This document shows, piece after piece, positions 1-64,000 of a stretch of 64,000 bases of DNA. The position numbers and the translations under genes are program-made. Origin of the DNA: Rhodothermales bacterium (GTDB taxonomy: Bacteria; Bacteroidota; Rhodothermia; Rhodothermales; UBA10348); NCBI GenBank assembly GCA_040221055.1, contig JAVJVN010000015.1, positions 62,001 to 126,000 on the forward strand. Direction: 5' to 3'. Below the pieces are notes generated by a model. That model ran no database searches, was not told the origin of the DNA, and saw nothing but the letters and a program-made list of their open reading frames with translations. The stretch's first letter is position 1. Every line of letters begins with the position of its first letter.

Positions 1-412
1 GAAGCGATTCGGGGATCTGCTTGGTCAGGCGCGGCCACACACGATCGGGCAGCGTACCCCGGAGCACCGTCAATTGCTCGTTCAACTGCGCCACGTACAG
101 GCCCACGTCCACGTCCTTCGATACGTGCAGCGTAAGCGAGGCCATCCCCTCCTCCGACAGGCTTTCGACGGATTCGGTGCCCGGGACGCGCTGGATGGCC
201 CGTTCAATGGGCGCCGTTACGTAGCGTTCGACGGCCCGGGGCGATGCTCCCGGCCAGCCGGCTGATACCCGGACAATGGGCAATTCGACCTGCGGGACCC
301 ATTCGAGCGGCACCTGGAACGTGGCCCAGATGCCAGCCAAAAGGATGGCCCCGGACCAGGCCAGGACGCCCACCGGACGCATCATCCACCGTTCAATCCA
401 GTCGAAACTCAT
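1..412 (-). CDS. RND-family efflux permease, N-terminal part (cut by window edge)
   Basis: Inner-membrane pump subunit of a resistance-nodulation-division exporter. The visible ~137 residues show the short cytoplasmic start (MSFDWIERWMMRPVG), TM1, and the start of the first porter domain (VPLEWVPQVELP, then PGASPRAVERYVTAPIE), the classic N-terminus of HAE1/AcrB-type pumps. The ATG at 412 overlaps the stop of the upstream pump by 4 bp (ATGA), so the two permeases are translationally coupled. The 3' end lies outside the window. Two permeases after one adaptor suggests either a heteromeric MdtBC-like pump or two alternative pumps. Family certain, substrate unknown. Confidence 0.85.
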   Translation of the reverse strand, partial: MSFDWIERWMMRPVGVLAWSGAILLAGIWATFQVPLEWVPQVELPIVRVSAGWPGASPRAVERYVTAPIERAIQRVPGTESVESLSEEGMASLTLHVSKDVDVGLYVAQLNEQLTVLRGTLPDRVWPRLTKQIPESL

Positions 413-3400
413 GATTCACGCGTGACGAGTGCGTAGGCTACAGGTACCACGAACAGCGTCAGCACCGTAGCGGCCATGAGGCCGCCCACGATGGCAATGG
501 CCATCGGGGCCCGGAGCTCGGCGCCTTCCCCGAACCCGAGCGCCAGGGGCAGGAGGCCGAGGACGGTCGTGATGGTGGTCATCAGGATGGGCCTCAGACG
601 GTCCCGCCCGGCTTCCAGGATGGCCGCGTGCGTATCCAGGCCGGCCGCCCGGCGCTGATTGATGAAGTCCACCTTGACGATGGCATCGTTCACCACAATG
701 CCCACCAGGACCACGCTGCCGGTGAGGCTCATGAGGTTGATGGTCTGCCCGGTCATGGCCAGGACGGCGGCCACACCCGAGGCAGCCAAGGGTACCGTGA
801 GCAAGACCACGAGGGGCTGCGTGAGCGACTCGAACTGGGCCGCCAGGATCAGAAACACCAGGACCACGGAGAACAGCAGGCTCCACAGCATGGCCTGCAG
901 GCTGTTCCGGAAGGCCTCGTTGGCGCCCCCGACATTCCCCCGGACGGTGTCCGGAAGCCGTTCGGCCAGAACGGTTTCCGCCGCGCCGGAGGCTGATTTC
1001 AGGTCCGCTCCGGGCGCCACATCGGCCAGGATCCGGAGGACGGGCGATTGATCGGTTCGGTAGAGGGACGCCGGGAGCTCGACGAACGCGGCGGTGAGAA
1101 AGGTGGAGAGCGGCATGGGACCACCGGGCGTCACCACGCGCTGCGCCATCAGCTGCTGGATGCTCCCAATGCCTTCGGTCCGGAGTGTGATCGGGATGTC
1201 TTCGTTGATGGACCGCAGGTCCGTGGCGTGCACGCCACGCGCCCCGGCTTCCAGGAACGCCGTAATGGAGGACGCCTGCACGCCATACCGCGCCAGCGCA
1301 TCCCGCTTGAAATCCAGACGGTAGGCCGGCACGTTGAACGCATCGGCCCGGCGCACATTGTTGAGTTCGGGGCGGTCGGTGAGGGCGGCGAGCACCGCAT
1401 CGAACGGAACAGCCGCTTCCTCGCGGCGGTCCGCCACGAGATCGATGAACAGGTCCGACTCATCGCTGGCCAACAGCTCCTCCAACTGCGTCCGGACAAC
1501 GGTCACTTCCACGGTCATGTCCGCGGCGTGGGGTGCAGCGCGGGCAGCGTCCAGGGCCTCGTCCAGCGAAACGCCCGGCGCCAGCATGAGCGACAGGTCC
1601 CCTTCATAGGACGGCCGGGGGTCAATCTGCAGGCGGGCCTCATCGCGTTCGCCCAGGTCCGCCAGCACGTGATCGAAGGCCGCGTCCTGCAACAACACGG
1701 CGGCCAGGTCCGCCGATCGCGCATCCAGGAGCGGCAGGTCCGCGTCCGCGGGAAGTGAAACGTGAAGGTTCAGCCGCCCCTGATTGGTGCGTGGCACGAC
1801 TTCCCGCGGGAGTACGTCCAGGATGATGGTCGCTGCAGCCACCAACAGCACCCCGCCGGCCACGACCCAGCCTTTTTTGGCCAGCGCACGCGTCAGGGCC
1901 CGTTCGTAGTTCCTGACCAGCCGGGAGGCGCCGGAACTGGCGGGCGCGATCGCGGGCGCGACAACATCCGGGCCGGAGTCCAAACCCAAGCCCGTACCCA
2001 AACCAGACAGGACGCGCTCGTCCCGTGCCGCTATCAGCGGCACCGCCGTCAGGCCCACGATCAGACTCGCCGCCAATGACGTGATGACGGCGAGCGACTG
2101 GTCCAGGAACAGGCGTCCGGCCAGGCCCTCCACGAACGTGAGCGGAAGGAAGACGGCGATGGTCGTGAGGGTCGATGCCGTGATGGCCCCGGCCACCTCC
2201 GACGTACCCTGGATGCCCGCCTTGCGGGCTGGCATGCCGCTCTCGCGCAGCCGCGCGATGTTTTCGACGACCACGATGGCGTTGTCAACGAGCATCCCGA
2301 CGCCCAGTGCCAACCCCGACAGCGAAATCAAATTGAACGTGACGCCGAGGGCGTCAAAGGCCACGAGCGTCAGGCCGAGCGACAGCGGTACGGCGACCGC
2401 CACGGCCAGGAGGGCCTGGCGACGGCGCAGGAATACGAACAGTACGACAATGGCCAGAAGACCTCCGAGCAGCACCGCCTGCGCCACGCCCCCGATGGCC
2501 TCCTGGATGAAGCGGGACTCATCGATGACCACATCCACACGGACGTCCGGCATGCCATCGGACATTTCGGCCAGGGCGGCGCGGACCTCGTCCGCCGCGC
2601 GCACCGTGTTGGCATCGGGGCGGCGTTCCACCAGCAGCATGAGGGTTTCGCGGCCGTCCAGGCGGACGAGTCCGCGCCGCTCATCCACCCCTTCCCGCAC
2701 ATCGGCCACGTCCCGGAGACGGAGCGATCGGTCCCCGCGGCGCGCAACAATGGCATCTGCAATGTCCTCGATCGTCTCGAACTCGCCCGTGACTTCCACG
2801 GCGTACTGGAACGGACCACGGCGGATGGCCCCACCCGGCTGCGCCACGTTCGCCCGGCGCAGGGCCGTTTCAATGTCGGTGACATCCACGGCGTGCGCGG
2901 CGAGCCGCGCTGGATCCAGGAGGACATCCACCCTCCGGTCAAATCCGCCCGTGACCACCACCCGCGCGACATCCCCCAACTGCTCCAGCCGCCGCGCAAT
3001 GATTTCCTTGCCGACGGTTTTCAGGCGGACCAGGTCCCCGGAGCGGCCCGAGGCGCCGTCCCCGGCCTCGGAAAGGGCCAGAATCATGATGGGCCGGTCG
3101 TTCGGATCCAGTCGCAGCACCACCGGGCGTTCGGCTTCATCCGGCAACTGATCTCCCAGGCGATCCAATTGCTCCCGGACCTCCAGGAGCGCCAGGTCGA
3201 GGTTCACGTTCCATCCAAAGTCAAGGCGGATCATGCTCCCGCCGAGCATGGACCGGGCCGTAATGCGCTGCACCCCCTGCGTACCGGAAATGGCCTCTTC
3301 CACCCGCTCCGTGATGGCCCGCTCCACCCGCTCGGGGGGTACGTCCGGATAGGCCGTCCACACGACCAGCGTCGGATAGCGCAAATCCGGGAGCAGGGAT

Positions 3401-3543
3401 ACCGGGACCCGCACCCACGCGGCGAGCGCGGCCACGGCTACCAAAAGGAAGAACGCCGTGACGGCCACGGGCCGCCGGAAGCACGCCGCAATGAACGGAT
3501 TGGACGCCCCGGGGGATTCCGGATGGTTGCCGGGACTGCTCAC
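409..3543 (-). CDS. RND-family efflux permease
   Basis: Proton-driven inner-membrane pump of about 1044 residues, normal length for AcrB/MdtBC-like transporters. N-terminal TM1 is followed by the porter domain (LPDLRYPTLVVWTAYPDVPPERVE), and both halves carry the TM4-region motifs that relay protons or their relics (GMLVDNAIVVVENI and GIVVNDAIVKVDFI). I place the start at GTG 3543, which overlaps the TGA of the adaptor gene by 4 bp. An in-frame ATG at 3672 would put 43 residues of low-complexity sequence inside the adaptor gene and looks spurious. Operon order is adaptor, pump 1, pump 2; no outer-membrane TolC-type gene is visible here. Confidence 0.9.
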   Translation of the reverse strand: MSSPGNHPESPGASNPFIAACFRRPVAVTAFFLLVAVAALAAWVRVPVSLLPDLRYPTLVVWTAYPDVPPERVERAITERVEEAISGTQGVQRITARSMLGGSMIRLDFGWNVNLDLALLEVREQLDRLGDQLPDEAERPVVLRLDPNDRPIMILALSEAGDGASGRSGDLVRLKTVGKEIIARRLEQLGDVARVVVTGGFDRRVDVLLDPARLAAHAVDVTDIETALRRANVAQPGGAIRRGPFQYAVEVTGEFETIEDIADAIVARRGDRSLRLRDVADVREGVDERRGLVRLDGRETLMLLVERRPDANTVRAADEVRAALAEMSDGMPDVRVDVVIDESRFIQEAIGGVAQAVLLGGLLAIVVLFVFLRRRQALLAVAVAVPLSLGLTLVAFDALGVTFNLISLSGLALGVGMLVDNAIVVVENIARLRESGMPARKAGIQGTSEVAGAITASTLTTIAVFLPLTFVEGLAGRLFLDQSLAVITSLAASLIVGLTAVPLIAARDERVLSGLGTGLGLDSGPDVVAPAIAPASSGASRLVRNYERALTRALAKKGWVVAGGVLLVAAATIILDVLPREVVPRTNQGRLNLHVSLPADADLPLLDARSADLAAVLLQDAAFDHVLADLGERDEARLQIDPRPSYEGDLSLMLAPGVSLDEALDAARAAPHAADMTVEVTVVRTQLEELLASDESDLFIDLVADRREEAAVPFDAVLAALTDRPELNNVRRADAFNVPAYRLDFKRDALARYGVQASSITAFLEAGARGVHATDLRSINEDIPITLRTEGIGSIQQLMAQRVVTPGGPMPLSTFLTAAFVELPASLYRTDQSPVLRILADVAPGADLKSASGAAETVLAERLPDTVRGNVGGANEAFRNSLQAMLWSLLFSVVLVFLILAAQFESLTQPLVVLLTVPLAASGVAAVLAMTGQTINLMSLTGSVVLVGIVVNDAIVKVDFINQRRAAGLDTHAAILEAGRDRLRPILMTTITTVLGLLPLALGFGEGAELRAPMAIAIVGGLMAATVLTLFVVPVAYALVTRES

Positions 3544-4745
3544 TGAACCGTCACCCGGGCATCGTGGGACAGGGCATGGTGCCCCGCCACGGCAAGACTG
3601 TCTCCGGGCTGGAGCGGATCCAGGATCTCGACCAGGCCCCCACTCCGGCGTCCCGTCGTCACGTAGGTCCACTGCGCGCGGCCGTCCTTGACCACGAACA
3701 CCAGATCGCGTCCCTGGCGAACCAGGACGGCCTCGGCCGGCACCACCATACGATCCTGCAGACGTCCCGATTCCAACTGGACATAGGCAAACAACCCGGA
3801 CAGCAACGTCCCACCCCGGTTCGGGACCTCCACGGTCACACGCCCCGTGCCGGTTTCCCGGTCCACGGACGGATTCACGGACCAGATCCGTCCCGTCAGG
3901 ACCGAATCGCCGAGCGCCGGAATGCGAACCCGAGCCACAGCGCCCTTGCGCAAGCCAACGATGTCGGCTTCCAGTACATTGACGGTCACTTTCATGCGCG
4001 CGTCATCCAAAAGGGTCAGCACGGTCTCGCCGACCGCGACCCGCTGGCCTTCCTCCACTTCCAGATTCGCGATACGGCCGGTGAACGGTGCGCGGACCGT
4101 CATGCGGGACAGCGCCAACTCCGCCCGTCGCACGCGCTGCTCGGCCTGTTCCAGGCCCGACAACACCGCCTCCACTTCGTTCCGGCGCGAACCGCTGCGG
4201 AGCACGTCCGCGTCATGGGCGCGGCGCGCCATCTGGAACTCCTCGAGCGTCAGGCTGCCGGCCTCGTAGGCTTCCCGAGCCTGCTCGAAGGCGCGCCGCG
4301 CCCGCTCCAACAGGGCCGAGTCGGGCGCTTCGCTGTTCGATCCCACACGTTTGCTGGCATAATCGATCTGCGCCCGCAACAGTTCACTGGAGGCCTCCTC
4401 CAACTCCAACTCCTGATCGCGGGAGTCCAGCCGGAGCAGCGCCTGTCCTTCCTGGACGCGCGTTCCTTCGTCCACCAGCCGTTCACGGACCAGCCCGGAG
4501 GCTTCCGGACTCACCCCTGCCTCCCGCCAGGGCGTCAAGTGACCCGTGGCCTCGGCCAGGATCAGGAAGTCCGTGGGCTGCAATTCAACAGCCTGCACCC
4601 GCGCCCGCGCGGAGACCCGCTCGGCGTCGGGCCGGTCCTCGGCGTTTTCCACTTCGGCGCCGGTGAGTTGCGGCCAGAATGCGTACGCGCCAACGGCAAC
4701 GGCCAACACGACGAGCACAAGGGCCGCGGCCTTCCAGGGTTTCAT
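3540..4745 (-). CDS. RND efflux periplasmic adaptor (membrane fusion protein)
   Basis: HlyD/AcrA-type adaptor that links an RND pump to an outer-membrane channel. 401 residues: an N-terminal signal-anchor (residues 5-25), a biotinyl-lipoyl half (LTPWREAGVSPEASG, then VDEGTRVQEGQALLRLDS), a long alpha-hairpin rich in Glu/Arg (about 110-215), the second lipoyl half (VRAPFTGRIANLEVEEGQRV) and the beta-barrel with the VFVVKDGRA element near the end. First gene of the operon, with 69 bp to the next upstream gene, which is also on this strand. There is no lipobox cysteine, so it is anchored by the N-terminal helix. Confidence 0.88.
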   Translation of the reverse strand: MKPWKAAALVLVVLAVAVGAYAFWPQLTGAEVENAEDRPDAERVSARARVQAVELQPTDFLILAEATGHLTPWREAGVSPEASGLVRERLVDEGTRVQEGQALLRLDSRDQELELEEASSELLRAQIDYASKRVGSNSEAPDSALLERARRAFEQAREAYEAGSLTLEEFQMARRAHDADVLRSGSRRNEVEAVLSGLEQAEQRVRRAELALSRMTVRAPFTGRIANLEVEEGQRVAVGETVLTLLDDARMKVTVNVLEADIVGLRKGAVARVRIPALGDSVLTGRIWSVNPSVDRETGTGRVTVEVPNRGGTLLSGLFAYVQLESGRLQDRMVVPAEAVLVRQGRDLVFVVKDGRAQWTYVTTGRRSGGLVEILDPLQPGDSLAVAGHHALSHDARVTVQ

Positions 4746-4814
4746 GCCTTCCAGGGTCTGTTTGATGGATGTCCATTCAATCGGAAGACAATGTAAGCCC
4801 TTGAAAGGTTGCTG

Positions 4815-7800
4815 TCAGCGGAGCAGAACGATGGAGCGTGTACGCGTCTCTGCGCGCATCTGTCCGTCCGCAGTCAGACGAATCAGGTACATGCCACTGG
4901 CACGACCGGAGGCGTCGAAACGGACTTCGTGCCGTCCGGAGGGCAACCGACCGTCCACCAGCACGGCCACTTCCCGGCCCAACAGGTCATGGACGGTGAG
5001 CCGGACCGCGGCCGGCTCGGCCAGTTCGAATGGGATGAGGGTCTGCGGATTGAACGGGTTCGGATAGGCCGCGAGCAGCCGGGTCGCGGTCGGTACCACC
5101 TCCGGTTCGGTCGCGGTGGCGCCCCCAGAGCCGGTCAGTTCCACCACATCAATCCACATGACCGCACCGTCCGAACCCCCGAACCACGCATCGGACACAT
5201 TGAACCAGTTTGCGTTCACGTCCATCTCCCACGCACTGTCCACACGCTGCCCGAGGGGCGGGCCGCCCACGAGGGCGTATCGTTCATAGGGCGCGCCGTA
5301 ATCCTCGAAATGGATGCTCACGAAGAAGGTCCGATCCACTTCCACGTCCGGCAGGACGAAGGTCATGGGGACGCCCCCGACCACGGTCGGGTCCTGGTAT
5401 TCCCATTGTTCGTTCTCGACGGTGACCATGTTGAATACGGGGGATGCGTACAACAGGTCAACCGGCCCCGACGCTGCGGTACCGGACCATACGGCGACCG
5501 ATACGTCCTGCGAATACGCATCCGTGTGGCTGTACCCCAACCAGTACCGGATGGCGCTCAGGAATCCGACCGGTTCGCCCGAGGGCAACTCCATCAACTG
5601 GGCCTTGGCCCGGTCCAGGTAGCCGTTGGTCCCGAACAGGAATCCACCATTCGATGCCTCATAAACCTCTCCGGCCGACGCATCGCGCGTGGAGCCCTCC
5701 AGGAATACCAGATGCCGGCGGGCAATCGCGCGGACTTCGTCGGCGGTCAACGCGCCGCCGTACAGCCGAAAATCATCCACCCGGACGTCCATCCCGCTGA
5801 GCTGCTGGCCGAACCGGAGAAAACCATTGTTTTGCGGAATGGTGAACTCCCCGACCGGCATCGGATGGCCAACGAGCACCGGGTATCCATTCATGTACAC
5901 GGTCTGCCGGGTCCCATCGTAGGTCACCATGTAGTGGAACCACCCATCCTCCTTCGCCAGGATGCCGGCTTTGGCCTGCGTGTACGACGACGAGGCCGCC
6001 GTGCCGCTGATCTCATTGATTATGCCCTCCACGTCGCTGGGGCCCCACAGCCCGAGCGTCGTTTCGCCTTGCGCATCGGCCAGCCGGAAAATCAGCGATG
6101 CATCCCGCGTATTCTCGCCCAGCTCAATCCACGCTCCCACGCTCACCGCGGTGCGCGGCGTACCGTCGGTCAGGAACGGCAACACGAGCACGGCCGACTC
6201 GGACAACTGGATGGCCGACTGCGGATTTCCGAAGCGGTCCGGCGCCCAGGACGACCAGTTCGTTTCATTGTAGCCGGGGAACCCGATGGTGCCGTCGAAC
6301 GGCAAGTGCAGCAGGAGCTCGGCAGAAGTCGGGTCGCCACCCGGCTCGGTAACCGTAATAAGTTTCTCAGCCAAAGACGCACCCCCCTCGGGATCGAGGA
6401 CCAACAGGAGTGATGTATACACGCCTGGGGTTGTATAGGTGTGCGACACCTGGACGCCGACTTCGATATCCGATCCGTCTCCGAAATCCCACGCATACTC
6501 CAGCGGTGAGCCTTCGGGGTCGCTCGATCCCGATCCATCGAACGTAACCGTCAGCGGTGCGGGACCGCTGGAGGTATTCACCGTGATCACGGCCGTCGGC
6601 ATCTGATTGGAGGACGGCTCGGTAACCGTAATCATGGACGATGCGGTGCCGGTCTCGCCTTCGTCATCCGTCACTGTCAGCGTCACGGTGTACGACCCGG
6701 CCGACGTATAGGTATGCGTTGTCGTGACCCCGCTGGCACCCTGCCCGTCGCCAAAGGTCCAGGACCACGCCTGGATGTCCCCACCGTCCGGATCGGAGCT
6801 GGTGCTGGCATTGAAGGTCACCAGGAGTGGCGCCGGACCACCCTCAGGCGATGCCGTGAAGGCCGCAACCGGCGCCTCCGTCCCCGACTGTTCTTCCGGC
6901 CACAGATTGGACGTCAGGATGAGATCAATGAAGTCCTGGTTCTTGGCCTCGCAATAGTACCGCTCCGTCACCGGCTTCTGGACCGGGAACGCGGCATCCT
7001 GGCTGTTGCCCGATGCGGCCGTCCGGTTCTCGAAGAACCACTGGTACGTATTGTTCGTGCCGCCAACCGGGCATCCAAGCGCCCAGACGGTGCCCTGATC
7101 CAGCGCCAGCACGTCGAACGACTGCTGCGGGGCATAGCTCACGAACGTCAATCCGAGGTTGTTCTGCAGGTCATCGAAATGCAGCCGGTTTCCCGCCACG
7201 TCGAGGGCCAGGAAGCCCGAGGGGAGGCCCCGGAAGTCGGGCAGGTCCTCGATGTTGTTCTCCTTGATGGACAACCCCCGCAGCGCCGGCATGGTCGTCA
7301 TGGATTCCGGCACTGCGCCCGTCAAGTGGTTGTTGTTCAGCTGCAGGGTGACCAGGTTGGACGCGTTCCCGATTTCCGGGGGAAGTTCACCCGTCAATTC
7401 GTTGTTGAACAGATAGATTTCCGTAGCCGGGGTGTTGCCGAGTCCCGCCGGAAGCGGTCCGCTCAACCGGTTGTTGGACAGATTCAGGCTCCCCAGCATG
7501 GGCATGTCCCCGATGGAGCCGGGAATGCTCCCTGTCAGATCGGCCTGGAATACCCAAAGGCGCTCCAGGGACACCATTCCGCCCCACTGGGCCGGTAACG
7601 GGCCCGTGATGGCCGTGTCGTACAGATACAGTTTCTGCAGTTGCCACAGGTTGTTGATGGTGGCCGGAATGGGCCCCGACAGGTTTTCATTCCAGGACAG
7701 ATCCAGCTCAAGCAGCGTCGTGATGGAGCCGATGGATGCGGGGATGCTGCCTTGCAGGTTGTTGCTGGACAGCGACATGAGGCGCAGCGCGCTGAGTCCG

Positions 7801-8354
7801 CCTATCCCTTCCGGCAGCGCGGTCAGTTGATTCTCGAACCCGTTCAGGATGGTGAGTTGTTTCAGGTTGCCGATAGTGGACGGCAGTCCGGTCAGCTGAT
7901 TCCCCCAGAACACCAGTTCCTTGAGCGCGACCAGGTTTCCAAACGACTCGGGGATGTTTCCCGTGAAGGTGTTCCGTTCCAGGTTCAGGGTTTCCAGTTT
8001 GGTCAGGTTGCCCATGCTCGCCGGCAGGGGCCCGCTCAACTGATTGAAGGCCAGACTGAGCAAGCGCAGTTCGGTCAGATTGCCGATTTCCGTCGGCAAC
8101 GTCCCTTTCAGCCCCAACTGCGAGAGTCCCAGGCCCGTGACCCGGTTGTTCTCCACCGCAAGGAAGCCCCACGACGAAACCGGTCCGGAAAGCCAGCCGG
8201 GGTTGGATTGCCAGTTCGGGCCGTCCGTGGCATTGTATATGGCGACCAGCGCCAGTGAATCTGCGACCGATACTTGACCCTGGACGGGTGTTGCAGCCAA
8301 CAGAAGGGGCAGGATCAGGAATGAAAGGCGGAAGGAACGAAGAGAACGGCGCAT
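4815..8354 (-). CDS. Secreted LRR / PKD / LamG protein with T9SS sorting domain
   Basis: Very large surface or secreted protein (1179 residues). Order: signal peptide (RLSFLILPLLLAATPVQGQ); about ten plant-type leucine-rich repeats (LxGxIPxxIGxLxxLxxLxLxxN, residues ~40-400); a spacer; two PKD domains (each with a WxFGDG or WDFGDG motif); a LamG/concanavalin-like beta-sandwich; and a C-terminal Por sorting domain beginning AYPNPFNPQT and ending in a short basic tail. The sorting domain implies export by the type IX system. The start was moved from 8390 to 8354 (MRRSLRSF) because the signal peptide begins there. A role in adhesion or recognition is inferred from the architecture. Confidence 0.85.
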   Translation of the reverse strand: MRRSLRSFRLSFLILPLLLAATPVQGQVSVADSLALVAIYNATDGPNWQSNPGWLSGPVSSWGFLAVENNRVTGLGLSQLGLKGTLPTEIGNLTELRLLSLAFNQLSGPLPASMGNLTKLETLNLERNTFTGNIPESFGNLVALKELVFWGNQLTGLPSTIGNLKQLTILNGFENQLTALPEGIGGLSALRLMSLSSNNLQGSIPASIGSITTLLELDLSWNENLSGPIPATINNLWQLQKLYLYDTAITGPLPAQWGGMVSLERLWVFQADLTGSIPGSIGDMPMLGSLNLSNNRLSGPLPAGLGNTPATEIYLFNNELTGELPPEIGNASNLVTLQLNNNHLTGAVPESMTTMPALRGLSIKENNIEDLPDFRGLPSGFLALDVAGNRLHFDDLQNNLGLTFVSYAPQQSFDVLALDQGTVWALGCPVGGTNNTYQWFFENRTAASGNSQDAAFPVQKPVTERYYCEAKNQDFIDLILTSNLWPEEQSGTEAPVAAFTASPEGGPAPLLVTFNASTSSDPDGGDIQAWSWTFGDGQGASGVTTTHTYTSAGSYTVTLTVTDDEGETGTASSMITVTEPSSNQMPTAVITVNTSSGPAPLTVTFDGSGSSDPEGSPLEYAWDFGDGSDIEVGVQVSHTYTTPGVYTSLLLVLDPEGGASLAEKLITVTEPGGDPTSAELLLHLPFDGTIGFPGYNETNWSSWAPDRFGNPQSAIQLSESAVLVLPFLTDGTPRTAVSVGAWIELGENTRDASLIFRLADAQGETTLGLWGPSDVEGIINEISGTAASSSYTQAKAGILAKEDGWFHYMVTYDGTRQTVYMNGYPVLVGHPMPVGEFTIPQNNGFLRFGQQLSGMDVRVDDFRLYGGALTADEVRAIARRHLVFLEGSTRDASAGEVYEASNGGFLFGTNGYLDRAKAQLMELPSGEPVGFLSAIRYWLGYSHTDAYSQDVSVAVWSGTAASGPVDLLYASPVFNMVTVENEQWEYQDPTVVGGVPMTFVLPDVEVDRTFFVSIHFEDYGAPYERYALVGGPPLGQRVDSAWEMDVNANWFNVSDAWFGGSDGAVMWIDVVELTGSGGATATEPEVVPTATRLLAAYPNPFNPQTLIPFELAEPAAVRLTVHDLLGREVAVLVDGRLPSGRHEVRFDASGRASGMYLIRLTADGQMRAETRTRSIVLLR

Positions 8355-8510
8355 GGCCTTCTGGCTCCATATTGGTGTCCATCGGAACACTAATCATGCC
8401 CGTCCTCATGGGCTGTAATCCGAATTGTAGGCCGGCCGTAGTCCTTTGCCCTACGATTATCTATACTCAGGCAGAGCCCTTGTATCCACCCACTCACCGG
8501 TACATGTGTC

Positions 8511-9851
8511 ATGAAACCCTTGACTTCCCTCCGCTCCGCACTCTGGCTCGTTCTCATGGCCATCCTGTGCGTCCCCGTGTCCACGGCCCAGGACCTGCAG
8601 GTGACCGCCATTCGCGCCGGGCACCTGGTGGACACCGCCAGCGGCACGGCCACGCCGGACCAGATCATCCTGATTGAACGGAACAATGCCCGCGGCCGCG
8701 GGACCATCGTGGCCATCGGATCCGACGTGGAAATCCCGGAAGGCGCGGACATCATTGACCTGAGTGACCACTATGTACTCGGTGGCCTGGTCGATGCGCA
8801 CGATCATCTGGCCATCACCTACAAGGAGGATCCGGAGAGCAACAACTATTACTTCACGACGCTCATGGATTCGACGCCCATCCGGGCCATCCAGGCGTTT
8901 TCGACCGGGTTCCAGAAGCTCTCATCCGGCTTCACCATTGTCCGCGACCTCGGCAACAACGGCCTCTACGCCGACACCGCCCTCCGTCAGGCCATCGCCC
9001 AGGGATGGGTCCCCGGGCCGACCATCATCAACTCGGGCATCATCATCGGGGCCTTCGGTGGCCAGTTCTACGAGATTCCGGAGCGCGAGGACACCGTCTA
9101 CCCCGAGTACCTGAATGCCGACACGGATGACGAGATCGTCAAGGCCATCCGTCGCAACATCCATTACGGCGCCAAGGTCATCAAAGTCTGCGTGGACTGC
9201 CAGGCCTATCCGTACACCACGGAGCAGCTGAAACTGTTCGTGAGCGAGGCCGCCAATGCCGGTCAGAAGGTGTCCGGGCATGTCCAGACCCGGGAAGGCG
9301 CCCTGCGTGCCATAGAGGCCGGTCTCTGGTCCATCGACCACGACAACGCCATGGATCCGGAAATCCATGCGATGATGGCGGCCAAGGGCGTGTGGCGTGT
9401 GGGTACGGAGACCCCGAAAGCCGATTGGTCCCGGGTAAGCGATGCGCGCTGGGAACGCCGTACGGCCATGCTGCGGGACGCCTTCGATCAGGGCGTCAAG
9501 CTCGCGTTTTCGACCGATGCGGATTATTTCATCCCGGGCCTGCACCGCGGCGAATTGACCATTGAATTCCTGGAGACCTGGAAAGCCGCGGGCATCCCGG
9601 ACGCCGACATCCTGAAGATCATGACCACCAACGGCTACGAAATCAGCGAACTGGAAGATGAGCGGGGTCCCATCCGCGAAGGCTTCGCGGCAGACATCAT
9701 TGCCGTCCCGGGTAATCCGCTGGAGGACATCGATGCGCTGCGCAACGTGACGTTCGTCATGAAGGACGGACTGGTGTTCAAGCACGACGGCATCGTGGCC
9801 CCCATGGACTTCTTCCACAACGGTCCCCAGTACGGCTGGCGGGTTCGCTGA
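8511..9851 (+). CDS. Secreted amidohydrolase-family metal-dependent hydrolase
   Basis: Exported TIM-barrel hydrolase of the amidohydrolase superfamily (imidazolonepropionase / Xaa-Pro dipeptidase-like branch), 446 residues. A signal peptide (residues 1-26, ends STAQ) is followed by the small beta domain, the strand-1 metal motif HDH in LVDAHDHLA, a central Lys in KVIKVCVD, His in SGHVQT and SIDHDN, and the final metal Asp in FSTDADYF. The C-terminal beta domain (GFAADIIAVPGNPLEDI) closes the fold. It stands alone, divergent from the LRR gene across a 156-bp gap. Substrate cannot be told from sequence; amide or peptide hydrolysis is inferred. Confidence 0.8.
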   Translation: MKPLTSLRSALWLVLMAILCVPVSTAQDLQVTAIRAGHLVDTASGTATPDQIILIERNNARGRGTIVAIGSDVEIPEGADIIDLSDHYVLGGLVDAHDHLAITYKEDPESNNYYFTTLMDSTPIRAIQAFSTGFQKLSSGFTIVRDLGNNGLYADTALRQAIAQGWVPGPTIINSGIIIGAFGGQFYEIPEREDTVYPEYLNADTDDEIVKAIRRNIHYGAKVIKVCVDCQAYPYTTEQLKLFVSEAANAGQKVSGHVQTREGALRAIEAGLWSIDHDNAMDPEIHAMMAAKGVWRVGTETPKADWSRVSDARWERRTAMLRDAFDQGVKLAFSTDADYFIPGLHRGELTIEFLETWKAAGIPDADILKIMTTNGYEISELEDERGPIREGFAADIIAVPGNPLEDIDALRNVTFVMKDGLVFKHDGIVAPMDFFHNGPQYGWRVR

Positions 9852-9904
9852 TTGTAGTGTGAAGAGTCCGTAAAACGGTGAAGTCCGGTTGCCGGCATTC
9901 GATC

Positions 9905-9927
9905 CTGTTGTATATTACGGACAACAG
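9905..9927. promoter_or_regulatory. Perfect inverted repeat, candidate Rrf2/NsrR operator
   Basis: CTGTTGT, nine bases, then ACAACAG: two perfect 7-bp arms centred 33 bp before the ATG of the Rrf2-family gene. Length and symmetry suit a dimeric winged-helix regulator of the NsrR/IscR type. The AT-rich stretch just downstream (TATTATAA near 9938-9945) could be the -10 region, so binding here would block RNA polymerase. Autoregulation and control of the downstream nos genes is inferred, not shown. Confidence 0.6.
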
Positions 9928-9948
9928 AGTCGCTTATCTATTATAACC

Positions 9949-10380
9949 ATGCTGTCCAACGCCTGCCAATACGGACTCCGCGCCATGATCCATCTGGCCC
10001 AGCAACCGGAAGATGGATTCGTCCCGGTGCGTGAAATCAGCGCATCGCTGGACGTGTCGCACACGTTCCTGGCCAAGATCCTGCAGCAGCTGGTAGCCAA
10101 GGAACTGCTGGTGTCCTTGCGCGGACCGAGCGGCGGCGTACGGCTGGCCCATTCTGCAGACAAGATCCTGCTCAATGACATTGTCGTGGCCATCGACGGC
10201 CGGAAAGTACTTGAATCGTGTGTACTCGGTCTGCCCGGATGCGGCCACCAGGCGCCCTGCCCCATGCATGCCTCCTGGGCCGAAGTCCGGAACCGGTTCT
10301 GCAAGATGCTTGAGGAAACCAGCCTCCAGACGCTCGCCGCGAAGACCAAAGCCGCCGGATTCCGCCTGACCCCGCACTGA
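9949..10380 (+). CDS. Rrf2-family transcriptional regulator (NsrR-like)
   Basis: DNA-binding repressor/sensor of 143 residues. The winged helix spans about 1-70 (SNACQYGLRAMIHLA, then FLAKILQQLVAKELLVSLRGPSGG). Three cysteines, C91, C98 and C104, lie in the loop where NsrR and IscR bind an Fe-S cluster, so it probably senses NO or redox state through a cluster. Start set at ATG 9949; an upstream in-frame ATG would include the operator region. It lies 47 bp ahead of a cytochrome c and nosZ, so nos control is the likely role. NsrR against another Rrf2 subgroup cannot be settled from sequence alone. Confidence 0.85.
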   Translation: MLSNACQYGLRAMIHLAQQPEDGFVPVREISASLDVSHTFLAKILQQLVAKELLVSLRGPSGGVRLAHSADKILLNDIVVAIDGRKVLESCVLGLPGCGHQAPCPMHASWAEVRNRFCKMLEETSLQTLAAKTKAAGFRLTPH

Positions 10381-10427
10381 TGAACCCATTTCCATCCTCC
10401 TATTTCGGACTAAATACTCTTTACTCC

Positions 10428-10895
10428 ATGAAGAAGATACTTCACCCCATCATGGCCCTCCCGCTCCTGCTCGCCGTCCTCCTCCTCGGCGCCTGCGGAT
10501 CCGAAGGTGGCTCTGACAGCAGCGCCGACGGCAGCGCACCCACCGCCGAATCCGGCCTGACCGCCGTCCAACTTGAGCACGGTCTCGGGCCGATTGCTCC
10601 GTTCGATCTCGGCCCCATTGACGCCGCCCTGGCCGAGCGGGGCGCGGACATCTTCAAAATGAAGTGCACGTCGTGCCACAAGATGGAGGGTCGCTATGTG
10701 GGTCCTCCACTGGGCGACATCACCGAGACCCGGTCGCCGGCCTACGTCATGAACATGATCCTGAATCCCCAGGAGATGATCACGGCGCATCCCACGGCCA
10801 AGAAGGTATTCGCCGAATACCTCACACCCATGCCCAATCAAAGCCTGAGCGAAGACGATGCACGCGCCGTGCTCGAATACCTCCGGACGCAATAA
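10428..10895 (+). CDS. Lipoprotein c-type cytochrome of the nos locus
   Basis: Membrane-anchored monohaem cytochrome c, 155 residues. Signal peptide with lipobox LGAC (lipidated C23), a Gly/Ser-rich tether to about residue 55, haem motif CTSCH at 80-84, and a probable axial Met at M135 in LTPMPNQ. It precedes nosZ by 19 bp. Such cytochromes accompany clade II nos clusters and are thought to pass electrons from the quinol-oxidising chain to NosZ, replacing NosR. Start at ATG 10428 chosen because the signal peptide begins there. Confidence 0.88.
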   Translation: MKKILHPIMALPLLLAVLLLGACGSEGGSDSSADGSAPTAESGLTAVQLEHGLGPIAPFDLGPIDAALAERGADIFKMKCTSCHKMEGRYVGPPLGDITETRSPAYVMNMILNPQEMITAHPTAKKVFAEYLTPMPNQSLSEDDARAVLEYLRTQ

Positions 10896-10914
10896 CCAAC
10901 CCATCAGAAGCGCC

Positions 10915-12870
10915 ATGAAACGCATCTCCATCAATCGAATCATCGTCGGCGTGGCCGCCACCCTGCTCATTGGAGCCCTGGCCACGTCGTGCCGTACCGC
11001 CACCGACCAATCCGGCCACGCGGACGCCGCCCAGGCCGTCTATGTGCCCCCGGGCAGCTACGACGAATTCTACTCCTTCATGTCCGGCGGATTCTCCGGC
11101 CAGGTCACCGTCATGGGCCTGCCCTCGGGGCGGCTGCTGAAGACCATCCCCGTGTTTTCCCAGCACGCCGAAAATGGCTGGGGATACGACGAGGAAACCA
11201 AAGCCATGCTGAACACCTCGTACGGATTCGTTCCGTGGGACGATTCGCATCATCCGCAGCTCAGCCAGACGAACGGCGTGCCGGACGGACGGTGGCTGTT
11301 CATCAACGGCAACAACACGCCGCGAATTGCGCGCATCGACCTGAAATCTTTTGAAACGGCTGAGATCGTGGAGATTCCGCTCTCCGCGGGCAACCACGCC
11401 TCGCCTTTCATCACCGAGAACTCGGAATACGTGGTGGCCGCCACGCGCTTCAGCGTGCCTATCCCGCAGCGGGACATTTCGATTTCCGAGTACAAGGAGC
11501 AGTTCAAGGGCACGATTTCGTTCGTACGGGCCGACCGTCCCGGCGAAATGGAAGTCGCCTTCCAGATCATGGTGCCCGGCTATGACTACGACCTGTCCAC
11601 CGCCGGTACGGGTCCCTCGCACGGCTGGGCCTTCCTGTCCACCTACAACGTAGAGCAGGCCAATACGCTCAAGGAAGTCAACGCCAGCCAGCGCGACAAG
11701 GATTTCATTGCCGCCGTGAACTGGAAGCGCGCCGAAGAGTGCGTCGAGGCGGGCAACTTCGAGGAATGGGATGTGACCTACCTGCGCAACGTGAAGCCGC
11801 ACCAGGGTATAGCCACCACCACGACGCTCTCCGGCAGCAAGATGCTGCAGCCCGCCGACTGCGACGGCCTGGTCTACTTTCTGCCGACGCCCAAGTCGCC
11901 CCACGGCGTGGACGTGGATCCCACGGGTGAATTCATTGTGGGCGGTGGCAAGCTGGCCACCGTGCTTCCTGTGCACTCCTTCACGAAGATGCTCAAGGCC
12001 ATCGAGGACAAGGAATTCGAAGGCATGGCCGATGGCATCCCCGTGCTGAAGTACGATGCGATCATTGCCGGGGAAGTTGAGAATGCCGGCCTCGGCCCGC
12101 TCCACACCCAGTTCGACGGCCGCGGCTCGGCCTACACCACGGCCTTCCTGTCCTCGGAAATCGTGAAGTGGGACATCGAGACGTTCACCGTCGTGGACCG
12201 CATTCCGGTCTATTATTCGGTGGGCCACCTCATGATTCCGGGCGGTGACAGCCGCCAGCCGGCCGGAAAATACCTGGTCGCGCTGAACAAGATCACGAAG
12301 GACCGCTACCTCCCGACCGGACCGGAACTGGCCCACTCGGCGCAGCTCATTGACATCTCCGGCGACAAGATGAAGATGCTCCTGGACTTCCCGACCATGG
12401 GCGAGCCGCACTACGCGCAGGCCATTGCGGCGGACCTCGTGACGCCGGATCAGATCAAGATCTATCGCCTTGAAGAAAACGAGCACCCGTACGCGACACT
12501 CTCCGAGGCCGACGCCCGGGTGGTCCGTGAAGGCACCGACGTGCACGTCTACATGACTTCCATCCGGAGCCACTTTGCGCCGGACAACATCGAGGGCATC
12601 CGCGTGGGCGATACGGTGTACTTCCACGTCACCAACCTGGAACAGGACTGGGATGTGCCGCACGGATTCGCCATGCTCGGCGCCAACGCCAGCGAACTGC
12701 TCATCATGCCGGGCGACACCCGCACGCTGGTCTGGAAACCGACCGCCGTGGGCGTCTATCCGTTCTACTGCACGGACTTCTGCTCGGCGCTCCACCAGGA
12801 GATGCAGGGCTACATCCGCGTATCGGACGCCGGCTCCAACGTCCCGATTTCATTCCACACCGGAGGCTGA
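10915..12870 (+). CDS. nosZ: Nitrous-oxide reductase, clade II (Sec-exported)
   Basis: Periplasmic copper enzyme reducing N2O to N2, the last step of denitrification. 651 residues. The N-terminus is an ordinary Sec signal (RIIVGVAATLLIGALATSC) without twin arginines, the mark of clade II. The seven-bladed propeller carries the CuZ histidine motifs, for example DDSHHP, PSHGW, SPHGVDV and HTQFDGRG. The C-terminal cupredoxin domain carries the CuA site C619-x3-C623-x3-H627-x2-M630 (CTDFCSALHQEM). Neighbours are the cytochrome c upstream and NosL, NosD, NosF and NosY downstream. The ATSC at the signal end is a weak lipobox, so lipid anchoring is possible. Confidence 0.97.
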   Translation: MKRISINRIIVGVAATLLIGALATSCRTATDQSGHADAAQAVYVPPGSYDEFYSFMSGGFSGQVTVMGLPSGRLLKTIPVFSQHAENGWGYDEETKAMLNTSYGFVPWDDSHHPQLSQTNGVPDGRWLFINGNNTPRIARIDLKSFETAEIVEIPLSAGNHASPFITENSEYVVAATRFSVPIPQRDISISEYKEQFKGTISFVRADRPGEMEVAFQIMVPGYDYDLSTAGTGPSHGWAFLSTYNVEQANTLKEVNASQRDKDFIAAVNWKRAEECVEAGNFEEWDVTYLRNVKPHQGIATTTTLSGSKMLQPADCDGLVYFLPTPKSPHGVDVDPTGEFIVGGGKLATVLPVHSFTKMLKAIEDKEFEGMADGIPVLKYDAIIAGEVENAGLGPLHTQFDGRGSAYTTAFLSSEIVKWDIETFTVVDRIPVYYSVGHLMIPGGDSRQPAGKYLVALNKITKDRYLPTGPELAHSAQLIDISGDKMKMLLDFPTMGEPHYAQAIAADLVTPDQIKIYRLEENEHPYATLSEADARVVREGTDVHVYMTSIRSHFAPDNIEGIRVGDTVYFHVTNLEQDWDVPHGFAMLGANASELLIMPGDTRTLVWKPTAVGVYPFYCTDFCSALHQEMQGYIRVSDAGSNVPISFHTGG

Positions 12871-12873
12871 GTC

Positions 12874-13947
12874 ATGACCACCCGCAGTCGACTCCTGACG
12901 GCCCTCGCAGGCCTCATGCTCATCACCATGTATTTCTTCCCCCTGTGGAGGATTACGCTCGAAGCACCGCAGTACCCCGAAGGCCTCGGCCTCAGGATCA
13001 TGCTGTCGGATGTCCGGGGAGTGAACGAGTTCGACCTGCAGAACATCAACAACCTGAACCACTACATCGGCATGCAGCGGATTGAACCGGATGCCATTCC
13101 GGAGCTCAAGATCATGCCGTGGGCCATTGCCTTCCTGATTGCCGGCGCCTTCGGCGTCGCGCTCCTGGGGCGGCGGCGCTGGCTCACGACCTGGGTCGTG
13201 CTGTTCGGCCTGCTGTCGCTGGTCGGCCTGGTGGATTTCTGGTTGTGGGAGTACGACTACGGGCACAACCTGGACACGTCGACGGCCGCCATCGTGGTGC
13301 CCGGCATGTCCTACCAGCCGCCCCTCATTGGATCGAAGCAACTGCTCAACTTCAAAGCCCACTCCTGGCCGGGAGTGGGCGGTTGGGCGGCCTTCGCTGC
13401 ATTGGGGCTTGGCATGGTGGCGTGGGGGCTCGATCGGCCGAAGCGCCGCCGGAAATTCAGCGCCAAACCGTCCGCCGGTGCGGCCCTCGGCGCCCTGGCC
13501 CTGCCCCTGCTCCTCGTGGCCGGCTGCACGCCGGAACCCGAGCCCTTCCATCTCGGCCAGGACGAGGGTGCCTACTGCCGGATGACCATTGACGATGCCC
13601 GGTTCGCCTCGCAGATCGTCATGAAAACCGGACGGGTATACAAATTCGACTCCATCGAATGCCTGTCCCGCTACCTGGCCGAACAGGTCCAGGATGAAAC
13701 CGACGTGCATTCCGTCTGGGTGTCCGACGCCGCCGAGCCCGGCCAGCTGGTGAACGTCACCGAGGCCGTCTTCGTGCAGCACGAACGACTCCGCTCGCCC
13801 ATGGGCGGGGGATGGGCCGCGTTCGCATCGGTGGCCTCGGCGCAGGAAACCGTCCCGGACATCGATCCCGACGCGGACGTGCACACCTGGTTGTCCATGC
13901 GCCGCGTGAGCCACGCATCACTCGGAACGAGACCGTCGGGTATGTAA
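12874..13947 (+). CDS. Fusion of a nos-cluster multi-pass membrane protein with NosL copper chaperone
   Basis: 357-residue protein in the nosL position, 3 bp after nosZ. Residues 1-185 hold four predicted TM helices (about 7-25, 80-99, 104-125, 166-186) separated by a large loop, then a basic stretch KRRRK. Residues 201-218 look like a complete lipoprotein signal (GALALPLLLVAGC), followed by NosL with the Cu(I) motif YCRM (C235, M237) and a second cysteine C263. NosL supplies copper to the CuZ site of NosZ. NosL is normally a free lipoprotein; here its signal sits in frame inside a longer protein with no stop. An internal start could also yield separate NosL. Confidence 0.82.
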   Translation: MTTRSRLLTALAGLMLITMYFFPLWRITLEAPQYPEGLGLRIMLSDVRGVNEFDLQNINNLNHYIGMQRIEPDAIPELKIMPWAIAFLIAGAFGVALLGRRRWLTTWVVLFGLLSLVGLVDFWLWEYDYGHNLDTSTAAIVVPGMSYQPPLIGSKQLLNFKAHSWPGVGGWAAFAALGLGMVAWGLDRPKRRRKFSAKPSAGAALGALALPLLLVAGCTPEPEPFHLGQDEGAYCRMTIDDARFASQIVMKTGRVYKFDSIECLSRYLAEQVQDETDVHSVWVSDAAEPGQLVNVTEAVFVQHERLRSPMGGGWAAFASVASAQETVPDIDPDADVHTWLSMRRVSHASLGTRPSGM

Positions 13948-13949
13948 TC

Positions 13950-15167
13950 ATGTTTGTACGGGTGATGCTCTTCGTGGCGCTGGCCTTCGCCGCCGCGCCG
14001 GCCATGCCCGCCCCGGCCCAATCGCTCGCCGAGCGCCTGGAACGCGCCGCGCCCTACGATACGCTCCGCATTCCCGCCGGGACCTGGACCGAGACCACGC
14101 TCCACATCCGGAAGCCGGTCGTACTCGTGGGCGAGCCGGGAGCCCGGCTGAAAGGCGACGGATCGCACGAGTTGATCGTGATCCTGAGCGACGACGTGAC
14201 CATCCAGGGGCTGGACCTGTCCGGCGTCGGTCGGACGTTCATGGAAGACCGGGCGGCCATCCGCGTGCAGGATGCATCGCGCTGCCGGATAGCCGACAAT
14301 ACCTTCAGCGATGTGTTTTTCGGCGTGTACATGGCCCGGGCGGCCGACTGCACGGTGTCGGGCAACACGCTGAGCGCCAATTTCGAGCGCGAAACCACAG
14401 GCGGCAACGCCATCCATTCGTGGTACAGCAACCGGCTGCATATCGTAGATAATGTCATTACCGGATTCCGGGACGGCATCTACCTCGAGTTCACGAACGA
14501 TTCGGAGGTGGCCGGCAACCGCTCGGACCACAACCTGCGGTACGGATTGCATTTCATGTTCTCGGACCGCTGCAGCTACGACCGCAATTCGTTCTCGGAC
14601 AACAGGGCCGGTGTGGCGGTCATGTACGCCGACGGGTTGTCCATGCGGGACAACACGTTCCAGCGGGCCTGGGGATCATCGGCCTACGGCCTCCTGCTCA
14701 AGGAAATCCGGCGGGGCGAAATCCTGGGCAACACGTTCCAGGGCAATTCCGTGGGCATCCTCATGGAATCGACCGATGCCATGGATTTCCACGGCAACCA
14801 GTTCCTCGAAAACGGTTGGGCCATCAAGATGATGGCGAGCTCCATCGGCAACACCTTTGAAGACAACGTCTTTGCCGGTAATACCTTCGACATCGCCACG
14901 AACAGCCGCTCGTCCACCAGTCGCTTCACGGCCAATTACTGGGACCGCTACACGGGCTACGACCTGGACCGCGACGGCTTCGGCGACGTCCCCTTCCGGC
15001 CCGTTTCGCTCTTTTCCGTACTCGCCGAGCGACACGAGGCCATGCTCTACCTGTACCGCAGCGTCCTCGTGGATCTGCTCAACACGGCCGAAAGCCTGCT
15101 CCCGGTGCTCACGCCCGTTGACCTGGCCGACCACCGTCCGCGCATGGTGCTACCAACAACAAGATGA
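13950..15167 (+). CDS. nosD: NosD, periplasmic NosZ maturation protein
   Basis: Periplasmic right-handed beta-helix protein required with NosFY for CuZ site assembly. 405 residues with a signal peptide (LFVALAFAAAPAMPAPAQS) and many parallel beta-helix coils of the CASH/NosD type (for example NRLHIVDNVITGFRDGIYLE and YGLLLKEIRRGEILGNTFQG), ending after the conserved NYWDRYTGYDLDRDGFGDVPF. Start at ATG 13950, two bases after the NosL stop; the longer upstream reading frame lies inside the NosL gene. The stop overlaps the nosF start (ATGA). Confidence 0.93.
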   Translation: MFVRVMLFVALAFAAAPAMPAPAQSLAERLERAAPYDTLRIPAGTWTETTLHIRKPVVLVGEPGARLKGDGSHELIVILSDDVTIQGLDLSGVGRTFMEDRAAIRVQDASRCRIADNTFSDVFFGVYMARAADCTVSGNTLSANFERETTGGNAIHSWYSNRLHIVDNVITGFRDGIYLEFTNDSEVAGNRSDHNLRYGLHFMFSDRCSYDRNSFSDNRAGVAVMYADGLSMRDNTFQRAWGSSAYGLLLKEIRRGEILGNTFQGNSVGILMESTDAMDFHGNQFLENGWAIKMMASSIGNTFEDNVFAGNTFDIATNSRSSTSRFTANYWDRYTGYDLDRDGFGDVPFRPVSLFSVLAERHEAMLYLYRSVLVDLLNTAESLLPVLTPVDLADHRPRMVLPTTR

Positions 15168-15901
15168 AACTCCTTCCACACGATACGCCGCCCATCTCCA
15201 TCAGCGGGCTCATGAAATCCTTCGGCACGAACCAGGTGCTGGCGGGCATTGACCTCACGTTCGGTGCGGGTGAAACCACCGCCATCGTCGGTCCGAACGG
15301 CGCCGGGAAAACGACGCTCATCAAGAGCCTGCTGGGGCTCGTCCACCCGGATGCCGGTGTCCTGGAAGTCGGAGGCCTGCCAGCCGGGTCGGACGGCGAC
15401 TACCGCCGACTCATCGGATACATGCCGCAAAGTGCCCGTTTCCCCGACGGGATGTCGGCGCGCGACATGATTGCACTCGTCCGCCGCCTGCGTGACCCGA
15501 AGACACCCATCGATACCTCGCTCATCCGCACCCTCGGGCTTTCCGGCGAAATGGACAAGCCCTTCCGGACCCTGTCGGGCGGAACGCGGCAGAAAGTATC
15601 GGCGGTCCTCGCGTTCATGTACACGCCGCCCATCTATATCCTGGACGAGCCTACGGCCGGTCTGGACCCCGTGTCCAGCGCGGCCCTGAAGGACCACATC
15701 CTCGCGGTCCGCGAACGCGGGGCCACCGTGCTCCTGACGTCGCATGTCATGGCCGACCTCGAAGAGCTCTGCGATCGCATTGTCTTCCTTTTGGACGGAC
15801 GCGTCCGCTTCGACGGATCGTTGTCGGATTTGCGCGCCCGCACCGGCCAACCCCGGCTCGAACGCGCCATTGCCCGCATCCTGGAGGGAGAAGCCGCATG
15901 A
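15164..15901 (+). CDS. nosF: NosF, ABC transporter ATPase for NosZ maturation
   Basis: Cytoplasmic ATPase of the NosDFY complex. 245 residues with Walker A GPNGAGKTT, signature LSGGTRQK and Walker B YILDEPTAGLDP, followed by the switch His in LTSHVM. Starts inside the nosD stop and its own stop overlaps nosY, so D, F and Y should be made in fixed ratio. The complex is thought to export a sulfur species or remodel NosZ for CuZ formation; the substrate is a family-level inference. Confidence 0.93.
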   Translation: MKLLPHDTPPISISGLMKSFGTNQVLAGIDLTFGAGETTAIVGPNGAGKTTLIKSLLGLVHPDAGVLEVGGLPAGSDGDYRRLIGYMPQSARFPDGMSARDMIALVRRLRDPKTPIDTSLIRTLGLSGEMDKPFRTLSGGTRQKVSAVLAFMYTPPIYILDEPTAGLDPVSSAALKDHILAVRERGATVLLTSHVMADLEELCDRIVFLLDGRVRFDGSLSDLRARTGQPRLERAIARILEGEAA

Positions 15902-16689
15902 ACACCGTCCAAACCATCTTCCGCTTCCAGGTCGGCGATGCACTCCGCAGCCGCTGGCTCATCCTGCACTTCCTGCTGTTCCTGTTGCTGACCGAAGGGC
16001 TGCTGCTGGCCTCCGGCTTCTCCGACAAGGCCCTTGTCAGCCTCATCAATGTGGTCCTGCTGCTGGTCCCCCTCATCAGTCTCGTGTTCGGGGTCATCCA
16101 CCAGTACAACGCCCGCGAATTCGTGGAGCTGCTGCTGACCCAACCGGTGCGTCGCCGCGACCTGTTTGCCGGCCTGCTGGCGGGAATAGGCGTGCCCATG
16201 ACGCTGTCGTTCGTCCTCGGGATATTCCTTCCGTTCGCCTGGCACGGCGGACTCGACCCGGTGCAGGGCTCGCGGTTGTTCGCGCTGCTCGGACTCGGAT
16301 CCGTGCTCACGTTGACCTGCATTTCGGTCGCCGTAGCCGTCTCCATCCGGCAGACGGATCGCATCCGCGGCATTGGCCTCGCGCTGTTCCTGTGGCTGGC
16401 CTACGCCGTGCTGTTCGACGGCGCCATCATGCTGAGCGTCGTGCTGCTGGACCACTGGCCCATCGAGAAGGCCATGATCGTGGTAATGCTCATGAACCCC
16501 GTCGACATCATCCGCCTGGTCCTGCTGCAGGTGTTCGATGCCGCCGCCATGATGGGCTACACCGGCGCCGTGTTCACCCGATTCTTCGAAGATGGCATGG
16601 GATACGCCGTGGCCGCGACCGCCCTCTCGTTCTGGCTCATCCTGCCCACCTGGCTGGCCCGCCACGCATTCCTGCGGAAAGATTTCTGA
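15898..16689 (+). CDS. nosY: NosY, ABC transporter permease for NosZ maturation
   Basis: Integral membrane partner of NosF, 263 residues with about six TM helices (for example LILHFLLFLLLTEGLLLASGF, VVLLLVPLISLVFGVI and GIGLALFLWLAYAVLF). The second cytoplasmic stretch carries the conserved REFVELLLTQPVRRRDLFAG segment of the NosY/ABC-2 family. Last gene of the nos operon; the 215-bp repeat element follows 13 bp later. Confidence 0.92.
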   Translation: MNTVQTIFRFQVGDALRSRWLILHFLLFLLLTEGLLLASGFSDKALVSLINVVLLLVPLISLVFGVIHQYNAREFVELLLTQPVRRRDLFAGLLAGIGVPMTLSFVLGIFLPFAWHGGLDPVQGSRLFALLGLGSVLTLTCISVAVAVSIRQTDRIRGIGLALFLWLAYAVLFDGAIMLSVVLLDHWPIEKAMIVVMLMNPVDIIRLVLLQVFDAAAMMGYTGAVFTRFFEDGMGYAVAATALSFWLILPTWLARHAFLRKDF

Positions 16690-16702
16690 TGCGCGGCGTA
16701 TT

Positions 16703-16917
16703 AGAAGGCTGTTGGGCATGTGGAGGACCTCTCGTTCGGAGCGGCATAACATTTGGATGATGTCATGCCGCCCGAACCCGAAGGGAACGAGGGGGTTACG
16801 GGCGGATACTGCGTCATGGCTCCTCCACGATACAGTAGCATCGCGTCGTCGCCCTTCCTTGTCTGCGCCTCGTAAGACCCCCGTTCGAGAGGCCCTCCAC
16901 ATGCCCAACAGCCTTCT
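16703..16917. repeat. MITE-like element with 32-bp terminal inverted repeats
   Basis: The ends (16703-16734 and 16886-16917) are inverted copies identical at 31 of 32 positions, beginning AGAAGGCTGTTGGG. Inside are two further hairpins: 16741-16752 with 16760-16771 (12-bp stem, one mismatch), and GC-rich arms around 16770-16805. There is no reading frame with a recognisable product and no clear target-site duplication. It fills the gap between nosY and truC and ends 5 bp before the truC start. A non-autonomous transposable element is the simplest reading; a structured RNA is the alternative. Confidence 0.65.
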
Positions 16918-16922
16918 GGCCG

Positions 16923-17648
16923 ATGCCTTCCATCCTGTACCAGACCGAACACCTCGTCGTCGTCGACAAGCCGGCGGGCATGCTCGTGCACCGGACGGCC
17001 CGGGACAAGGACGAAACAACGTTCCTGGTGCAGACGGTGCGGGATATGACGGGGCGACACGTGTATCCCGTGCACCGGCTGGACAAGCCCACATCGGGGA
17101 CGCTCATACTGGCGTTTGACCCGGAGACGACCGCCGATCTGTCTCGGCTTCTGGCCGAGCGGCGGTTGCACCGGACGTACGTCGCGCTCGTTCGGGGCTG
17201 GGTCCATGAGCCGGTGCGTATTGACTATCCATTGACACGGGTATCGGTCCGGGACGGTGGACCGGCAGATGCCCCCCGCCGCGAGGCCATTACCAACGTA
17301 GAGCCCGTGACGCTATATGATATTAAAGTACCTGCTGGAAGATATGATAGTGCTCGCTATACATATTTGAAGTTATATCCGGAGACCGGGCGAACGCACC
17401 AGCTTCGCAGGCATCTCAAGCACGTGAACCACCCCATAATCGGCGATCGCAAGTACGGGGATCGGGACCATAACGCGTTGTGGGCCAGCCCCGGCCTGTC
17501 TGGACTCATGCTGCACGCCCAATCCGTGACCCTCCCCGACGGGACGACCGTGGAAGCACCCCTGCCCGAGCGGTTTGTCCGGGCGCTGGAGTGGCTGTCG
17601 GGCGGGAATCAGTCCGAACCGAAGGGCGCGTTGGGCGCCCCGCCCTGA
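16923..17648 (+). CDS. truC: RluA-family tRNA pseudouridine synthase (TruC-like)
   Basis: Converts a uridine in tRNA (U65 in the TruC subgroup) to pseudouridine. 241 residues, the compact TruC size without an S4 domain. Conserved VVDKPAGMLVHR start motif, catalytic HRLDKPTSGTL (catalytic Asp within it) and YPETGRTHQLRRHLKHVNHPIIGD. Start at ATG 16923. The 3' end overlaps the convergent mscS gene by 40 bp. A patch at about 17300-17385 is AT-rich with codons unlike the rest of the gene, although the encoded protein is normal for the family. Confidence 0.85.
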   Translation: MPSILYQTEHLVVVDKPAGMLVHRTARDKDETTFLVQTVRDMTGRHVYPVHRLDKPTSGTLILAFDPETTADLSRLLAERRLHRTYVALVRGWVHEPVRIDYPLTRVSVRDGGPADAPRREAITNVEPVTLYDIKVPAGRYDSARYTYLKLYPETGRTHQLRRHLKHVNHPIIGDRKYGDRDHNALWASPGLSGLMLHAQSVTLPDGTTVEAPLPERFVRALEWLSGGNQSEPKGALGAPP

Positions 17649-18583
17649 ACATGGATGGTCCGCTGCGGGAAGGGGATTTCAATCCCGTCGGCGTCGAAGG
17701 CAGATTTGATGGCGCGGCGCAGTTGGCGCTCGGCCTCCCACTGTTCGCCCGGAATGACCATGACAATGACCCGTACGTTCACAGAGCTCTCGGCGAAGTC
17801 GGTAATGCCTTGTACCAGCGGATTTTCCTCTTTCAGGATATCCCGATGCTCTTCGGCCCATGCCAATGCCACCCGCTCCATGACCTGCATGACCCGCTCA
17901 TGGTCATCGGCATAGGACAGGCCCACGTTCACGATGACGCGTGCGAAGTCGATGGAGCGGTTGCCGAACACGCGAAGTTCGCCGGCAGGCACCATGAGCA
18001 GTTCACCGTTGAACCGGCGCACTTTGATGAGGCGAACCCCGATGTACTCGACCACGCCCTCATCCTGCCCGATCCGGATGACGTCGCCCACGTGGATGGA
18101 ATCGTCAAACAACAGCAACACCCCGGAAATCACATCCTTCACCAACGACTGCGCGCCAAAACCGATGGCAATACCGGCAATACCGGCCGTCGCCACAAGC
18201 GCAGCCACATCCACTTCCAGCTGACTCAGCACCGTGATGAAGGCCACCGGCCAGACGATGTAGCGGACCGTCGAAAGGAGCAGGCTTTTGATGGTAAATG
18301 CCCGCTGGCGCCGCGGATGGATGAGCGGAAGGTCCTCGAACCGGAGGGACCACCGGTGCGTCGCCTTGTCCGCAATACTGATGATGAACCACGCTGCAAT
18401 CAAGATGACGGCGATCACGAGGCCCTTCTGGCCGATGGAGACCCACGCGCTCGCATCCAGCAGGCCGCCCTCGAACGCCTGGGCGATGGGGTCGGGCGAC
18501 GCGGGGAGCGCGGCGGCGGAATCGGCCGCCGTACCGGCCGCATCCTGGGCCGATTTGAGCAACCGGAGGGCTTGTTGGGGCAT
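17609..18583 (-). CDS. MscS-family mechanosensitive ion channel
   Basis: Small-conductance mechanosensitive channel that opens under membrane tension after hypo-osmotic shock. 324 residues: an N-terminal helix, TM helices at roughly 45-67 and 95-125, the pore helix TM3 with GIAGIAIGFGAQSLVKD, the beta domain LLLFDDSIHVGDVIRIG, and the alpha/beta cytoplasmic cage. Starts at ATG 18583, sharing one base with the CorA stop; ATG 18592, three codons upstream, is an alternative. Coupled to corA, so both respond to ionic or osmotic conditions. Confidence 0.9.
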   Translation of the reverse strand: MPQQALRLLKSAQDAAGTAADSAAALPASPDPIAQAFEGGLLDASAWVSIGQKGLVIAVILIAAWFIISIADKATHRWSLRFEDLPLIHPRRQRAFTIKSLLLSTVRYIVWPVAFITVLSQLEVDVAALVATAGIAGIAIGFGAQSLVKDVISGVLLLFDDSIHVGDVIRIGQDEGVVEYIGVRLIKVRRFNGELLMVPAGELRVFGNRSIDFARVIVNVGLSYADDHERVMQVMERVALAWAEEHRDILKEENPLVQGITDFAESSVNVRVIVMVIPGEQWEAERQLRRAIKSAFDADGIEIPFPQRTIHVQGGAPNAPFGSD

Positions 18584-19632
18584 CAAAGCCATTTCTTGCG
18601 TCGGAAATAATACAGAAGGACCACACCGATGGAGACCATGATTCCCCACGCGGCAAAATAACCATACTTCCAGTGCAGTTCGGGCATGACATCAAAGTTC
18701 ATCCCGTAGATGCCCGCCACGAACGTCAGCGGAATGAAGATGCTGCCCATGATGGTCAGCACCTTCATGATCTCGTTCATCTTGTGGCTGATGGACGACA
18801 GGTAAAGGTCGTTCAGTCCGGAGAGCAGGTCCCGATACGTCTCCAGCATGTCCACCACCTGGATGGTATGGTCATATACATCCCGGAGATAGGCTTCCGT
18901 CTGGGGTTGGATGAGCTGCGAATCGTCCCGGGACATGGCGCTCAGCACTTCCCGGAGCGGCCAGATGGACTTCCGGATGGTCATGACCTCGCGCTTGGCG
19001 GTGTTTATCCGCGCAACGGTCGACTGGGTCGGGTTGCCCAGGACTTCCACCTCGATATCATCGATTTCCTCCCCCATGACCTCGATCACGAAGAAGTAGT
19101 GGTCCACGATGGTGTCCAGCAGGGCATACGCCAGGTAGTCGGGTCCCATGGCCCGGATAATGCCCTTTCCGGCGCGCAACCGGTTGCGTACAGGCTCGAA
19201 AACGTCGCCGGGCTGCTCCTGGAAACTGTAAACGTGCGTGCGGGTCAGGACGATGGACACCTGCTCCTGGTGCAGCACCTCTTCGGCATCGTAGTGCAGC
19301 ATCTTGACCACGATATAGAGCGAATCGTCATCATACCGCTCCAGCTTGGGCCGCTGTGTGGGATGGACAATGTCCTCCATCACTAACTTGTGCAGGTCGA
19401 GCTCGTCCCCTATGCGTCGAACGATATCCACATCGTGGATACCGGATATGTTCACCCACGTCGTGGTCTCCGGAGACTGGGAACGCTCGAAGACGTCATC
19501 GGTCAGTTCACCCGACTCAAGGAAGGTATCCTCGTTGTAGTCGAAGACGTGGATCTCGATGGGCTCCTCGCGCTTTGGGCCCGTGTAGATCAGGGTGCCG
19601 GGGGCTAATCCCGGTTTTTTGTGTTTTGCCAT
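18583..19632 (-). CDS. corA: CorA-family divalent metal (Mg2+/Co2+) transporter
   Basis: Homopentameric inner-membrane channel for magnesium/cobalt. 349 residues: an N-terminal alpha/beta cytoplasmic domain, the long stalk helix (about 240-290), two C-terminal TM helices, and the signature YGMNF at the end of TM1. The basic tail RRKKWL is typical. The start at ATG 19632 (MAKHKKPGL) fits the family; an upstream in-frame ATG adds 33 residues without homology. Overlaps mscS by one base. Confidence 0.92.
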   Translation of the reverse strand: MAKHKKPGLAPGTLIYTGPKREEPIEIHVFDYNEDTFLESGELTDDVFERSQSPETTTWVNISGIHDVDIVRRIGDELDLHKLVMEDIVHPTQRPKLERYDDDSLYIVVKMLHYDAEEVLHQEQVSIVLTRTHVYSFQEQPGDVFEPVRNRLRAGKGIIRAMGPDYLAYALLDTIVDHYFFVIEVMGEEIDDIEVEVLGNPTQSTVARINTAKREVMTIRKSIWPLREVLSAMSRDDSQLIQPQTEAYLRDVYDHTIQVVDMLETYRDLLSGLNDLYLSSISHKMNEIMKVLTIMGSIFIPLTFVAGIYGMNFDVMPELHWKYGYFAAWGIMVSIGVVLLYYFRRKKWL

Positions 19633-19774
19633 ACCGCAGTATCCGGATACAGAACGAGCCACGCAAATGCAAAGACGTCCATATGGACGAGTTTTTTCTA
19701 TTCCGGCGCGTCCCGCCGTAACGAATGGCATGGGACGTACACCTACACCGTACGTTCACACAATCACAACCCCA

Positions 19775-20167
19775 ATGCAACAATACATCCCACTCATCGG
19801 TCGCATTCTGTTCTCCATGATCTTCATCATGGTCGGATTCATGCACTTCATGGACGTCGAAGGAATGAGCATGATGGTGCCGTCCTTCCTGCCCGCTCCC
19901 GCGTTCTTCGTCTACCTTACGGGCCTCATGTTGGTCGCCGGTGGCTTCAGCGTCCTGCTCGGCTACAAGGCGAAAATCGGAGGACTCATTCTGGCTGCCT
20001 TCCTCATGTCAACGTCCCTGTTGGTATTCCTTCCGCAGGTCGGCGGTGACGATCCGACGCCCATGATGATGATGCTCAAGGACATGTCCATGGCGGGCGG
20101 TGCACTCTTGATCTCCTACTTTGGCGCCGGCCCAATCAGCATGGATGCGAAGAACGCCGTCAGCTGA
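19775..20167 (+). CDS. DoxX-family membrane protein
   Basis: Small four-helix integral membrane protein of 130 residues. TM segments: YIPLIGRILFSMIFIMVGFMHF, AFFVYLTGLMLVAGGFSVLLGY, IGGLILAAFLMSTSLLVFLP, and a C-terminal helix MAGGALLISYFGAG. Members are linked to quinone or redox functions and oxidative stress, but the role is uncertain. Start at ATG 19775 fits the first TM helix; an upstream ATG at 19730 is possible. The stop overlaps the convergent lhgO by 8 bp. Confidence 0.8.
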   Translation: MQQYIPLIGRILFSMIFIMVGFMHFMDVEGMSMMVPSFLPAPAFFVYLTGLMLVAGGFSVLLGYKAKIGGLILAAFLMSTSLLVFLPQVGGDDPTPMMMMLKDMSMAGGALLISYFGAGPISMDAKNAVS

Positions 20168-21404
20168 ATTGAGCGTGGGCCCGGTCGGCGATTTCCCGGC
20201 CGATGGCCAGGCAGGCCGTGGCCGCCGGAGACGGTGCGTTGCACACGTGCAGCATGCCGTCCGCCTCCAGGATCACGAAATCCTCCACCATGTTGCCATC
20301 CTTGTCCAGGGCCTGGGCGCGGATGCCCGAGCGGCACGGCAACAGATCCTGCGCCTTCACGCCGGGCACCAGGCGGCGCACGGCTTTCAGGTACTGCCGT
20401 TTGGAAACCGTACGCGCCATTTCCTGCAGGCCGGTGCGCCAGTGGGCACGCGCCAGCCGCCGGAATCCGGCAAAGCCCACCGCCTCCCGCAAATCCTCGA
20501 CGCTCCACGTCGCCAGGTCGTACCCCTCGCGGGCAGTGGCGAGGACGGCGTTCGGGCCCACCTCCACGCGGTCGTCAATCATGCGCGTCAGATGCACGCC
20601 CAGGAACGGGTAGGCCGGATTCGGGACGGGGTAAATGAGGTTCCGGCACAGCGTGCGGGCCGCAGGGGTCAGTTCGTAATAGACGCCCCGGAACGGGACG
20701 ATCTGCATGCCGGGGTCCAGGCCGGAGAGGCGGGCGAGGCGATCCGCGTGGAGACCGGCACATGCCACGACGAGCCCGGCCTCGAAGAGGGTCGGGGCGT
20801 CTCCGGCCCCACCCTTCCCTGACCCTGAACCTGGCACTGCCGCCCGAACCAGCGTTCGGCCGCCGGACCGATCCATGGCCACTACCTCCACGCCCGTCAC
20901 AATCCGATGCCCCGCATCGGTCAATCGCCCGGCCAACGCACGGCACACGCCCGGGTAATCCACAATGCCCGCATCGGGAACGTGAATGGCTTCCACCCCC
21001 GTGGCGGCGGGCTCGAGCGCCGCCAGACGCGCCGGGCCAATCAATTCGTTCCGGATGCCATTCTCGCGCCCCCGCTCGGCAATCGCATGCAGCCCATCGA
21101 CTTCCGACGCATCGACAGCCACGATCACCTTTCCGCACGTATCGTAGGCCACGCCGTGAGCATCACAGAAAGCGACAAGATCGCGGCGGCCCTCCCGACA
21201 CAACCGCGCCTTCAGGGATCCCGGCTTGTAGTAGATGCCACTGTGCAGCACACCCGAGTTGCGCCCCGACTGGTGCATCCCCACCGCCGGCTCCTTTTCC
21301 AGGACGGTTATCGACCGCCCGGGATGCCGCTCGGACAACGCCAGCGCCGTCGCCAGACCCACCAGACCGCCGCCGATAACGACGACATCCGAGCGTTGAC
21401 TCAT
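20160..21404 (-). CDS. lhgO: L-2-hydroxyglutarate oxidase
   Basis: FAD enzyme oxidising L-2-hydroxyglutarate to 2-oxoglutarate, passing electrons to the quinone pool. 414 residues: N-terminal Rossmann FAD motif VVVIGGGLVGLATALALSE, the substrate-region motif QSGRNSGVLHSGIYYKPGSLKA, a second dinucleotide strand LVVACAGLHADRLA, and the C-terminal GIRAQ...VHVCNAPSPAATACLAIG. Starts in the stop of the aminotransferase (ATGA overlap), suggesting a shared amino/keto acid catabolic operon. Confidence 0.9.
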   Translation of the reverse strand: MSQRSDVVVIGGGLVGLATALALSERHPGRSITVLEKEPAVGMHQSGRNSGVLHSGIYYKPGSLKARLCREGRRDLVAFCDAHGVAYDTCGKVIVAVDASEVDGLHAIAERGRENGIRNELIGPARLAALEPAATGVEAIHVPDAGIVDYPGVCRALAGRLTDAGHRIVTGVEVVAMDRSGGRTLVRAAVPGSGSGKGGAGDAPTLFEAGLVVACAGLHADRLARLSGLDPGMQIVPFRGVYYELTPAARTLCRNLIYPVPNPAYPFLGVHLTRMIDDRVEVGPNAVLATAREGYDLATWSVEDLREAVGFAGFRRLARAHWRTGLQEMARTVSKRQYLKAVRRLVPGVKAQDLLPCRSGIRAQALDKDGNMVEDFVILEADGMLHVCNAPSPAATACLAIGREIADRAHAQFS

Positions 21405-22720
21405 GCGTACTTGGCCGGCATGCCGTTGTTGGCCAGGTACAGCATGGCATCGTTGAACCGCTCAATCTCTTCCATCGTCGTATAGACGTTGGCGGTCACG
21501 CGCAGGCCTTCGAATTCGGCATGCTTGATGGGCGTCGCAATAATGCGGTGTTCGCCCCACAGGAACCGCCCGACGGCCGACGTATCGATCCCCTCAATCT
21601 GGACGGTGCCAATGCAGCAGGAATACGGGGTTTTCTGGGAGGTATGCAGGCGGACGCGGTCATGCTCCAGCAGCACATTGGCCCAGGAATCCCTCAGATA
21701 CCGCAGGCGCGCTTCCTTGCGCGCCGGGCCAATGCCCTGGTGGAAGGTCAGCGCTTCCCCGATGGCAATGAAGTTCGCCGCCGGATGCGTTCCGATTTCC
21801 TCGAACTTCCGGATGTTGTCATCCATGGTCTCGGGCGCGGCCATCATGGGCCACAAATCCTTGATCTTTTCCTTGCGGACATAGAGCATGCCCGTGCCGT
21901 GCGGCGCGAACAGCCATTTGTGGAGGCTCGTGGCGTAATAGTCGCAATCCAGGTCCTCGTGCGTGAAGTCCCAGTGGGCGAACGAGTGGGCGCCGTCCAC
22001 GATCACCGGAATGCCGCGTTTGCGCGCCATCTGGACGACCTTCTTGACCGGCAGGATCTGCCCCGTGATGTTCACGATGTGGCACATCAGGATGACCTTC
22101 GTGCGCGGGGTGATGTTCTCCTCGAACAGCCGTACGACTTCGTCGTCATCCTCGGCGGGAATGGGCAGCGGAAACTGCTTCAACACAATACCTTCCCGGC
22201 GCTCCCGCTGCTTGAACGTCGTGATCATGCGGCCGTAGTCGTGCGTCGTCGTGAGCACTTCATCTCCCGCCTGCAGGTCGATGCCGAGCTGACAGATCTG
22301 CAGCCCTTCCGATGCGTTCCGCGTGATGGCGATTTCCTCGGAATCGCACTTGAACTGCCGCGCCAGACGCTGCCGGACCCCTTCCTTCTGGGGCTCCAGG
22401 ATCTGCCACATGCCGTAGACCGGCGCTTCGTTCGAATAGTCCAGGTGCCGTTTCATGGCTTCCTGAACACTGGCCGGCGCCGGGCTCACCCCGCCGTTGT
22501 TCAGGTTGACCAGCGACCGGTCCACCGTGAAGGCCTGCTGGACTTCACGCCAGAACGACTCGTCCCGGGCAATTTCCTGCGGCGTGCCGCTCCAGGACGA
22601 TACTGTGTCCAGGAATTCGGAGATGGAAGCGGGATTGAACGTGGCTACGGCCATTCCGGCGGTAGCGACCTGGCCTGTACGGCCCAGGAATCGGCGGCGA
22701 GAGAGCATGGGATGGGACAT
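21401..22720 (-). CDS. TAT-exported class V aminotransferase-fold PLP enzyme (isopenicillin N epimerase-like)
   Basis: PLP-dependent enzyme of 439 residues whose N-terminus is a twin-arginine signal (SRRRFLGRTGQVATAGMAVA). The fold type I core follows: NLNNGGVSPAP, the cofactor-binding TRNASEGLQI, Asp in VIVDGAHSFAHWDF and the Schiff-base Lys in YYATSLHKWLFAPHGTGML. The closest general family is isopenicillin N epimerase/cysteine desulfurase-like; the substrate is unknown. A TAT signal means the cofactor is loaded in the cytoplasm and the enzyme works in the periplasm, unusual for this family. Overlaps lhgO by 4 bp. Confidence 0.85.
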   Translation of the reverse strand: MSHPMLSRRRFLGRTGQVATAGMAVATFNPASISEFLDTVSSWSGTPQEIARDESFWREVQQAFTVDRSLVNLNNGGVSPAPASVQEAMKRHLDYSNEAPVYGMWQILEPQKEGVRQRLARQFKCDSEEIAITRNASEGLQICQLGIDLQAGDEVLTTTHDYGRMITTFKQRERREGIVLKQFPLPIPAEDDDEVVRLFEENITPRTKVILMCHIVNITGQILPVKKVVQMARKRGIPVIVDGAHSFAHWDFTHEDLDCDYYATSLHKWLFAPHGTGMLYVRKEKIKDLWPMMAAPETMDDNIRKFEEIGTHPAANFIAIGEALTFHQGIGPARKEARLRYLRDSWANVLLEHDRVRLHTSQKTPYSCCIGTVQIEGIDTSAVGRFLWGEHRIIATPIKHAEFEGLRVTANVYTTMEEIERFNDAMLYLANNGMPAKYA

Positions 22721-22744
22721 CTGGTGGATGGTCCCCCCAATGTA

Positions 22745-22963
22745 TCATGTTCTGTCGACGAATTCCACGCGACCGCGCTCAAGGACGGGCTCGTAATAGC
22801 CCGCCACCTGCCGGCCCAGGTAATAGATGGCCGCCATGGTGACAATGAAGAGCAACGTCGCGAAGATGGGAATCCGGTAGGACTCCTCCATCCGCTCTTC
22901 GGGGGCTATGTGCAAGCGTGGTTCCACTCTTGTACGAACGTTTGAAAACGCGGGATTTGCCAT
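22745..22963 (-). CDS. Small single-pass membrane protein, unknown function
   Basis: 72 residues with one clear TM helix (IPIFATLLFIVTMAAIYYLG, about 31-50), an N-terminal Arg-rich part and a short acidic tail. No family recognised. It starts 10 bp after the stop of the lipoprotein gene and runs toward the aminotransferase gene, so the two small genes look like one transcription unit. ATG at 22963; an internal ATG at 22891 would leave just the helix and tail. Confidence 0.5.
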   Translation of the reverse strand: MANPAFSNVRTRVEPRLHIAPEERMEESYRIPIFATLLFIVTMAAIYYLGRQVAGYYEPVLERGRVEFVDRT

Positions 22964-22973
22964 TTTGGCTTTG

Positions 22974-23330
22974 TTACGGCACCAAAAAAGACCGGATCCG
23001 CACCCCGTGCACGTTCAGGTCGGGGTCTACCGCCTCCCGGAACACCCGGAAGGAATCCGCCGGAATGTCGTGCACGACAATGTGCATGCCGTGCGTCCGG
23101 ATGTTGTCCTCATCGAAAAGCGATACCTGCAGCTGCACAACCGGAAGATGCGTCCCGCTCAGGTTCACCACTTTTCCGGTGATGATGCGCGCATCGCCCG
23201 GCAGCCGTTGATACGCCAGGTCATCCACCCGGAGCGCCGGGCCGGACTCGGACTCGCCCCCACAGCCGACCGATGCGCCGAGAAGGCCGAGCAGGCCGAG
23301 CAGCAGTAATCTTACCAAGGATCTTCTCAC
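22974..23330 (-). CDS. Small lipoprotein, FxLYD-like
   Basis: 118 residues: signal peptide with Leu-rich core and lipobox SVGC (C23), then a short beta-rich domain with GKVVNLSGTHLPVVQLQVSLFDEDN, reminiscent of FxLYD/DUF3426 immunoglobulin-like modules. Start is GTG 23330, where the signal peptide begins; the longer open frame upstream is only the reverse of the nuclease gene. Likely inner- or outer-membrane periplasmic face. Function unknown. Confidence 0.6.
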   Translation of the reverse strand: MRRSLVRLLLLGLLGLLGASVGCGGESESGPALRVDDLAYQRLPGDARIITGKVVNLSGTHLPVVQLQVSLFDEDNIRTHGMHIVVHDIPADSFRVFREAVDPDLNVHGVRIRSFLVP

Positions 23331-23484
23331 CGTGGACCGACTCAACCAGTAATACCCGTACAAAGTAGAATGAGCGCATTCCGCAGGACGTACGTGCAGT
23401 GTGCCGAACGGTTGCCCAGTGGAAGAGTTGCGTCTTGGCCGCCCCCGTGTCTGATGTAACAACAAGACGAGAGAAGAGGCGAAC

Positions 23485-24459
23485 GTGGCATCGGACGAAT
23501 TCTGGAAAGACGCCATAGAGGCGTATTTCAAGGACTTTATGGAATTATTCTGGCCCGTGGCACACGGGGACATCGATTGGTCGCAGCCCGTAGTATGGCG
23601 CGACAAGGAGTTGCAAAAGCTGTTGCCGGACAATGTCAATGGAAAGCGCTTCGTGGACAAGCTTGTTGAGGTCAATTGCACGAAAGGAGATCGCGCCCTC
23701 GTACTCGTTCACATTGAAGTCCAGTCTTCAAAAGACGTGACATTTTCCAAGCGAATGTTCACGTACCATTACCGGATTCGGGACCGCTACGACTGCCCGG
23801 TATTCAGCTGTGCTGTCCTCGCAGACGGCAATCCCTCTTGGAGGCCGAGTTCTTGGTACGATGAAATCTGGGGCTGCGGCATTCGGATGGAATTCCCAGT
23901 GGTCAAGCTCCTCGACTGGCGAGACAGGTGGGATGAATTGTCAGCCAGCAAGAACCCTATGGGAATGTTGATTCAGGCACTTTTGACTGTTCAGGCGACC
24001 TCCCGGGATTTGCCCGCCCGAAGCCAATGGAAACTTGCTGCCGTGTTCCAGCTTTATGAAAAAGGGTACGGCCGGGCTGAAGTCCGCCGCCTGTTTCGTT
24101 TTATTGATTGGGTCGTCGAACTTCCCGAAGAGCTTTCGCGTCAGTTCGAACAAGCGTTGATTGAAACCGAGAGGACCAGAAAAATGCCATACATTACTAC
24201 CATTGAGCGCTCTGGCATCCGGAAGGGAAAGGAACTGGGCCTGAAAAAGGGCAAGGAGTTGGGCAGGCTGGAGGTTGCCAAGGAGAGCATTGTGGACGCC
24301 CTGGAGGTTCGTTTTGGTTCGGTCACGCCGGAATTGCGGACCCGGATTGGGCAATTGACGGACGTGGAGGCCTGTAAGGCCTTACATAAGCAAGCGATTT
24401 CCGCCATGACACTTGGGGAATTTATCCAACTACTCGAGTTCAGCGGAAACACAGACTAA
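23485..24459 (+). CDS. Rpn-family (PD-(D/E)XK) recombination-promoting nuclease / putative transposase
   Basis: 324 residues, GTG start preceded by a good purine-rich ribosome site (GAGAGAAGAGG). The N-terminal half is the Rpn/YhgA nuclease fold: FWPVAHGDIDW, then DKLVEVNC and the catalytic-type strand ALVLVHIEVQSSKD. The C-terminal part is helical with a charged repeat (RKGKELGLKKGKELGRLEVAKE) and the DALEVRFG tail seen in this family. These are DNA endonucleases that raise RecA-independent recombination. A MITE-like end lies at its stop codon, which fits a mobile past. Confidence 0.8.
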   Translation: MASDEFWKDAIEAYFKDFMELFWPVAHGDIDWSQPVVWRDKELQKLLPDNVNGKRFVDKLVEVNCTKGDRALVLVHIEVQSSKDVTFSKRMFTYHYRIRDRYDCPVFSCAVLADGNPSWRPSSWYDEIWGCGIRMEFPVVKLLDWRDRWDELSASKNPMGMLIQALLTVQATSRDLPARSQWKLAAVFQLYEKGYGRAEVRRLFRFIDWVVELPEELSRQFEQALIETERTRKMPYITTIERSGIRKGKELGLKKGKELGRLEVAKESIVDALEVRFGSVTPELRTRIGQLTDVEACKALHKQAISAMTLGEFIQLLEFSGNTD

Positions 24460-24524
24460 AAGGCTGTTATAGAGGTGGAGGGCCTGCAAGCTGAGAGTGG
24501 TTGTGGTAAGGTAGGCTGAGCCTA
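24458..24524. repeat. Solo copy of a MITE end plus a TAGGCTGAGCCTA palindrome
   Basis: 24458-24485 matches the terminal repeat of the 16.7-kb-position element at 22 of 28 positions, with the shared blocks AAGGCTGTT and GTGGAGGGCCT in the same order. 24512-24524 is the perfect 13-bp palindrome TAGGCTGAGCCTA. No second end is visible nearby. Sits between the convergent nuclease and carbamoyltransferase genes; the palindrome could also act in transcription termination. Confidence 0.45.
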
Positions 24525-24538
24525 TCCCGTCGTGTCGT

Positions 24539-26305
24539 TCAGTCCAGCCCGTGGGCGGCGGCGATTTCTTCGGCGGTTTTGATGTCCGCGGCGGCGCCCG
24601 GAATGAGGCGTTTTTCGACCAGGATGTTTTCGAGGACGAGGACGTCCATGTGCGTGTCGAGGAAACAGCGAATGGCGTCGGCCGGGGTGCAGACGATGGG
24701 TTCGCCGCGCACATTGAAGCTGGTATTCACCAGGACGGGACAGCCGGTTTCGGCTTCGAAGGCCGAAAGGAGCGCGTGGAAACGGGGATCGGAGTCCTTC
24801 GACACCGTCTGTACGCGCGCGGATCCGTCCACATGGGTGACGGCGGGAATGTCGGACCGCCGGACCGGGGCCACGAGCAGCATGTAGGGGCTCTCCTCCC
24901 CATCCAGACCGAACCAGTCGTCGGCTCGCTCGGCCAGGACGCTCGGGGCGAAGGGCCGGAAGCTCTCCCTGAATTTGATCTTCACGTTGACGCGCCGTTG
25001 GGTGTCTTCGCCGCGCGGATCGGCCAGGATGGAACGACCGCCGAGCGCCCTCGGCCCGAACTCCATACGCCCCTGGAACCAGCCCACGACCAACCCCTGG
25101 GCCAGGAGTTGTGCGACGCGGGCGTAATCGTCGGGCGAAAGTTCTTCGACGGCTGAGTCCGGAATGGACGCATCGGATAGCGCCTGCCGGATTTCCGGGG
25201 CGCTGAACGCGGGGCCCAGCCGCGAGCTTTGCATCGCATCAGGAAACGTGACCGTCCGCTCTTTCCCCATGGCCATATGCCACACTGCCAGCGCCGCGCC
25301 GAGCGCCCCGCCGGCATCGCCCGAGGCGGGTTGGAACCAGACCTGCCGGAAGGGTCCTTCCCGCAAGAGCCGCCCGTTGGCCACACAGTTGAGCGCCACG
25401 CCGCCCGCCATGCACAGGTTTTCCAGGCCGGTTTCGCGGTGGACGTGCCGGGCCATGGCGAGCACGGCATCTTCCGTGACGACCTGGATGGAGCGTGCCA
25501 AATCCTTCTCCCGTTGTGTGAGCAGCGCTTCTGCCTGCCGGCGCGGCCCATCGAACATCTCTTCGAACACCTTCCCGGTCATGGTGAGGCCACGCGAGAA
25601 GGTGAACGCATCCATGTGGAGCCGGAAGGAGCCATCGTCGCGCAAATCTATCAACCGATCGCGGATGCGGTCCACATAGCGCGGTTCGCCGTAGGGCGCG
25701 AGGCCCATCAATTTGTATTCGCCGGAGTTGACGCGGAAGCCGCAGAAGTAGGTGAATGCACTGTAGAGCAGCCCGAGAGAATGGGGGAAATGTTGCTCGG
25801 CGAGAAGCTCTAGCGTGCTGCCCCGACCCACGCCGAACGACGTGGTGGCCCACTCCCCGACCCCGTCTGTCGTGAGGATGGCCGATTCCGCAAATGGCGA
25901 CGGGAAAAACGCGCTCGCCGCGTGGCTTTCATGGTGCTCCGGGTAGAACAGTTCACCCTCGTAGCCCAATTCCTTCCGGATGAGGTCGGGAATCCAGAGC
26001 TTCTGTTTCAGCCAGAGTGGCATGGCTTTCAGGAACGACGGGAAGCCGCTTGGCGCATGGGAAACATAGGTTTCCAGCAAGCGCTCGAATTTCAGGAAGG
26101 GCTTGTCGTAGAAGGCCACGGCGTCCAGGTCGGCGACGGAAATGCCCGCTTCCGCGAGACAATACTGGATGGCGTGCCTCGGAAAATCCGGATCGTGCTT
26201 GCGCCGCGTGAACCGCTCTTCCTGCGCCGCGGCCACCAATCGGCCGTCCTGGACCAGACACGCCGCCGAGTCATGGTACCAGCACGATATGCCGAGTATG
26301 TTCAC
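24539..26305 (-). CDS. Carbamoyltransferase, NodU/TobZ/CmcH family
   Basis: Transfers a carbamoyl group from carbamoyl phosphate to a hydroxyl group of a sugar or natural product. 588 residues in two parts: a Kae1/ASKHA-like N-terminal domain (GISCWYHDSAACLVQDGRLVAAAQEERF, HHESHAASAFFPSPF, metal histidines within it, and NLCMAGGVALNCVANG), then the C-terminal domain with GRMEFGPRALGGRSILADPR and NTSFNVRGEPIVCTPADA. I start at GTG 26305, where homology begins, 10 bp after the valS stop; the ATG at 26401 would lie inside valS. Likely acts on a cell-surface glycan; no biosynthetic cluster is near. Confidence 0.85.
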   Translation of the reverse strand: MNILGISCWYHDSAACLVQDGRLVAAAQEERFTRRKHDPDFPRHAIQYCLAEAGISVADLDAVAFYDKPFLKFERLLETYVSHAPSGFPSFLKAMPLWLKQKLWIPDLIRKELGYEGELFYPEHHESHAASAFFPSPFAESAILTTDGVGEWATTSFGVGRGSTLELLAEQHFPHSLGLLYSAFTYFCGFRVNSGEYKLMGLAPYGEPRYVDRIRDRLIDLRDDGSFRLHMDAFTFSRGLTMTGKVFEEMFDGPRRQAEALLTQREKDLARSIQVVTEDAVLAMARHVHRETGLENLCMAGGVALNCVANGRLLREGPFRQVWFQPASGDAGGALGAALAVWHMAMGKERTVTFPDAMQSSRLGPAFSAPEIRQALSDASIPDSAVEELSPDDYARVAQLLAQGLVVGWFQGRMEFGPRALGGRSILADPRGEDTQRRVNVKIKFRESFRPFAPSVLAERADDWFGLDGEESPYMLLVAPVRRSDIPAVTHVDGSARVQTVSKDSDPRFHALLSAFEAETGCPVLVNTSFNVRGEPIVCTPADAIRCFLDTHMDVLVLENILVEKRLIPGAAADIKTAEEIAAAHGLD

Positions 26306-26315
26306 CTGGAGACCC

Positions 26316-28973
26316 CTATTCGAGCTCAGAAAGCGAGGCCTGCAACCGGACGATTTCGGCGCGGGCGTCTTCGGCCTTGGTCCGTTCGCGGGCCACGACA
26401 TCGGCCGGGGCCTTCGACACGAACTGCTCGTTGGACAGCTTGCGCTCGACGCCGTTCATGAACGAGGTCTTCTGGTCGATTTCCTTCTGGAGGCGTTCGC
26501 GCTCGACGGCCAGGTCGATCATACCCGCGAGGGGCACGTAGGCCTGGTTGCGGCCCACGACGGCGGATGCCGACGCTTTCGGGCGTTCGACATCGGTGCC
26601 GACTTCGAGCGTACCTATCCGCGCCAGGCGCTGGAAATAGGCGGCATGGTCCTGGATGGCATCCACCATGCCGGCTTCCACGGACAACACGGCCGGAATT
26701 TCCTGGGACGGCGGCACGTTGTACTGCGCCCGGATATTCCGGATGCCCGAAACCAGGTCCTGGATGGTGGAAAACCGGACCGCCGCGTCGTCATCGACCG
26801 AGGTCTTGTCGGCGGTCGGCCACGTACTGGTCATACACAGATCCCCGTCCTCGCGCGGCCGGACGTGCGTCCAGAGTTCTTCGGTGATGAACGGCATGAA
26901 CGGATGCAGCAGCTGCAGCATGGTCTCGAACAGATCCACCGCCAGCGCAATCCGATCTTCCGGCATGGCTTCGCCCGACTGCGGTTTGATCAGCTCCAGA
27001 TACCAATCGCAATAATCGCCCCAGAACAGCGTGTAAATCCGGTTCAGGGCCTCGTTCAGCCGGTAGCGCTTCAAGTCCTCGTCCACGCCCTCAATGGTCC
27101 GGGCCAGACGCGTGAGCATCCACTTTTCGACCAGTTCCAACTCGTCGAATGAACGCGTGCGGCGGTAGTCCTTGCCCTCCTCCATGAACTGTCCGAACAC
27201 GTTGAAAGCATTCCAGATCTTGTTCGCGAAGTTGCGGCCCATCTCGAATTTGGTGGGATCCAGCTTGATGTCCTGGCCCTGGGCGCACAGGATGGTCAAA
27301 CTGAAACGGACGGCATCGGCGCTGTACTGCTCAATCATGTCGAGCGGATCGATCCCGTTACCGAGACTCTTCGACATCCACCGGCCCTGCTTGTCCTTGA
27401 TCATCCCCGTTATGAAGATGTCCCGGAACGGCACGTCGCCCATGAAGTGCATGCCCGCCATGATCATCCGGGCAATCCAGAAGAACAGGATGTCGTAGCC
27501 GGACACGAGCACCGAGCCCGGGTAGAACTTCTTCAGGTCGGGCGTTTCGTTGGGCCAACCGAGGGTCGCAAACGGCCAGAGCCAGGACGAGAACCACGTA
27601 TCGAGTACGTCCTCATCCTGCACCATGCCCGGCTCGGGCTGGTCGATGGAGACCACGAAGGGCCGCGATTCATCGACTTCACCGTCAGCGTCGGTGTAGT
27701 ACCACACCGGAATCCGATGGCCCCACCACAACTGGCGGGAAATGGTCCAATCCCGGATGTTTTCGAGCCAGCGGAAATACTCGTTTTCCCAGCGCTTCGG
27801 ATGGAACACAATCCGCCCGTCGCGGACGGCCTCGATGGCCGGCTTGGCCAGCGGCTCCATTTTGACGAACCACTGCCGCGAAATAAGCGGCTCGATGATG
27901 GCTTTCGACCGACTGGATACCGGCACGGTGGCCTTGTACTCCTCCACTTTTTCCAGCACGCCGGCCGCCTCGAGGTCCTGGACCATGCGTTCGCGCGCAT
28001 CGAAACGGTCCATGCCTTCATAGATCCCGGCGTGATCGTTCATGCGACCATCCGGACCGATGACGCCAATGACCTCCAGGCCGTGCCGCTGCCCGATTTC
28101 AAAGTCGTTCTTGTCATGTCCGGGCGTGATCTTCAGAGCACCGGCCCCGAAATCACTCTTCACGTACTCATCTGCAATGATGGGGATGGTGCGATCCGTG
28201 AGCGGCAAGCGCACGTGCTTGCCGACCAGCGCGGCGTATCGGTCGTCCTCGGGGTGGACCGCGATGGCCGTGTCGCCGAGCATGGTTTCCGGACGCGTGG
28301 TGGCCACCGTGATGGAGCCTGGCGCATCAACCAGATCATACCGGACATACCACAGATGCCCGTTGCGCTCCACGTTGTCGACTTCCTCGTCGGACAGCGC
28401 CGTCATGTCGACCGGACACCAGTTTATAAGATACTCGCCGCGGTAAATGAGGCCCTGCTCGTACAGGCGCACGAACACATCCTGCACGGCGCGCGAAAAG
28501 CCGTCGTCCATCGTGAAGCGTTCCTTGGACCAGTCGCATGAATCGCCCAAGCGGCGCTTCTGGTCCAGGATGATGCCTCCGTATTCTTCCTTCCACTCCC
28601 AGACCTTGTCGATGAATGCATCGCGGCCCAGGTCGTGGCGGTTCTTGCCCTCGTCCTTCTTGAGGGTCTTTTCGACCACATTCTGGGTGGCGATGCCTGC
28701 GTGGTCAATGCCGGGGACCCACAGCGCTTCAAAGCCCTGCATCCGGCGGATGCGCGTCAGGGCATCCTGAACGGTGTCCTGGAGGGCGTGGCCCATGTGC
28801 AGGCGACCCGTCACGTTCGGCGGCGGCATGACGATGACATGCGGCGGCTTGGCCGAGTCGGCGTTCGTACGGAAGAGGTCGTTCTCCTCCCAGTAGCGGT
28901 ACCACTTCTGCTCGATGGCAGCCGGGTCATACGCGCCCCGGTTGGCGCTCACGGACGAGGAGGTGTCGGACAT
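26316..28973 (-). CDS. valS: Valyl-tRNA synthetase
   Basis: Class I aminoacyl-tRNA synthetase charging tRNA-Val. 885 residues: HIGH-type motif PPNVTGRLHMGHAL, the CP1 editing domain (about 190-330, with TTRPETMLGDTAI), a KMSKS variant (WMSKSLGNGIDP), the anticodon-binding domain and a C-terminal coiled coil (from about VPLAGMIDLAVERERLQKEIDQ) typical of ValS. ATG 28973 (MSDTSSS) is preferred; ATG 29003 would add ten residues. It is followed closely by the carbamoyltransferase. Confidence 0.95.
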   Translation of the reverse strand: MSDTSSSVSANRGAYDPAAIEQKWYRYWEENDLFRTNADSAKPPHVIVMPPPNVTGRLHMGHALQDTVQDALTRIRRMQGFEALWVPGIDHAGIATQNVVEKTLKKDEGKNRHDLGRDAFIDKVWEWKEEYGGIILDQKRRLGDSCDWSKERFTMDDGFSRAVQDVFVRLYEQGLIYRGEYLINWCPVDMTALSDEEVDNVERNGHLWYVRYDLVDAPGSITVATTRPETMLGDTAIAVHPEDDRYAALVGKHVRLPLTDRTIPIIADEYVKSDFGAGALKITPGHDKNDFEIGQRHGLEVIGVIGPDGRMNDHAGIYEGMDRFDARERMVQDLEAAGVLEKVEEYKATVPVSSRSKAIIEPLISRQWFVKMEPLAKPAIEAVRDGRIVFHPKRWENEYFRWLENIRDWTISRQLWWGHRIPVWYYTDADGEVDESRPFVVSIDQPEPGMVQDEDVLDTWFSSWLWPFATLGWPNETPDLKKFYPGSVLVSGYDILFFWIARMIMAGMHFMGDVPFRDIFITGMIKDKQGRWMSKSLGNGIDPLDMIEQYSADAVRFSLTILCAQGQDIKLDPTKFEMGRNFANKIWNAFNVFGQFMEEGKDYRRTRSFDELELVEKWMLTRLARTIEGVDEDLKRYRLNEALNRIYTLFWGDYCDWYLELIKPQSGEAMPEDRIALAVDLFETMLQLLHPFMPFITEELWTHVRPREDGDLCMTSTWPTADKTSVDDDAAVRFSTIQDLVSGIRNIRAQYNVPPSQEIPAVLSVEAGMVDAIQDHAAYFQRLARIGTLEVGTDVERPKASASAVVGRNQAYVPLAGMIDLAVERERLQKEIDQKTSFMNGVERKLSNEQFVSKAPADVVARERTKAEDARAEIVRLQASLSELE

Positions 28974-29083
28974 GGTCGGTCGGGCGATGGATGATAGTCG
29001 CAAACCTTCAAGATACGGCGATCCGCCCGAACCCGACGTAAATTGGCGTTGAATCCGGTAGGGCCGGGGCGTTACCTTGGAGT

Positions 29084-29722
29084 ATGACGAAAATCGGGAA
29101 GAAGTACGTGGCGATTGCCGGCAATATCGGGGCGGGAAAGAGCTCCCTGACGCGCGTATTGTCCGATTACTTCAAGTGGGAGGCGTATTTCGAGCGGGTG
29201 GACGACAATCCGTACCTGACGGACTTCTACGATGACATGCTCCGCTGGTCGTTCAACCTCCAGGTGTTTTTCCTGTCGAGCCGGTTCGAACACCAGCAGA
29301 AGATCGAGCAGGCGCCGCACAGCGTGGTCCAGGACCGGTCCATCTATGAGGATGCGGAGATCTTTGCCCGCAACCTCTACGAGATGGGTCTCATGCCGGC
29401 GCGCGATTACGAGAATTACGTGGCGCTGTTCAAGATCATGACGTCCTACTTGAAGCCGCCGGATTTGCTCGTGTATCTGAAGGCATCGGTCCCGACGCTC
29501 GTGGACCACATCCAGTCGCGCGGCAGGGAGTTTGAATCGACCATCCGGATAGAGTATCTGCAGCGCCTGAATACGCACTACGAGGATTGGGTCACGCGCT
29601 ACGACCTCGGGCCCAAGATCATCATTGACGTGGATGAACTGGACTTCGTGAACGTCAAGGAAGACCAACAGGAAATCATTGGTCGGATTGAGTCTCGGCT
29701 CTTCGGCCTGTTCCCGGAATAG
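29084..29722 (+). CDS. Deoxynucleoside kinase (dGK/dCK type)
   Basis: Phosphorylates deoxynucleosides with ATP for nucleotide salvage. 212 residues with P-loop GNIGAGKSS, the DRSIYED motif (substrate base and catalytic Arg), and a lid segment around RGREFESTIRIEYLQRL. This is the bacterial dGK/dAK layout common in Bacteroidota and Firmicutes. Divergent from valS across 110 bp and one base ahead of the porin-like gene. Confidence 0.9.
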   Translation: MTKIGKKYVAIAGNIGAGKSSLTRVLSDYFKWEAYFERVDDNPYLTDFYDDMLRWSFNLQVFFLSSRFEHQQKIEQAPHSVVQDRSIYEDAEIFARNLYEMGLMPARDYENYVALFKIMTSYLKPPDLLVYLKASVPTLVDHIQSRGREFESTIRIEYLQRLNTHYEDWVTRYDLGPKIIIDVDELDFVNVKEDQQEIIGRIESRLFGLFPE

Positions 29723-29723
29723 C

Positions 29724-31532
29724 ATGTCCGGCAACGCGTTTCGGTCTGCCGGCTGGATTCTGGCGGTGGCTTTCGCCGGTGTCGTTTTGGTGGGTTCATT
29801 GGGTACGGCCCTCTCCGTCGCGCAGACGGCTGATCGGTTAACCGCCCACCCAAAGCAAGGTCTTGTTCGCATTTTCGATTCGCCGGTGCCCGCGGGCGCG
29901 TTCGGCTATACCTTCGGGGCCGCAGGCTGGCCCGATGCGTGGTCCCTTTTCGGTGTGGATCCGCACGAACACCGCATTGGCGTCCGGACTGTGCCGTGGG
30001 ACAGCCCCATCAGCGGGCGCCCGCTGCACGAGATGCTTCCGTCGTTGCTCGGCGGTGAGGATTATTTCGCGGCCGAGCCCCTCACCGTCCTCCGCTATGA
30101 ATCCGCAGGCGATGGGCTGCAGGCGGCCCGCGTGGTACACGTGCAGAACCGTCAGCCGGGCTTTCTCCAAACGTCAGACAGCAGTGGTACCCGATTGCAG
30201 ACGCTGTTCGGATACGCCGGGGCGGGCGCAACGGGCGAGTATGACGGCAGCGCGCTACGCAGGATGCGACAGATCACCGGTATTGTCGCGCTTTCCGGCA
30301 CGTGGGGGCGCGTGCGCCTTTCCGATACGAACACACGGCACCGGGTGGGCGCGCATGGGGGGGTTGAGCCCTTTACCTCGGAATACGAGTCGATCTATCA
30401 GCGGCTCGGCGCCCGCGTCCGGAATGACGGCGATGAGCGGCAGGTGCTGCGAAACGATCTGGTGCTGGACGGGCAGACGGTTGTGGGCGGTCGGGACGTG
30501 GATTTGACGATCTACCGGACCTGGCACACGCTGACCTTCATGTCCACGACCGCGCCCATGCGCTGGCGGACCGCCCGAACCGGGTTTGCGGCGCGCGCGG
30601 AACTGGGGCGGCTGGGACTTGGCCGCACCGGGTCGGATGGTGGTGCCGCACTCTCCTTCGGAGCAGAGGCCCGCGCGCGCCGCACGGACGGCGCCGATTT
30701 CGTCGATCTGCGCTCCGTGTTGCACTGGGCCTCCCCGGACAGCACATCTTTTCGCGCCACGCTGAAGCCCGGCGCCGTGCAATCCGGCGGCGACTGGTTC
30801 GGCGCGGTGGACGCCACGGCGGAATGGGCCGGGCAGCAGATTTCGGCGTCGTGGGAGCCGCTCGAGGAATCCATATTGGATCGCACGGATTTTGCGGGCG
30901 CGGTGCCGCAGGTATGGCATGTGCATGGCCGCGTCGCCGCGGCGTTCGGACCGGTGTCTGTGGCGGCCGCACCCTGGTGGCGACACTGGAATGCCCTGCG
31001 GGTGCGGCAAGGCGGCGGCACCTCGTACCAGGCGTACGCCCTGGGTGCGGCCGCCTCGCGTTACGGCGTATCGGTCGAACTGGACGTGGAAGCCGGACCC
31101 GTCTATCTGCACGTGAACCCGGTCCTCGCCCGCGCGAAGGCCGACGCCGCGCATCCTTCAGCCCGTGCATGGGAAGATGCCCTGCCGGAATCGTGGCTCA
31201 CCACCCGCCTGGGCACGCGGCAACTGCTGTTTTCCGGAGACCTGGATCTGGACGCTTCCATCCGCGTGCGCGCCTGGCCCACCTTCACCGGCCGGACACT
31301 CCACACGCCGACCGGCCTGCTGGTGCTGCGCGACCCCGCCGACCGTCAGCCCGCCGGCTCCGGCACGATTGACCTGGTGTTTGAAGGAGGCATCCGCGGC
31401 GCCACCGTATCGTTGGCGTACGAAAACCTGCTGAGCGGCACGAACGTGCTCATGGGCAACCTGATCGTGCCCGACTATCCGCTGCCGCAGCAACGCATCC
31501 GCTTCGGCGTGCGCTGGCCCATCATGAATTGA
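29724..31532 (+). CDS. Putative outer-membrane beta-barrel protein (porin-like)
   Basis: 602 residues with a signal peptide (AGWILAVAFAGVVLVGSLGTALSVAQ) and a body of short amphipathic beta strands alternating aromatic and small residues, ending in YPLPQQRIRFGVRWPIMN, a typical Bacteroidota barrel closing strand region. The N-terminal part (FDSPVPAGAFGYTFGAAGWPD) resembles the putative porin family (PF14121-like); this match is from memory. Start at ATG 29724, one base after the kinase stop. Substrate unknown. Confidence 0.65.
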   Translation: MSGNAFRSAGWILAVAFAGVVLVGSLGTALSVAQTADRLTAHPKQGLVRIFDSPVPAGAFGYTFGAAGWPDAWSLFGVDPHEHRIGVRTVPWDSPISGRPLHEMLPSLLGGEDYFAAEPLTVLRYESAGDGLQAARVVHVQNRQPGFLQTSDSSGTRLQTLFGYAGAGATGEYDGSALRRMRQITGIVALSGTWGRVRLSDTNTRHRVGAHGGVEPFTSEYESIYQRLGARVRNDGDERQVLRNDLVLDGQTVVGGRDVDLTIYRTWHTLTFMSTTAPMRWRTARTGFAARAELGRLGLGRTGSDGGAALSFGAEARARRTDGADFVDLRSVLHWASPDSTSFRATLKPGAVQSGGDWFGAVDATAEWAGQQISASWEPLEESILDRTDFAGAVPQVWHVHGRVAAAFGPVSVAAAPWWRHWNALRVRQGGGTSYQAYALGAAASRYGVSVELDVEAGPVYLHVNPVLARAKADAAHPSARAWEDALPESWLTTRLGTRQLLFSGDLDLDASIRVRAWPTFTGRTLHTPTGLLVLRDPADRQPAGSGTIDLVFEGGIRGATVSLAYENLLSGTNVLMGNLIVPDYPLPQQRIRFGVRWPIMN

Positions 31533-31564
31533 AACCAACGGGGCGCCCAACGTATATGGGATCC

Positions 31565-32404
31565 ATGCCTCCAATTCATGACATGTCGCCCTACGAGAAG
31601 TCCGCCCTGGAGGCCATCCAGGCGTGGCGGAATCCGCCGTCGTCCTGGTGGAGCGATGCGACGAATCAGGCGCAGGTCGCCTGGAATGACGTCACGGATT
31701 TGGTGCACAAGATTCCGGGCGTCGACTGGACCATGGAAAACGTGGTCAGCGGCCTGCTGGAACTGGTCAATGAAATCACCCAGGACTCGGTCTGGACCGA
31801 TGCCGTGCTGAAAGACTTCCGGTCGCGCGGCACGCACGTAGAGACATTGGACGACATCCGTTCGCTCGACCTGGAGCAGGTGGACGCGGCCCTGCGCGGG
31901 CTGGACACGAAGTACGTCAGCCTGGCGACCGCCGAGGGCGCCGCCACCGGGCTCGCGGGCGCCGCTGGCATTGTCCCGGACATCGTCGCGCTCGTTTCCA
32001 TAAACCTGCGCGCGGCCGGCGAGATTGCCACGTATTGCGGGTTCGACATGCTGGATGCCGAGGAACGTGTGAAGGCGCTGCGGGTGCTCGACGAAGTGGC
32101 CAAACCGGGAAACAATCGGAAGAATGTCACGCTCTCCCCTGCAATCCGCACCGCGTCGCGGGTGGCACGGCAGCAGGGCACGCAGATCCTGGAACAGATC
32201 GGCGCCGGTAACGCCGTCGAGAGCCTGCTCCGACGCCTGGGCGTGAACCTGACCGAGAAAAAACTTGCCCAGATGGTACCCGTCACTGGCGCATTCCTGG
32301 GCGGCGGCCTGAACTACCTGTACACGACCTCCGTCTGCCAGACCGCCACGAACCTCTACCGCGAGCGGTTCCTGTTCGAGAAGTACGGCGCCCAGCAGGG
32401 TTGA
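31565..32404 (+). CDS. EcsC-family protein
   Basis: 279-residue protein of the EcsC family (named for an ABC transporter-associated protein), function unclear. Conserved core: SLATAEGAATGLAGAAGIVPDIVALVSINLRAAGEIATYCGFD (a hydrophobic, membrane-interacting helical pair), then the C-terminal GAFLGGGLNYLYTTSVCQTATNLYRERFLF. ATG 31565 or 31556 could be used. Converges with the toxin gene 9 bp away. The hydrophobic Gly/Ala stretches suggest membrane association. Confidence 0.75.
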   Translation: MPPIHDMSPYEKSALEAIQAWRNPPSSWWSDATNQAQVAWNDVTDLVHKIPGVDWTMENVVSGLLELVNEITQDSVWTDAVLKDFRSRGTHVETLDDIRSLDLEQVDAALRGLDTKYVSLATAEGAATGLAGAAGIVPDIVALVSINLRAAGEIATYCGFDMLDAEERVKALRVLDEVAKPGNNRKNVTLSPAIRTASRVARQQGTQILEQIGAGNAVESLLRRLGVNLTEKKLAQMVPVTGAFLGGGLNYLYTTSVCQTATNLYRERFLFEKYGAQQG

Positions 32405-32413
32405 GAAGCAGGC

Positions 32414-32686
32414 TTACGGGAAGTAGCGATAGACCTCCCGCCGATGGAGGCAACGAGTAAAGACGACTACATCCCCGACGAGTTCAATGCCGACCCGGTA
32501 ATCCCCAACACGAATCCTACAATAGTCGCCGGATCCCCCTGTCAATCTTTTCAAGCCCGGTACATTATCCAGACTGTTGGCCTCCTCAACTACAAGTATC
32601 GCTGATCGGATTCGACCGAGAGTCTGACGATCATTTCTCAGTTTCTTGAGGTCGCGTTCAAAGCTCTTCCGAAAACGGGTATTCAC
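32414..32686 (-). CDS. RelE/ParE-superfamily toxin
   Basis: 90-residue toxin of a type II toxin-antitoxin pair. FERDLKKLRNDRQTLGRIRSAI, LKRLTGGSGDYCRIRVGDYRVGIELVGDVVVFTRCLHRREVYRYFP shows the RelE fold with basic residues and the C-terminal aromatic needed for mRNA interferase activity. The ATG overlaps the antitoxin stop by 4 bp; the antitoxin comes first, the usual order. Confidence 0.85.
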   Translation of the reverse strand: MNTRFRKSFERDLKKLRNDRQTLGRIRSAILVVEEANSLDNVPGLKRLTGGSGDYCRIRVGDYRVGIELVGDVVVFTRCLHRREVYRYFP

Positions 32687-32892
32687 TCACGTTCCTCAAG
32701 CACGTCCATGATTCGCTTACGACTTACGGATGAGGAATCACGACCCTCCTCGATGGCCTCGACCATTGCGAAGTCTTCAATGACTTCGGCAACGACATCT
32801 CGAAACAACTCGCGCTGTTCGGTGAGGGACTCTTGAAGAGCCTCTTTCATCGCTTGCTTCAACGTATCGATTGAAATGCTCGCGTCAGCCAT
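32683..32892 (-). CDS. Antitoxin partner of the RelE-like toxin
   Basis: 69-residue acidic, mostly helical protein directly upstream of the toxin, starting at ATG 32892. Its sequence (TLKQAMKEALQESLTEQRELFRDVVAEVIEDFAMVEAIEEGRDSSSVSRKRIMDVLEERE) resembles short Phd/PHD-like or DUF-type RelB antitoxins whose C-terminal part wraps the toxin. The assignment rests on position, size and charge. The open frame continues upstream to 33054 but that part is the reverse of the peptidase gene. Confidence 0.65.
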   Translation of the reverse strand: MADASISIDTLKQAMKEALQESLTEQRELFRDVVAEVIEDFAMVEAIEEGRDSSSVSRKRIMDVLEERE

Positions 32893-32962
32893 TGGTTCGT
32901 ACCAATAAAATTGAGGATTGCGAACTGTTACGCTGTCGTAATCCCGTGGTTCGAAATGAGCG

Positions 32963-33892
32963 CTACCAACTGATGTACTTGTACATGAGTCGGATGAGCC
33001 GGTAGGCCTCGTCCATGGTGCGCGCGGTGTATTCGACGGTATAGCCGTCCACACGACGCATGTTCGGTATGGCCTGGAGGATTTCGGCCCGGGTGGTGGT
33101 GGCGAATTTCATGCGTACGGTGACCGGCTGCTGCACATCCAACACGCGGGCGGAGGGCAGATCCTGGAGCGCCGCCTGCGTGGCATCGGCCAGGCGCTGG
33201 CGGACGACATCCGGGTGGATGAGCCGGGCGACCTGGTAACCCTCCGCATGCTTGGTGACCACGGTCCGCGTCGGCACGAGGGCGCCGAATTGTTCGGCGA
33301 ATGTCGCATCCCCACTGGCCACGATGACGGGCACGCCGTGCGATGCGGCAAAAAACGCGTTCATCCCGCCCTCGCCGACTTCCGTACCGTTCACCCACAG
33401 GCCCTTCACGCTGCCCGAGCCGGTGTGCGCCAGGAATCCGCCCTCGGTGCCCGCCCGGCTGTGGTATCCAATGAAGATGGCCGCGTCAAACGATGCGTCG
33501 AGTCCCTGTACCATTCCCAGCGGCTTCGTGTTGCCCTGGATGTAGGAGACCCGCGGGTCAAGCTCCGTATGGAGCAGGTTCTGCATGTCACCGTGCGAAT
33601 CGTTGATCAGGATTTCCGCCGGGCCGTGCGCGAAAACAGCCGCGACCACCGCATTGACCTCTTCGGTCATGAGCCGCCGGCCGGTCGCGTAGTCCTTCCC
33701 GGACGAACTCGTCATCTGGTTCGTCCCGATCCCCCCAATCCCCTCCATGTCCACCGAGATGAACACCTTGAGGGGGGCGGCCTGGTTCTGCGTCGGGTTC
33801 TGCGTCGGGTTCTGCGCAACCGCTTCCGCCCCCAGCGCCGAAAACCCAATCAAAACGGCTGAAACTGAGAGGAAGCGCAAAAGATGAGGCAT
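32963..33892 (-). CDS. M55-family D-aminopeptidase (DppA-like), secreted
   Basis: Zinc aminopeptidase cleaving D-amino acid dipeptides, likely for cell-wall peptide recycling. 309 residues: signal peptide (RFLSVSAVLIGFSALGAEAVA), a short NPTQ repeat linker, then the DppA core with ISVDMEGIGGI (metal Asp and Glu), NDSHGDMQNL (His), GYHSRAGTEGG (His) and WVNGTEVGEGGMNA (Glu). Start at ATG 33892. DppA of Bacillus is cytoplasmic, so the signal peptide points to a periplasmic role. Confidence 0.85.
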   Translation of the reverse strand: MPHLLRFLSVSAVLIGFSALGAEAVAQNPTQNPTQNQAAPLKVFISVDMEGIGGIGTNQMTSSSGKDYATGRRLMTEEVNAVVAAVFAHGPAEILINDSHGDMQNLLHTELDPRVSYIQGNTKPLGMVQGLDASFDAAIFIGYHSRAGTEGGFLAHTGSGSVKGLWVNGTEVGEGGMNAFFAASHGVPVIVASGDATFAEQFGALVPTRTVVTKHAEGYQVARLIHPDVVRQRLADATQAALQDLPSARVLDVQQPVTVRMKFATTTRAEILQAIPNMRRVDGYTVEYTARTMDEAYRLIRLMYKYISW

Positions 33893-33949
33893 GTCGCTGG
33901 CTGGAGTTGTGGCGTGTGTTTCTACTCGAATATATATCCCCGACACTTT

Positions 33950-33989
33950 CAACCGGTGTTTTGCAACGTTATTGACCGGTCGTTTGCAA
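33950..33989. promoter_or_regulatory. Two direct copies of an ACCGGT-TTGCAA motif upstream of the M55 gene
   Basis: Copies at 33950-33966 and 33973-33989, 23 bp start to start, share the pattern y-ACCGGT-n2-TTTGCAA on the plus strand. They lie 58-97 bp upstream of the peptidase start, about two helix turns apart, as expected for an operator or activator site bound by two dimers. No regulator is known to fit; purely sequence-based. Confidence 0.35.
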
Positions 33990-34016
33990 TTTTTCGATCG
34001 GCGTTCGTTCGTACAC

Positions 34017-34185
34017 AGGAAGGCTCAGCCTACAAAAAAGGAAGGGGGGCTTTTTGCGGTGTCGCCGGATGAGGTGTAGAAACAGGATCATCCTGTCAAA
34101 CCGCGAGGATCATCCTGTTTTTTGAAGTCGCGAAGACGTCATGTTTCAAGTACCCCCTCCGGAGTTTGCAGGCTGAGCCTGCCTC
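34017..34185. repeat. Short repeat element with AGGCTCAGCCT-type inverted ends
   Basis: The 17-bp ends 34017-34033 and 34169-34185 are inverted copies with 14 of 17 matches, built around the quasi-palindrome AGGCT(C/G)AGCCT also seen at 24512. The interval holds a Pu-rich tract and the hairpin at 34080-34123 but no gene. Probably a small non-autonomous element in the gap between the M55 and RNA methyltransferase genes. Confidence 0.35.
34080..34123. terminator. Strong hairpin, probable bidirectional terminator
   Basis: Arms 34080-34094 and 34106-34120 pair over 15 positions with one mismatch and are followed by a run of T on the plus strand (A run on the other side). Each arm is itself a copy of AGGATCATCCT. 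It lies downstream of the minus-strand RNA methyltransferase gene and so is placed to end its transcript. Confidence 0.5.
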
Positions 34186-34208
34186 CACACGCGCCGCCAA
34201 CCCCGGCG

Positions 34209-35177
34209 TCAGTCCCCTCGGCGCAGGCGGCACACGAAGAAGCCTTCCATCCGCTCGGAGGGGAGGATGCGCAGGCAGCCCGCCATGCCGGCGTCGAAAT
34301 CGGTGTTCTTCCAGGACGTGAGGGCAGGGATGCGCTCCGGCATATCGACGGGCCATTCAATGGGCTCGATCGTGACCTGGCCTTCGAACGCGTCGAGTTG
34401 ACTCTGGACGACGGCCTCATTCTCTTCCGGTGAAATGGCACAGGTGGAGTAGACGACAATCCCTCCCGGCCGGACGGCGCGCAGCGCGGAGTACAGGAGC
34501 CTGCGCTGCTTGCGCACCATTTCCTTGACCTTTCGCGGCGACCACCAGGCCATGGTGTCGGGGTCGTCCACCTGGAAGCGGCCCTCGCTGGAACAGGGCG
34601 CATCGATCAGCACCCGGTCAAAGTGGTCGGGCCGGTAGCGCCATACCTTGGTGCCGTCCTGGAGGAAGATCTTGACGTGGCCGGCGCCGTGCATCGTCAG
34701 ATTGTCCTTCAGTTTGTACATCCGCTTCTTGACGACTTCGACAGCCGCGATGTGCGCGCCCGGGACACGCGCTGCCAGTTGGAGCGTCTTGCTGCCGGGC
34801 GCCGCTGCCAGGTCCAAAAACCGCTCGCCCGGCTGCGGATCCAGGATTGGAACAGGAAGCTGGCTGGACAGGCTCTGCACGTACAGCCGGCCCTCGCGCG
34901 CAGCCGCCGACTCCAGAAGCGCCTGGCGATCTTCGGCCGACACCCACGCCGCCTGGTCGTCCCACGGGGCGCGATGGAACCGCAGCCCCCCGTCCGCCAG
35001 TTCACTCCACAGGTCGGCGTCCGGCAAAACGCCGGGCTCGGCTGCAGCTCCGGAAAGGAGCGGATTCGGCCGGAATGCGGTCACGCGAGGGCTCTGGATG
35101 CCGCCCAGCAGGCGCTCCATGTCCGGTTCGGACAGGAAGGTCCGACAGCGATCCAGGAAGACAGACGGTATATTCAT
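34209..35177 (-). CDS. RsmB/NOP2-family RNA 5-methylcytosine methyltransferase
   Basis: 322 residues. SAM-binding motif I FLDLAAAPGSKTLQL, motif IV VLIDAPCSSEGRF and motif VI VVYSTCAISPEENEAVV provide the paired catalytic cysteines of the m5C RNA methyltransferases (RsmF/NSUN type). The C-terminal RNA-binding extension of RsmF is absent, so the target (16S or 23S rRNA, or tRNA) is open. Single gene between the repeat region and a divergent clpX. Confidence 0.88.
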   Translation of the reverse strand: MNIPSVFLDRCRTFLSEPDMERLLGGIQSPRVTAFRPNPLLSGAAAEPGVLPDADLWSELADGGLRFHRAPWDDQAAWVSAEDRQALLESAAAREGRLYVQSLSSQLPVPILDPQPGERFLDLAAAPGSKTLQLAARVPGAHIAAVEVVKKRMYKLKDNLTMHGAGHVKIFLQDGTKVWRYRPDHFDRVLIDAPCSSEGRFQVDDPDTMAWWSPRKVKEMVRKQRRLLYSALRAVRPGGIVVYSTCAISPEENEAVVQSQLDAFEGQVTIEPIEWPVDMPERIPALTSWKNTDFDAGMAGCLRILPSERMEGFFVCRLRRGD

Positions 35178-35298
35178 GCCTGAATATCGGAAGCGGAGGA
35201 ATACCGGTTAAAGGATTGGGCGATAAGAGCGATATATGTACCATGTGCGGGTCGGCAGCGAGGCGGGTCCGTGATCAAATCCACGACCAGAACTGATC

Positions 35299-36573
35299 AT
35301 GAGTCATAAAGAAGATGTAATCCGGTGTTCATTTTGCGGCCGCACGGCCCACGAGGTCACCAGCATGGTCGCCGGACCGGAAGTCTACATCTGCGACCGG
35401 TGCATTACCGATGCCGCCGGAATCGTCGGCCACGACACGCTCCCAAAAGCCGCCATCCCGAAGCCGCCCGCCCGCGCCCAGCGCCGGAACGAAGCCGGTC
35501 GGCGGATGTCGCCCATCGAAATCAAGTCGTCCCTGGACGAATATGTAGTCGGGCAGGACCGGGCCAAGAAGGCCCTCTCTGTCGCCGTCTACAACCACTA
35601 CAAGCGGATTGACGCCAAGGAGCACTATGGCGAGTTCGCCGATGTCGAGCTGGAGAAATCCAACATCATGCTCATTGGCCCGACGGGAACGGGCAAGACC
35701 CTCCTGGCACGGACCCTGGCCCGTGTGCTGGACGTGCCCTTCTCCATTTCCGATGCCACCGCGCTGACGGAAGCCGGATACGTGGGTGAGGATGTGGAAA
35801 GCATTTTGGCGCATCTGCTGCACGCCGCGGACTTCAACGTGGAGCGCGCCGAGCGCGGCATCATCTACATCGATGAAGTCGACAAGGTGGCGCGCAAGGC
35901 CGACAACGCATCCATTACCCGGGACGTGTCGGGCGAAGGCGTCCAACAGGCCCTGCTCAAGATCCTGGAAGGCACCGTCGCCGGCGTGCCCCCGAAAGGC
36001 GGCCGCAAGCATCCCGAACAGAATCTCATCAACATCGACACGTCGAACATCCTGTTCATCGTGGGCGGAGCATTTGACGGTCTCGGCGAAATCATTTCCC
36101 GGCGCATATCGACCAACCCCATCGGGTTCTCGGCCGGCGTCGGCAAGCGGATTGACAAATCCGACCCGGCCATCTTCCAGTATGTGGAGCCGGATGACCT
36201 GCTGCGTTTCGGACTGATTCCTGAACTCGTGGGACGACTGCCGGTGATTTCCGCGCTCAACGCGCTCTCGGAAGATGCCATGCGCAACATCCTCCTGGAA
36301 CCCCGGAACGCCCTCCTGAAGCAGTACCAGAAATTGTTCGCCATGGACGGCATGAACCTGCTGTTCGAGGACTCGGCCATCGACGCCATCGTCGAAAAGG
36401 CCAAGAAACTGGGTACCGGTGCCCGCGGATTGCGCGCGGTCCTTGAGGACACCATGCTGGACCTGATGTTCGATGTCCACACGAAGTCGGACGTAGCTGC
36501 CGTGCGGATTACCCGTGAAACCGTGGAAAACCGGGCGGAACCGCTCCTGGAACCCCGAAAAGCAACGGCTTGA
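35299..36573 (+). CDS. clpX: ClpX, ATP-dependent unfoldase of the ClpXP protease
   Basis: 424 residues. N-terminal zinc-binding domain ([11 protein letters not shown]...CDRCI, four Cys), then the AAA+ module with Walker [12 protein letters not shown], Walker [12 protein letters not shown], the pore loop inside the [11 protein letters not shown] segment, sensor regions, and the LVGRLPVI and [19 protein letters not shown] sections. Delivers tagged proteins to ClpP, whose gene is not in the window. Stands 23-38 bp upstream of yihY. Confidence 0.96.
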
Positions 36574-36610
36574 CCTCCCGTAATGTGCGTTCCAGTTGGT
36601 ATGTTGCGGC

Positions 36611-37528
36611 ATGCCGGCATTCAATCCAGAAGACCTCCTTGATGTAGCGAAGTACTACGCATCGGGCGTGTACCGGGAACTGCGCGAAAAGCCGGTCTTC
36701 CTGTGGGCACAGGCCATCGGCTACAAGGTCCTCATTACGATAGCCCCCCTCCTGCTCCTGGCGACGGGCATTGTGGGGCAGATCCTGCGCAACGATCGCC
36801 CATTCAGTTTCGTGGAATCGGCCATCCGGAGCGTCTTCCCCGCGTATCAGTCGGAAGAGCTCATCAGCTTCCTGAGCCAGTTGCAGAACGTGTCGGGCCG
36901 CCTCACGCTGGTGGGTCTCATTGGCCTGCTCCTGGCCGCCGTCACGCTCTTCACGACGTTGCGGATTGCCCTGTCGGGCGTATTCCAGGAAGACTGGCAC
37001 GGAACGCGCTCCCTGTTCCGGGGCTACGCCTTCGACCTGCGGATGGCACTGCAGGTCGGCCTACTGTTCACGGCATCCATCGGCCTGACCGTGGTGGCGC
37101 AGACCATCAACACCAACCTGTTCTGGGGGCTTACCGAACTCGGGTTTGAGACCCAGTGGTTGCAGTCGGGCTGGCTGACGGTCCTGAACGTATTCGGCCT
37201 GCTGCTGCCGTGGCTTATAAGCATTGCCATGTTCTTCCTGCTCATCTACATGACGCCGGTGCCCCGGCCTCCGTTGCGCAGCGCATTCCTGGGAGCCACC
37301 GTGGCTTCTCTGCTCTGGGAACTGGCCAAATTCGGTTTTTCAGCCTATGCCAAGTCCATGGGCAGCTTCGAAACCTCGGGGTTGGCGGCTCTGGGGGATA
37401 CCTTCGTCCTCGTGGTCATCCTTGTGTTCTGGGCGTATTTCTCCGGGCTCATCATGATCATCGGGGCCATCATGTGCATGCTGCATGAACGCCGACGACG
37501 ATTCCTGGCGCTTGAACCGGATGAATAG
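36611..37528 (+). CDS. YihY/BrkB-family inner-membrane protein
   Basis: 305-residue multi-pass membrane protein (about six TM helices) of the YihY/virulence factor BrkB family. Conserved features: AIGYKVLITIAPLLLLATGIVG, a central Gln/Arg-rich loop and the C-terminal GLAALGDTFVLVVILVFWAYFSGLIMIIGA. Recent work links YhjD/YihY-type proteins to lipid or LPS movement; family role is uncertain. The stop overlaps the tamA start region, placing it in the envelope-assembly operon. Confidence 0.85.
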   Translation: MPAFNPEDLLDVAKYYASGVYRELREKPVFLWAQAIGYKVLITIAPLLLLATGIVGQILRNDRPFSFVESAIRSVFPAYQSEELISFLSQLQNVSGRLTLVGLIGLLLAAVTLFTTLRIALSGVFQEDWHGTRSLFRGYAFDLRMALQVGLLFTASIGLTVVAQTINTNLFWGLTELGFETQWLQSGWLTVLNVFGLLLPWLISIAMFFLLIYMTPVPRPPLRSAFLGATVASLLWELAKFGFSAYAKSMGSFETSGLAALGDTFVLVVILVFWAYFSGLIMIIGAIMCMLHERRRRFLALEPDE

Positions 37529-39644
37529 GATGCGATTCGTATTGGGATGCGTCATGGTTCTGCTGGTCGCCCCCATGCGCGGGGTCCAGGCACAGGATGC
37601 GCTCGCGCTGAGCAACGGGGCGACGCAGGTCTCGGACATTGCCTTCAAATTCACGACCACCCAGACGTTCGATGCGGAACGCCTGCGGCTGCAGATGGCG
37701 ACCCAGGGACCATCCTTCCTGGACCACCTGAAGGATGCCGTCCCGTTGTTGTCCGGTCGCAATTATCCGTTCGATCCGGTCGAGTTGCAGCGGGACGTGG
37801 TCCGGCTGCGCCAGTTCTATGCCAGGAATGGTTTCCCTGACGCATCCGTGGATTATCCCGCGTCCCAGTTCAATGCGTCGTCCAACCGGATCCGGATCAT
37901 CTTCACCATCGATGAGGGCACGCCGGTCACCATCCGTACGCTGGACTTCTCGTTGAATACCCCCCTTTCCGCAGATCTGACCGAACGGTGGGAGGAGCTG
38001 AAAGAACGGTTGTCCGCCGCCGAGGGGCGTCGTTTCACCGACTTCGAGCGGCTTTCCATTGAAAACCAGATCCTGAGTCTGCTCCAGAATCGCGGCTTCG
38101 CGTTTGCATCCGTGGATGGAGACGTTTCGGTGGATGAGCAGGCCTTTTCGGCCGACCTGGCCTTCGAGGTGTCTCCGGGGCCGTATGGGACCTTCGGCGA
38201 AATCCTGGTTGAGGGGAACGAGAGCGTCTCGCGGCAGACGGTCCTGCGCGAATTGACGTTCAAGGTGGGCGATGAATTCTCGCGTCAACGCCTCATTACC
38301 GGGCAACAGCAGATTTTCGGGTTGAACCTGTTCCGGCTGGCCCTCGCCGAGGTCCCCGAGCAGGAGCCCGACTCCCTTGTCACCGTCCGGTACCGGTTGC
38401 GCGAGTCCAAGTTGCGCTACATTTCGGCGCAGACGGGTTTTGCGCGGGAGTCCGGTCTGTCCGTTGAAACGGAATTCCGGCACCGGAATTTCCTGGGCGA
38501 TGCACGGCAGTTCAGCGCGGGTGCATCCTCCCGGACCGGCCTGCTGGCCGCCACCGGTACGGGGCGCAAGCCGGTCCGATCCGTGACCACGAACCTGTCC
38601 CTCCGGCAGCCGTGGCTGGGCTGGACCCGGCTTTCCGGCGGACTGTCCCCGTTTTTCTCCTGGCTGGATGAGCCGAACCAGGACACCCGGTTCTACGAAT
38701 TCGGATTGACGTCCTCGCTCGTCCTCGAAATCCTGCCCTTCCGGAATCTGACCGCGCAACACACGTTCAGCCGGGCGGTCCCGTTGACCTCGACCGGGCT
38801 GGGTGACCGGTTCGGAGTCTACAATCGCAGCATCCTGTCGACCGGGATGGGATTCGGATGGCTGAATGACTTCCTGGTACCGCGCCGAGGCTGGTTCGTA
38901 CGCCCGGCATTGGAACTGGGCGGTCTGCTCGGGGGCTCGGCGGTACAGTATGCCAAGGCGTCGGTGGACGCCACGGCCTACGTCCCCATCACACGGCGCA
39001 CGTCCGTCATCCTGTCCCTCACCACGGGTTGGCTGGCGCCGTTCAAGGACTCGAAGGATCAGCTTGACCCCCAGAATGAGTTCCGGTTCGATGCCATCCG
39101 GTTCTACGCCGGAGGCGCGAGCGATGTACGCGGTTGGGCCCTGAACGCCCTCGGGCCCCAGGTGGCCGTGGCCGATACGGTCACGGTGGATGCGGACGGA
39201 ACCCCGCACGCCGAAAACGCCCGGTTCGAGGCCATCGGTGGCCGCGCCAAGGTCAGTTTCCGGTCCGAATTGCGGTTCCCCGTGCCCGGGTTGGGCGACT
39301 CGTGGCGGGCCGCGGTCTTCCTGGACGGGGGCGCCGTCTCGTCCGAACGGGTGCTGGACGCAGGGGGGGCGCAGGTGTTCTCCACAGATGGGGTCGCTGA
39401 ATTCCGGGACCGGCGATTCGTGTCGGGCGGGGATTTCAGGTTCGGAGCGGGTACCGGCATCCGGTACCGCACGCCGGTCGGGATGCTCCGCCTGGACCTG
39501 GCCTACAAGTTGAACCCGGCCGATGCGGACCTGCGCCGACCCGAGGACATCGTGCTGCATGAGCAGGGATTCCGTAGCGATCCGCCCTCGGACCGCTTCC
39601 TTCGCCGATTGAACGTCCACGTGAGTATTGATCGTGCCTTCTGA
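37521..39644 (+). CDS. tamA: TamA/BamA-type outer-membrane Omp85 protein
   Basis: 707 residues: signal peptide (MRFVLGCVMVLLVAPMRGVQAQ), three POTRA-like modules (for example DAVPLLSGRNYPFDPVELQRDVVRLRQFYARNGFPDASV and LTFKVGDEFSRQRLITGQQQIFGLNLFR), then a 16-strand barrel with ASDVRGWALNALGPQ (the conserved RG-type lid motif) and a closing strand ending DRAF. Partnered by the adjacent DUF490 gene, hence TamA rather than BamA. ATG 37521 overlaps the yihY stop; ATG 37530 is also possible. Confidence 0.85.
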   Translation: MNRMRFVLGCVMVLLVAPMRGVQAQDALALSNGATQVSDIAFKFTTTQTFDAERLRLQMATQGPSFLDHLKDAVPLLSGRNYPFDPVELQRDVVRLRQFYARNGFPDASVDYPASQFNASSNRIRIIFTIDEGTPVTIRTLDFSLNTPLSADLTERWEELKERLSAAEGRRFTDFERLSIENQILSLLQNRGFAFASVDGDVSVDEQAFSADLAFEVSPGPYGTFGEILVEGNESVSRQTVLRELTFKVGDEFSRQRLITGQQQIFGLNLFRLALAEVPEQEPDSLVTVRYRLRESKLRYISAQTGFARESGLSVETEFRHRNFLGDARQFSAGASSRTGLLAATGTGRKPVRSVTTNLSLRQPWLGWTRLSGGLSPFFSWLDEPNQDTRFYEFGLTSSLVLEILPFRNLTAQHTFSRAVPLTSTGLGDRFGVYNRSILSTGMGFGWLNDFLVPRRGWFVRPALELGGLLGGSAVQYAKASVDATAYVPITRRTSVILSLTTGWLAPFKDSKDQLDPQNEFRFDAIRFYAGGASDVRGWALNALGPQVAVADTVTVDADGTPHAENARFEAIGGRAKVSFRSELRFPVPGLGDSWRAAVFLDGGAVSSERVLDAGGAQVFSTDGVAEFRDRRFVSGGDFRFGAGTGIRYRTPVGMLRLDLAYKLNPADADLRRPEDIVLHEQGFRSDPPSDRFLRRLNVHVSIDRAF

Positions 39645-42600
39645 GCAGCCCACATATCGCACGGAAGAGGCGCCAGGGGCGGGCTCGGGAGGGCGCGTGG
39701 CCCTGCGTGTCCTTCTGGTGCTTCTGTTGACGATCGTCGCGGTGGTCGGAGTCCTGCATGTTTCCCCGGTCCAACGCGCCGTGTTGCAGGGCACGCTCGC
39801 GCGTGTGCTGCCCCCGGATTTGCAGGTGACGCTCGGCGGCAGTTCGGGATCGCCGCTCCGGGGCCTCACACTGACGGATGTGCGGGCGTCGACGCCCGGT
39901 GACTCCACCTGGCTGGCCGTCGATACACTCCGCGTCGAGTACGACCTGTTGTCCGTGTTCGGTGTGTTGCACGTCAGGAAAATCGAGGCGGGTGACCTCT
40001 CGTTCCAGCTCGGCCGTCGGGCCGACAGCAGTCTGGTCCTGCCCACCTTTCCTGAGAGCGATACGACCACGTTCCCGTTCAATCTGGAGCGGGTCGAGGT
40101 CCAGCGGATTTCGGGCTCGGTTGTGCAGGCGGACGACGTATTGTGGACATTGGATGATGGCCATCTGGACCTGCCGGTGTTGGCCCGTGACTCCGGGGGA
40201 TTCGCGGTCACGCTCCGCGCACTCGATCTGGCCTTCACCTATCCCGGGGTGACCGATGCGGGGTATGTGGCTGCCCGGGCGGAACTCGGCCGTGACGGGG
40301 CGTTCTCGGCGGCCCTGCGCGGCAGTGCGCCCGGCAGCATCCTGGACCTGGATATATCGGGACGGCTGCCGGATTCCAGCGGGCTGGCATTGGATCTGGA
40401 CGTCGCGGGACATGTCGGCTTTGCCGACCTGCAGCCTTTCGTGGCCACCCTGCGTGACGATGGCCGACTGGACGTGGAAGCGGATGCCCACGTGGGCGCG
40501 GACTCCCTCCGTGCGCGGGTGGTGCTCGACACCGGGGCCGGTGGCCGGGTTGAGGTCCGCATGGATGGGTCTGCCTCCGCCTCGGGTCCGGCGCAGGTCC
40601 TTCCACGGAACGTGAACATACTCGTTGAGCTGGAGGATTTCCGCCCGGATGCGTTGGGCTCTGATTTCCCGGAACAGACGCTCCTGAACGCACGCGCCGA
40701 CGCCGCGTTGGCGCTCGGCGATACGTGGGAGGAGACCATGGGGCGCGTGGACGTGACCTTGGGGCCGGGCTCCCTGCTGGGGCGCCGGGTCGGCGCGGGT
40801 TCGGCGTTCGCCGAACGCGCCGACTCCACGATTTCGTGGAGCGGCACGGTACGTGCCGCCGGCGCCCTCCTCCGCACCGATGGGGCCTGGCAGATGGGCG
40901 AGGACCGCCTGCGCGGTACGGTCCACGTGGAAGACCTTACGCCGGAGGGCCTGGACCTCTCGTCGCCCGTCCCGTTCACCGGGGGCCTGAGCGCGACGTT
41001 CCGCGGCACCGAATCGCTTTCCAACTGGACCGCGACGGTGGAGTTGCTCGACATGACGGTCGGCGGCTGCCCGGTCACGAGCCGGAATCTCCGTATGCGG
41101 CTCCAGATGCCCGCGCCGAGCACCTCCAGCACAACAACACATATTGAGGGTGGTCTCGACGCCTGCGCGCAGACGCTGGCCGACCTCGACATCCATGCTT
41201 CGAACACCCGTGTCCAGGGGCGCGTCCGTACCGGCCGCGCCCCCCTCCACGAACTGCTGACCCTGGCCGATTCCACGTACCTTCCCGGAGAGATCACGTT
41301 CGATCTGACCCCGGATGGCCCCGTGCGCGCCGACGGTCGGTTCACCGATGTCCAGGGCGGAGGTGCCGTACTCGATTCCCTGACTTTCCAGGCCACGGGA
41401 ACGCTGGACGCACTCTCGATAGAGGCCGAAGCCGACCGACTGGACGGCACCGCTCGCACGCGCCTCCAGTGGCGATCCTTGGACAACAGGGTCAATTTGA
41501 CCGCGCTCGAATTCCAGGCGTTGGATGTGGCTTCGGTACTTCGCATGCCGGATCAGTCCATCATCCTTTCCGGGACGGGCAGCGGCGTGATGACCGGCTC
41601 GAACGGACGCCTGGAATTGATGCTCGGCGGGTCGCACCTGAATGACGTGGCGTTTTCCGTTCTCGATCTGGACATTCGCATGGCCGCCGACTCCATGACG
41701 GCCGATATCCGTGCCCGTGGGGACAGTGCACACACCGGTACGACGGCCGACCTGACGGCGGGCTGGTATCCCTCGCAGGACAGTCTGATTACTGCGTCGG
41801 GCATCTTCGGTGGCCTGGATGTGGGTGCCATCCTCGCCCTGGAAGGCCAATCCAGCGACCTCGGGGGCGATCTGGACGTACGCGGTCGTCTGCAGAACGG
41901 CGTCCCTGAACTGGACGGACACGTGTCCCTCGCGGCCGGATCGCGCCTGAACGCCTTTCGTGTCACCACCGCCGAGCTGAACCTCCGCCTGGAGGACGGC
42001 GCATCGTCCGGAAAACTGGTATTGGAAGACACGAATGGCGGCATCACCGGCAGTTTCGGGCTGAACGAGGGTCGGATGTACGCCAATATGCGGGCGCACC
42101 ATCTGGATATTGCAGCGCTGTTGGACCCGCGCGCGTCGTCTTCCACACTGTCCGCTACCGTCGAAGCGAATATCCAACTCGCGGAAGGCACCTGGACGGA
42201 CATCGTGGCGACCGGAGACTCCCTGCGCGGGTCGTGGGACGCGTTCCGCGTCGACGACGGTGCCTTCGGAGTCCACCTGGACCGGACGTCCGTCCGCGTG
42301 GACTCCCTGCGCCTTTCAGGCACGGATCTCCAACTGGACGGCCGCGGATCGTTTGCGCAGGAGTCCAGCGACTTCACGCTCCGTGCCGACGTCCCGGCGG
42401 CGATCATGCAGCTTCCGGGGCTGAAAGAAACCGGTCTCGCATTCGTTACCCTGGGGGCTACCGTCCGGGTGAACGGGCCACTGGCGCAGCGCCGGGTCGT
42501 GGCCGATCTGACGGCGGGTGGCCTCAGGAACGAATCGTTCTACGCCAGCGAGATTACCGGGCGCTTCCTGGCCGAGTTCGGAGACTCCGGCGCCCCGGAT

Positions 42601-44706
42601 CCCGACCCACCTGTGCCCGATAGCCCCGTGGACTTGCGCCCCGTCTTCCCCGCACTGCTTCCCTCCTTCGCCGAGCTGACGGTGGAATCGTCCGTCCTGG
42701 ACGTCCCGGCCCTGTCCATGCAGTCCGCAACGGTCCGCGTGGCGTGGGACGGCCTGGATGTTTCGGGCGATGCCGAAATCCAACTGGCAGAGAACAAGCA
42801 CATCGGCGTATCGGCCATCGTGACCCCGGACGACGAACCGATGGTCATCACCATCGACCGGTTCGATGCCCGCCTGAACGGCGACACGTGGGCACTCTCA
42901 GCTCCTGCCCGCCTCACGCTGGGCGACACCCCTTCCCTGTCTGCACTGCGTCTCACCTCAGGCGACCAGGTCATCAGTGCCACCAGCCTCCTGCAGGGTT
43001 CGGAGCAGCGGCATTTCGTCACCGTCAATCAGGTCCAGCTGGCACCGCTGGCCTCCTTGCTGGATTTCCCGGGCCTGGGCGGAACGACGTCCGGTGAATT
43101 CAGCCTCTCGATGGCCGGCGACAGCCTGTCGGTACAGGGCACGCTTACCTCGGATTTGACTGCCTTCGGAGAGCCCGCAGGACAATCCACGGCCCGGCTC
43201 ACGCTCCTGAACGGGGACGTGGTGCTGGATGCGCGGCTGACGCATCCCCAGGGTGGCGAACTGACGGCGGCCGGGCGCCTGCCGCTGGGCAGCCCCGAGG
43301 GCACAGTGGACTTCCAGGTCGGTGCCGACGCGTATCCCATCGGGTGGACCCGCGTGTTCATTGACCCCCTTCTGGTGGACGACCTGCGTGGAGCCCTCTC
43401 CGGAAATGTCCGGGTGACGGGGACCGGCAACGCTCCCGCCTGGCAGGGCACCCTGCAGCTGCGCGACGGCCGGATCGGCCTTCCCGAACTGGGTAAGCGG
43501 CGCGGCCTTCGCTATGACGGCCTGGAGGCCGACCTGTCCTTCCGGGCGGATTCCATCCTGGTGGACCGCATGGTGGCGCAGTCCGGAAACGGGCGCGTGG
43601 AAGCTTCCGGGGGCATTGCCATGACCGACCTGCAACTCGGCAGCGTGGATATTGCCTTCAGCGCCAACGACTTCCTGGCTGTGGACAATGCCAACTACCG
43701 GACGGTCATTTCGGGCAGCGGGCAACTCACCGGGAGCACCGACCGTCCCCGACTCCAGGGAGACATTGAAGTGGTCAGTGCCGATTTCTACCTGACCGAC
43801 GAGACCACGGCTGGTGCATATGAAGCTGTCACATTGAGCGACGCCGACCTGTTGACGCTACGGGAACGGTTCGGCATGCGCATAAGTGCCGAGGACACCA
43901 CGGCTTTCGACTTCTATCGGGTCCTGGCCATCGAGGACCTGACCATCCGGATGCAGCGGGATACCTGGGTCCGCTCGAAATCCAACCCGGAAATGGACAT
44001 CCAGATCAGCGGCCGCCTGGACGTGGACAAGGCCCGCAACGCCGATCCGGATGTGTTCGGCAATATCGAAGTACTGCCTGAGCGCAGCCGCATCCAGCAA
44101 TTCGGCCGCCGATTCGACATTGAACGGGGTACGCTCACGTTCAACGGGCCCATAGGGGCGCCCATCATGGACCTCCAGGCGTCCTATGACGTGCCGTCCC
44201 GTACGGCCGGCGGCTCGGAAGTCGTCATCCGGCTGAACGTATCCGGCTCTCCCGACGACCTGGAGGTCACCTTCGATTCCGACCCCGCCATGGAGTTGGC
44301 GGACATCGTATCGTACATTGCCACGGGCCGCCCGGCCAGCAGTTCGTTCCAGTTGGGATCGCAGACCGACAATTACCTGCAGTCGGCAGCCGGTCTTGCC
44401 ATGGGTCCACTTACCGACCTTGTGGAAAACATGGCGGGTGCCGGACTCGGCCTGGATGTCATCGAGATTGCCCATACCGGCACCCAGGGATTGACCCTGA
44501 CCGCCGGCAAGTACGTATCCCCCCGGTTGTACGTGTCCGTTTCCCAACCCATAGCCCTCTCCAGCAGCTCGGAATCCTCCACTACCGGAGGGGAGAACGA
44601 GACGCAGGTGGCCGTGGAATACGAAATCATCCAGCAACTCCTGATCACGCTCATCAACCGGGGCACCATCCTCCGCGTCAACCTGAGGTGGGAATATGCG
44701 TTTTGA
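39634..44706 (+). CDS. tamB: TamB-like translocation/assembly module protein (DUF490, AsmA/Vps13 superfamily)
   Basis: Giant periplasm-spanning protein of 1690 residues. An N-terminal signal-anchor (ALRVLLVLLLTIVAVVGVLHV) is followed by a long series of beta-strand repeats that form a lipid-lined groove, and the C-terminal DUF490 domain (about residues 1330-1690) ending NLRWEYAF with a terminal aromatic for TamA/BamA docking. Moves phospholipids toward the outer membrane and helps insert barrels. Start chosen at GTG 39634; TTG 39628 also in frame. It overlaps tamA by 11 bp and mlaE by 11 bp. Confidence 0.88.
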   Translation: MPSEQPTYRTEEAPGAGSGGRVALRVLLVLLLTIVAVVGVLHVSPVQRAVLQGTLARVLPPDLQVTLGGSSGSPLRGLTLTDVRASTPGDSTWLAVDTLRVEYDLLSVFGVLHVRKIEAGDLSFQLGRRADSSLVLPTFPESDTTTFPFNLERVEVQRISGSVVQADDVLWTLDDGHLDLPVLARDSGGFAVTLRALDLAFTYPGVTDAGYVAARAELGRDGAFSAALRGSAPGSILDLDISGRLPDSSGLALDLDVAGHVGFADLQPFVATLRDDGRLDVEADAHVGADSLRARVVLDTGAGGRVEVRMDGSASASGPAQVLPRNVNILVELEDFRPDALGSDFPEQTLLNARADAALALGDTWEETMGRVDVTLGPGSLLGRRVGAGSAFAERADSTISWSGTVRAAGALLRTDGAWQMGEDRLRGTVHVEDLTPEGLDLSSPVPFTGGLSATFRGTESLSNWTATVELLDMTVGGCPVTSRNLRMRLQMPAPSTSSTTTHIEGGLDACAQTLADLDIHASNTRVQGRVRTGRAPLHELLTLADSTYLPGEITFDLTPDGPVRADGRFTDVQGGGAVLDSLTFQATGTLDALSIEAEADRLDGTARTRLQWRSLDNRVNLTALEFQALDVASVLRMPDQSIILSGTGSGVMTGSNGRLELMLGGSHLNDVAFSVLDLDIRMAADSMTADIRARGDSAHTGTTADLTAGWYPSQDSLITASGIFGGLDVGAILALEGQSSDLGGDLDVRGRLQNGVPELDGHVSLAAGSRLNAFRVTTAELNLRLEDGASSGKLVLEDTNGGITGSFGLNEGRMYANMRAHHLDIAALLDPRASSSTLSATVEANIQLAEGTWTDIVATGDSLRGSWDAFRVDDGAFGVHLDRTSVRVDSLRLSGTDLQLDGRGSFAQESSDFTLRADVPAAIMQLPGLKETGLAFVTLGATVRVNGPLAQRRVVADLTAGGLRNESFYASEITGRFLAEFGDSGAPDPDPPVPDSPVDLRPVFPALLPSFAELTVESSVLDVPALSMQSATVRVAWDGLDVSGDAEIQLAENKHIGVSAIVTPDDEPMVITIDRFDARLNGDTWALSAPARLTLGDTPSLSALRLTSGDQVISATSLLQGSEQRHFVTVNQVQLAPLASLLDFPGLGGTTSGEFSLSMAGDSLSVQGTLTSDLTAFGEPAGQSTARLTLLNGDVVLDARLTHPQGGELTAAGRLPLGSPEGTVDFQVGADAYPIGWTRVFIDPLLVDDLRGALSGNVRVTGTGNAPAWQGTLQLRDGRIGLPELGKRRGLRYDGLEADLSFRADSILVDRMVAQSGNGRVEASGGIAMTDLQLGSVDIAFSANDFLAVDNANYRTVISGSGQLTGSTDRPRLQGDIEVVSADFYLTDETTAGAYEAVTLSDADLLTLRERFGMRISAEDTTAFDFYRVLAIEDLTIRMQRDTWVRSKSNPEMDIQISGRLDVDKARNADPDVFGNIEVLPERSRIQQFGRRFDIERGTLTFNGPIGAPIMDLQASYDVPSRTAGGSEVVIRLNVSGSPDDLEVTFDSDPAMELADIVSYIATGRPASSSFQLGSQTDNYLQSAAGLAMGPLTDLVENMAGAGLGLDVIEIAHTGTQGLTLTAGKYVSPRLYVSVSQPIALSSSSESSTTGGENETQVAVEYEIIQQLLITLINRGTILRVNLRWEYAF

Positions 44707-45478
44707 GAAGGACGGACTGACGGAATTCCTGACCCAGGTGGCCGAATTCGGCCGATTCACCGGGATGTTTTTCCGGCGGGTCTGGCGGCGGCCGTTCGAG
44801 GGGCGCGAACTCCTCCGGCAGATGGACGATGTCGGATCCAAGAGCTTTCTGCTGACCGGCGTCACCGGCCTGGCCATCGGTATCGTGCTGGCCATGCAGA
44901 GCCGCGGTACGCTGGTCCGCTTTGGTGCCGAAGCGGTCCTCCCCAGCATGCTGGCGCTGTCGGTCATCAAGGAGATCGGTCCGGTCATCACGGCACTGGT
45001 CCTGGCAGGACGACTGGGCGCCGGCATGGGGGCCGAAATCGGCAGCATGCGGGTCACCGAACAGATCGATGCCCTCGAAGTGGCGGCCCTCAAGCCGTAC
45101 CATTACCTGGTCATCACCCGCGTCCTGGCGTGCGTCATCATGTTTCCCATCCTGACCCTGTGGACCGACAGCCTGGCGTTGTTCGGGGGATACATCGAAT
45201 CGCAGATTGCCTCGAGCATGGACTACCGCATATTCCTGTCCACGGCGTTCGAGTCGGTCCGCTTCAGTGACCTGGTCATCGACACCGGCAAGACGTCGGT
45301 GTTCGGCTTCATCGTGGGCATTGTCTCCTGCTGGCTCGGCTTCAATGTCCGGGGCGGAACGAGGGAAGTGGGCCGCGCGGCCATGCAGGCCGTGGTGGTA
45401 TCGTCCCTGCTCATCCTGTTGGCCGACGTGGTCATTGTGCGCTTCTCCCTCCTCCTTTTCGGGGATGTGTCGTCATGA
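44696..45478 (+). CDS. mlaE: MlaE-type ABC permease
   Basis: Integral membrane permease of the Mla phospholipid transporter, 260 residues. An N-terminal amphipathic helix, then five TM helices with the conserved IKEIGPVITALVLAGRLGAGMGAEIGSMRVTEQIDALEVAAL stretch that contacts the ATPase, and the C-terminal GTREVGRAAMQAVVVSS segment. Begins inside the tamB gene, so lipid transport is co-expressed with TamAB. Confidence 0.93.
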   Translation: MRFEKDGLTEFLTQVAEFGRFTGMFFRRVWRRPFEGRELLRQMDDVGSKSFLLTGVTGLAIGIVLAMQSRGTLVRFGAEAVLPSMLALSVIKEIGPVITALVLAGRLGAGMGAEIGSMRVTEQIDALEVAALKPYHYLVITRVLACVIMFPILTLWTDSLALFGGYIESQIASSMDYRIFLSTAFESVRFSDLVIDTGKTSVFGFIVGIVSCWLGFNVRGGTREVGRAAMQAVVVSSLLILLADVVIVRFSLLLFGDVSS

Positions 45479-46218
45479 AAGAGATCCGACTGGAACATAT
45501 CCGGAAGACGTTCGGCACCCTCGAGGTGCTCAAGGACGTATCGCTGACGGTGCCAGCCGGCTCGTCGGGCGTTGTCATGGGAGGATCCGGCTCCGGCAAG
45601 AGCGTGCTCATCAAACACATCGTTGGGCTGCTCAAGCCGGATGAAGGAGCCGTCTATGTGGACGGCGAACGCGTGGACGACCTGGACGGCGACGCCCTGG
45701 ACCGGGTCCGCCTCGATACCGGCTACCTGTTCCAGAGCGGCGCCATGTTCGATTCCATGACGGTGTTCGAGAACATGCGTTTCTTTCTGAGTCGCCACCG
45801 GGACATGACCGAGGCCGAGGAGCGGGACCGAGTGGAAGAACTCCTGACATGGGTCGAGCTCCCCGAGAAGATGAACGCCCTGCCGGCCGAACTCTCCGGG
45901 GGCCAGCGCAAGCGGGTGGCCCTTGCCCGAGCCCTGGTCCTGGACCCGAGCCTCATGCTCTACGATGAACCCACTACGGGACTGGATCCCATCTCGGTCC
46001 GCACCGTTTCAGAACTCATTGTGCGGCTTCAGGAAGAGCGGAATATCACCTCGATCTCCATTACGCACGATCTGTTGTGCGCGGAAATCGTGGCGGACCA
46101 GGTGCACTTCCTGGACGGGGGCGAAATCGTCGCCGAAGGGACCCTGGATGATGTTCGCCGGTCCGACCACCCGTTCGTTTCGCAATTTTTTGCTTCCTCG
46201 ACACCACCATCCCCATGA
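45475..46218 (+). CDS. mlaF: MlaF-type ABC ATPase
   Basis: Cytoplasmic ATPase of the Mla transporter, 247 residues. Walker A GGSGSGKSV, the family-specific GYLFQSGAMFDSMTVFENMRF around the Q loop, signature LSGGQRKRVALARAL, Walker B LMLYDEPTTGLDPI and a switch His in SITHDLLC. ATGA overlaps at both ends with mlaE and mlaD. Confidence 0.95.
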   Translation: MKEIRLEHIRKTFGTLEVLKDVSLTVPAGSSGVVMGGSGSGKSVLIKHIVGLLKPDEGAVYVDGERVDDLDGDALDRVRLDTGYLFQSGAMFDSMTVFENMRFFLSRHRDMTEAEERDRVEELLTWVELPEKMNALPAELSGGQRKRVALARALVLDPSLMLYDEPTTGLDPISVRTVSELIVRLQEERNITSISITHDLLCAEIVADQVHFLDGGEIVAEGTLDDVRRSDHPFVSQFFASSTPPSP

Positions 46219-47294
46219 ACCGGAACGTACGACTCGGGCTGCTCATCACCGGCGGGCTCATCCTGCTGGTCCTCGGCCTGTTCGCCATCGGCAACCAGAC
46301 CTTCCTGTTCAGCAATGTGACGGAAGTCCGGTCCCAGTTTTCCTCCGTGGCCGGTCTCCAGGCAGGCGGCAAGGTCCAGTACCAGGGCGTCAGCGTGGGC
46401 CGCGTGGAATCGGTCACCCTGCCGAACGAGCCGGGGCAGAAGATTGACGTAACCATGTCCATCGCGCAGCGGGCCAGCCACCTCATCCGCAAGAATACGC
46501 AGGCTCAGATCAAGAGCGATGGCCTGGTCGGCGAGCAGATCATAGTGCTCGTCAACCCCGACGAGCCCGGCGAACCGATTGAGAACGATGACATCCTGCC
46601 GGGCGTCGATCCGTTCGACCTGTTCGAAATCACCGACCGCGCCCTGGCCTCCGTCCAGGATTTCGAGCGGGCCGCCAACGTGTTCGAGGCCATCCTGCTG
46701 GACGTGCAGGCCGGCGAGGGCACCCTCGGACGCATCATCTACGATCCGGCGCTTTACAACTCGTTCCTGGCCACGACCGACGAAACCCGGCGTGTCATGA
46801 ACTCCCTGGCCACATCGGCCGAAGCCAACGCGGATATCCTGGTGGATGTGGCCGTGCGGGCCACCGAGGGCATAGAGTCCATCCTCCAGAAGATCGATTC
46901 GGGCGATGGGACGCTTGCCCTGCTGTTGAACGATCCGCAATTGTACAATGAACTCCTTGCCACGGCCGATACGCTCCGCACGATTTCCGCGGACCTGCAG
47001 GCCGTCTCCCAGGGCGCCGAGAACGCCATGACGTGGGGCACGCTGGGTGCTTTCCGATTCGCCGAGCTCATGGAGGCCGCCAAGCACAACTGGCTCTTCA
47101 AGCGCTACTTCGAGGAGCGCGGCAGCATGGAGCTCGCCCCCTTCGAACTCCGCGAGCGGGCCATTTCCCAGAGCCTCGGCGACATCAGCACCCGCGAGCG
47201 CGAACTCCTGGAATGGGAAATGCGCCTCCAGGCCCTGGAGGCCGAGCTTGAAGCCCGGCGCGACTCGACCGGAACGCCGGAACCGCGACAATGA
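46215..47294 (+). CDS. mlaD: MlaD-like MCE-domain protein
   Basis: 359 residues: one N-terminal TM helix (LGLLITGGLILLVLGLFAI), the MCE beta-barrel (VRSQFSSVAGLQAGGKVQYQGVSVGRVESVTLP), then a long helical tail that may form a coiled-coil needle, longer than the 180-residue E. coli MlaD. Bridges the inner-membrane MlaEF complex to the periplasm and binds phospholipids. MlaA, MlaB and MlaC are not seen nearby; the adjacent TamB may take the bridge role. Confidence 0.92.
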   Translation: MNRNVRLGLLITGGLILLVLGLFAIGNQTFLFSNVTEVRSQFSSVAGLQAGGKVQYQGVSVGRVESVTLPNEPGQKIDVTMSIAQRASHLIRKNTQAQIKSDGLVGEQIIVLVNPDEPGEPIENDDILPGVDPFDLFEITDRALASVQDFERAANVFEAILLDVQAGEGTLGRIIYDPALYNSFLATTDETRRVMNSLATSAEANADILVDVAVRATEGIESILQKIDSGDGTLALLLNDPQLYNELLATADTLRTISADLQAVSQGAENAMTWGTLGAFRFAELMEAAKHNWLFKRYFEERGSMELAPFELRERAISQSLGDISTRERELLEWEMRLQALEAELEARRDSTGTPEPRQ

Positions 47295-47310
47295 ACGGGC
47301 CTGCAGACGG

Positions 47311-48438
47311 TTGACCTTCACCCTTCAACAGACCGATCCTTCCGGCGCGCGCGCCGGCCGACTCGAGACGGCCCACGGCGTCATTGAAACGCCCATTTTC
47401 ATGCCGGTGGGCACGCTGGGGAGCGTCAAGGCCGTCTGGCAGCGGGAGCTGGTGGACGAGATCGGCGCACAGATCATACTCGGCAACACGTACCACCTGT
47501 ACCTGCGCCCCGGCATGGAGGTCATGCAGGCCGCAGGTGGCCTGCACCGCTTCATGCACTGGGACGGTCCCATCCTGACGGACTCCGGAGGATACCAGGT
47601 GTTCAGCCTGTCCTCGCGGCGGAAGCTGACCGAGGAAGGCGCCCGCTTCCAGTCGCACATCGACGGATCGTACCACCAGTTCACACCCGAGAACGTCGTG
47701 GACACCCAGCGGTCCATCGGGTCGGACATCATGATGGTGCTGGATGAATGCCCCCCGGGCGACGCCACGCTGGACTACGCCCGCAAATCCAATGAATTGA
47801 CCATCCGCTGGGCCAAGCGGTGCAAGGACCACTTCGAGGCCACGTCGCTGCTGTATGGCCACGACCAGGCCCTCTTCGGGATTGTGCAGGGCGTGGTCTA
47901 TCCGGAAGTCCGTCGCGAATCGGCCCGGGCCCTGATGGACATCGATTTTCCGGGATACGCCATCGGTGGCCTGTCGGTCGGAGAACCGGCCGAACAGATG
48001 TATGCCATGGTGGATGTCGTCGCGCCGCTGCTGCCACAGGACCGCCCCCGGTACCTCATGGGCGTCGGAACGCCGGCCAATCTCCTGGAAAACATCGAAC
48101 GGGGGATCGACATGTTCGACTGTGTCATGCCCACCCGGAATGGCCGCAACGGCATGCTCTTCACTACAGAGGGCATCATCAACATCAAGAACCGGCGCTG
48201 GCGGGAAGATTTCTCGGAAATCGATCCGGGGCTCGACGTGTACGCCTCGCGGCACTTCACCAAGTCCTACCTCCGCCACCTGTTCGTTTCCGGCGAATAC
48301 CTGGCCTCCCAGATCGCGTCCGTCCAGAACCTCGCCTTCTACCTGTGGCTCATGCGCGGCGCCCGCGGCGCCATCCTCGAGGGCCGCTACGCCGCCTTCA
48401 AAGCCGACACCCTGCCCCGGGTGAGCCGGCGACTCTAG
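47311..48438 (+). CDS. tgt: tRNA-guanine transglycosylase (queuosine synthesis), zinc cysteines absent
   Basis: Exchanges guanine 34 of target tRNAs for preQ1. 375 residues, TTG start 47311, 16 bp after mlaD. The catalytic barrel is intact: ILTDSGGYQVFSLS (nucleophile region), FGIVQGVVYPEVR, CVMPTRNGRNG. The C-terminal zinc site that usually reads CxCxxC...H is replaced by a stretch GLDVYASRHFTKSYLRHLF with no cysteine. I recall the same loss in other Bacteroidota Tgt proteins, so it supports the taxonomy. Confidence 0.9.
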   Translation: MTFTLQQTDPSGARAGRLETAHGVIETPIFMPVGTLGSVKAVWQRELVDEIGAQIILGNTYHLYLRPGMEVMQAAGGLHRFMHWDGPILTDSGGYQVFSLSSRRKLTEEGARFQSHIDGSYHQFTPENVVDTQRSIGSDIMMVLDECPPGDATLDYARKSNELTIRWAKRCKDHFEATSLLYGHDQALFGIVQGVVYPEVRRESARALMDIDFPGYAIGGLSVGEPAEQMYAMVDVVAPLLPQDRPRYLMGVGTPANLLENIERGIDMFDCVMPTRNGRNGMLFTTEGIINIKNRRWREDFSEIDPGLDVYASRHFTKSYLRHLFVSGEYLASQIASVQNLAFYLWLMRGARGAILEGRYAAFKADTLPRVSRRL

Positions 48439-48472
48439 CGGCGCGGGGTGCGGCTCAGGGCCCGGATCGGGT

Positions 48473-48567
48473 GCGGATTGGGGATTTACGGGCCTCCATC
48501 TCCCCTCGGAAGGGCAGTCATTTGAGATCCAAACTGGAGATGGCCGACCGGAAATCCCCCAATCCGC
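48473..48567. repeat. 95-bp imperfect inverted repeat between tgt and ispH
   Basis: Left arm 48473-48503 and right arm 48536-48567 are inverted copies over about 31-32 bp (GCGGATTGGGG block and CCATCTCC block identical, a few mismatches and one gap between), with a 32-bp loop. It occupies most of the 206-bp gap. It has no T tract, so it is not a textbook terminator; a MITE remnant or 5' leader structure of ispH are alternatives. The rest of the gap shows nothing. Confidence 0.5.
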
Positions 48568-48644
48568 GCCCCATGCAACACGGATGCCTGCCCGGACGTT
48601 GTACGCCAAAACCCACCCAGGACCCCTAAAGGACCCATCGAGGC

Positions 48645-49847
48645 ATGGCCCGCACATTCGACGTACCCGCCTTTTACCGGAGCCCGATCGTATCGCGCAT
48701 CAAGGAACAGCGCCGGCTGGAAGATCCGCGAAAGAAGGACCTGTCCCCGTCCGTGCTCGACCACGGATCGGTCACGTTCAAGCTGGCCCGCCATTTCGGG
48801 TTCTGCTACGGCGTCGAGAACGCCATTGAAATCGCCTACCGGGCGCTCCGGGAGCATCCGGACAAGCGCATCTTCCTGCTCTCGGAAATGATCCACAATC
48901 CCCACGTGAACGACGACCTGCTGTCGCGTGGCATCCGGTTCCTGCGGACCACCGAGGGCGAGCAGCTCATCCCCTTCTCCGAACTGACGCCGGACGATGT
49001 CGTCATCATCCCAGCCTTCGGCACCACGCTGGAAGTGGAAAAGCAACTGGCCGACATGGGCATTGACGTGACGGCCTACAACACCACCTGTCCGTTCGTG
49101 GAGAAGGTCTGGAAGCGCAGTGACCAGATCGGGCGAAAGGATTACACGGTCATCGTGCACGGCAAGCGGTACCACGAGGAAACGCGGGCCACCTTTTCCC
49201 ACGCCCAGGCGGTGACCCGGGTCATGGTCATCCGGGACCTGGAGGAGGCCCGGGAACTGGCCCGGTACATCCGGGGCGACGCCGACCGGTCGTTCTTCAA
49301 TGCGCGTTTTGCCGACCGGACGAGTCCCGGATTCGACCCGGAGCGGGATTTGACCCGGATTGGCGTGGTCAACCAGACGACCATGCTCGCCACGGAAACC
49401 GCCGAGATCGCCGCCATCCTGCGCCAGGCCATGATGGATCGATACGGTGCGGATGACCTGCCTGCCCACTTCGCAGACACCAGCGACACCCTGTGCTATG
49501 CCACGAATGAAAATCAGGATGCGACGCGCGCGTTGATCGAGGACGGCGCCGACCTGGCCATCATCGTGGGAGGCTCCAACTCCTCCAACACGAGTCATCT
49601 GGTGGAGCTGTGCGAGGAGCGTATGCCGACGTTTTTCATTTCCGATGCGTCGCGCATTGACTCCGCCGACCGGATTTCACACTTCGACCTGCACGTGAAG
49701 GACTACATCACCACCCAGGGCTGGCTTCCCGCGAAACGCCCGGTCACGGTCCTGCTGACGGCCGGGGCCTCCTGTCCGGACAGCCTGCTGGATGAGGTCA
49801 TCCACCGCGTGACCGAACTCGTCGGGGATGCGCATGCCCTGGTATAA
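48645..49847 (+). CDS. ispH: 4-hydroxy-3-methylbut-2-enyl diphosphate reductase
   Basis: Last enzyme of the MEP isoprenoid pathway; a 4Fe-4S protein. 400 residues, the longer plant/cyanobacteria-like form. Cluster cysteines are in FGFCYGVENA, NTTCPFVEK and DTLCYATNENQ; substrate-binding Ser/Asn in GGSNSSNT. The leading ~45 residues extend the short form. Overlaps the methyltransferase gene by 20 bp. Confidence 0.93.
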   Translation: MARTFDVPAFYRSPIVSRIKEQRRLEDPRKKDLSPSVLDHGSVTFKLARHFGFCYGVENAIEIAYRALREHPDKRIFLLSEMIHNPHVNDDLLSRGIRFLRTTEGEQLIPFSELTPDDVVIIPAFGTTLEVEKQLADMGIDVTAYNTTCPFVEKVWKRSDQIGRKDYTVIVHGKRYHEETRATFSHAQAVTRVMVIRDLEEARELARYIRGDADRSFFNARFADRTSPGFDPERDLTRIGVVNQTTMLATETAEIAAILRQAMMDRYGADDLPAHFADTSDTLCYATNENQDATRALIEDGADLAIIVGGSNSSNTSHLVELCEERMPTFFISDASRIDSADRISHFDLHVKDYITTQGWLPAKRPVTVLLTAGASCPDSLLDEVIHRVTELVGDAHALV

Positions 49848-50577
49848 GGACTGGTTCAATACCGACGCCTACGACCTGGTCTACCGCAACCGGAATGAGG
49901 CCGAAGCGCTCCGGCTGGTCGAACTCATCCTGGACACCTGTCGGCCCAATCCCGGTGCACGGGTATTGGACGTGGGCTGCGGCCGCGGTCGGCACGCCAT
50001 GGCCTTCGCCGAGCGGGGTTTCGACGTGACGGGCGTGGACCTGGCGCAGCGGGCCCTCGAAATCGCCCGGAAATCGGCGGCCGACCGCGGCCTCTCCATC
50101 CACTTCGAGCAAGGCGACATGCGGGATGTCCACGCGCCCGCGGCGTTCGACCTGGTGGTCAACCTGTTCACGGCGTTCGGCTACTTCACCGAGCACGAGG
50201 AACACCTGCGCGTCGTCAGCGCCCTGCGCTCCGCTGCCAAACCCGGCGCGTGGGTCGTCCAGGACTTCATGAATGCGGATCTTGTCCGTCGTACGTTCAT
50301 TCCGGAGGACGAACGGACCATCGGAGACGTACACGTGCACCAGAAACGCCATGTGGAGCCCGGTAACGGCGCTTTCGACCGGATCTGCAAGCAGATCACG
50401 CTCACGCGGAACGGGGACGCGCACACCTTCAACGAGAGCGTGGCCCTCATTGCCCTGGACGACTTCCGGGGCCTGTACGAAGAGGCAGGCCTGACCCTCG
50501 AACACGTATTCGGATCGTACGACGGCGCCCCCTTCGGCCCCGATTCCCCGCGACTCATCCTGTTCAGTCGGTCATGA
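49828..50577 (+). CDS. Class I SAM-dependent methyltransferase
   Basis: 249 residues. Motif I VLDVGCGRGRHAM, post I VTGVDLAQRA, motif II-like FEQGDMRDV and FDLVVNLFTAFGYF. General methyltransferase_25/11 type; substrate unknown. ATG 49828 (or 49834) lies inside the ispH 3' end and its stop overlaps the next gene by 4 bp. Confidence 0.82.
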   Translation: MRMPWYKDWFNTDAYDLVYRNRNEAEALRLVELILDTCRPNPGARVLDVGCGRGRHAMAFAERGFDVTGVDLAQRALEIARKSAADRGLSIHFEQGDMRDVHAPAAFDLVVNLFTAFGYFTEHEEHLRVVSALRSAAKPGAWVVQDFMNADLVRRTFIPEDERTIGDVHVHQKRHVEPGNGAFDRICKQITLTRNGDAHTFNESVALIALDDFRGLYEEAGLTLEHVFGSYDGAPFGPDSPRLILFSRS

Positions 50578-51143
50578 GCCCGGCCCGGGGTGTCATAGCC
50601 TTCCTCCTGGTCGCTGCGCTGTCCGGATGCAGCCTGTTTTCGACGCGTGAACCCGAGGCGCCCATCACCTCGTCGGGTACGTTTTCCCAGCCCGATACGC
50701 CAGAGCAGGTCATCGAGAACATCGAGAACGCCGTCCGCGAATTGAACACGCTGAACTACCGTCGCAGCTTGAGTGAAACCCTCGATTTCCAGCCCACCGC
50801 ATCGGCCGAAGCGCGGGAGCCCGTCTTTGCATCGTGGGATCGGGCACAGGAGGAGCAGTATTTCAGCGCGCTCGTCTCGGCAGCCGAAATGAACACGGGG
50901 CACAGCCTGACGCTCAACGACCGGTCGCTGACACTGGTATCGCCCACCGAATTCGTGCTCGATGCCACCTATGTGCTGTCGGTCAACCATCGCCGCACGG
51001 AGGCGCCGACCGAGGTGCAGGGAAGGCTCCAGTGGACGCTCGTCCAGCAACTGGACGGGCTCTGGAGCCTGGAGACGTGGATTGACCAGGAGCTCGGCCC
51101 GGTCCCGACCTGGAGCGATCTGAAGGCCGAGTTCATGAAATGA
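50574..51143 (+). CDS. Lipoprotein, NTF2-like, unknown function (first of a pair)
   Basis: 189 residues with lipobox LSGC (C19) followed by Ser/Thr linker and a compact alpha+beta domain (PEQVIENIENAVRELNTLNYRRSLSETLDF... ending LVQQLDGLWSLETWIDQE), resembling NTF2-like folds that bind small ligands. It starts in the methyltransferase stop (ATGA) and its stop overlaps the second lipoprotein, so the pair is co-translated. Confidence 0.65.
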   Translation: MSPARGVIAFLLVAALSGCSLFSTREPEAPITSSGTFSQPDTPEQVIENIENAVRELNTLNYRRSLSETLDFQPTASAEAREPVFASWDRAQEEQYFSALVSAAEMNTGHSLTLNDRSLTLVSPTEFVLDATYVLSVNHRRTEAPTEVQGRLQWTLVQQLDGLWSLETWIDQELGPVPTWSDLKAEFMK

Positions 51144-51685
51144 CCGCCGCCCGCCGACAGATCGCTTCCTGCCTGGCCCGACCGACCCACTGGCTCGGGG
51201 CCTTCGTGGTGATTGGTCTGGCCGGGTGCAACCCCTTCGCTCCCGCCCTCGACGACGGCGATGCCTTCGGGGATCTCCTGGGCGACCCCACTACCGTCGA
51301 AGGCTTCTTCACCAACTTCCGGAACGCCTACGAATTGCGGGACCTGAGCCTGTACGAAACGCTGCTCGACTCCTCCTTCACGTTCGTCTACCAGGATTTC
51401 GATGCGCAGGTGGAGCGCGAATGGGGCTTCACGCAGGACCTGGAGTCCACGCGCCGCCTGTTCCAGAATGCCAGCCTCATCCGCCTGCAGTGGAATCAGA
51501 TTTTTGCCCAGGATGAGCTCATCCCCGGCATCCGGACCCGCGTGGTACGATCTTTCAACCTGACCGTGACGCTCGAACAGGGTGACGTTTTCCGCACCGA
51601 CGGGAACGTTAACTTCACGTTGTCCCGTGCCGACTCCCTCACCGCCTGGCGGCTGGAGCGATGGCGCGATGAAAGCGAACTTTGA
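51140..51685 (+). CDS. Lipoprotein, NTF2-like, unknown function (second of a pair)
   Basis: 181 residues with a long N-terminus, lipobox LAGC, then a domain of the same plan as its upstream neighbour (TTVEGFFTNFRNAYELRDLSLYETLLDSSFTFVYQDF... WRLERWRDE). Low identity but matching order of helix and strands suggests an old duplication. Location: periplasmic face of the outer membrane, inferred from the lipobox. Confidence 0.6.
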   Translation: MTAARRQIASCLARPTHWLGAFVVIGLAGCNPFAPALDDGDAFGDLLGDPTTVEGFFTNFRNAYELRDLSLYETLLDSSFTFVYQDFDAQVEREWGFTQDLESTRRLFQNASLIRLQWNQIFAQDELIPGIRTRVVRSFNLTVTLEQGDVFRTDGNVNFTLSRADSLTAWRLERWRDESEL

Positions 51686-51725
51686 TGCTATTCCCTGACC
51701 CTTTCCCTGGCCTGCTGCCTGATCC

Positions 51726-53093
51726 ATGAAGAACCCACTCGCCTACGCTGACCAGCATTTCGACACGTTTGTCGATGATTTGAAGACCTTCCTGCGCATC
51801 CCGTCCGTCAGCACGGACCCGGCCCACAAGCAGGATGTGGGAGATGCGGCGCGCTGGCTCGCCGCCCACCTGTCGGCCATTGACCTGGACGGCGTCCAGG
51901 TCATGGATACGCCCGGACATCCCGTGGTGTACGCCGAGAAGATCGTGGATCCCGCGGCGCGGACCGTGCTCGTGTACGGCCACTACGACGTGCAGCCTCC
52001 CGATCCGCTCGAACTGTGGGAAACCGAGCCGTTCGATCCGGTCGTACGGAACGGGGACCTTTATGCGCGCGGTTCGGCCGACGACAAGGGCCAGCTGTAC
52101 ATGCACGTGAAGGCGGTGGAGGCCTGGTTGGCCACCGACGGCCTGCCCATGAACGTGAAGATGATTTTCGAGGGCGAGGAGGAAATCGGATCGGAGCATT
52201 TGCCCGCGTTCCTGGAGGCGCACAAGGACCTGCTGGCGGCCGACGTGGTCATGGTGTCCGATACGGCGCTCTTCGGCACCGGCGTACCCTCCATTACCTA
52301 CGGCCTGCGCGGCCTGGCCTACGTGCAGGTGACCCTGGAAGGACCCGACCGGGACCTGCATTCGGGCGTCTACGGCGGGGCCATCCATAACCCCATCAAC
52401 GCGCTGGCCGCCCTGATTGCCGATCTGCATGACGACGACCACCGCGTGACGATTGACGGATTCTACGACAACGTCATCCCGCTGACGGACGAGGAGCGCG
52501 CCTCGTTCGCCGAACTGCCCTTCGACGAGGCCGAGTGGCTGGACGAAGTGGGCGCGCCGGCGGCCCGCACCGAAAAAGGCTATACGGCGTGGGAGGCCAC
52601 GACCGCCCGTCCCTGCCTGGACGTGAACGGCATCTGGGGCGGGTTCACAGGCGAAGGGGCCAAGACGGTGCTCCCGTCGAAGGCCCACGCCAAGATTTCC
52701 TGCCGGCTCGTGCCCGGCCAGACCCCGGACGAGATCACCGACAAACTGCGGCGCCATTTCGAGAAGCACACGCCCCCGACCATGAAGCTCACGTTCCGCA
52801 ACCTGCACGGTGGCCCCGGAGCCCTCGTGGACACGTCCGGGCCGGCCATGCAGGCCGCGGCCGAGGCCATGGAAGGCGTTTACGGCGAGCGGCCGTTCTT
52901 CATCCGTGGCGGCGGCTCCATCCCCATTGTGGCCGAATTCAAACGAATCCTCGGCCTCGGAACCGTGCTCATGGGCTTCGGGCTCGACTCCGATGCCATC
53001 CACTCCCCCAACGAAAAATTCGGTCTGGACCGTCTGCGCAAGGGCATTGAGACCGCCATCCGCTTCCTGGCCATTTACCCCACGACAAAATGA
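51726..53093 (+). CDS. M20-family metallopeptidase (dipeptidase/carnosinase-like)
   Basis: Zinc dipeptidase, 455 residues, no signal peptide. Metal and catalytic motifs in order: VYGHYDVQPPDP (His, Asp), ARGSADDKGQ (bridging Asp), IFEGEEEIGSEHL (catalytic Glu), VMVSDTALFG (Asp) and the last ligand in DAIHSPNEKF. The dimerisation/lid insert carries DLHSGVYGG. Frees amino acids from peptides. Overlaps the next peptidase gene by 4 bp, so both work in peptide breakdown. Confidence 0.9.
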   Translation: MKNPLAYADQHFDTFVDDLKTFLRIPSVSTDPAHKQDVGDAARWLAAHLSAIDLDGVQVMDTPGHPVVYAEKIVDPAARTVLVYGHYDVQPPDPLELWETEPFDPVVRNGDLYARGSADDKGQLYMHVKAVEAWLATDGLPMNVKMIFEGEEEIGSEHLPAFLEAHKDLLAADVVMVSDTALFGTGVPSITYGLRGLAYVQVTLEGPDRDLHSGVYGGAIHNPINALAALIADLHDDDHRVTIDGFYDNVIPLTDEERASFAELPFDEAEWLDEVGAPAARTEKGYTAWEATTARPCLDVNGIWGGFTGEGAKTVLPSKAHAKISCRLVPGQTPDEITDKLRRHFEKHTPPTMKLTFRNLHGGPGALVDTSGPAMQAAAEAMEGVYGERPFFIRGGGSIPIVAEFKRILGLGTVLMGFGLDSDAIHSPNEKFGLDRLRKGIETAIRFLAIYPTTK

Positions 53094-54475
53094 TGACCCG
53101 CTTTTCTGCCCGCTCCGGCCCATCCCTCCCGCTCTCCGCCGGGTTTGTGCCTGCAATCATGGCCCTCCTCGTCCTTGCCGGATGCGGCGCCCCACCCCCC
53201 GGTCCGCATGCCACCCCCGGAGCCGATGCCGGCCTGTTCACCGGCGATCCCTGGCCCGAAATCCGTGCCGAGCGATTGGATACGCTGCTCCCGGCCGCCA
53301 TGGAACGGCACGGCATGGACGCATGGATGATCATTTGCCGGGAGAACAACAACGATCCGCTTGCCCGCCACGTGGGATGCGAAAACGCGGGCGGCACCGC
53401 GGCCTTCCTGCTCTTCCGCCAGGCAGGTGAAGGCTCAGGTTCAACCGAAAACACCTCCTCCCTGTATTCCGTGGCCGTTTCGCCCGCTGGCGAATCCACG
53501 GCCCTGGCCGAAAAGAACATGCTGGATGAGGTCGTATCCATTGGCCGCGGCGTCGGCCTGTGGGGCGAAGTCGCCGCGCAGTTCGAACGCTTCAACCCGG
53601 CGGTCATCGGCATCAATACCGGAGGCAGCCCGATTGCCGACGGGCTCTCGCACACGCAGTACGAAAGCATGATGGCAGGCCTTCCGGCCATGTGGACGTC
53701 CCGCATGACGTCCGCCGAGCCCCTGGTCCGTACGTGGCTGTCGGTCAAGCTGCCGGCCGAAGTCGATATCATGCGTCGGGCGGCTGAACTGACCGCGCGC
53801 TGGGAGGTCGAGGCCTACGCCGAAGTCGTGCCGGGCGTCACCACGGACCGGGACCTGGCCGACATCCTGGAAGAGAAGATGGCCGCCGCCGGCGTGGGCG
53901 ACGGCTGGTCGCCCGAACAGAACCCGGCCATCAATTCCGGCATGGACCGCGGGCACTCCCACCCGACGGATCGCGTCATCGTGCCGGGCGATTTCATCCA
54001 GACGGATTTCGGGATCCGCGTGCATGACATGTGGGTCACGGATATCCAGCGCTTCGCCTATGTCCTGGCTCCCGGTGAAACCGAAGCCCCGGCCGATGCA
54101 CTCGCAAAGTGGGAAGCCGCCCGCGCAGGCAACCGCGCCGCCTTCGCAGCCATGAAGCCCGGCGCCACGGGAGCCGATGTGGATGCTGCCCAACGGGTGG
54201 TCATGGAAGCCAACGGATCCATCCCGGTCATGTGGGGGACGGGACATCCGGTAGGCTACTGGGCCCATGACAGCGGTCCCGGCCTGTCCGGCCGCAGCAC
54301 ATCACAACCGCTTGAACCCGGCATGACGTTCGCCTTCGACGGCTTCCACTCCTGGATGCTCACGGACTCCACCACGAAGACCATTTCGGTTGAAGAAATG
54401 GTGGTCATCACGGAAACCGGCGCCGAGTGGCTCACGCCTCCCCAGGAGGACCTGATTCTGATTCCTTCGCGTTGA
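53090..54475 (+). CDS. M24-family (aminopeptidase P/prolidase-like) lipoprotein
   Basis: 461 residues: signal peptide and lipobox LAGC (FVPAIMALLVLAGC), a creatinase-like N-terminal domain, then the pita-bread fold with metal ligands in IQTDFG and VTDIQR (two Asp), GTGHPVGYWAHDSG (His), and EEMVVITETG (Glu). Removes N-terminal residues, often before proline, at the cell envelope. Co-transcribed with the M20 peptidase. Confidence 0.85.
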   Translation: MMTRFSARSGPSLPLSAGFVPAIMALLVLAGCGAPPPGPHATPGADAGLFTGDPWPEIRAERLDTLLPAAMERHGMDAWMIICRENNNDPLARHVGCENAGGTAAFLLFRQAGEGSGSTENTSSLYSVAVSPAGESTALAEKNMLDEVVSIGRGVGLWGEVAAQFERFNPAVIGINTGGSPIADGLSHTQYESMMAGLPAMWTSRMTSAEPLVRTWLSVKLPAEVDIMRRAAELTARWEVEAYAEVVPGVTTDRDLADILEEKMAAAGVGDGWSPEQNPAINSGMDRGHSHPTDRVIVPGDFIQTDFGIRVHDMWVTDIQRFAYVLAPGETEAPADALAKWEAARAGNRAAFAAMKPGATGADVDAAQRVVMEANGSIPVMWGTGHPVGYWAHDSGPGLSGRSTSQPLEPGMTFAFDGFHSWMLTDSTTKTISVEEMVVITETGAEWLTPPQEDLILIPSR

Positions 54476-54511
54476 CCTGCCCCGCCCCGCCCAACCATTC
54501 GCCCTGCTGCC

Positions 54512-54958
54512 ATGGAACGAAAGAATCTGTTTGACGATGCTGTCTACCAGGACCTCATCGCCCGCGTGAACGCCGTGCAATCCGACGAACAGCGCCAGTG
54601 GGGCACCATGACCGCCGGCCAGATGCTGGCTCACTGTACGGAGGTCGTCGAAGTGGCCAACGGCAAATCCCTCCGTGGCACACCGTTCATCATCCGCATG
54701 ATCGGGGGGCTCATCAAGCGCGTGGTCCTGAACGACAAGCCCTACCCCAAGGATGTCCGTACCCATCCCCAATATGTCATGGACGGGGAGGAAGACCTCG
54801 AAGTCCGCCGGCGTGCGCTGATGGATGCAATCAACGCCCTGCGCGCAAACAATGCGTCGCAATTCCAGCACGACCTGTTCGGACGGATGACCCGCGAGGA
54901 AGTCGGCTGGGGCATGTACAAGCATCTCGACCATCACCTGCGGCAATTCGGTGTCTGA
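54512..54958 (+). CDS. DUF1569 / DinB-like four-helix protein
   Basis: 148 residues with WGTMTAGQMLAHCTEVVEVANG (first metal-like His of a DinB fold) and GWGMYKHLDHHLRQFGV at the C-terminus (HxxxH-type pair). Members are predicted metal-dependent enzymes, perhaps thiol-linked, without known substrate. The stop overlaps the RuvC-like gene, whose GTG start lies 8 bp earlier. Confidence 0.75.
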   Translation: MERKNLFDDAVYQDLIARVNAVQSDEQRQWGTMTAGQMLAHCTEVVEVANGKSLRGTPFIIRMIGGLIKRVVLNDKPYPKDVRTHPQYVMDGEEDLEVRRRALMDAINALRANNASQFQHDLFGRMTREEVGWGMYKHLDHHLRQFGV

Positions 54959-55463
54959 ACCCGACTCCGGCGCTCCCCCCGCTCGTGTGCTGGCGGTGGA
55001 TCTCGGCCTGCGCTCCGGGCTCGCCTGCTTCGGCGCCGCCGGGCGGCTGCTCTGGTTCCGCTCCACGAATTTCGGCACCCGGGCCCGCCTGAAGCGCGGG
55101 GCCTACACCCTGTTGTCCGAATCCCATGCCGCCGGACATCCGATTACGCGGCTCATTGTGGAGGGGGGCGGGGACCTGGCCCCACCATGGTTGCATGAGG
55201 CCGCCCGGCGGGGCATTTTCACGCGCCAGATCCATGCGCACGCCTGGCGGGAAGTCTTCCTGCTGGATCGCGAGCAACGATCGGGAAAAGATGCAAAGCG
55301 GCATGCCGACCGCCTGGCCCGCCTCGTCGTGGCATGGTCCGACCTGCCCAAGCCTACGTCCCTGCGGCACGATGCCGCAGAAGCCATCATGATCGGGTTG
55401 TTCGGGGTCGTGGAAGCCGGGCTCGTTGAACGTTCGGAATTGCCGTTCCGGACCCCCGAATAG
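54951..55463 (+). CDS. RuvC-like RNase H-fold protein, unknown function
   Basis: 170 residues, GTG start. The first strand VLAVDLGLRSGLACFG with Asp, the strand ITRLIVEGGGDLA with Glu, and C-terminal HDAAEAIMIGLFGV with His-Asp match the order of acidic residues in the RuvC/RNase H nucleases. It is shorter than and distinct from bacterial RuvC. Could be a structure-specific nuclease or an inactive relative; sits just before tRNA-Leu and the island. Confidence 0.55.
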   Translation: MSEPDSGAPPARVLAVDLGLRSGLACFGAAGRLLWFRSTNFGTRARLKRGAYTLLSESHAAGHPITRLIVEGGGDLAPPWLHEAARRGIFTRQIHAHAWREVFLLDREQRSGKDAKRHADRLARLVVAWSDLPKPTSLRHDAAEAIMIGLFGVVEAGLVERSELPFRTPE

Positions 55464-55546
55464 GCGACGTGCGGCGCAACTTCGGTCATTCTTCGCGACG
55501 GTCGCGTGAAAAACGACCGGAACCGTCGTAAATTGCGTGCCCACCT

Positions 55547-55633
55547 GCCTCGGTGGCGGAATTGGTAGACGCATGCGACTCAAAATCGTATGTCCGTAAG
55601 GACGTGGGGGTTCGATTCCCCCCCGAGGTACCA
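55547..55633 (+). tRNA. tRNA-Leu, anticodon CAA
   Basis: Complete class II tRNA. Acceptor stem GCCTCGG (55547-55553) pairs with CCGAGGT (55623-55629), first pair G-U. D-loop with GGTAGAC, anticodon stem TGCGA/TCGTA with loop CTCAAAA and anticodon CAA at 55581-55583, a long variable arm (TGTCCGTAAGGACGT) and T-arm GGGGGTTCGATTCCCCC. The CCA end is encoded (55631-55633). Confidence 0.97.
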
Positions 55634-55636
55634 CAT

Positions 55637-55685
55637 AGCAGGCGTAACATGTTGTAATAAAATGTGTTACGTCTGCTTTCTTTTT
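55637..55685 (+). terminator. Rho-independent terminator of tRNA-Leu
   Basis: Arms 55637-55649 (AGCAGGCGTAACA) and 55665-55677 (TGTTACGTCTGCT) pair over 13 bases with one G-U, followed by TTTCTTTTT. Begins four bases after the tRNA and ends four bases before the left direct repeat. Confidence 0.8.
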
Positions 55686-55688
55686 AGG

Positions 55689-55713
55689 TGGTAAAGCATA
55701 TGGTAAAGCTTTC
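55689..55713 (+). repeat. Left 25-bp direct repeat (candidate attL)
   Basis: Two TGGTAAAGC units separated by ATA, then TTTC. Identical to 63862-63886 in the same orientation. Lies four bases after the tRNA-Leu terminator and contains the ATG of the first island gene. Confidence 0.6.
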
Positions 55714-56671
55714 AGCTGAAAACGTCGACGAATTTGCCCGTACGCACGGGTATGATGTCGTGGAATTGCCCGACGATTGGCATTTCTCCCTTCCTGAGGA
55801 CGTAGAACCACAGTCGTTCGCCTTCCAACTTCCGGCGTACCCGCTCTTTGCCGACCGAAAGTCCTCGTTTGCGGCAACTCTTCCGACAATCGTAACAGAT
55901 CACCTGCCCCAGTATGACGGGGACGATTGGTATGATCGACATGAGCGACTTGCCGATGGCATTTCTACCAACATTGCTGAGCGGATCACGGCTCTTGTAG
56001 GTTATCGGGATCAACTCAAGCGCCGCTTGCTGACATTACTGAAGTCCGACCGGAAGATCTTGGCCGAAATACGAAGGCTACTCGTTGTGATAGCTCAGCA
56101 GTGCACAGAGGCATCGAAAGAAAAGGAGCAACAAGACCAGCTCTCTCAATTCTGGCATCACCTGAATCACAGCTATAGCTCCGTGGTTCCCTCGGAGGAT
56201 AGAGAACGAGACACGCGGTCCATGCTATCTCTCTTTCATCCGTCCGGCCTTCTTGACCGCCAAATCAGAGGAGTCCTCTACCACTTGGAAACCCGGTCCA
56301 CGTTTTTCAGGACGAGACGGTTCGCCAAGATCGTGACAGACTACACGGACGTTGAGGAACGCATTACGTTTGAACTACACGGCTCTACAGCGATACTTGA
56401 GCGACCGAATGCTAATCCGGATGTCGTACGTTCTGAATACAGCATCTCTGACCTTCGCGATATCCTTCAAAGTCGGGATGGCTTTTTTGTGTATCTGGAA
56501 AATGTCCTGTTCCAGAAATACGTTACATGGGCTGACAAATACGATGGGTATGTCAAGCTATGTGAGTCGAGTGATGTCAGGGTCAGGTACGGTGGTGTTC
56601 AGAGCCTGAAATCCTCTCATCATCGTTGGGCGAAAGAGCGCAGAAGTAAACGACGTTTACAGAACAAGTAA
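55700..56671 (+). CDS. Island protein of unknown function
   Basis: 323 residues from ATG 55700 (a GTG at 55688 is also in frame). Mostly helical and charged; a mid-region coiled coil (DQLKRRLLTLLKSDRKILAEIRRLLVVIAQQCTEASKEKEQQDQ), and a very basic tail (HHRWAKERRSKRRLQNK). No signal or TM. I recognise no family. Its start is embedded in the left repeat, so excision would change what lies upstream of it. Could serve as a replication accessory or phage-interference protein; no sequence support for either. Confidence 0.6.
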   Translation: MVKLSAENVDEFARTHGYDVVELPDDWHFSLPEDVEPQSFAFQLPAYPLFADRKSSFAATLPTIVTDHLPQYDGDDWYDRHERLADGISTNIAERITALVGYRDQLKRRLLTLLKSDRKILAEIRRLLVVIAQQCTEASKEKEQQDQLSQFWHHLNHSYSSVVPSEDRERDTRSMLSLFHPSGLLDRQIRGVLYHLETRSTFFRTRRFAKIVTDYTDVEERITFELHGSTAILERPNANPDVVRSEYSISDLRDILQSRDGFFVYLENVLFQKYVTWADKYDGYVKLCESSDVRVRYGGVQSLKSSHHRWAKERRSKRRLQNK

Positions 56672-56716
56672 ACCATGTTTTCGCTGTGATCTGAGTTGGG
56701 TTGCGATCATTGGGGC

Positions 56717-57034
56717 ATGAACAATCACGCTCCATATCAGCCCGGCGGACTCTTCCTTGTCCAAGGAGAAGAGTTACGACGCCTTATTCTCGATGCCGTC
56801 TCCACGGTCGTCAAGCAAGAACTCAAGTCACCAAGGGATTCTGCTGAAGCCCAGGTCGCTCCCATTCTGACTCAGCGAGAGGCAGAGAAGTACAGTTCAT
56901 TGTCCCGTTCCACGCTACTGCGGCTCCGGCAGAGTGGAGATCTACCTTTTGTACAGGTGGGAAGAACTGTCCGGTACCGGAAGTCTGACCTTGACGCCTA
57001 TATGACTGAAAGGGCAAGGAGGTGTGCCGAATGA
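56717..57034 (+). CDS. Excisionase/AlpA-like helix-turn-helix protein
   Basis: 105 residues. The C-terminal half is the MerR-type excisionase HTH: LTQREAEKYSSLSRSTLLRLRQSGDLPFVQVGRTVRYRKSDLDAYM. Such proteins bind att arms as directionality factors or activate excision and replication genes in islands. ATG 56717; the stop overlaps the Rep gene by 4 bp (ATGA), so both are translated together. Confidence 0.82.
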   Translation: MNNHAPYQPGGLFLVQGEELRRLILDAVSTVVKQELKSPRDSAEAQVAPILTQREAEKYSSLSRSTLLRLRQSGDLPFVQVGRTVRYRKSDLDAYMTERARRCAE

Positions 57035-57849
57035 CTACGACTGCCCTCGGCCATATAACAAGAGTTGAAAGCAACGATTCTTTCCACTTGCATCCAGACT
57101 ATCCCATTTCAGATGGAGTTGACTGGTTAAGGCTTTACCTGCCTGACTACAATATCAAGGGTCCTGAGTGCTTTCAGATCACGTACGACAATTCCACCCC
57201 ACCCACAGGACTCTTTCAGTGTGAGTCTTCCGGTGTTGTCTATGGTGGCGCAGCATACTTGAATGGTCCTTGGTTTCGTGTGGTCATTCGGCAACCAAAT
57301 CCTCACGTACGACCCAAGTGCCATGTTGATTGCTTCGTCAGCAAACGCCACGGCCCATTCAACTTCCCACTTTGTCCTGTCTCCGAGCTTGGGGCCGCAA
57401 TCGACGACTTGCATTCATCCCTTGATGGCATGGGGTTTCAATTTGACCCTGAGAATGCGGTTATAAGTAAAATTGAGATATCCAAAGACCACCTCTTCCC
57501 ATATGACCATCGGGACTGCCTCGAAGTATTGGGGCAATGCATTCCGCCATCACAGATGACTCACAGAGCATACGACACGACGCACATGTGGTCGAATGGC
57601 AGTCGATCCTTGAAAGTATATGAGAAGCGGATACAACTTGAACAAAAGCTTTCTGATACTCCAAACGTGCTACTGGAACACGCTGCCAAGCTTCCGCAAT
57701 CTGGTACACTCAGGTTTGAAGTGACCCTCAAGAAGATCGATGTCATCAAACGCGGATTGGGCATCCGATACCTGGGAGATTTGCTGGCGACACCCGATTT
57801 GCTAACGCGATACCGGGACAAACAGTTCAGAAAACTCTTAGGGTGGTAA
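57031..57849 (+). CDS. Replication initiator-like protein (phage gene II/X-type Rep)
   Basis: 272 residues. The layout with GSRSLKVYEKRIQLEQK in the middle and GTLRFEVTLKKIDVIKRGLGIRYLGDLL near the end matches filamentous-phage pII/plasmid rolling-circle initiators as I recall them (LRFEVxLK motif with a preceding Y-x-K). A catalytic tyrosine pair cannot be assigned with confidence. Coupled to the excisionase gene and followed 3 bp later by a small gene. Would let the excised circle replicate. Family assignment is moderate. Confidence 0.55.
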   Translation: MTTTALGHITRVESNDSFHLHPDYPISDGVDWLRLYLPDYNIKGPECFQITYDNSTPPTGLFQCESSGVVYGGAAYLNGPWFRVVIRQPNPHVRPKCHVDCFVSKRHGPFNFPLCPVSELGAAIDDLHSSLDGMGFQFDPENAVISKIEISKDHLFPYDHRDCLEVLGQCIPPSQMTHRAYDTTHMWSNGSRSLKVYEKRIQLEQKLSDTPNVLLEHAAKLPQSGTLRFEVTLKKIDVIKRGLGIRYLGDLLATPDLLTRYRDKQFRKLLGW

Positions 57850-57852
57850 AAA

Positions 57853-58143
57853 ATGAGGAATCAACACCTTGAATGGCTCACCGCCTACTCGGAGTCAGGA
57901 ACGCTGAAACCGAAAGACTTTTTATTTGACTACGGGGTCGCCATGCTTTTGCAGAGCCTGTATCCGGGTGAGATCGACGCTGTCATCAGAGAACACCTTT
58001 CGAGCGATCAGGCTCGCACGGCCTCGAGAATGGTTCGCACCGCCCTCCATCGCTCCGCCCCCTACAGAACTACCCAAAAGAATGGCGTGCCGTGCAGCGA
58101 GATCCTGAACGAACTGAAGGGCCTTTTCCCGCCTACCCCCTGA
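57853..58143 (+). CDS. Small island protein, likely Rep partner
   Basis: 96 residues, helical, starting 3 bp after the Rep stop (ATG 57853). FLFDYGVAMLLQSLYPGEIDAVIREHLSSDQARTASRMVRTALHRSAP gives two or three basic amphipathic helices. No family recognised. Position suggests a separate C-terminal module of the initiator or a control protein. Confidence 0.5.
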   Translation: MRNQHLEWLTAYSESGTLKPKDFLFDYGVAMLLQSLYPGEIDAVIREHLSSDQARTASRMVRTALHRSAPYRTTQKNGVPCSEILNELKGLFPPTP

Positions 58144-58431
58144 CCCCAAGCCCCTCCCCCTTTGTAGGTTCCATATACCCGAGATCAAGTATCGATACGC
58201 CTATTCGAAAATGACACCATTCGGACGCTTTCCCAGGTCAACCGGAACGAAATCGGAAACAGAATGCGGGCCGTTTGCTACCTAAAAGATGCTACTGACA
58301 ATCGACTACATTTATTAACATCTGGGCTACCGAATAGGCACTATTAGCTATCTGAGCCTAAAACTCCCTACAACCCCAATCGTAGGACATTCTACTAGGT
58401 GAAACAATGGCTGAGATCCATTGATGTAAGC
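58144..58431. other. Gene-free AT-rich stretch at the end of the cassette array
   Basis: About 290 bp between the small Rep-operon gene and the last attC-like site. No convincing reading frame, RNA or repeat seen. It could hold a replication origin for the Rep protein or decayed cassette sequence. Confidence 0.4.
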
Positions 58432-58540
58432 CTCTAAGTCGCTTGTGGAAATGCAGATGCTTGATTCGATACTCACGGTGTAGGCTTTCCCTAAATCCGG
58501 CGCGCCAGAACTGCGAGCCCGCAATATGCACTTGTTATAC
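58432..58540 (-). repeat. attC-like recombination site C (end of cassette 3)
   Basis: 109 bp. On the minus strand it opens with R'' GTATAAC followed by AAGTGCATATTGCGG, matching the first half of sites A and B. The second half is diverged: an L'-like TGCATTTCCAC and a poor R' CTTAGAG. Overlaps the stop of the cassette-3 gene, as expected for attC. Possibly no longer active. Confidence 0.5.
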
Positions 58541-58927
58541 GGGACGAGCCAAGTCCCCTGTTTCAGGATCCTCGAATGGGCTTGGCTCAGGCGGCAACTC
58601 TTCTTCTACTTCCCGAGGCTCGAAGTACTTGTAAAGACTACCCAAGGTCGTCAAGGAAGACGGTTCCGTGTATCTCCTAAAGGTTTTGCCAACACTCACT
58701 TTCATGTCGCTGGTAATGGTACAAATCTTGTCTTGCAGATGAGTAACCCTTCCTGTTCCCTTCACTCTTTCTAACTGACCGAGAGATTCACCGGTATCTG
58801 GATCTACGATATCATCCCCCAACGTATATATCAGGAATCGTTGACCGTTTTTTACACCGTCAGTTGAACCTGCGTTTAACGCCAATTTGTAGTTACTGAT
58901 GACCTTCGCAATTTTGATTTCCTTCAT
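58535..58927 (-). CDS. Cassette 3 gene b: unknown, FlgT-C-like beta domain
   Basis: 130 residues. N-terminal beta domain KIAKVISNYKLALNAGSTDGVKNGQRFLIYTLGDDIVDPDTGESLGQLERVKGTGRVTHL resembles the FlgT C-terminal type seen in surface and lipoprotein families (VxxGQxFxVYxxGxxIxDPxTGExLG). The rest is a Pro/Glu-rich tail. No signal peptide. It lies 21 bp after the membrane-protein gene of the same cassette and its stop falls inside attC. Function unknown. Confidence 0.6.
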   Translation of the reverse strand: MKEIKIAKVISNYKLALNAGSTDGVKNGQRFLIYTLGDDIVDPDTGESLGQLERVKGTGRVTHLQDKICTITSDMKVSVGKTFRRYTEPSSLTTLGSLYKYFEPREVEEELPPEPSPFEDPETGDLARPV

Positions 58928-58948
58928 TTCATTGACCGCGTTTGAGAT

Positions 58949-59494
58949 TTAGGATAACTGATTACTAAGGAGCAACTTTGGCACTGTTGCTTTCACCATC
59001 AACTTCTTCAGTGTATCCACATTTTGATTAGCAACTAACTTCCAAACGTCATCTTCTTCGTCAACGAGACTACCGGTCACCAGTACTTGTATTAATCCAT
59101 TTTCCTGTATGGTTGTCACGAATCCATACCCAATTAGCCGTTCAAAATCATTTTCCTTCATGAAAACAGAAATGAGCGATTCGTGACCAAAAAGCTCAGA
59201 TCTTTCCAGCAACAATCCGGCGACTGCCGTTTGCTGATGAGAAGAGGGAGCAAAAGAGGCTTTTACCTTTGGCAAACCGCTTCTGGCTTTAGAAAAAGCT
59301 CGACTGGACAAATTGATGAAGATCATCAGCATCACGACGACGATCAGCACCGACGGGACTACCCACTTCAGTCCAACTTTGACGTCAGACAGGCCAAACC
59401 ATGTTCCGAGTGCAATCACAAGCGAAACCAACGAAAACGATGGTCCATGGGACTGTCTAAAAGATTCTGCTATTTCGGCCCAGTAGCCTTTCAT
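58949..59494 (-). CDS. Cassette 3 gene a: unknown membrane protein
   Basis: 181 residues. Two predicted TM helices close to the N-terminus (SFSLVSLVIALGTWFGL and WVVPSVLIVVVMLMIFINL), a short basic linker, then a soluble domain LLLERSELFGHESLISVFMKENDFERLIGYGFVTTIQENGLIQVLVTGSL. No family recognised. With the next gene it forms the two-gene content of one cassette, which hints that the two products act together. Confidence 0.6.
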   Translation of the reverse strand: MKGYWAEIAESFRQSHGPSFSLVSLVIALGTWFGLSDVKVGLKWVVPSVLIVVVMLMIFINLSSRAFSKARSGLPKVKASFAPSSHQQTAVAGLLLERSELFGHESLISVFMKENDFERLIGYGFVTTIQENGLIQVLVTGSLVDEEDDVWKLVANQNVDTLKKLMVKATVPKLLLSNQLS

Positions 59495-59555
59495 TGCATG
59501 TCATATTAAGTGAACTAACGTTGAGGAAGATACAAGGGCTAAACTTGGCGAGTAC

Positions 59556-59663
59556 GTACTACGGCTGGCGGATTTGCGGCGAGCGGACGCTCGCATAACA
59601 GAAAGTAATCCTTTCAAGCCGCCACTGCCAGTTGTGCCAGTCGGCAACATGCGCTTGCTATGA
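59556..59663 (-). repeat. attC-like recombination site B (end of cassette 2)
   Basis: 108 bp. Minus-strand order: R'' TCATAGC, L'' GCGCATGTTGC, variable centre, L' CGCAAATCCGC, GCCAGCC, R' GTAGTAC. Resembles site A along most of its length. R'' is the complement, with one mismatch, of the R' at this cassette's own start (GTTATGA). The L arms pair with one unpaired base, the extrahelical-base feature of attC. Starts 11 bp after the membrane-protein stop. Confidence 0.65.
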
Positions 59664-59674
59664 CGCGACGAAAC

Positions 59675-60487
59675 TCAAACAGGAAGACAATCGAAAACAA
59701 AGAGTACTGAAAGAATTAGTGCGATGACATGTAGAAAGAATAGTGAATTTGGAACCCATATTTCTCTAGAAGTGAAGGATCGATAAATACTGGGGTGTTC
59801 TCCTCTTCCCAAAGCCTCCCACTCGGCAGCATAAATCGCCGTTTTGAGATGGCTCTCAATCGTATTAATAACTTTGAACTTCCCTCGATTGAGCTGGCCA
59901 AAAGATTTGATCAAGCTCCGCCAGGCTAAACACAAAATGGCGCCAGTCAAAAACAATATGGCAATCCCTGCTGCAATAAGATTGTCAGCGCCTGCATTTT
60001 GCACTAGGAGACCAGCCGCAGTTAGTAAGGCACCGTTAATGGTTAGAAAAAACGTGTTAACACCTTGACGACGACCAACTAAGCTTTCAGAGCTGCTGAC
60101 CATGATCTTATACAACTCTAGCACATCCGTTTTGTCTTGTTCTGTTTTGGGTGGCCCGGAAGGAAACAGAATCTTTGAAAATGCCGGTGCGGGCTGCGAC
60201 TCTTCCCCAAGTTGAAATGCAATTCGGCGTATCGCCTCGCAGTAAACCTCATCTAATTTACGGGTCGGTCTATCTAGGTCTTCATACCTCAACAATGCAG
60301 GATGATCACTGTCAAATGCAGCAGTCCATGCTGACCACGCATCATGTACATCGCACTCTGAAACCTCCGCTCCCTTAGCTCTCAACAAAACTGCATACAT
60401 CCGAAAAAGCGTAACGGAATCACCTTCAGGTACCGCTTCAGTCGGTATCTCACTTCGGATGAGCTCGGCTATTTCGTCGAGGTACAT
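59675..60487 (-). CDS. Cassette 2 gene b: multi-pass membrane protein, candidate defence effector
   Basis: 270 residues. Residues 1-95 form a helical domain (LDEIAELIRSEIPTEAVPEG, then DVHDAWSAW and RPTRKLDEVYCEAIRRIA). A junction GRRQGVNTFFLTINGALLTAAG leads into TM helices at about 143-163 and 169-190, an amphipathic stretch, and a last TM helix at 247-268. The layout resembles the SLATT/RipA-type membrane effectors found beside nucleotide-signal or TIR proteins; I recall the N-terminal domain from such loci but cannot verify it. It begins 3 bp after the TIR-like gene. Confidence 0.65.
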   Translation of the reverse strand: MYLDEIAELIRSEIPTEAVPEGDSVTLFRMYAVLLRAKGAEVSECDVHDAWSAWTAAFDSDHPALLRYEDLDRPTRKLDEVYCEAIRRIAFQLGEESQPAPAFSKILFPSGPPKTEQDKTDVLELYKIMVSSSESLVGRRQGVNTFFLTINGALLTAAGLLVQNAGADNLIAAGIAILFLTGAILCLAWRSLIKSFGQLNRGKFKVINTIESHLKTAIYAAEWEALGRGEHPSIYRSFTSREIWVPNSLFFLHVIALILSVLFVFDCLPV

Positions 60488-60490
60488 CTA

Positions 60491-60874
60491 CTACACCCAA
60501 GTATTGAGCCACTTAACGATCTGGGTAAAGTCCCATCGAATCACATTTTGACTGGGCAACCCGCTAGGAATAACGTGCGTTTTCTCCCGGTTAATTTGGA
60601 TTCCAAATATGTAATGGTCTTGCCGAGCGGTTTCGGCAATTTCCCACAGAACTGCCTCGGACTGATAGGTTGTCGGTCCAATGAGTACTATCGTTCCCTT
60701 TGTTAGGCCGATTCGCCTTTTACACTCGGTCTTCCATTTTGAATCAAACGGGTCTTGGACAGAGTAATCATAGAACTCAATGTCATTCCGCTTGTCCTTG
60801 GCATGCTGAGCCAAAAAATCCCGCGCCCATTTGTCTTCCATTTGAAAGCTGATGAATGCCTTTGGCTTGCTCAT
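60491..60874 (-). CDS. Cassette 2 gene a: TIR-like (MTH538/ThsB-type) protein
   Basis: 127 residues. KAFISFQMEDKWARDFLAQHA at the N-terminus, PFDSKWKTECKRRI in the middle and TIVLIGPTTYQSEAVLWEI (E78) match the MTH538 TIR-like family that includes ThsB of Thoeris, which detects infection and makes a cyclic ADP-ribose-type signal. Single-domain protein with no effector of its own. It shares its cassette with the membrane protein immediately downstream. ATG 60874, 28 bp after a promoter-like sequence's likely start point. Confidence 0.78.
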   Translation of the reverse strand: MSKPKAFISFQMEDKWARDFLAQHAKDKRNDIEFYDYSVQDPFDSKWKTECKRRIGLTKGTIVLIGPTTYQSEAVLWEIAETARQDHYIFGIQINREKTHVIPSGLPSQNVIRWDFTQIVKWLNTWV

Positions 60875-60908
60875 AATCTATTCATGTTAAGCTATGTGGT
60901 GACGGACC

Positions 60909-60937
60909 ATCATACAGCGTGGATCTACAAGCTTCAA
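60909..60937 (-). promoter_or_regulatory. Promoter-like sequence inside cassette 2
   Basis: On the minus strand TTGAAG (60937-60932), exactly 17 bp, then TATGAT (60914-60909). The spacing is optimal for a sigma70-type promoter and the start of the TIR-like gene is 35 bp further on. Integron cassettes usually lack promoters. Confidence 0.5.
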
Positions 60938-60962
60938 TAGGTAATACCACCCAAACAGAGCG

Positions 60963-61070
60963 TCATAACGGCTGGCGGATTTGCGGCGAGCAAACGCTCC
61001 CCTGCCAGAAAGTAACCGATTCAGACCGCCTCAGCCAGTCGTGCGAGTCCGCAACATGCGCTTGTTATCC
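60963..61070 (-). repeat. attC-like recombination site A (end of cassette 1)
   Basis: 108 bp. Minus-strand order: R'' GGATAAC, L'' GCGCATGTTGCGG, variable centre, L' CCGCAAATCCGC, GCCAGCC, R' GTTATGA. L'' and L' pair apart from one extra base. R'' is the exact complement of the R' (GTTATCC) at the start of this same cassette (62394-62400), the relationship expected of a cassette that was once a closed circle. The gene stop is 14 bp away. Confidence 0.72.
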
Positions 61071-61084
61071 GGAATTCCAATGCG

Positions 61085-62386
61085 TCACTTCAAAATAACG
61101 ACGGTTTCTGATTGTGAGGTGCCGTCTGCATCAATTCTGACAAGGTAGACCCCGGGTACAAGTTGCCGATGGATATCAATGGTTTCTCGATAAGTGGTTC
61201 GACCATGGTCCGTGGCGTATACCTTTCGACCAGCCATATCAAAGACAGATATTGTTACACCAGAACGCGCATCATGAAGCCTCAGGCGTATGGTCCCATG
61301 TGCAGGATTGGGATATACGTCAAATACCTTTCCATGTATATCTGCTTTTGGTTCAACCGAGGTTGGTGAAGAAAGCACCCAGTGGAACAACCAGTCTTCA
61401 AATTGTCTTCCCGTTGTTACAAACTCACTGCTCGAGATAATGGATACGTGCGTAGCCACCCACTCACCAGCATCGACGGTGGTGACTGACAGCGTTTCCA
61501 GCTCTATTCGCTTCAATCCATCTGGCCCAGCAGCCACCAACATCCCCAAACCGGATGAGTACGCGGCGTCATAGATGACAAACGGCAGCCGATCTTCGAA
61601 GAGAGGTGCAAACTGTGATTCCATTGCCTGTCGCTTCAAAATACCTGATGAGTGGACCAAATAAGTCGCTCCCGCTTCGTCCCGAAATGCCTCCTGCAGG
61701 CGAGCAAACAAATCTGGCATGACAGACTCCCAAGTCCAACCACCATCTCGGGATTCCACAACTTCGGACGACTCCCTTTGGTAATCGAACGTATGTGCGA
61801 CATACGTCTGTGGCGCTACCTTAAATATGCCACCCGATTCCAGCATACCAGGTCCTGGTCGACTATGAACGGACCTGGTATGCCAATTAGCACCTCCGTC
61901 AACGGATACTTCAATCGACTGATCACCGAGCAATATCAAAGTGTCCGCACCGGCTGGTGTATAGTCGAACACCCGTCCTACGTTCGGCAAGGAGAAATCA
62001 GGTTTGCTCCACCCCAGTTGATCCGGCCGTAGGGAAATGATTCCTTGTCGGACCCCACTCACATAGGCAACAGAGTCCGTAGAAACATTCAGGGCCATCG
62101 AGCTGAAACTGTCCAGACGCTCGAGAGACCAGGAACTGAAATTGCGAGAATGATAGACGTTGCCCTGAACGTCCAGCACGACAGTCCATCCGTCTGGCGA
62201 TGTCTCAACCTGGAGGATAGGACTGGAAGCAGCGAGCACCACTTGGCGTTCGAATGCTTGACCCGATGTGAATCCTGCCGTGACTATGCAAAACGCGAAT
62301 ATTCCGAGAGTGTACTTCAAATAGTGACAATTCTTGTTAAAAGGCTTGCCATAGGTTATAACAACGCACTCAGAGAGAACAGGCAC
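61085..62386 (-). CDS. Cassette 1 gene: secreted BNR/propeller-like protein with T9SS sorting domain
   Basis: 433 residues from GTG 62386, which lies 13 bp inside the cassette; TTG 62320 would start closer to the hydrophobic core LGIFAFCIVTAGFTSGQ. The body has repeating short beta motifs with BNR-like Asp boxes (SVDGGANWHTR and ESRDGGWTWES), suggesting a beta-propeller. The C-terminus is a type A Por sorting domain (VYPNPAHGTIRLRLHDARSG...VSIFDMAGR-type pattern) ending VVILK. Secreted or surface-bound through T9SS. Ligand unknown. Confidence 0.75.
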   Translation of the reverse strand: MPVLSECVVITYGKPFNKNCHYLKYTLGIFAFCIVTAGFTSGQAFERQVVLAASSPILQVETSPDGWTVVLDVQGNVYHSRNFSSWSLERLDSFSSMALNVSTDSVAYVSGVRQGIISLRPDQLGWSKPDFSLPNVGRVFDYTPAGADTLILLGDQSIEVSVDGGANWHTRSVHSRPGPGMLESGGIFKVAPQTYVAHTFDYQRESSEVVESRDGGWTWESVMPDLFARLQEAFRDEAGATYLVHSSGILKRQAMESQFAPLFEDRLPFVIYDAAYSSGLGMLVAAGPDGLKRIELETLSVTTVDAGEWVATHVSIISSSEFVTTGRQFEDWLFHWVLSSPTSVEPKADIHGKVFDVYPNPAHGTIRLRLHDARSGVTISVFDMAGRKVYATDHGRTTYRETIDIHRQLVPGVYLVRIDADGTSQSETVVILK

Positions 62387-62644
62387 AAATTCCGGATAAC
62401 ATGTGTTCTACGGCCAACCAGTATGCAATTCCGGGCCTGTTTAGTGGATTGACCTGCCCATATTGTACGGAATTAAGCCGGAGAGTACCTACTCGCACCG
62501 TCTTGCGAAATTTGTCTCCAGATATCGCAATTCCGTATATCACTCCTTTGGATCATCAGATTGGGACATGCGCTCGGCAATCCTGCCCTCAGTAGAACCA
62601 TATCGTCTAAACCCCCTGCCACTCGAACGGGTGGCGATTGTGGC
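62387..62644. other. Leader region between the array and the integrase
   Basis: Contains the R'-type box GTTATCC (minus strand, plus coordinates 62394-62400) that starts cassette 1; the preceding site would be an attI or another attC, but no L'' or R'' resembling sites A-C is visible upstream. With 61063-61076 the 14-bp stretch at 62388-62401 forms a perfect inverted pair bracketing cassette 1. No gene seen in the remainder. Confidence 0.45.
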
Positions 62645-63862
62645 TTACCCGAAAATCCGATCCATCTCCTTGTCCAATCCGCTCTCGTCGAACGATGCCA
62701 AGTATCGCTCTGTGATTTTGAGGTCCGAATGCCCCATCGCTTTTGAGATGTCATACAGCGACGAGTTGGACCGCCTCATGTAGTCAGCGAATGAGTGTCG
62801 AGCCGTGTGGAATGTCAGGCGAATGTCGATTCCTGCGAGACGGGCAATCTTCTTGAGATTGCGATTCACCATGGCATTTTGAGAGGAGATCGGTCTCATC
62901 AGATTGCTCTTGCCTTCATCCAGTTCGTCAGCGATCAGGGGAAACACCCTTCGGGCTGGATCAGGGTGTTCAGGTCGATAGTGCCTCAGTATCTCCTTTG
63001 CTTGAGGAACCAGCCGTATCTGCTTTCTTCTGCCGGACTTCTGCATGGTGTATACCACGTGGTCTCCTCTCTCACAGGTCCACGTCAACTTGCACAGATC
63101 CGTAAACCGCATTCCAGCAGTGTAAAAACTGAATAGAAAGCAATTCTTGGCGTGCCAAACCCTGCTGCCTTTCTCGAGCTGAAGCTGTTCGATTCTACTG
63201 ATCTCCTCCATACTCAGTCGTTCCGACGTAGACCGGGGTTCTCTGATGGAGTACCATAGAAATGCATCGTCTTCCGGCTTGATCTCGTTGTTCCGCACGG
63301 CTCTCTTGACAATCGCTCGAATGGCCTTCATGTCGGACGCGACGGTCGACTGACTGTTCTTGCAGTGCTGGTAGAGGAACCCCTCGTAGGCACGCAGAAA
63401 TGCTGGCGTAATGCGTGTCAATGGAAGGTCTGAAGCGCCGTGATACTCTCTCAGCTTGTTGAACACGGATCGGTATCGTCTGGCTGGATGCGGACTGTCC
63501 GTGGAATGGAACTCCGCTATGCGAGAGTCTGCGAGTTTAAAGATGTCATCGCTTGATGTGCGTTTCCCGCGTACCAGTCGCTCCGTGATGTCCTTGGCCT
63601 CAAAGAGCCCCTCTTTCGTCTGCAATTCCAGGGCAATCCCCTCAGCTTCTGAAATCAGTTTTGAGACGGACGCATTGAGTATAGCTGCGTTGGGATGGCT
63701 TCGGCGTACCTCTGCCTTATTCGAGTTCCATTCCGACTTCTTAACTCGCAAGCCTGTCGAACGATAGGAAGTTTCTCCTCCCTCAGCAACCCTGATCCTT
63801 ATTGAGGACGTACCGTCCGGATTTACTTGATAGGTCCAAAGGACGGCTGTAATGGTTGCCAT
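62645..63862 (-). CDS. Tyrosine site-specific integrase (Bacteroidota type)
   Basis: 405 residues. N-terminal arm-binding domain (about 1-85), core-binding helical domain (105-210) and catalytic domain with R252, K275, H352-x2-R355, H378 and nucleophile Y387 (ERYLASF). All active-site residues are present. The extra helix of integron integrases between the last two motifs is absent, so this is not IntI. Starts at the edge of the right direct repeat and reads into the island; probable integrase of the whole 8.2-kb element. Confidence 0.92.
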   Translation of the reverse strand: MATITAVLWTYQVNPDGTSSIRIRVAEGGETSYRSTGLRVKKSEWNSNKAEVRRSHPNAAILNASVSKLISEAEGIALELQTKEGLFEAKDITERLVRGKRTSSDDIFKLADSRIAEFHSTDSPHPARRYRSVFNKLREYHGASDLPLTRITPAFLRAYEGFLYQHCKNSQSTVASDMKAIRAIVKRAVRNNEIKPEDDAFLWYSIREPRSTSERLSMEEISRIEQLQLEKGSRVWHAKNCFLFSFYTAGMRFTDLCKLTWTCERGDHVVYTMQKSGRRKQIRLVPQAKEILRHYRPEHPDPARRVFPLIADELDEGKSNLMRPISSQNAMVNRNLKKIARLAGIDIRLTFHTARHSFADYMRRSNSSLYDISKAMGHSDLKITERYLASFDESGLDKEMDRIFG

Positions 63863-63886
63863 GGTAAAGCATATGGTAAAGCTTTC
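63862..63886 (+). repeat. Right 25-bp direct repeat (candidate attR)
   Basis: Exact copy of 55689-55713. Shares one base with the integrase start codon, so the integrase promoter must lie within or beyond the repeat. An att core beside int is the expected arrangement; the internal 9-bp doubling could be a recombinase-binding pair. Confidence 0.6.
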
Positions 63887-64000
63887 TCTTGCTTCTACTC
63901 AAATCCACTCACGTCACATTGTTCCATAACGTCGTCTAAAGTCTCTATATTGCGTCTTCCTGCGTCCTTTTGCTTCTGGACGTTGCATTGTTGGACTTCC

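Follow-up and report, generated by a model that had tools for sequence, protein, structure and literature searches.

Bacteria that carry clade II nosZ are a main sink of N2O, and the triggers of their nos genes are poorly known. Scaffolds with clade II nos genes have been described as "enriched" in Rrf2 regulators (PMC6264515), and Rrf2 control has been proposed for the nos operon of Melioribacter roseus (PMC3534657). NsrR represses RIC in several proteobacteria (PMC9268430), and in a Magnetospirillum it binds a nosZ promoter, from which it is released by an NO donor (PMC11014258). For NsrR-Th, control over nir and nor genes and a gel shift with DNA have been described (PMC5748679). The cluster ligands include Asp8 in ScNsrR and His107 in IscR (PMC5411485).

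Gene order and the Rrf2 protein

The locus described here lies in the window, i.e. the whole 64-kb stretch of DNA that was analysed, and comprises the following genes:

9949..10380, + strand: rrf2 regulator gene, 143 aa, ATG at 9949
10428..10895, + strand: cytochrome c, lipoprotein-like, opening the nos run (PF00034, 45.4 bits)
10858..12870, + strand: clade II nosZ, open frame with the true start probably at ~10915 (TIGR04246, 937.5 against a cut-off of 625)
12874..13947, + strand: NosL-like protein (PF05573, 40.4 bits, residues 229-325)
13896..15167, + strand: nosD (TIGR04247, 400.7 against a cut-off of 300)
15164-15901, + strand: nosF (ABC ATPase matches)
15898-16689, + strand: nosY-like permease, named from its position only, without a family match

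According to the TIGR04246 profile, nosZ is of the clade II, Sec type. Sequence and profile searches agree with the original prediction that an Rrf2 gene with C91, C98 and C104 heads a cytochrome c-nosZ run.

The encoded protein belongs to the Rrf2 superfamily by both PF02082 (110.3 bits, cut-off 30) and TIGR00738 (106.2, cut-off 73.3), and its AlphaFold model (16 sequences, pLDDT 86) has the Rrf2 fold, being closer to CymR, RsrR and IscR than to NsrR. Its ligand set is C91-x6-C98-x5-C104-P-M-H107, plus C6, with the three Cys of the set in the C-terminal half. The residues C91, C98, C104, P103, P105 and H107 are invariant in 23/23 homologues, C6 nearly so, and the pattern C-x6-C-x5-C-P-x-H was present in 54/60, its relaxed form C-x5-7-C-x5-C-x2-H in 60/60; protein family and ligand set are thus established by comparison. 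The only other Rrf2 protein of the genome is without the cysteines. In the alignment, H107 is matched with His107 of E. coli IscR, and the column of the NsrR Asp8, which is Asp in E. coli NsrR, holds Gln7 here. None of the more specific models reached its cut-off with the window protein: the NCBIfam model of NsrR gave 60 bits (cut-off 182), those of IscR 77.7 (cut-off 207.55) and 62.8 (cut-off 275), and CymR and RirA likewise remained below. Since all 23 homologues match the IscR, NsrR, CymR and RirA models at E<=0.001, no family is singled out. An identity with NsrR, which the original prediction brought in, is not supported, in view of the NsrR score, the Gln at the Asp8 position and the IscR-type His instead. 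By the sequence criteria applied, the protein is neither NsrR nor IscR; most likely it is a cluster-bearing repressor.

Elements upstream of rrf2

The region upstream of rrf2 and the gap behind it contain the following elements, of which the inverted repeats are given without a strand:

9859..9874, + strand: conserved upstream element GTGAAGAGTCCGTAAA, from the alignment of the rrf2 promoters of family relatives
9888..9916, + strand: promoter-like elements of rrf2, GTTGCC (9888-9893) and TATATT (9911-9916), conserved in an alignment of 8 promoters
9905..9927: perfect 7-9-7 inverted repeat CTGTTGT-N9-ACAACAG, 0 mismatches, judged coincidental
9915..9936: predicted operator O1, TTACGGACAACAGAGTCGCTTA, a weak copy of TTTAAGAC-N6-GTCTTAAA before rrf2, from the matrix scan
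10403..10424: predicted operator O2, TTTCGGACTAAATACTCTTTAC, a strong copy in the gap from the rrf2 stop to the ATG of cytochrome c

The perfect repeat had been proposed as the operator of the Rrf2 protein. It exists as described, directly 5' of the gene, and ends 21 bp ahead of the ATG at 9949. Its frequency is that of chance: the window contains 4 perfect 7-9-7 repeats, as opposed to ~3.9 expected at 4^-7 per position, and among random 110-bp pieces of the window a perfect repeat with 7-bp arms occurs in 0.5% at a 9-bp gap and in 5.6% at any gap of 5-12 bp. The search of the genome for the 23-bp pattern, as suggested with the original prediction, revealed no second perfect copy, and copies with <=3 mismatches (100 per strand) were fewer than in the reversed-pattern control (180). 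Among 83 upstream regions of rrf2-like genes, in which some genomes are represented twice, the repeat is present in that of the window only; the next best region has 3 mismatches, and 81/83 have >=4. A palindrome search with free gap length in the promoters of relatives gave scattered matches only, several of the loci being on the wrong strand.

It is highly improbable that the repeat is a genuine species-specific operator. Its arms match exactly, its centre lies near the -10-like box and O1, in the operator register, is degenerate in this genome, all of which would suit such a role. Against these stand the chance-level frequency, the lack of the repeat in the other 82 upstream regions and elsewhere in the genome, and the right arm, which is conserved only within its overlap with the operator shared by the relatives. 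The original prediction had itself named absence from the orthologous promoters of relatives as the finding that would speak against it, and since the palindrome is missing there, it is by this criterion refuted as the operator: the repeat is real, and almost certainly not the operator.

The alignment of the window promoter with those of 7 family relatives contains four conserved blocks, namely GTGAAGAG-N3-GTAAA, GTTGCC, a TATATT-like block and AGGACAA-N3-AGTCTTAATTC, the last of which is a 22-bp near-palindrome. GTTGCC and TATATT, read by eye, may form the rrf2 promoter. The first block (9859-9874) lies ~90 bp 5' of rrf2 and is the sole exact copy in the genome. It is kept in the rrf2 promoters of family relatives, even where no nos genes adjoin (L023, L025), and the conservation of the element, written as GTGAAGAG-N3-GTMAA, is genuine. 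The element common to the relatives at the operator position is TTTAAGAC-N6-GTCTTAAA, ~10 bp downstream of the first-noted repeat, and the consensus from 25 sites is TTTAAGACAAAANAGTCTTAAA.

The shared operator motif and its predicted targets

In the window (64 kb, both strands), O2 is the top position with a score of 22.4 and a shuffle p of 0.002. This site, which is absent from the original prediction, is separated by 3 bp from the start of the cytochrome c-nosZ run. It is the sole match with 0 mismatches to the degenerate pattern across the 3.3-Mb genome. O1 overlaps the right half of the first-noted repeat and the -10-like TATATT (9911-9916), and it is aligned with the conserved element in the 7 family relatives. 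The unsymmetrised matrix places it second in the window (13.0), the symmetrised one third (6.5 bits). Its shuffle p is 0.022, and this value, together with the symmetrised rank and score, makes the autoregulatory copy a weak one in this genome. A further site at 58948-58969, which ranks third with one matrix and second with the other, was taken as chance, since its location is the 3' end of an open frame.

The motif was evaluated with a symmetrised matrix built on the 7 family sites, with the window excluded. This held-out matrix found a site at p<0.01 in 30/60 upstream regions of rrf2-like genes, with relatedness ranging from family to phylum (L049 and L050, which are among the 60, contain training sites), and 5.2% of 560 random pieces reached p<0.05 in the control. 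With the 25-site matrix, 21/576 random 200-mers reached p<0.01, a figure that is an upper bound, because the pieces were drawn from operator-bearing loci. Sites at p<0.01 are present in 55/83 upstream regions of rrf2-like genes, training sites included, and in 33/82 downstream regions. The arrangement of the window recurs in the nos-linked loci, where a site at p<=0.01 was predicted before rrf2 in 18/20 and within 250 bp past the rrf2 stop in 19/20, although in four of these (L028, L090-L092) the stretch past the stop leads to a second rrf2. Operator, position and conservation are thus established by comparison. Tandem rrf2 copies precede the nos run in L028, L090, L091 and L092; in L090-L092 the operator of the second copy lies only ~28 bp before its start, and no site was found 3' of the second copy (3/3 tested).

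The degenerate pattern with <=2 mismatches returned 87 rows in the genome and is not enriched (41/46 compared with 65/59 in the control); as a regulon finder it gives mostly noise and became useful only after all 87 rows had been scored with the matrix. The top three distinct sites, all outside the motif training set, then precede cytochrome c-nosZ, a RIC gene (YtfE-type; TIGR03652, 216.8 against a cut-off of 204.7) and a predicted eNOR operon, with a drop in score from 21.7 to 14.6 at the next distinct site. These are the genome-wide targets found by comparison. A sequence-only model built on the 25 sites gave one match in the genome at the threshold of E<=10, located at C11:166052, 20 bp before the RIC gene; O1, O2 and the eNOR site were not reported by it at this threshold. 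Two further loci of the same genome are relevant here:

L161:5489-7738: predicted eNOR (subunit II + I), on another contig; family models identify it only as cytochrome oxidase-like
L227 (G000:C14:304342-305226): nirK, 366.6 against a cut-off of 296.3

The third of the top sites, at C1:29254, precedes a cupredoxin subunit II, followed by a heme-copper subunit I. A Gln at the position of the active-site Tyr is the mark of eNOR (PMC8756737). When aligned to ba3 oxidase, subunit I carries Gln at the position of the cross-linked Tyr, and with the cupredoxin subunit II upstream the operon has both features of an eNOR. The motif GH-x2-QQ is also present in 9 loci of relatives (L187, L188, L189, L190, L195 and L191-L194). 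The genome's own nirK was considered as a target and rejected, as the operator is absent from it.

In the relatives, RIC promoters have a site at p<=0.01 in 14/20 rows and no clear site in 6/20 (22 rows were found, the fragments L183 and L184 left out; G002 counts twice and the own genome is included). For eNOR promoters, the site is present at p<0.01 in 8/10 rows, 219-236 bp ahead of subunit II, with no clear site in 2/10 (11 were found, the duplicate L196 left out; the own genome is included). The sequence model over 46 genomes returned 43 rows with 40 distinct sites, sorted by coordinates: 17 rrf2/nos sites, which partly overlap the training set, 6 at RIC, 2 at nirK and 1 at eNOR, together with 1 next to a MauG-like gene, 2 ahead of porin-like genes and 11 unassigned. 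The two nirK genes concerned score above the TIGR02376 cut-off. In the loci L197 and L213 of two order-level relatives the site precedes a beta-barrel/porin-like gene, one of them being the best match of the whole scan.

Since the binding of the Rrf2 protein is a prediction and the motif also occurs at genes unlinked to rrf2, the operator could be genuine and yet be bound by a different factor. We regard this as very unlikely, because the motif tracks the promoters of this Rrf2 family itself across the phylum sample, as would be expected of an autoregulator, and because the RIC locus of a genome without an Rrf2 match (L172, G004) has a weak site only (6.4, p=0.023, n=1). We infer instead that the Rrf2 protein of the window would bind the operator, act as a repressor and hold a cluster, with NO as the signal.

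The signal and comparison with known systems

O1 and O2 overlap -10-like boxes, so that binding would be expected to block initiation. The operator before the nosZ run, an NO reductase and a gene for the repair of NO damage suggests that NO may switch on N2O removal. Judged by their functions in reducing NO, mending clusters and reducing N2O, the predicted targets would indicate NO as the signal. This reading is backed by the repression of RIC by NsrR (PMC9268430) and by the Magnetospirillum NsrR at the nosZ promoter (PMC11014258). In the proposed mechanism, the Fe-S Rrf2 repressor would sit on the 22-bp near-palindrome where transcription starts for rrf2 and for the cytochrome c-nosZ genes, and would also occupy the sites before the RIC repair gene and the eNOR-type NO reductase operon. 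NO would attack the Fe-S cluster, whereupon the repressor would leave the DNA, with joint induction of the genes that reduce NO, repair clusters and reduce N2O. The best reading of the sequence data is a Bacteroidota/Rhodothermales Rrf2 repressor with an NsrR-like working, in which NO would derepress nos, eNOR and RIC.

The gene contexts of the homologues bear on the nature of the signal. Among 81 loci surveyed by tblastn, many with flanks of just 1.5 kb, 21 contain nos, 11 nor, 8 RIC, 7 cbb3 and 2 nirK genes (the classes overlap), 7 a cytochrome c alone and 29 none of the genes sought. Flavobacteriia homologues adjoin nor genes, and the Flavobacteriia-type locus L053 encodes a true NorB (383 bits to 3o0r). 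In L106, L107, L108, L110, L112 and L116, rrf2 homologues are located directly 5' of a CcoI-type copper ATPase and a fused CcoNO cbb3 oxidase, and several of these loci carry a predicted operator. Because some homologues stand by cbb3 oxidase genes or, in 29/81, by none of the genes sought, the signal could also be oxygen or the redox state.

The same repressor and operator might therefore respond to oxygen, iron or the Fe-S supply, as an IscR-like [2Fe-2S] sensor for which NO is one cluster-breaker among several. The ligand set is of the C3H type of IscR, with His107 as an IscR ligand (PMC5411485), and both IscR models score higher than the NsrR model; together with the homologues adjoining CcoI-CcoN cbb3 genes, this makes oxygen or iron a reasonable rival, and nos, eNOR and RIC would all be compatible with microaerobic life. 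We nevertheless consider it unlikely, as the recurrent targets RIC, NO reductase and nirK are the classical NO set and none of the top-scoring sites is at isc/suf genes. That an Fe-S Rrf2 repressor acts on TTTAAGAC-N6-GTCTTAAA, is relieved by NO and controls its own gene, nos, eNOR and RIC is, in our judgement, probable. NO control by a locally encoded Rrf2 protein, as originally predicted, thus retains its support in the predicted operators at rrf2, nosZ, RIC and NO reductase, with NO as the presumed signal, but the operator first named and an identity with NsrR are not supported.

In a wider sense, and only tentatively, a phylum-wide Rrf2 subfamily with the IscR-type C3H set and a conserved N-terminal Cys may be the Bacteroidota counterpart of NsrR, with a single operator that would couple NO to N2O reduction, eNOR/cNOR and RIC, and in some lineages to nirK and cbb3 oxidase; NO, and not N2O, would then be the cue for N2O consumption by clade II bacteria. 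If this is true, an NsrR-like role is carried out with IscR-type ligands. For a test of the concrete operator and the predicted regulon of four promoters, a single protein preparation and four short probes would suffice; the operator also provides an annotation rule for similar genomes.

Published clade II nos clusters resemble the locus in having rrf2 adjoining cytochrome c and nosZ and differ in that, in the parts of the sources considered, they come without an analysis of operator, regulon or ligands (PMC6264515, PMC3534657). The description of NO control of clade II nos genes as little studied is fair, although Rrf2 beside such genes has already been published; in the openly licensed literature, outside which most subscription papers and preprints lie, neither operator nor regulon was found in print.

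NsrR-Th from Thermus thermophilus is likewise a BadM/Rrf2 protein outside the proteobacteria, whereas its operator is CTTGACC-NN-GGTCATGG, it serves as activator as well as repressor, and a link to nosZ is not described in the portion of the article considered (PMC5748679).

With NsrR of proteobacteria, Bacillus and Streptomyces, the window protein shares the Rrf2 fold, the three Cys and, as a prediction, autoregulation and a small regulon that includes genes linked to NO (RIC, NO reductase, nirK); the predicted RIC and eNOR sites correspond to an NsrR-type regulon of NO detoxification genes. It differs in falling far under the NsrR model cut-off, in being without the Asp8 ligand, and in the operator, as the NsrR consensus gATGyAT-N5-ATrCATc (PMC1274295) is unlike the element found here when the consensus sequences are compared. 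E. coli IscR, which in sequence is one of the nearest relatives of solved structure, has the same C3H ligand set with His in the same column. However, the Cys spacing is x5 in IscR and x6 here, both IscR cut-offs are missed, and the predicted targets of the window protein are N-oxide genes.
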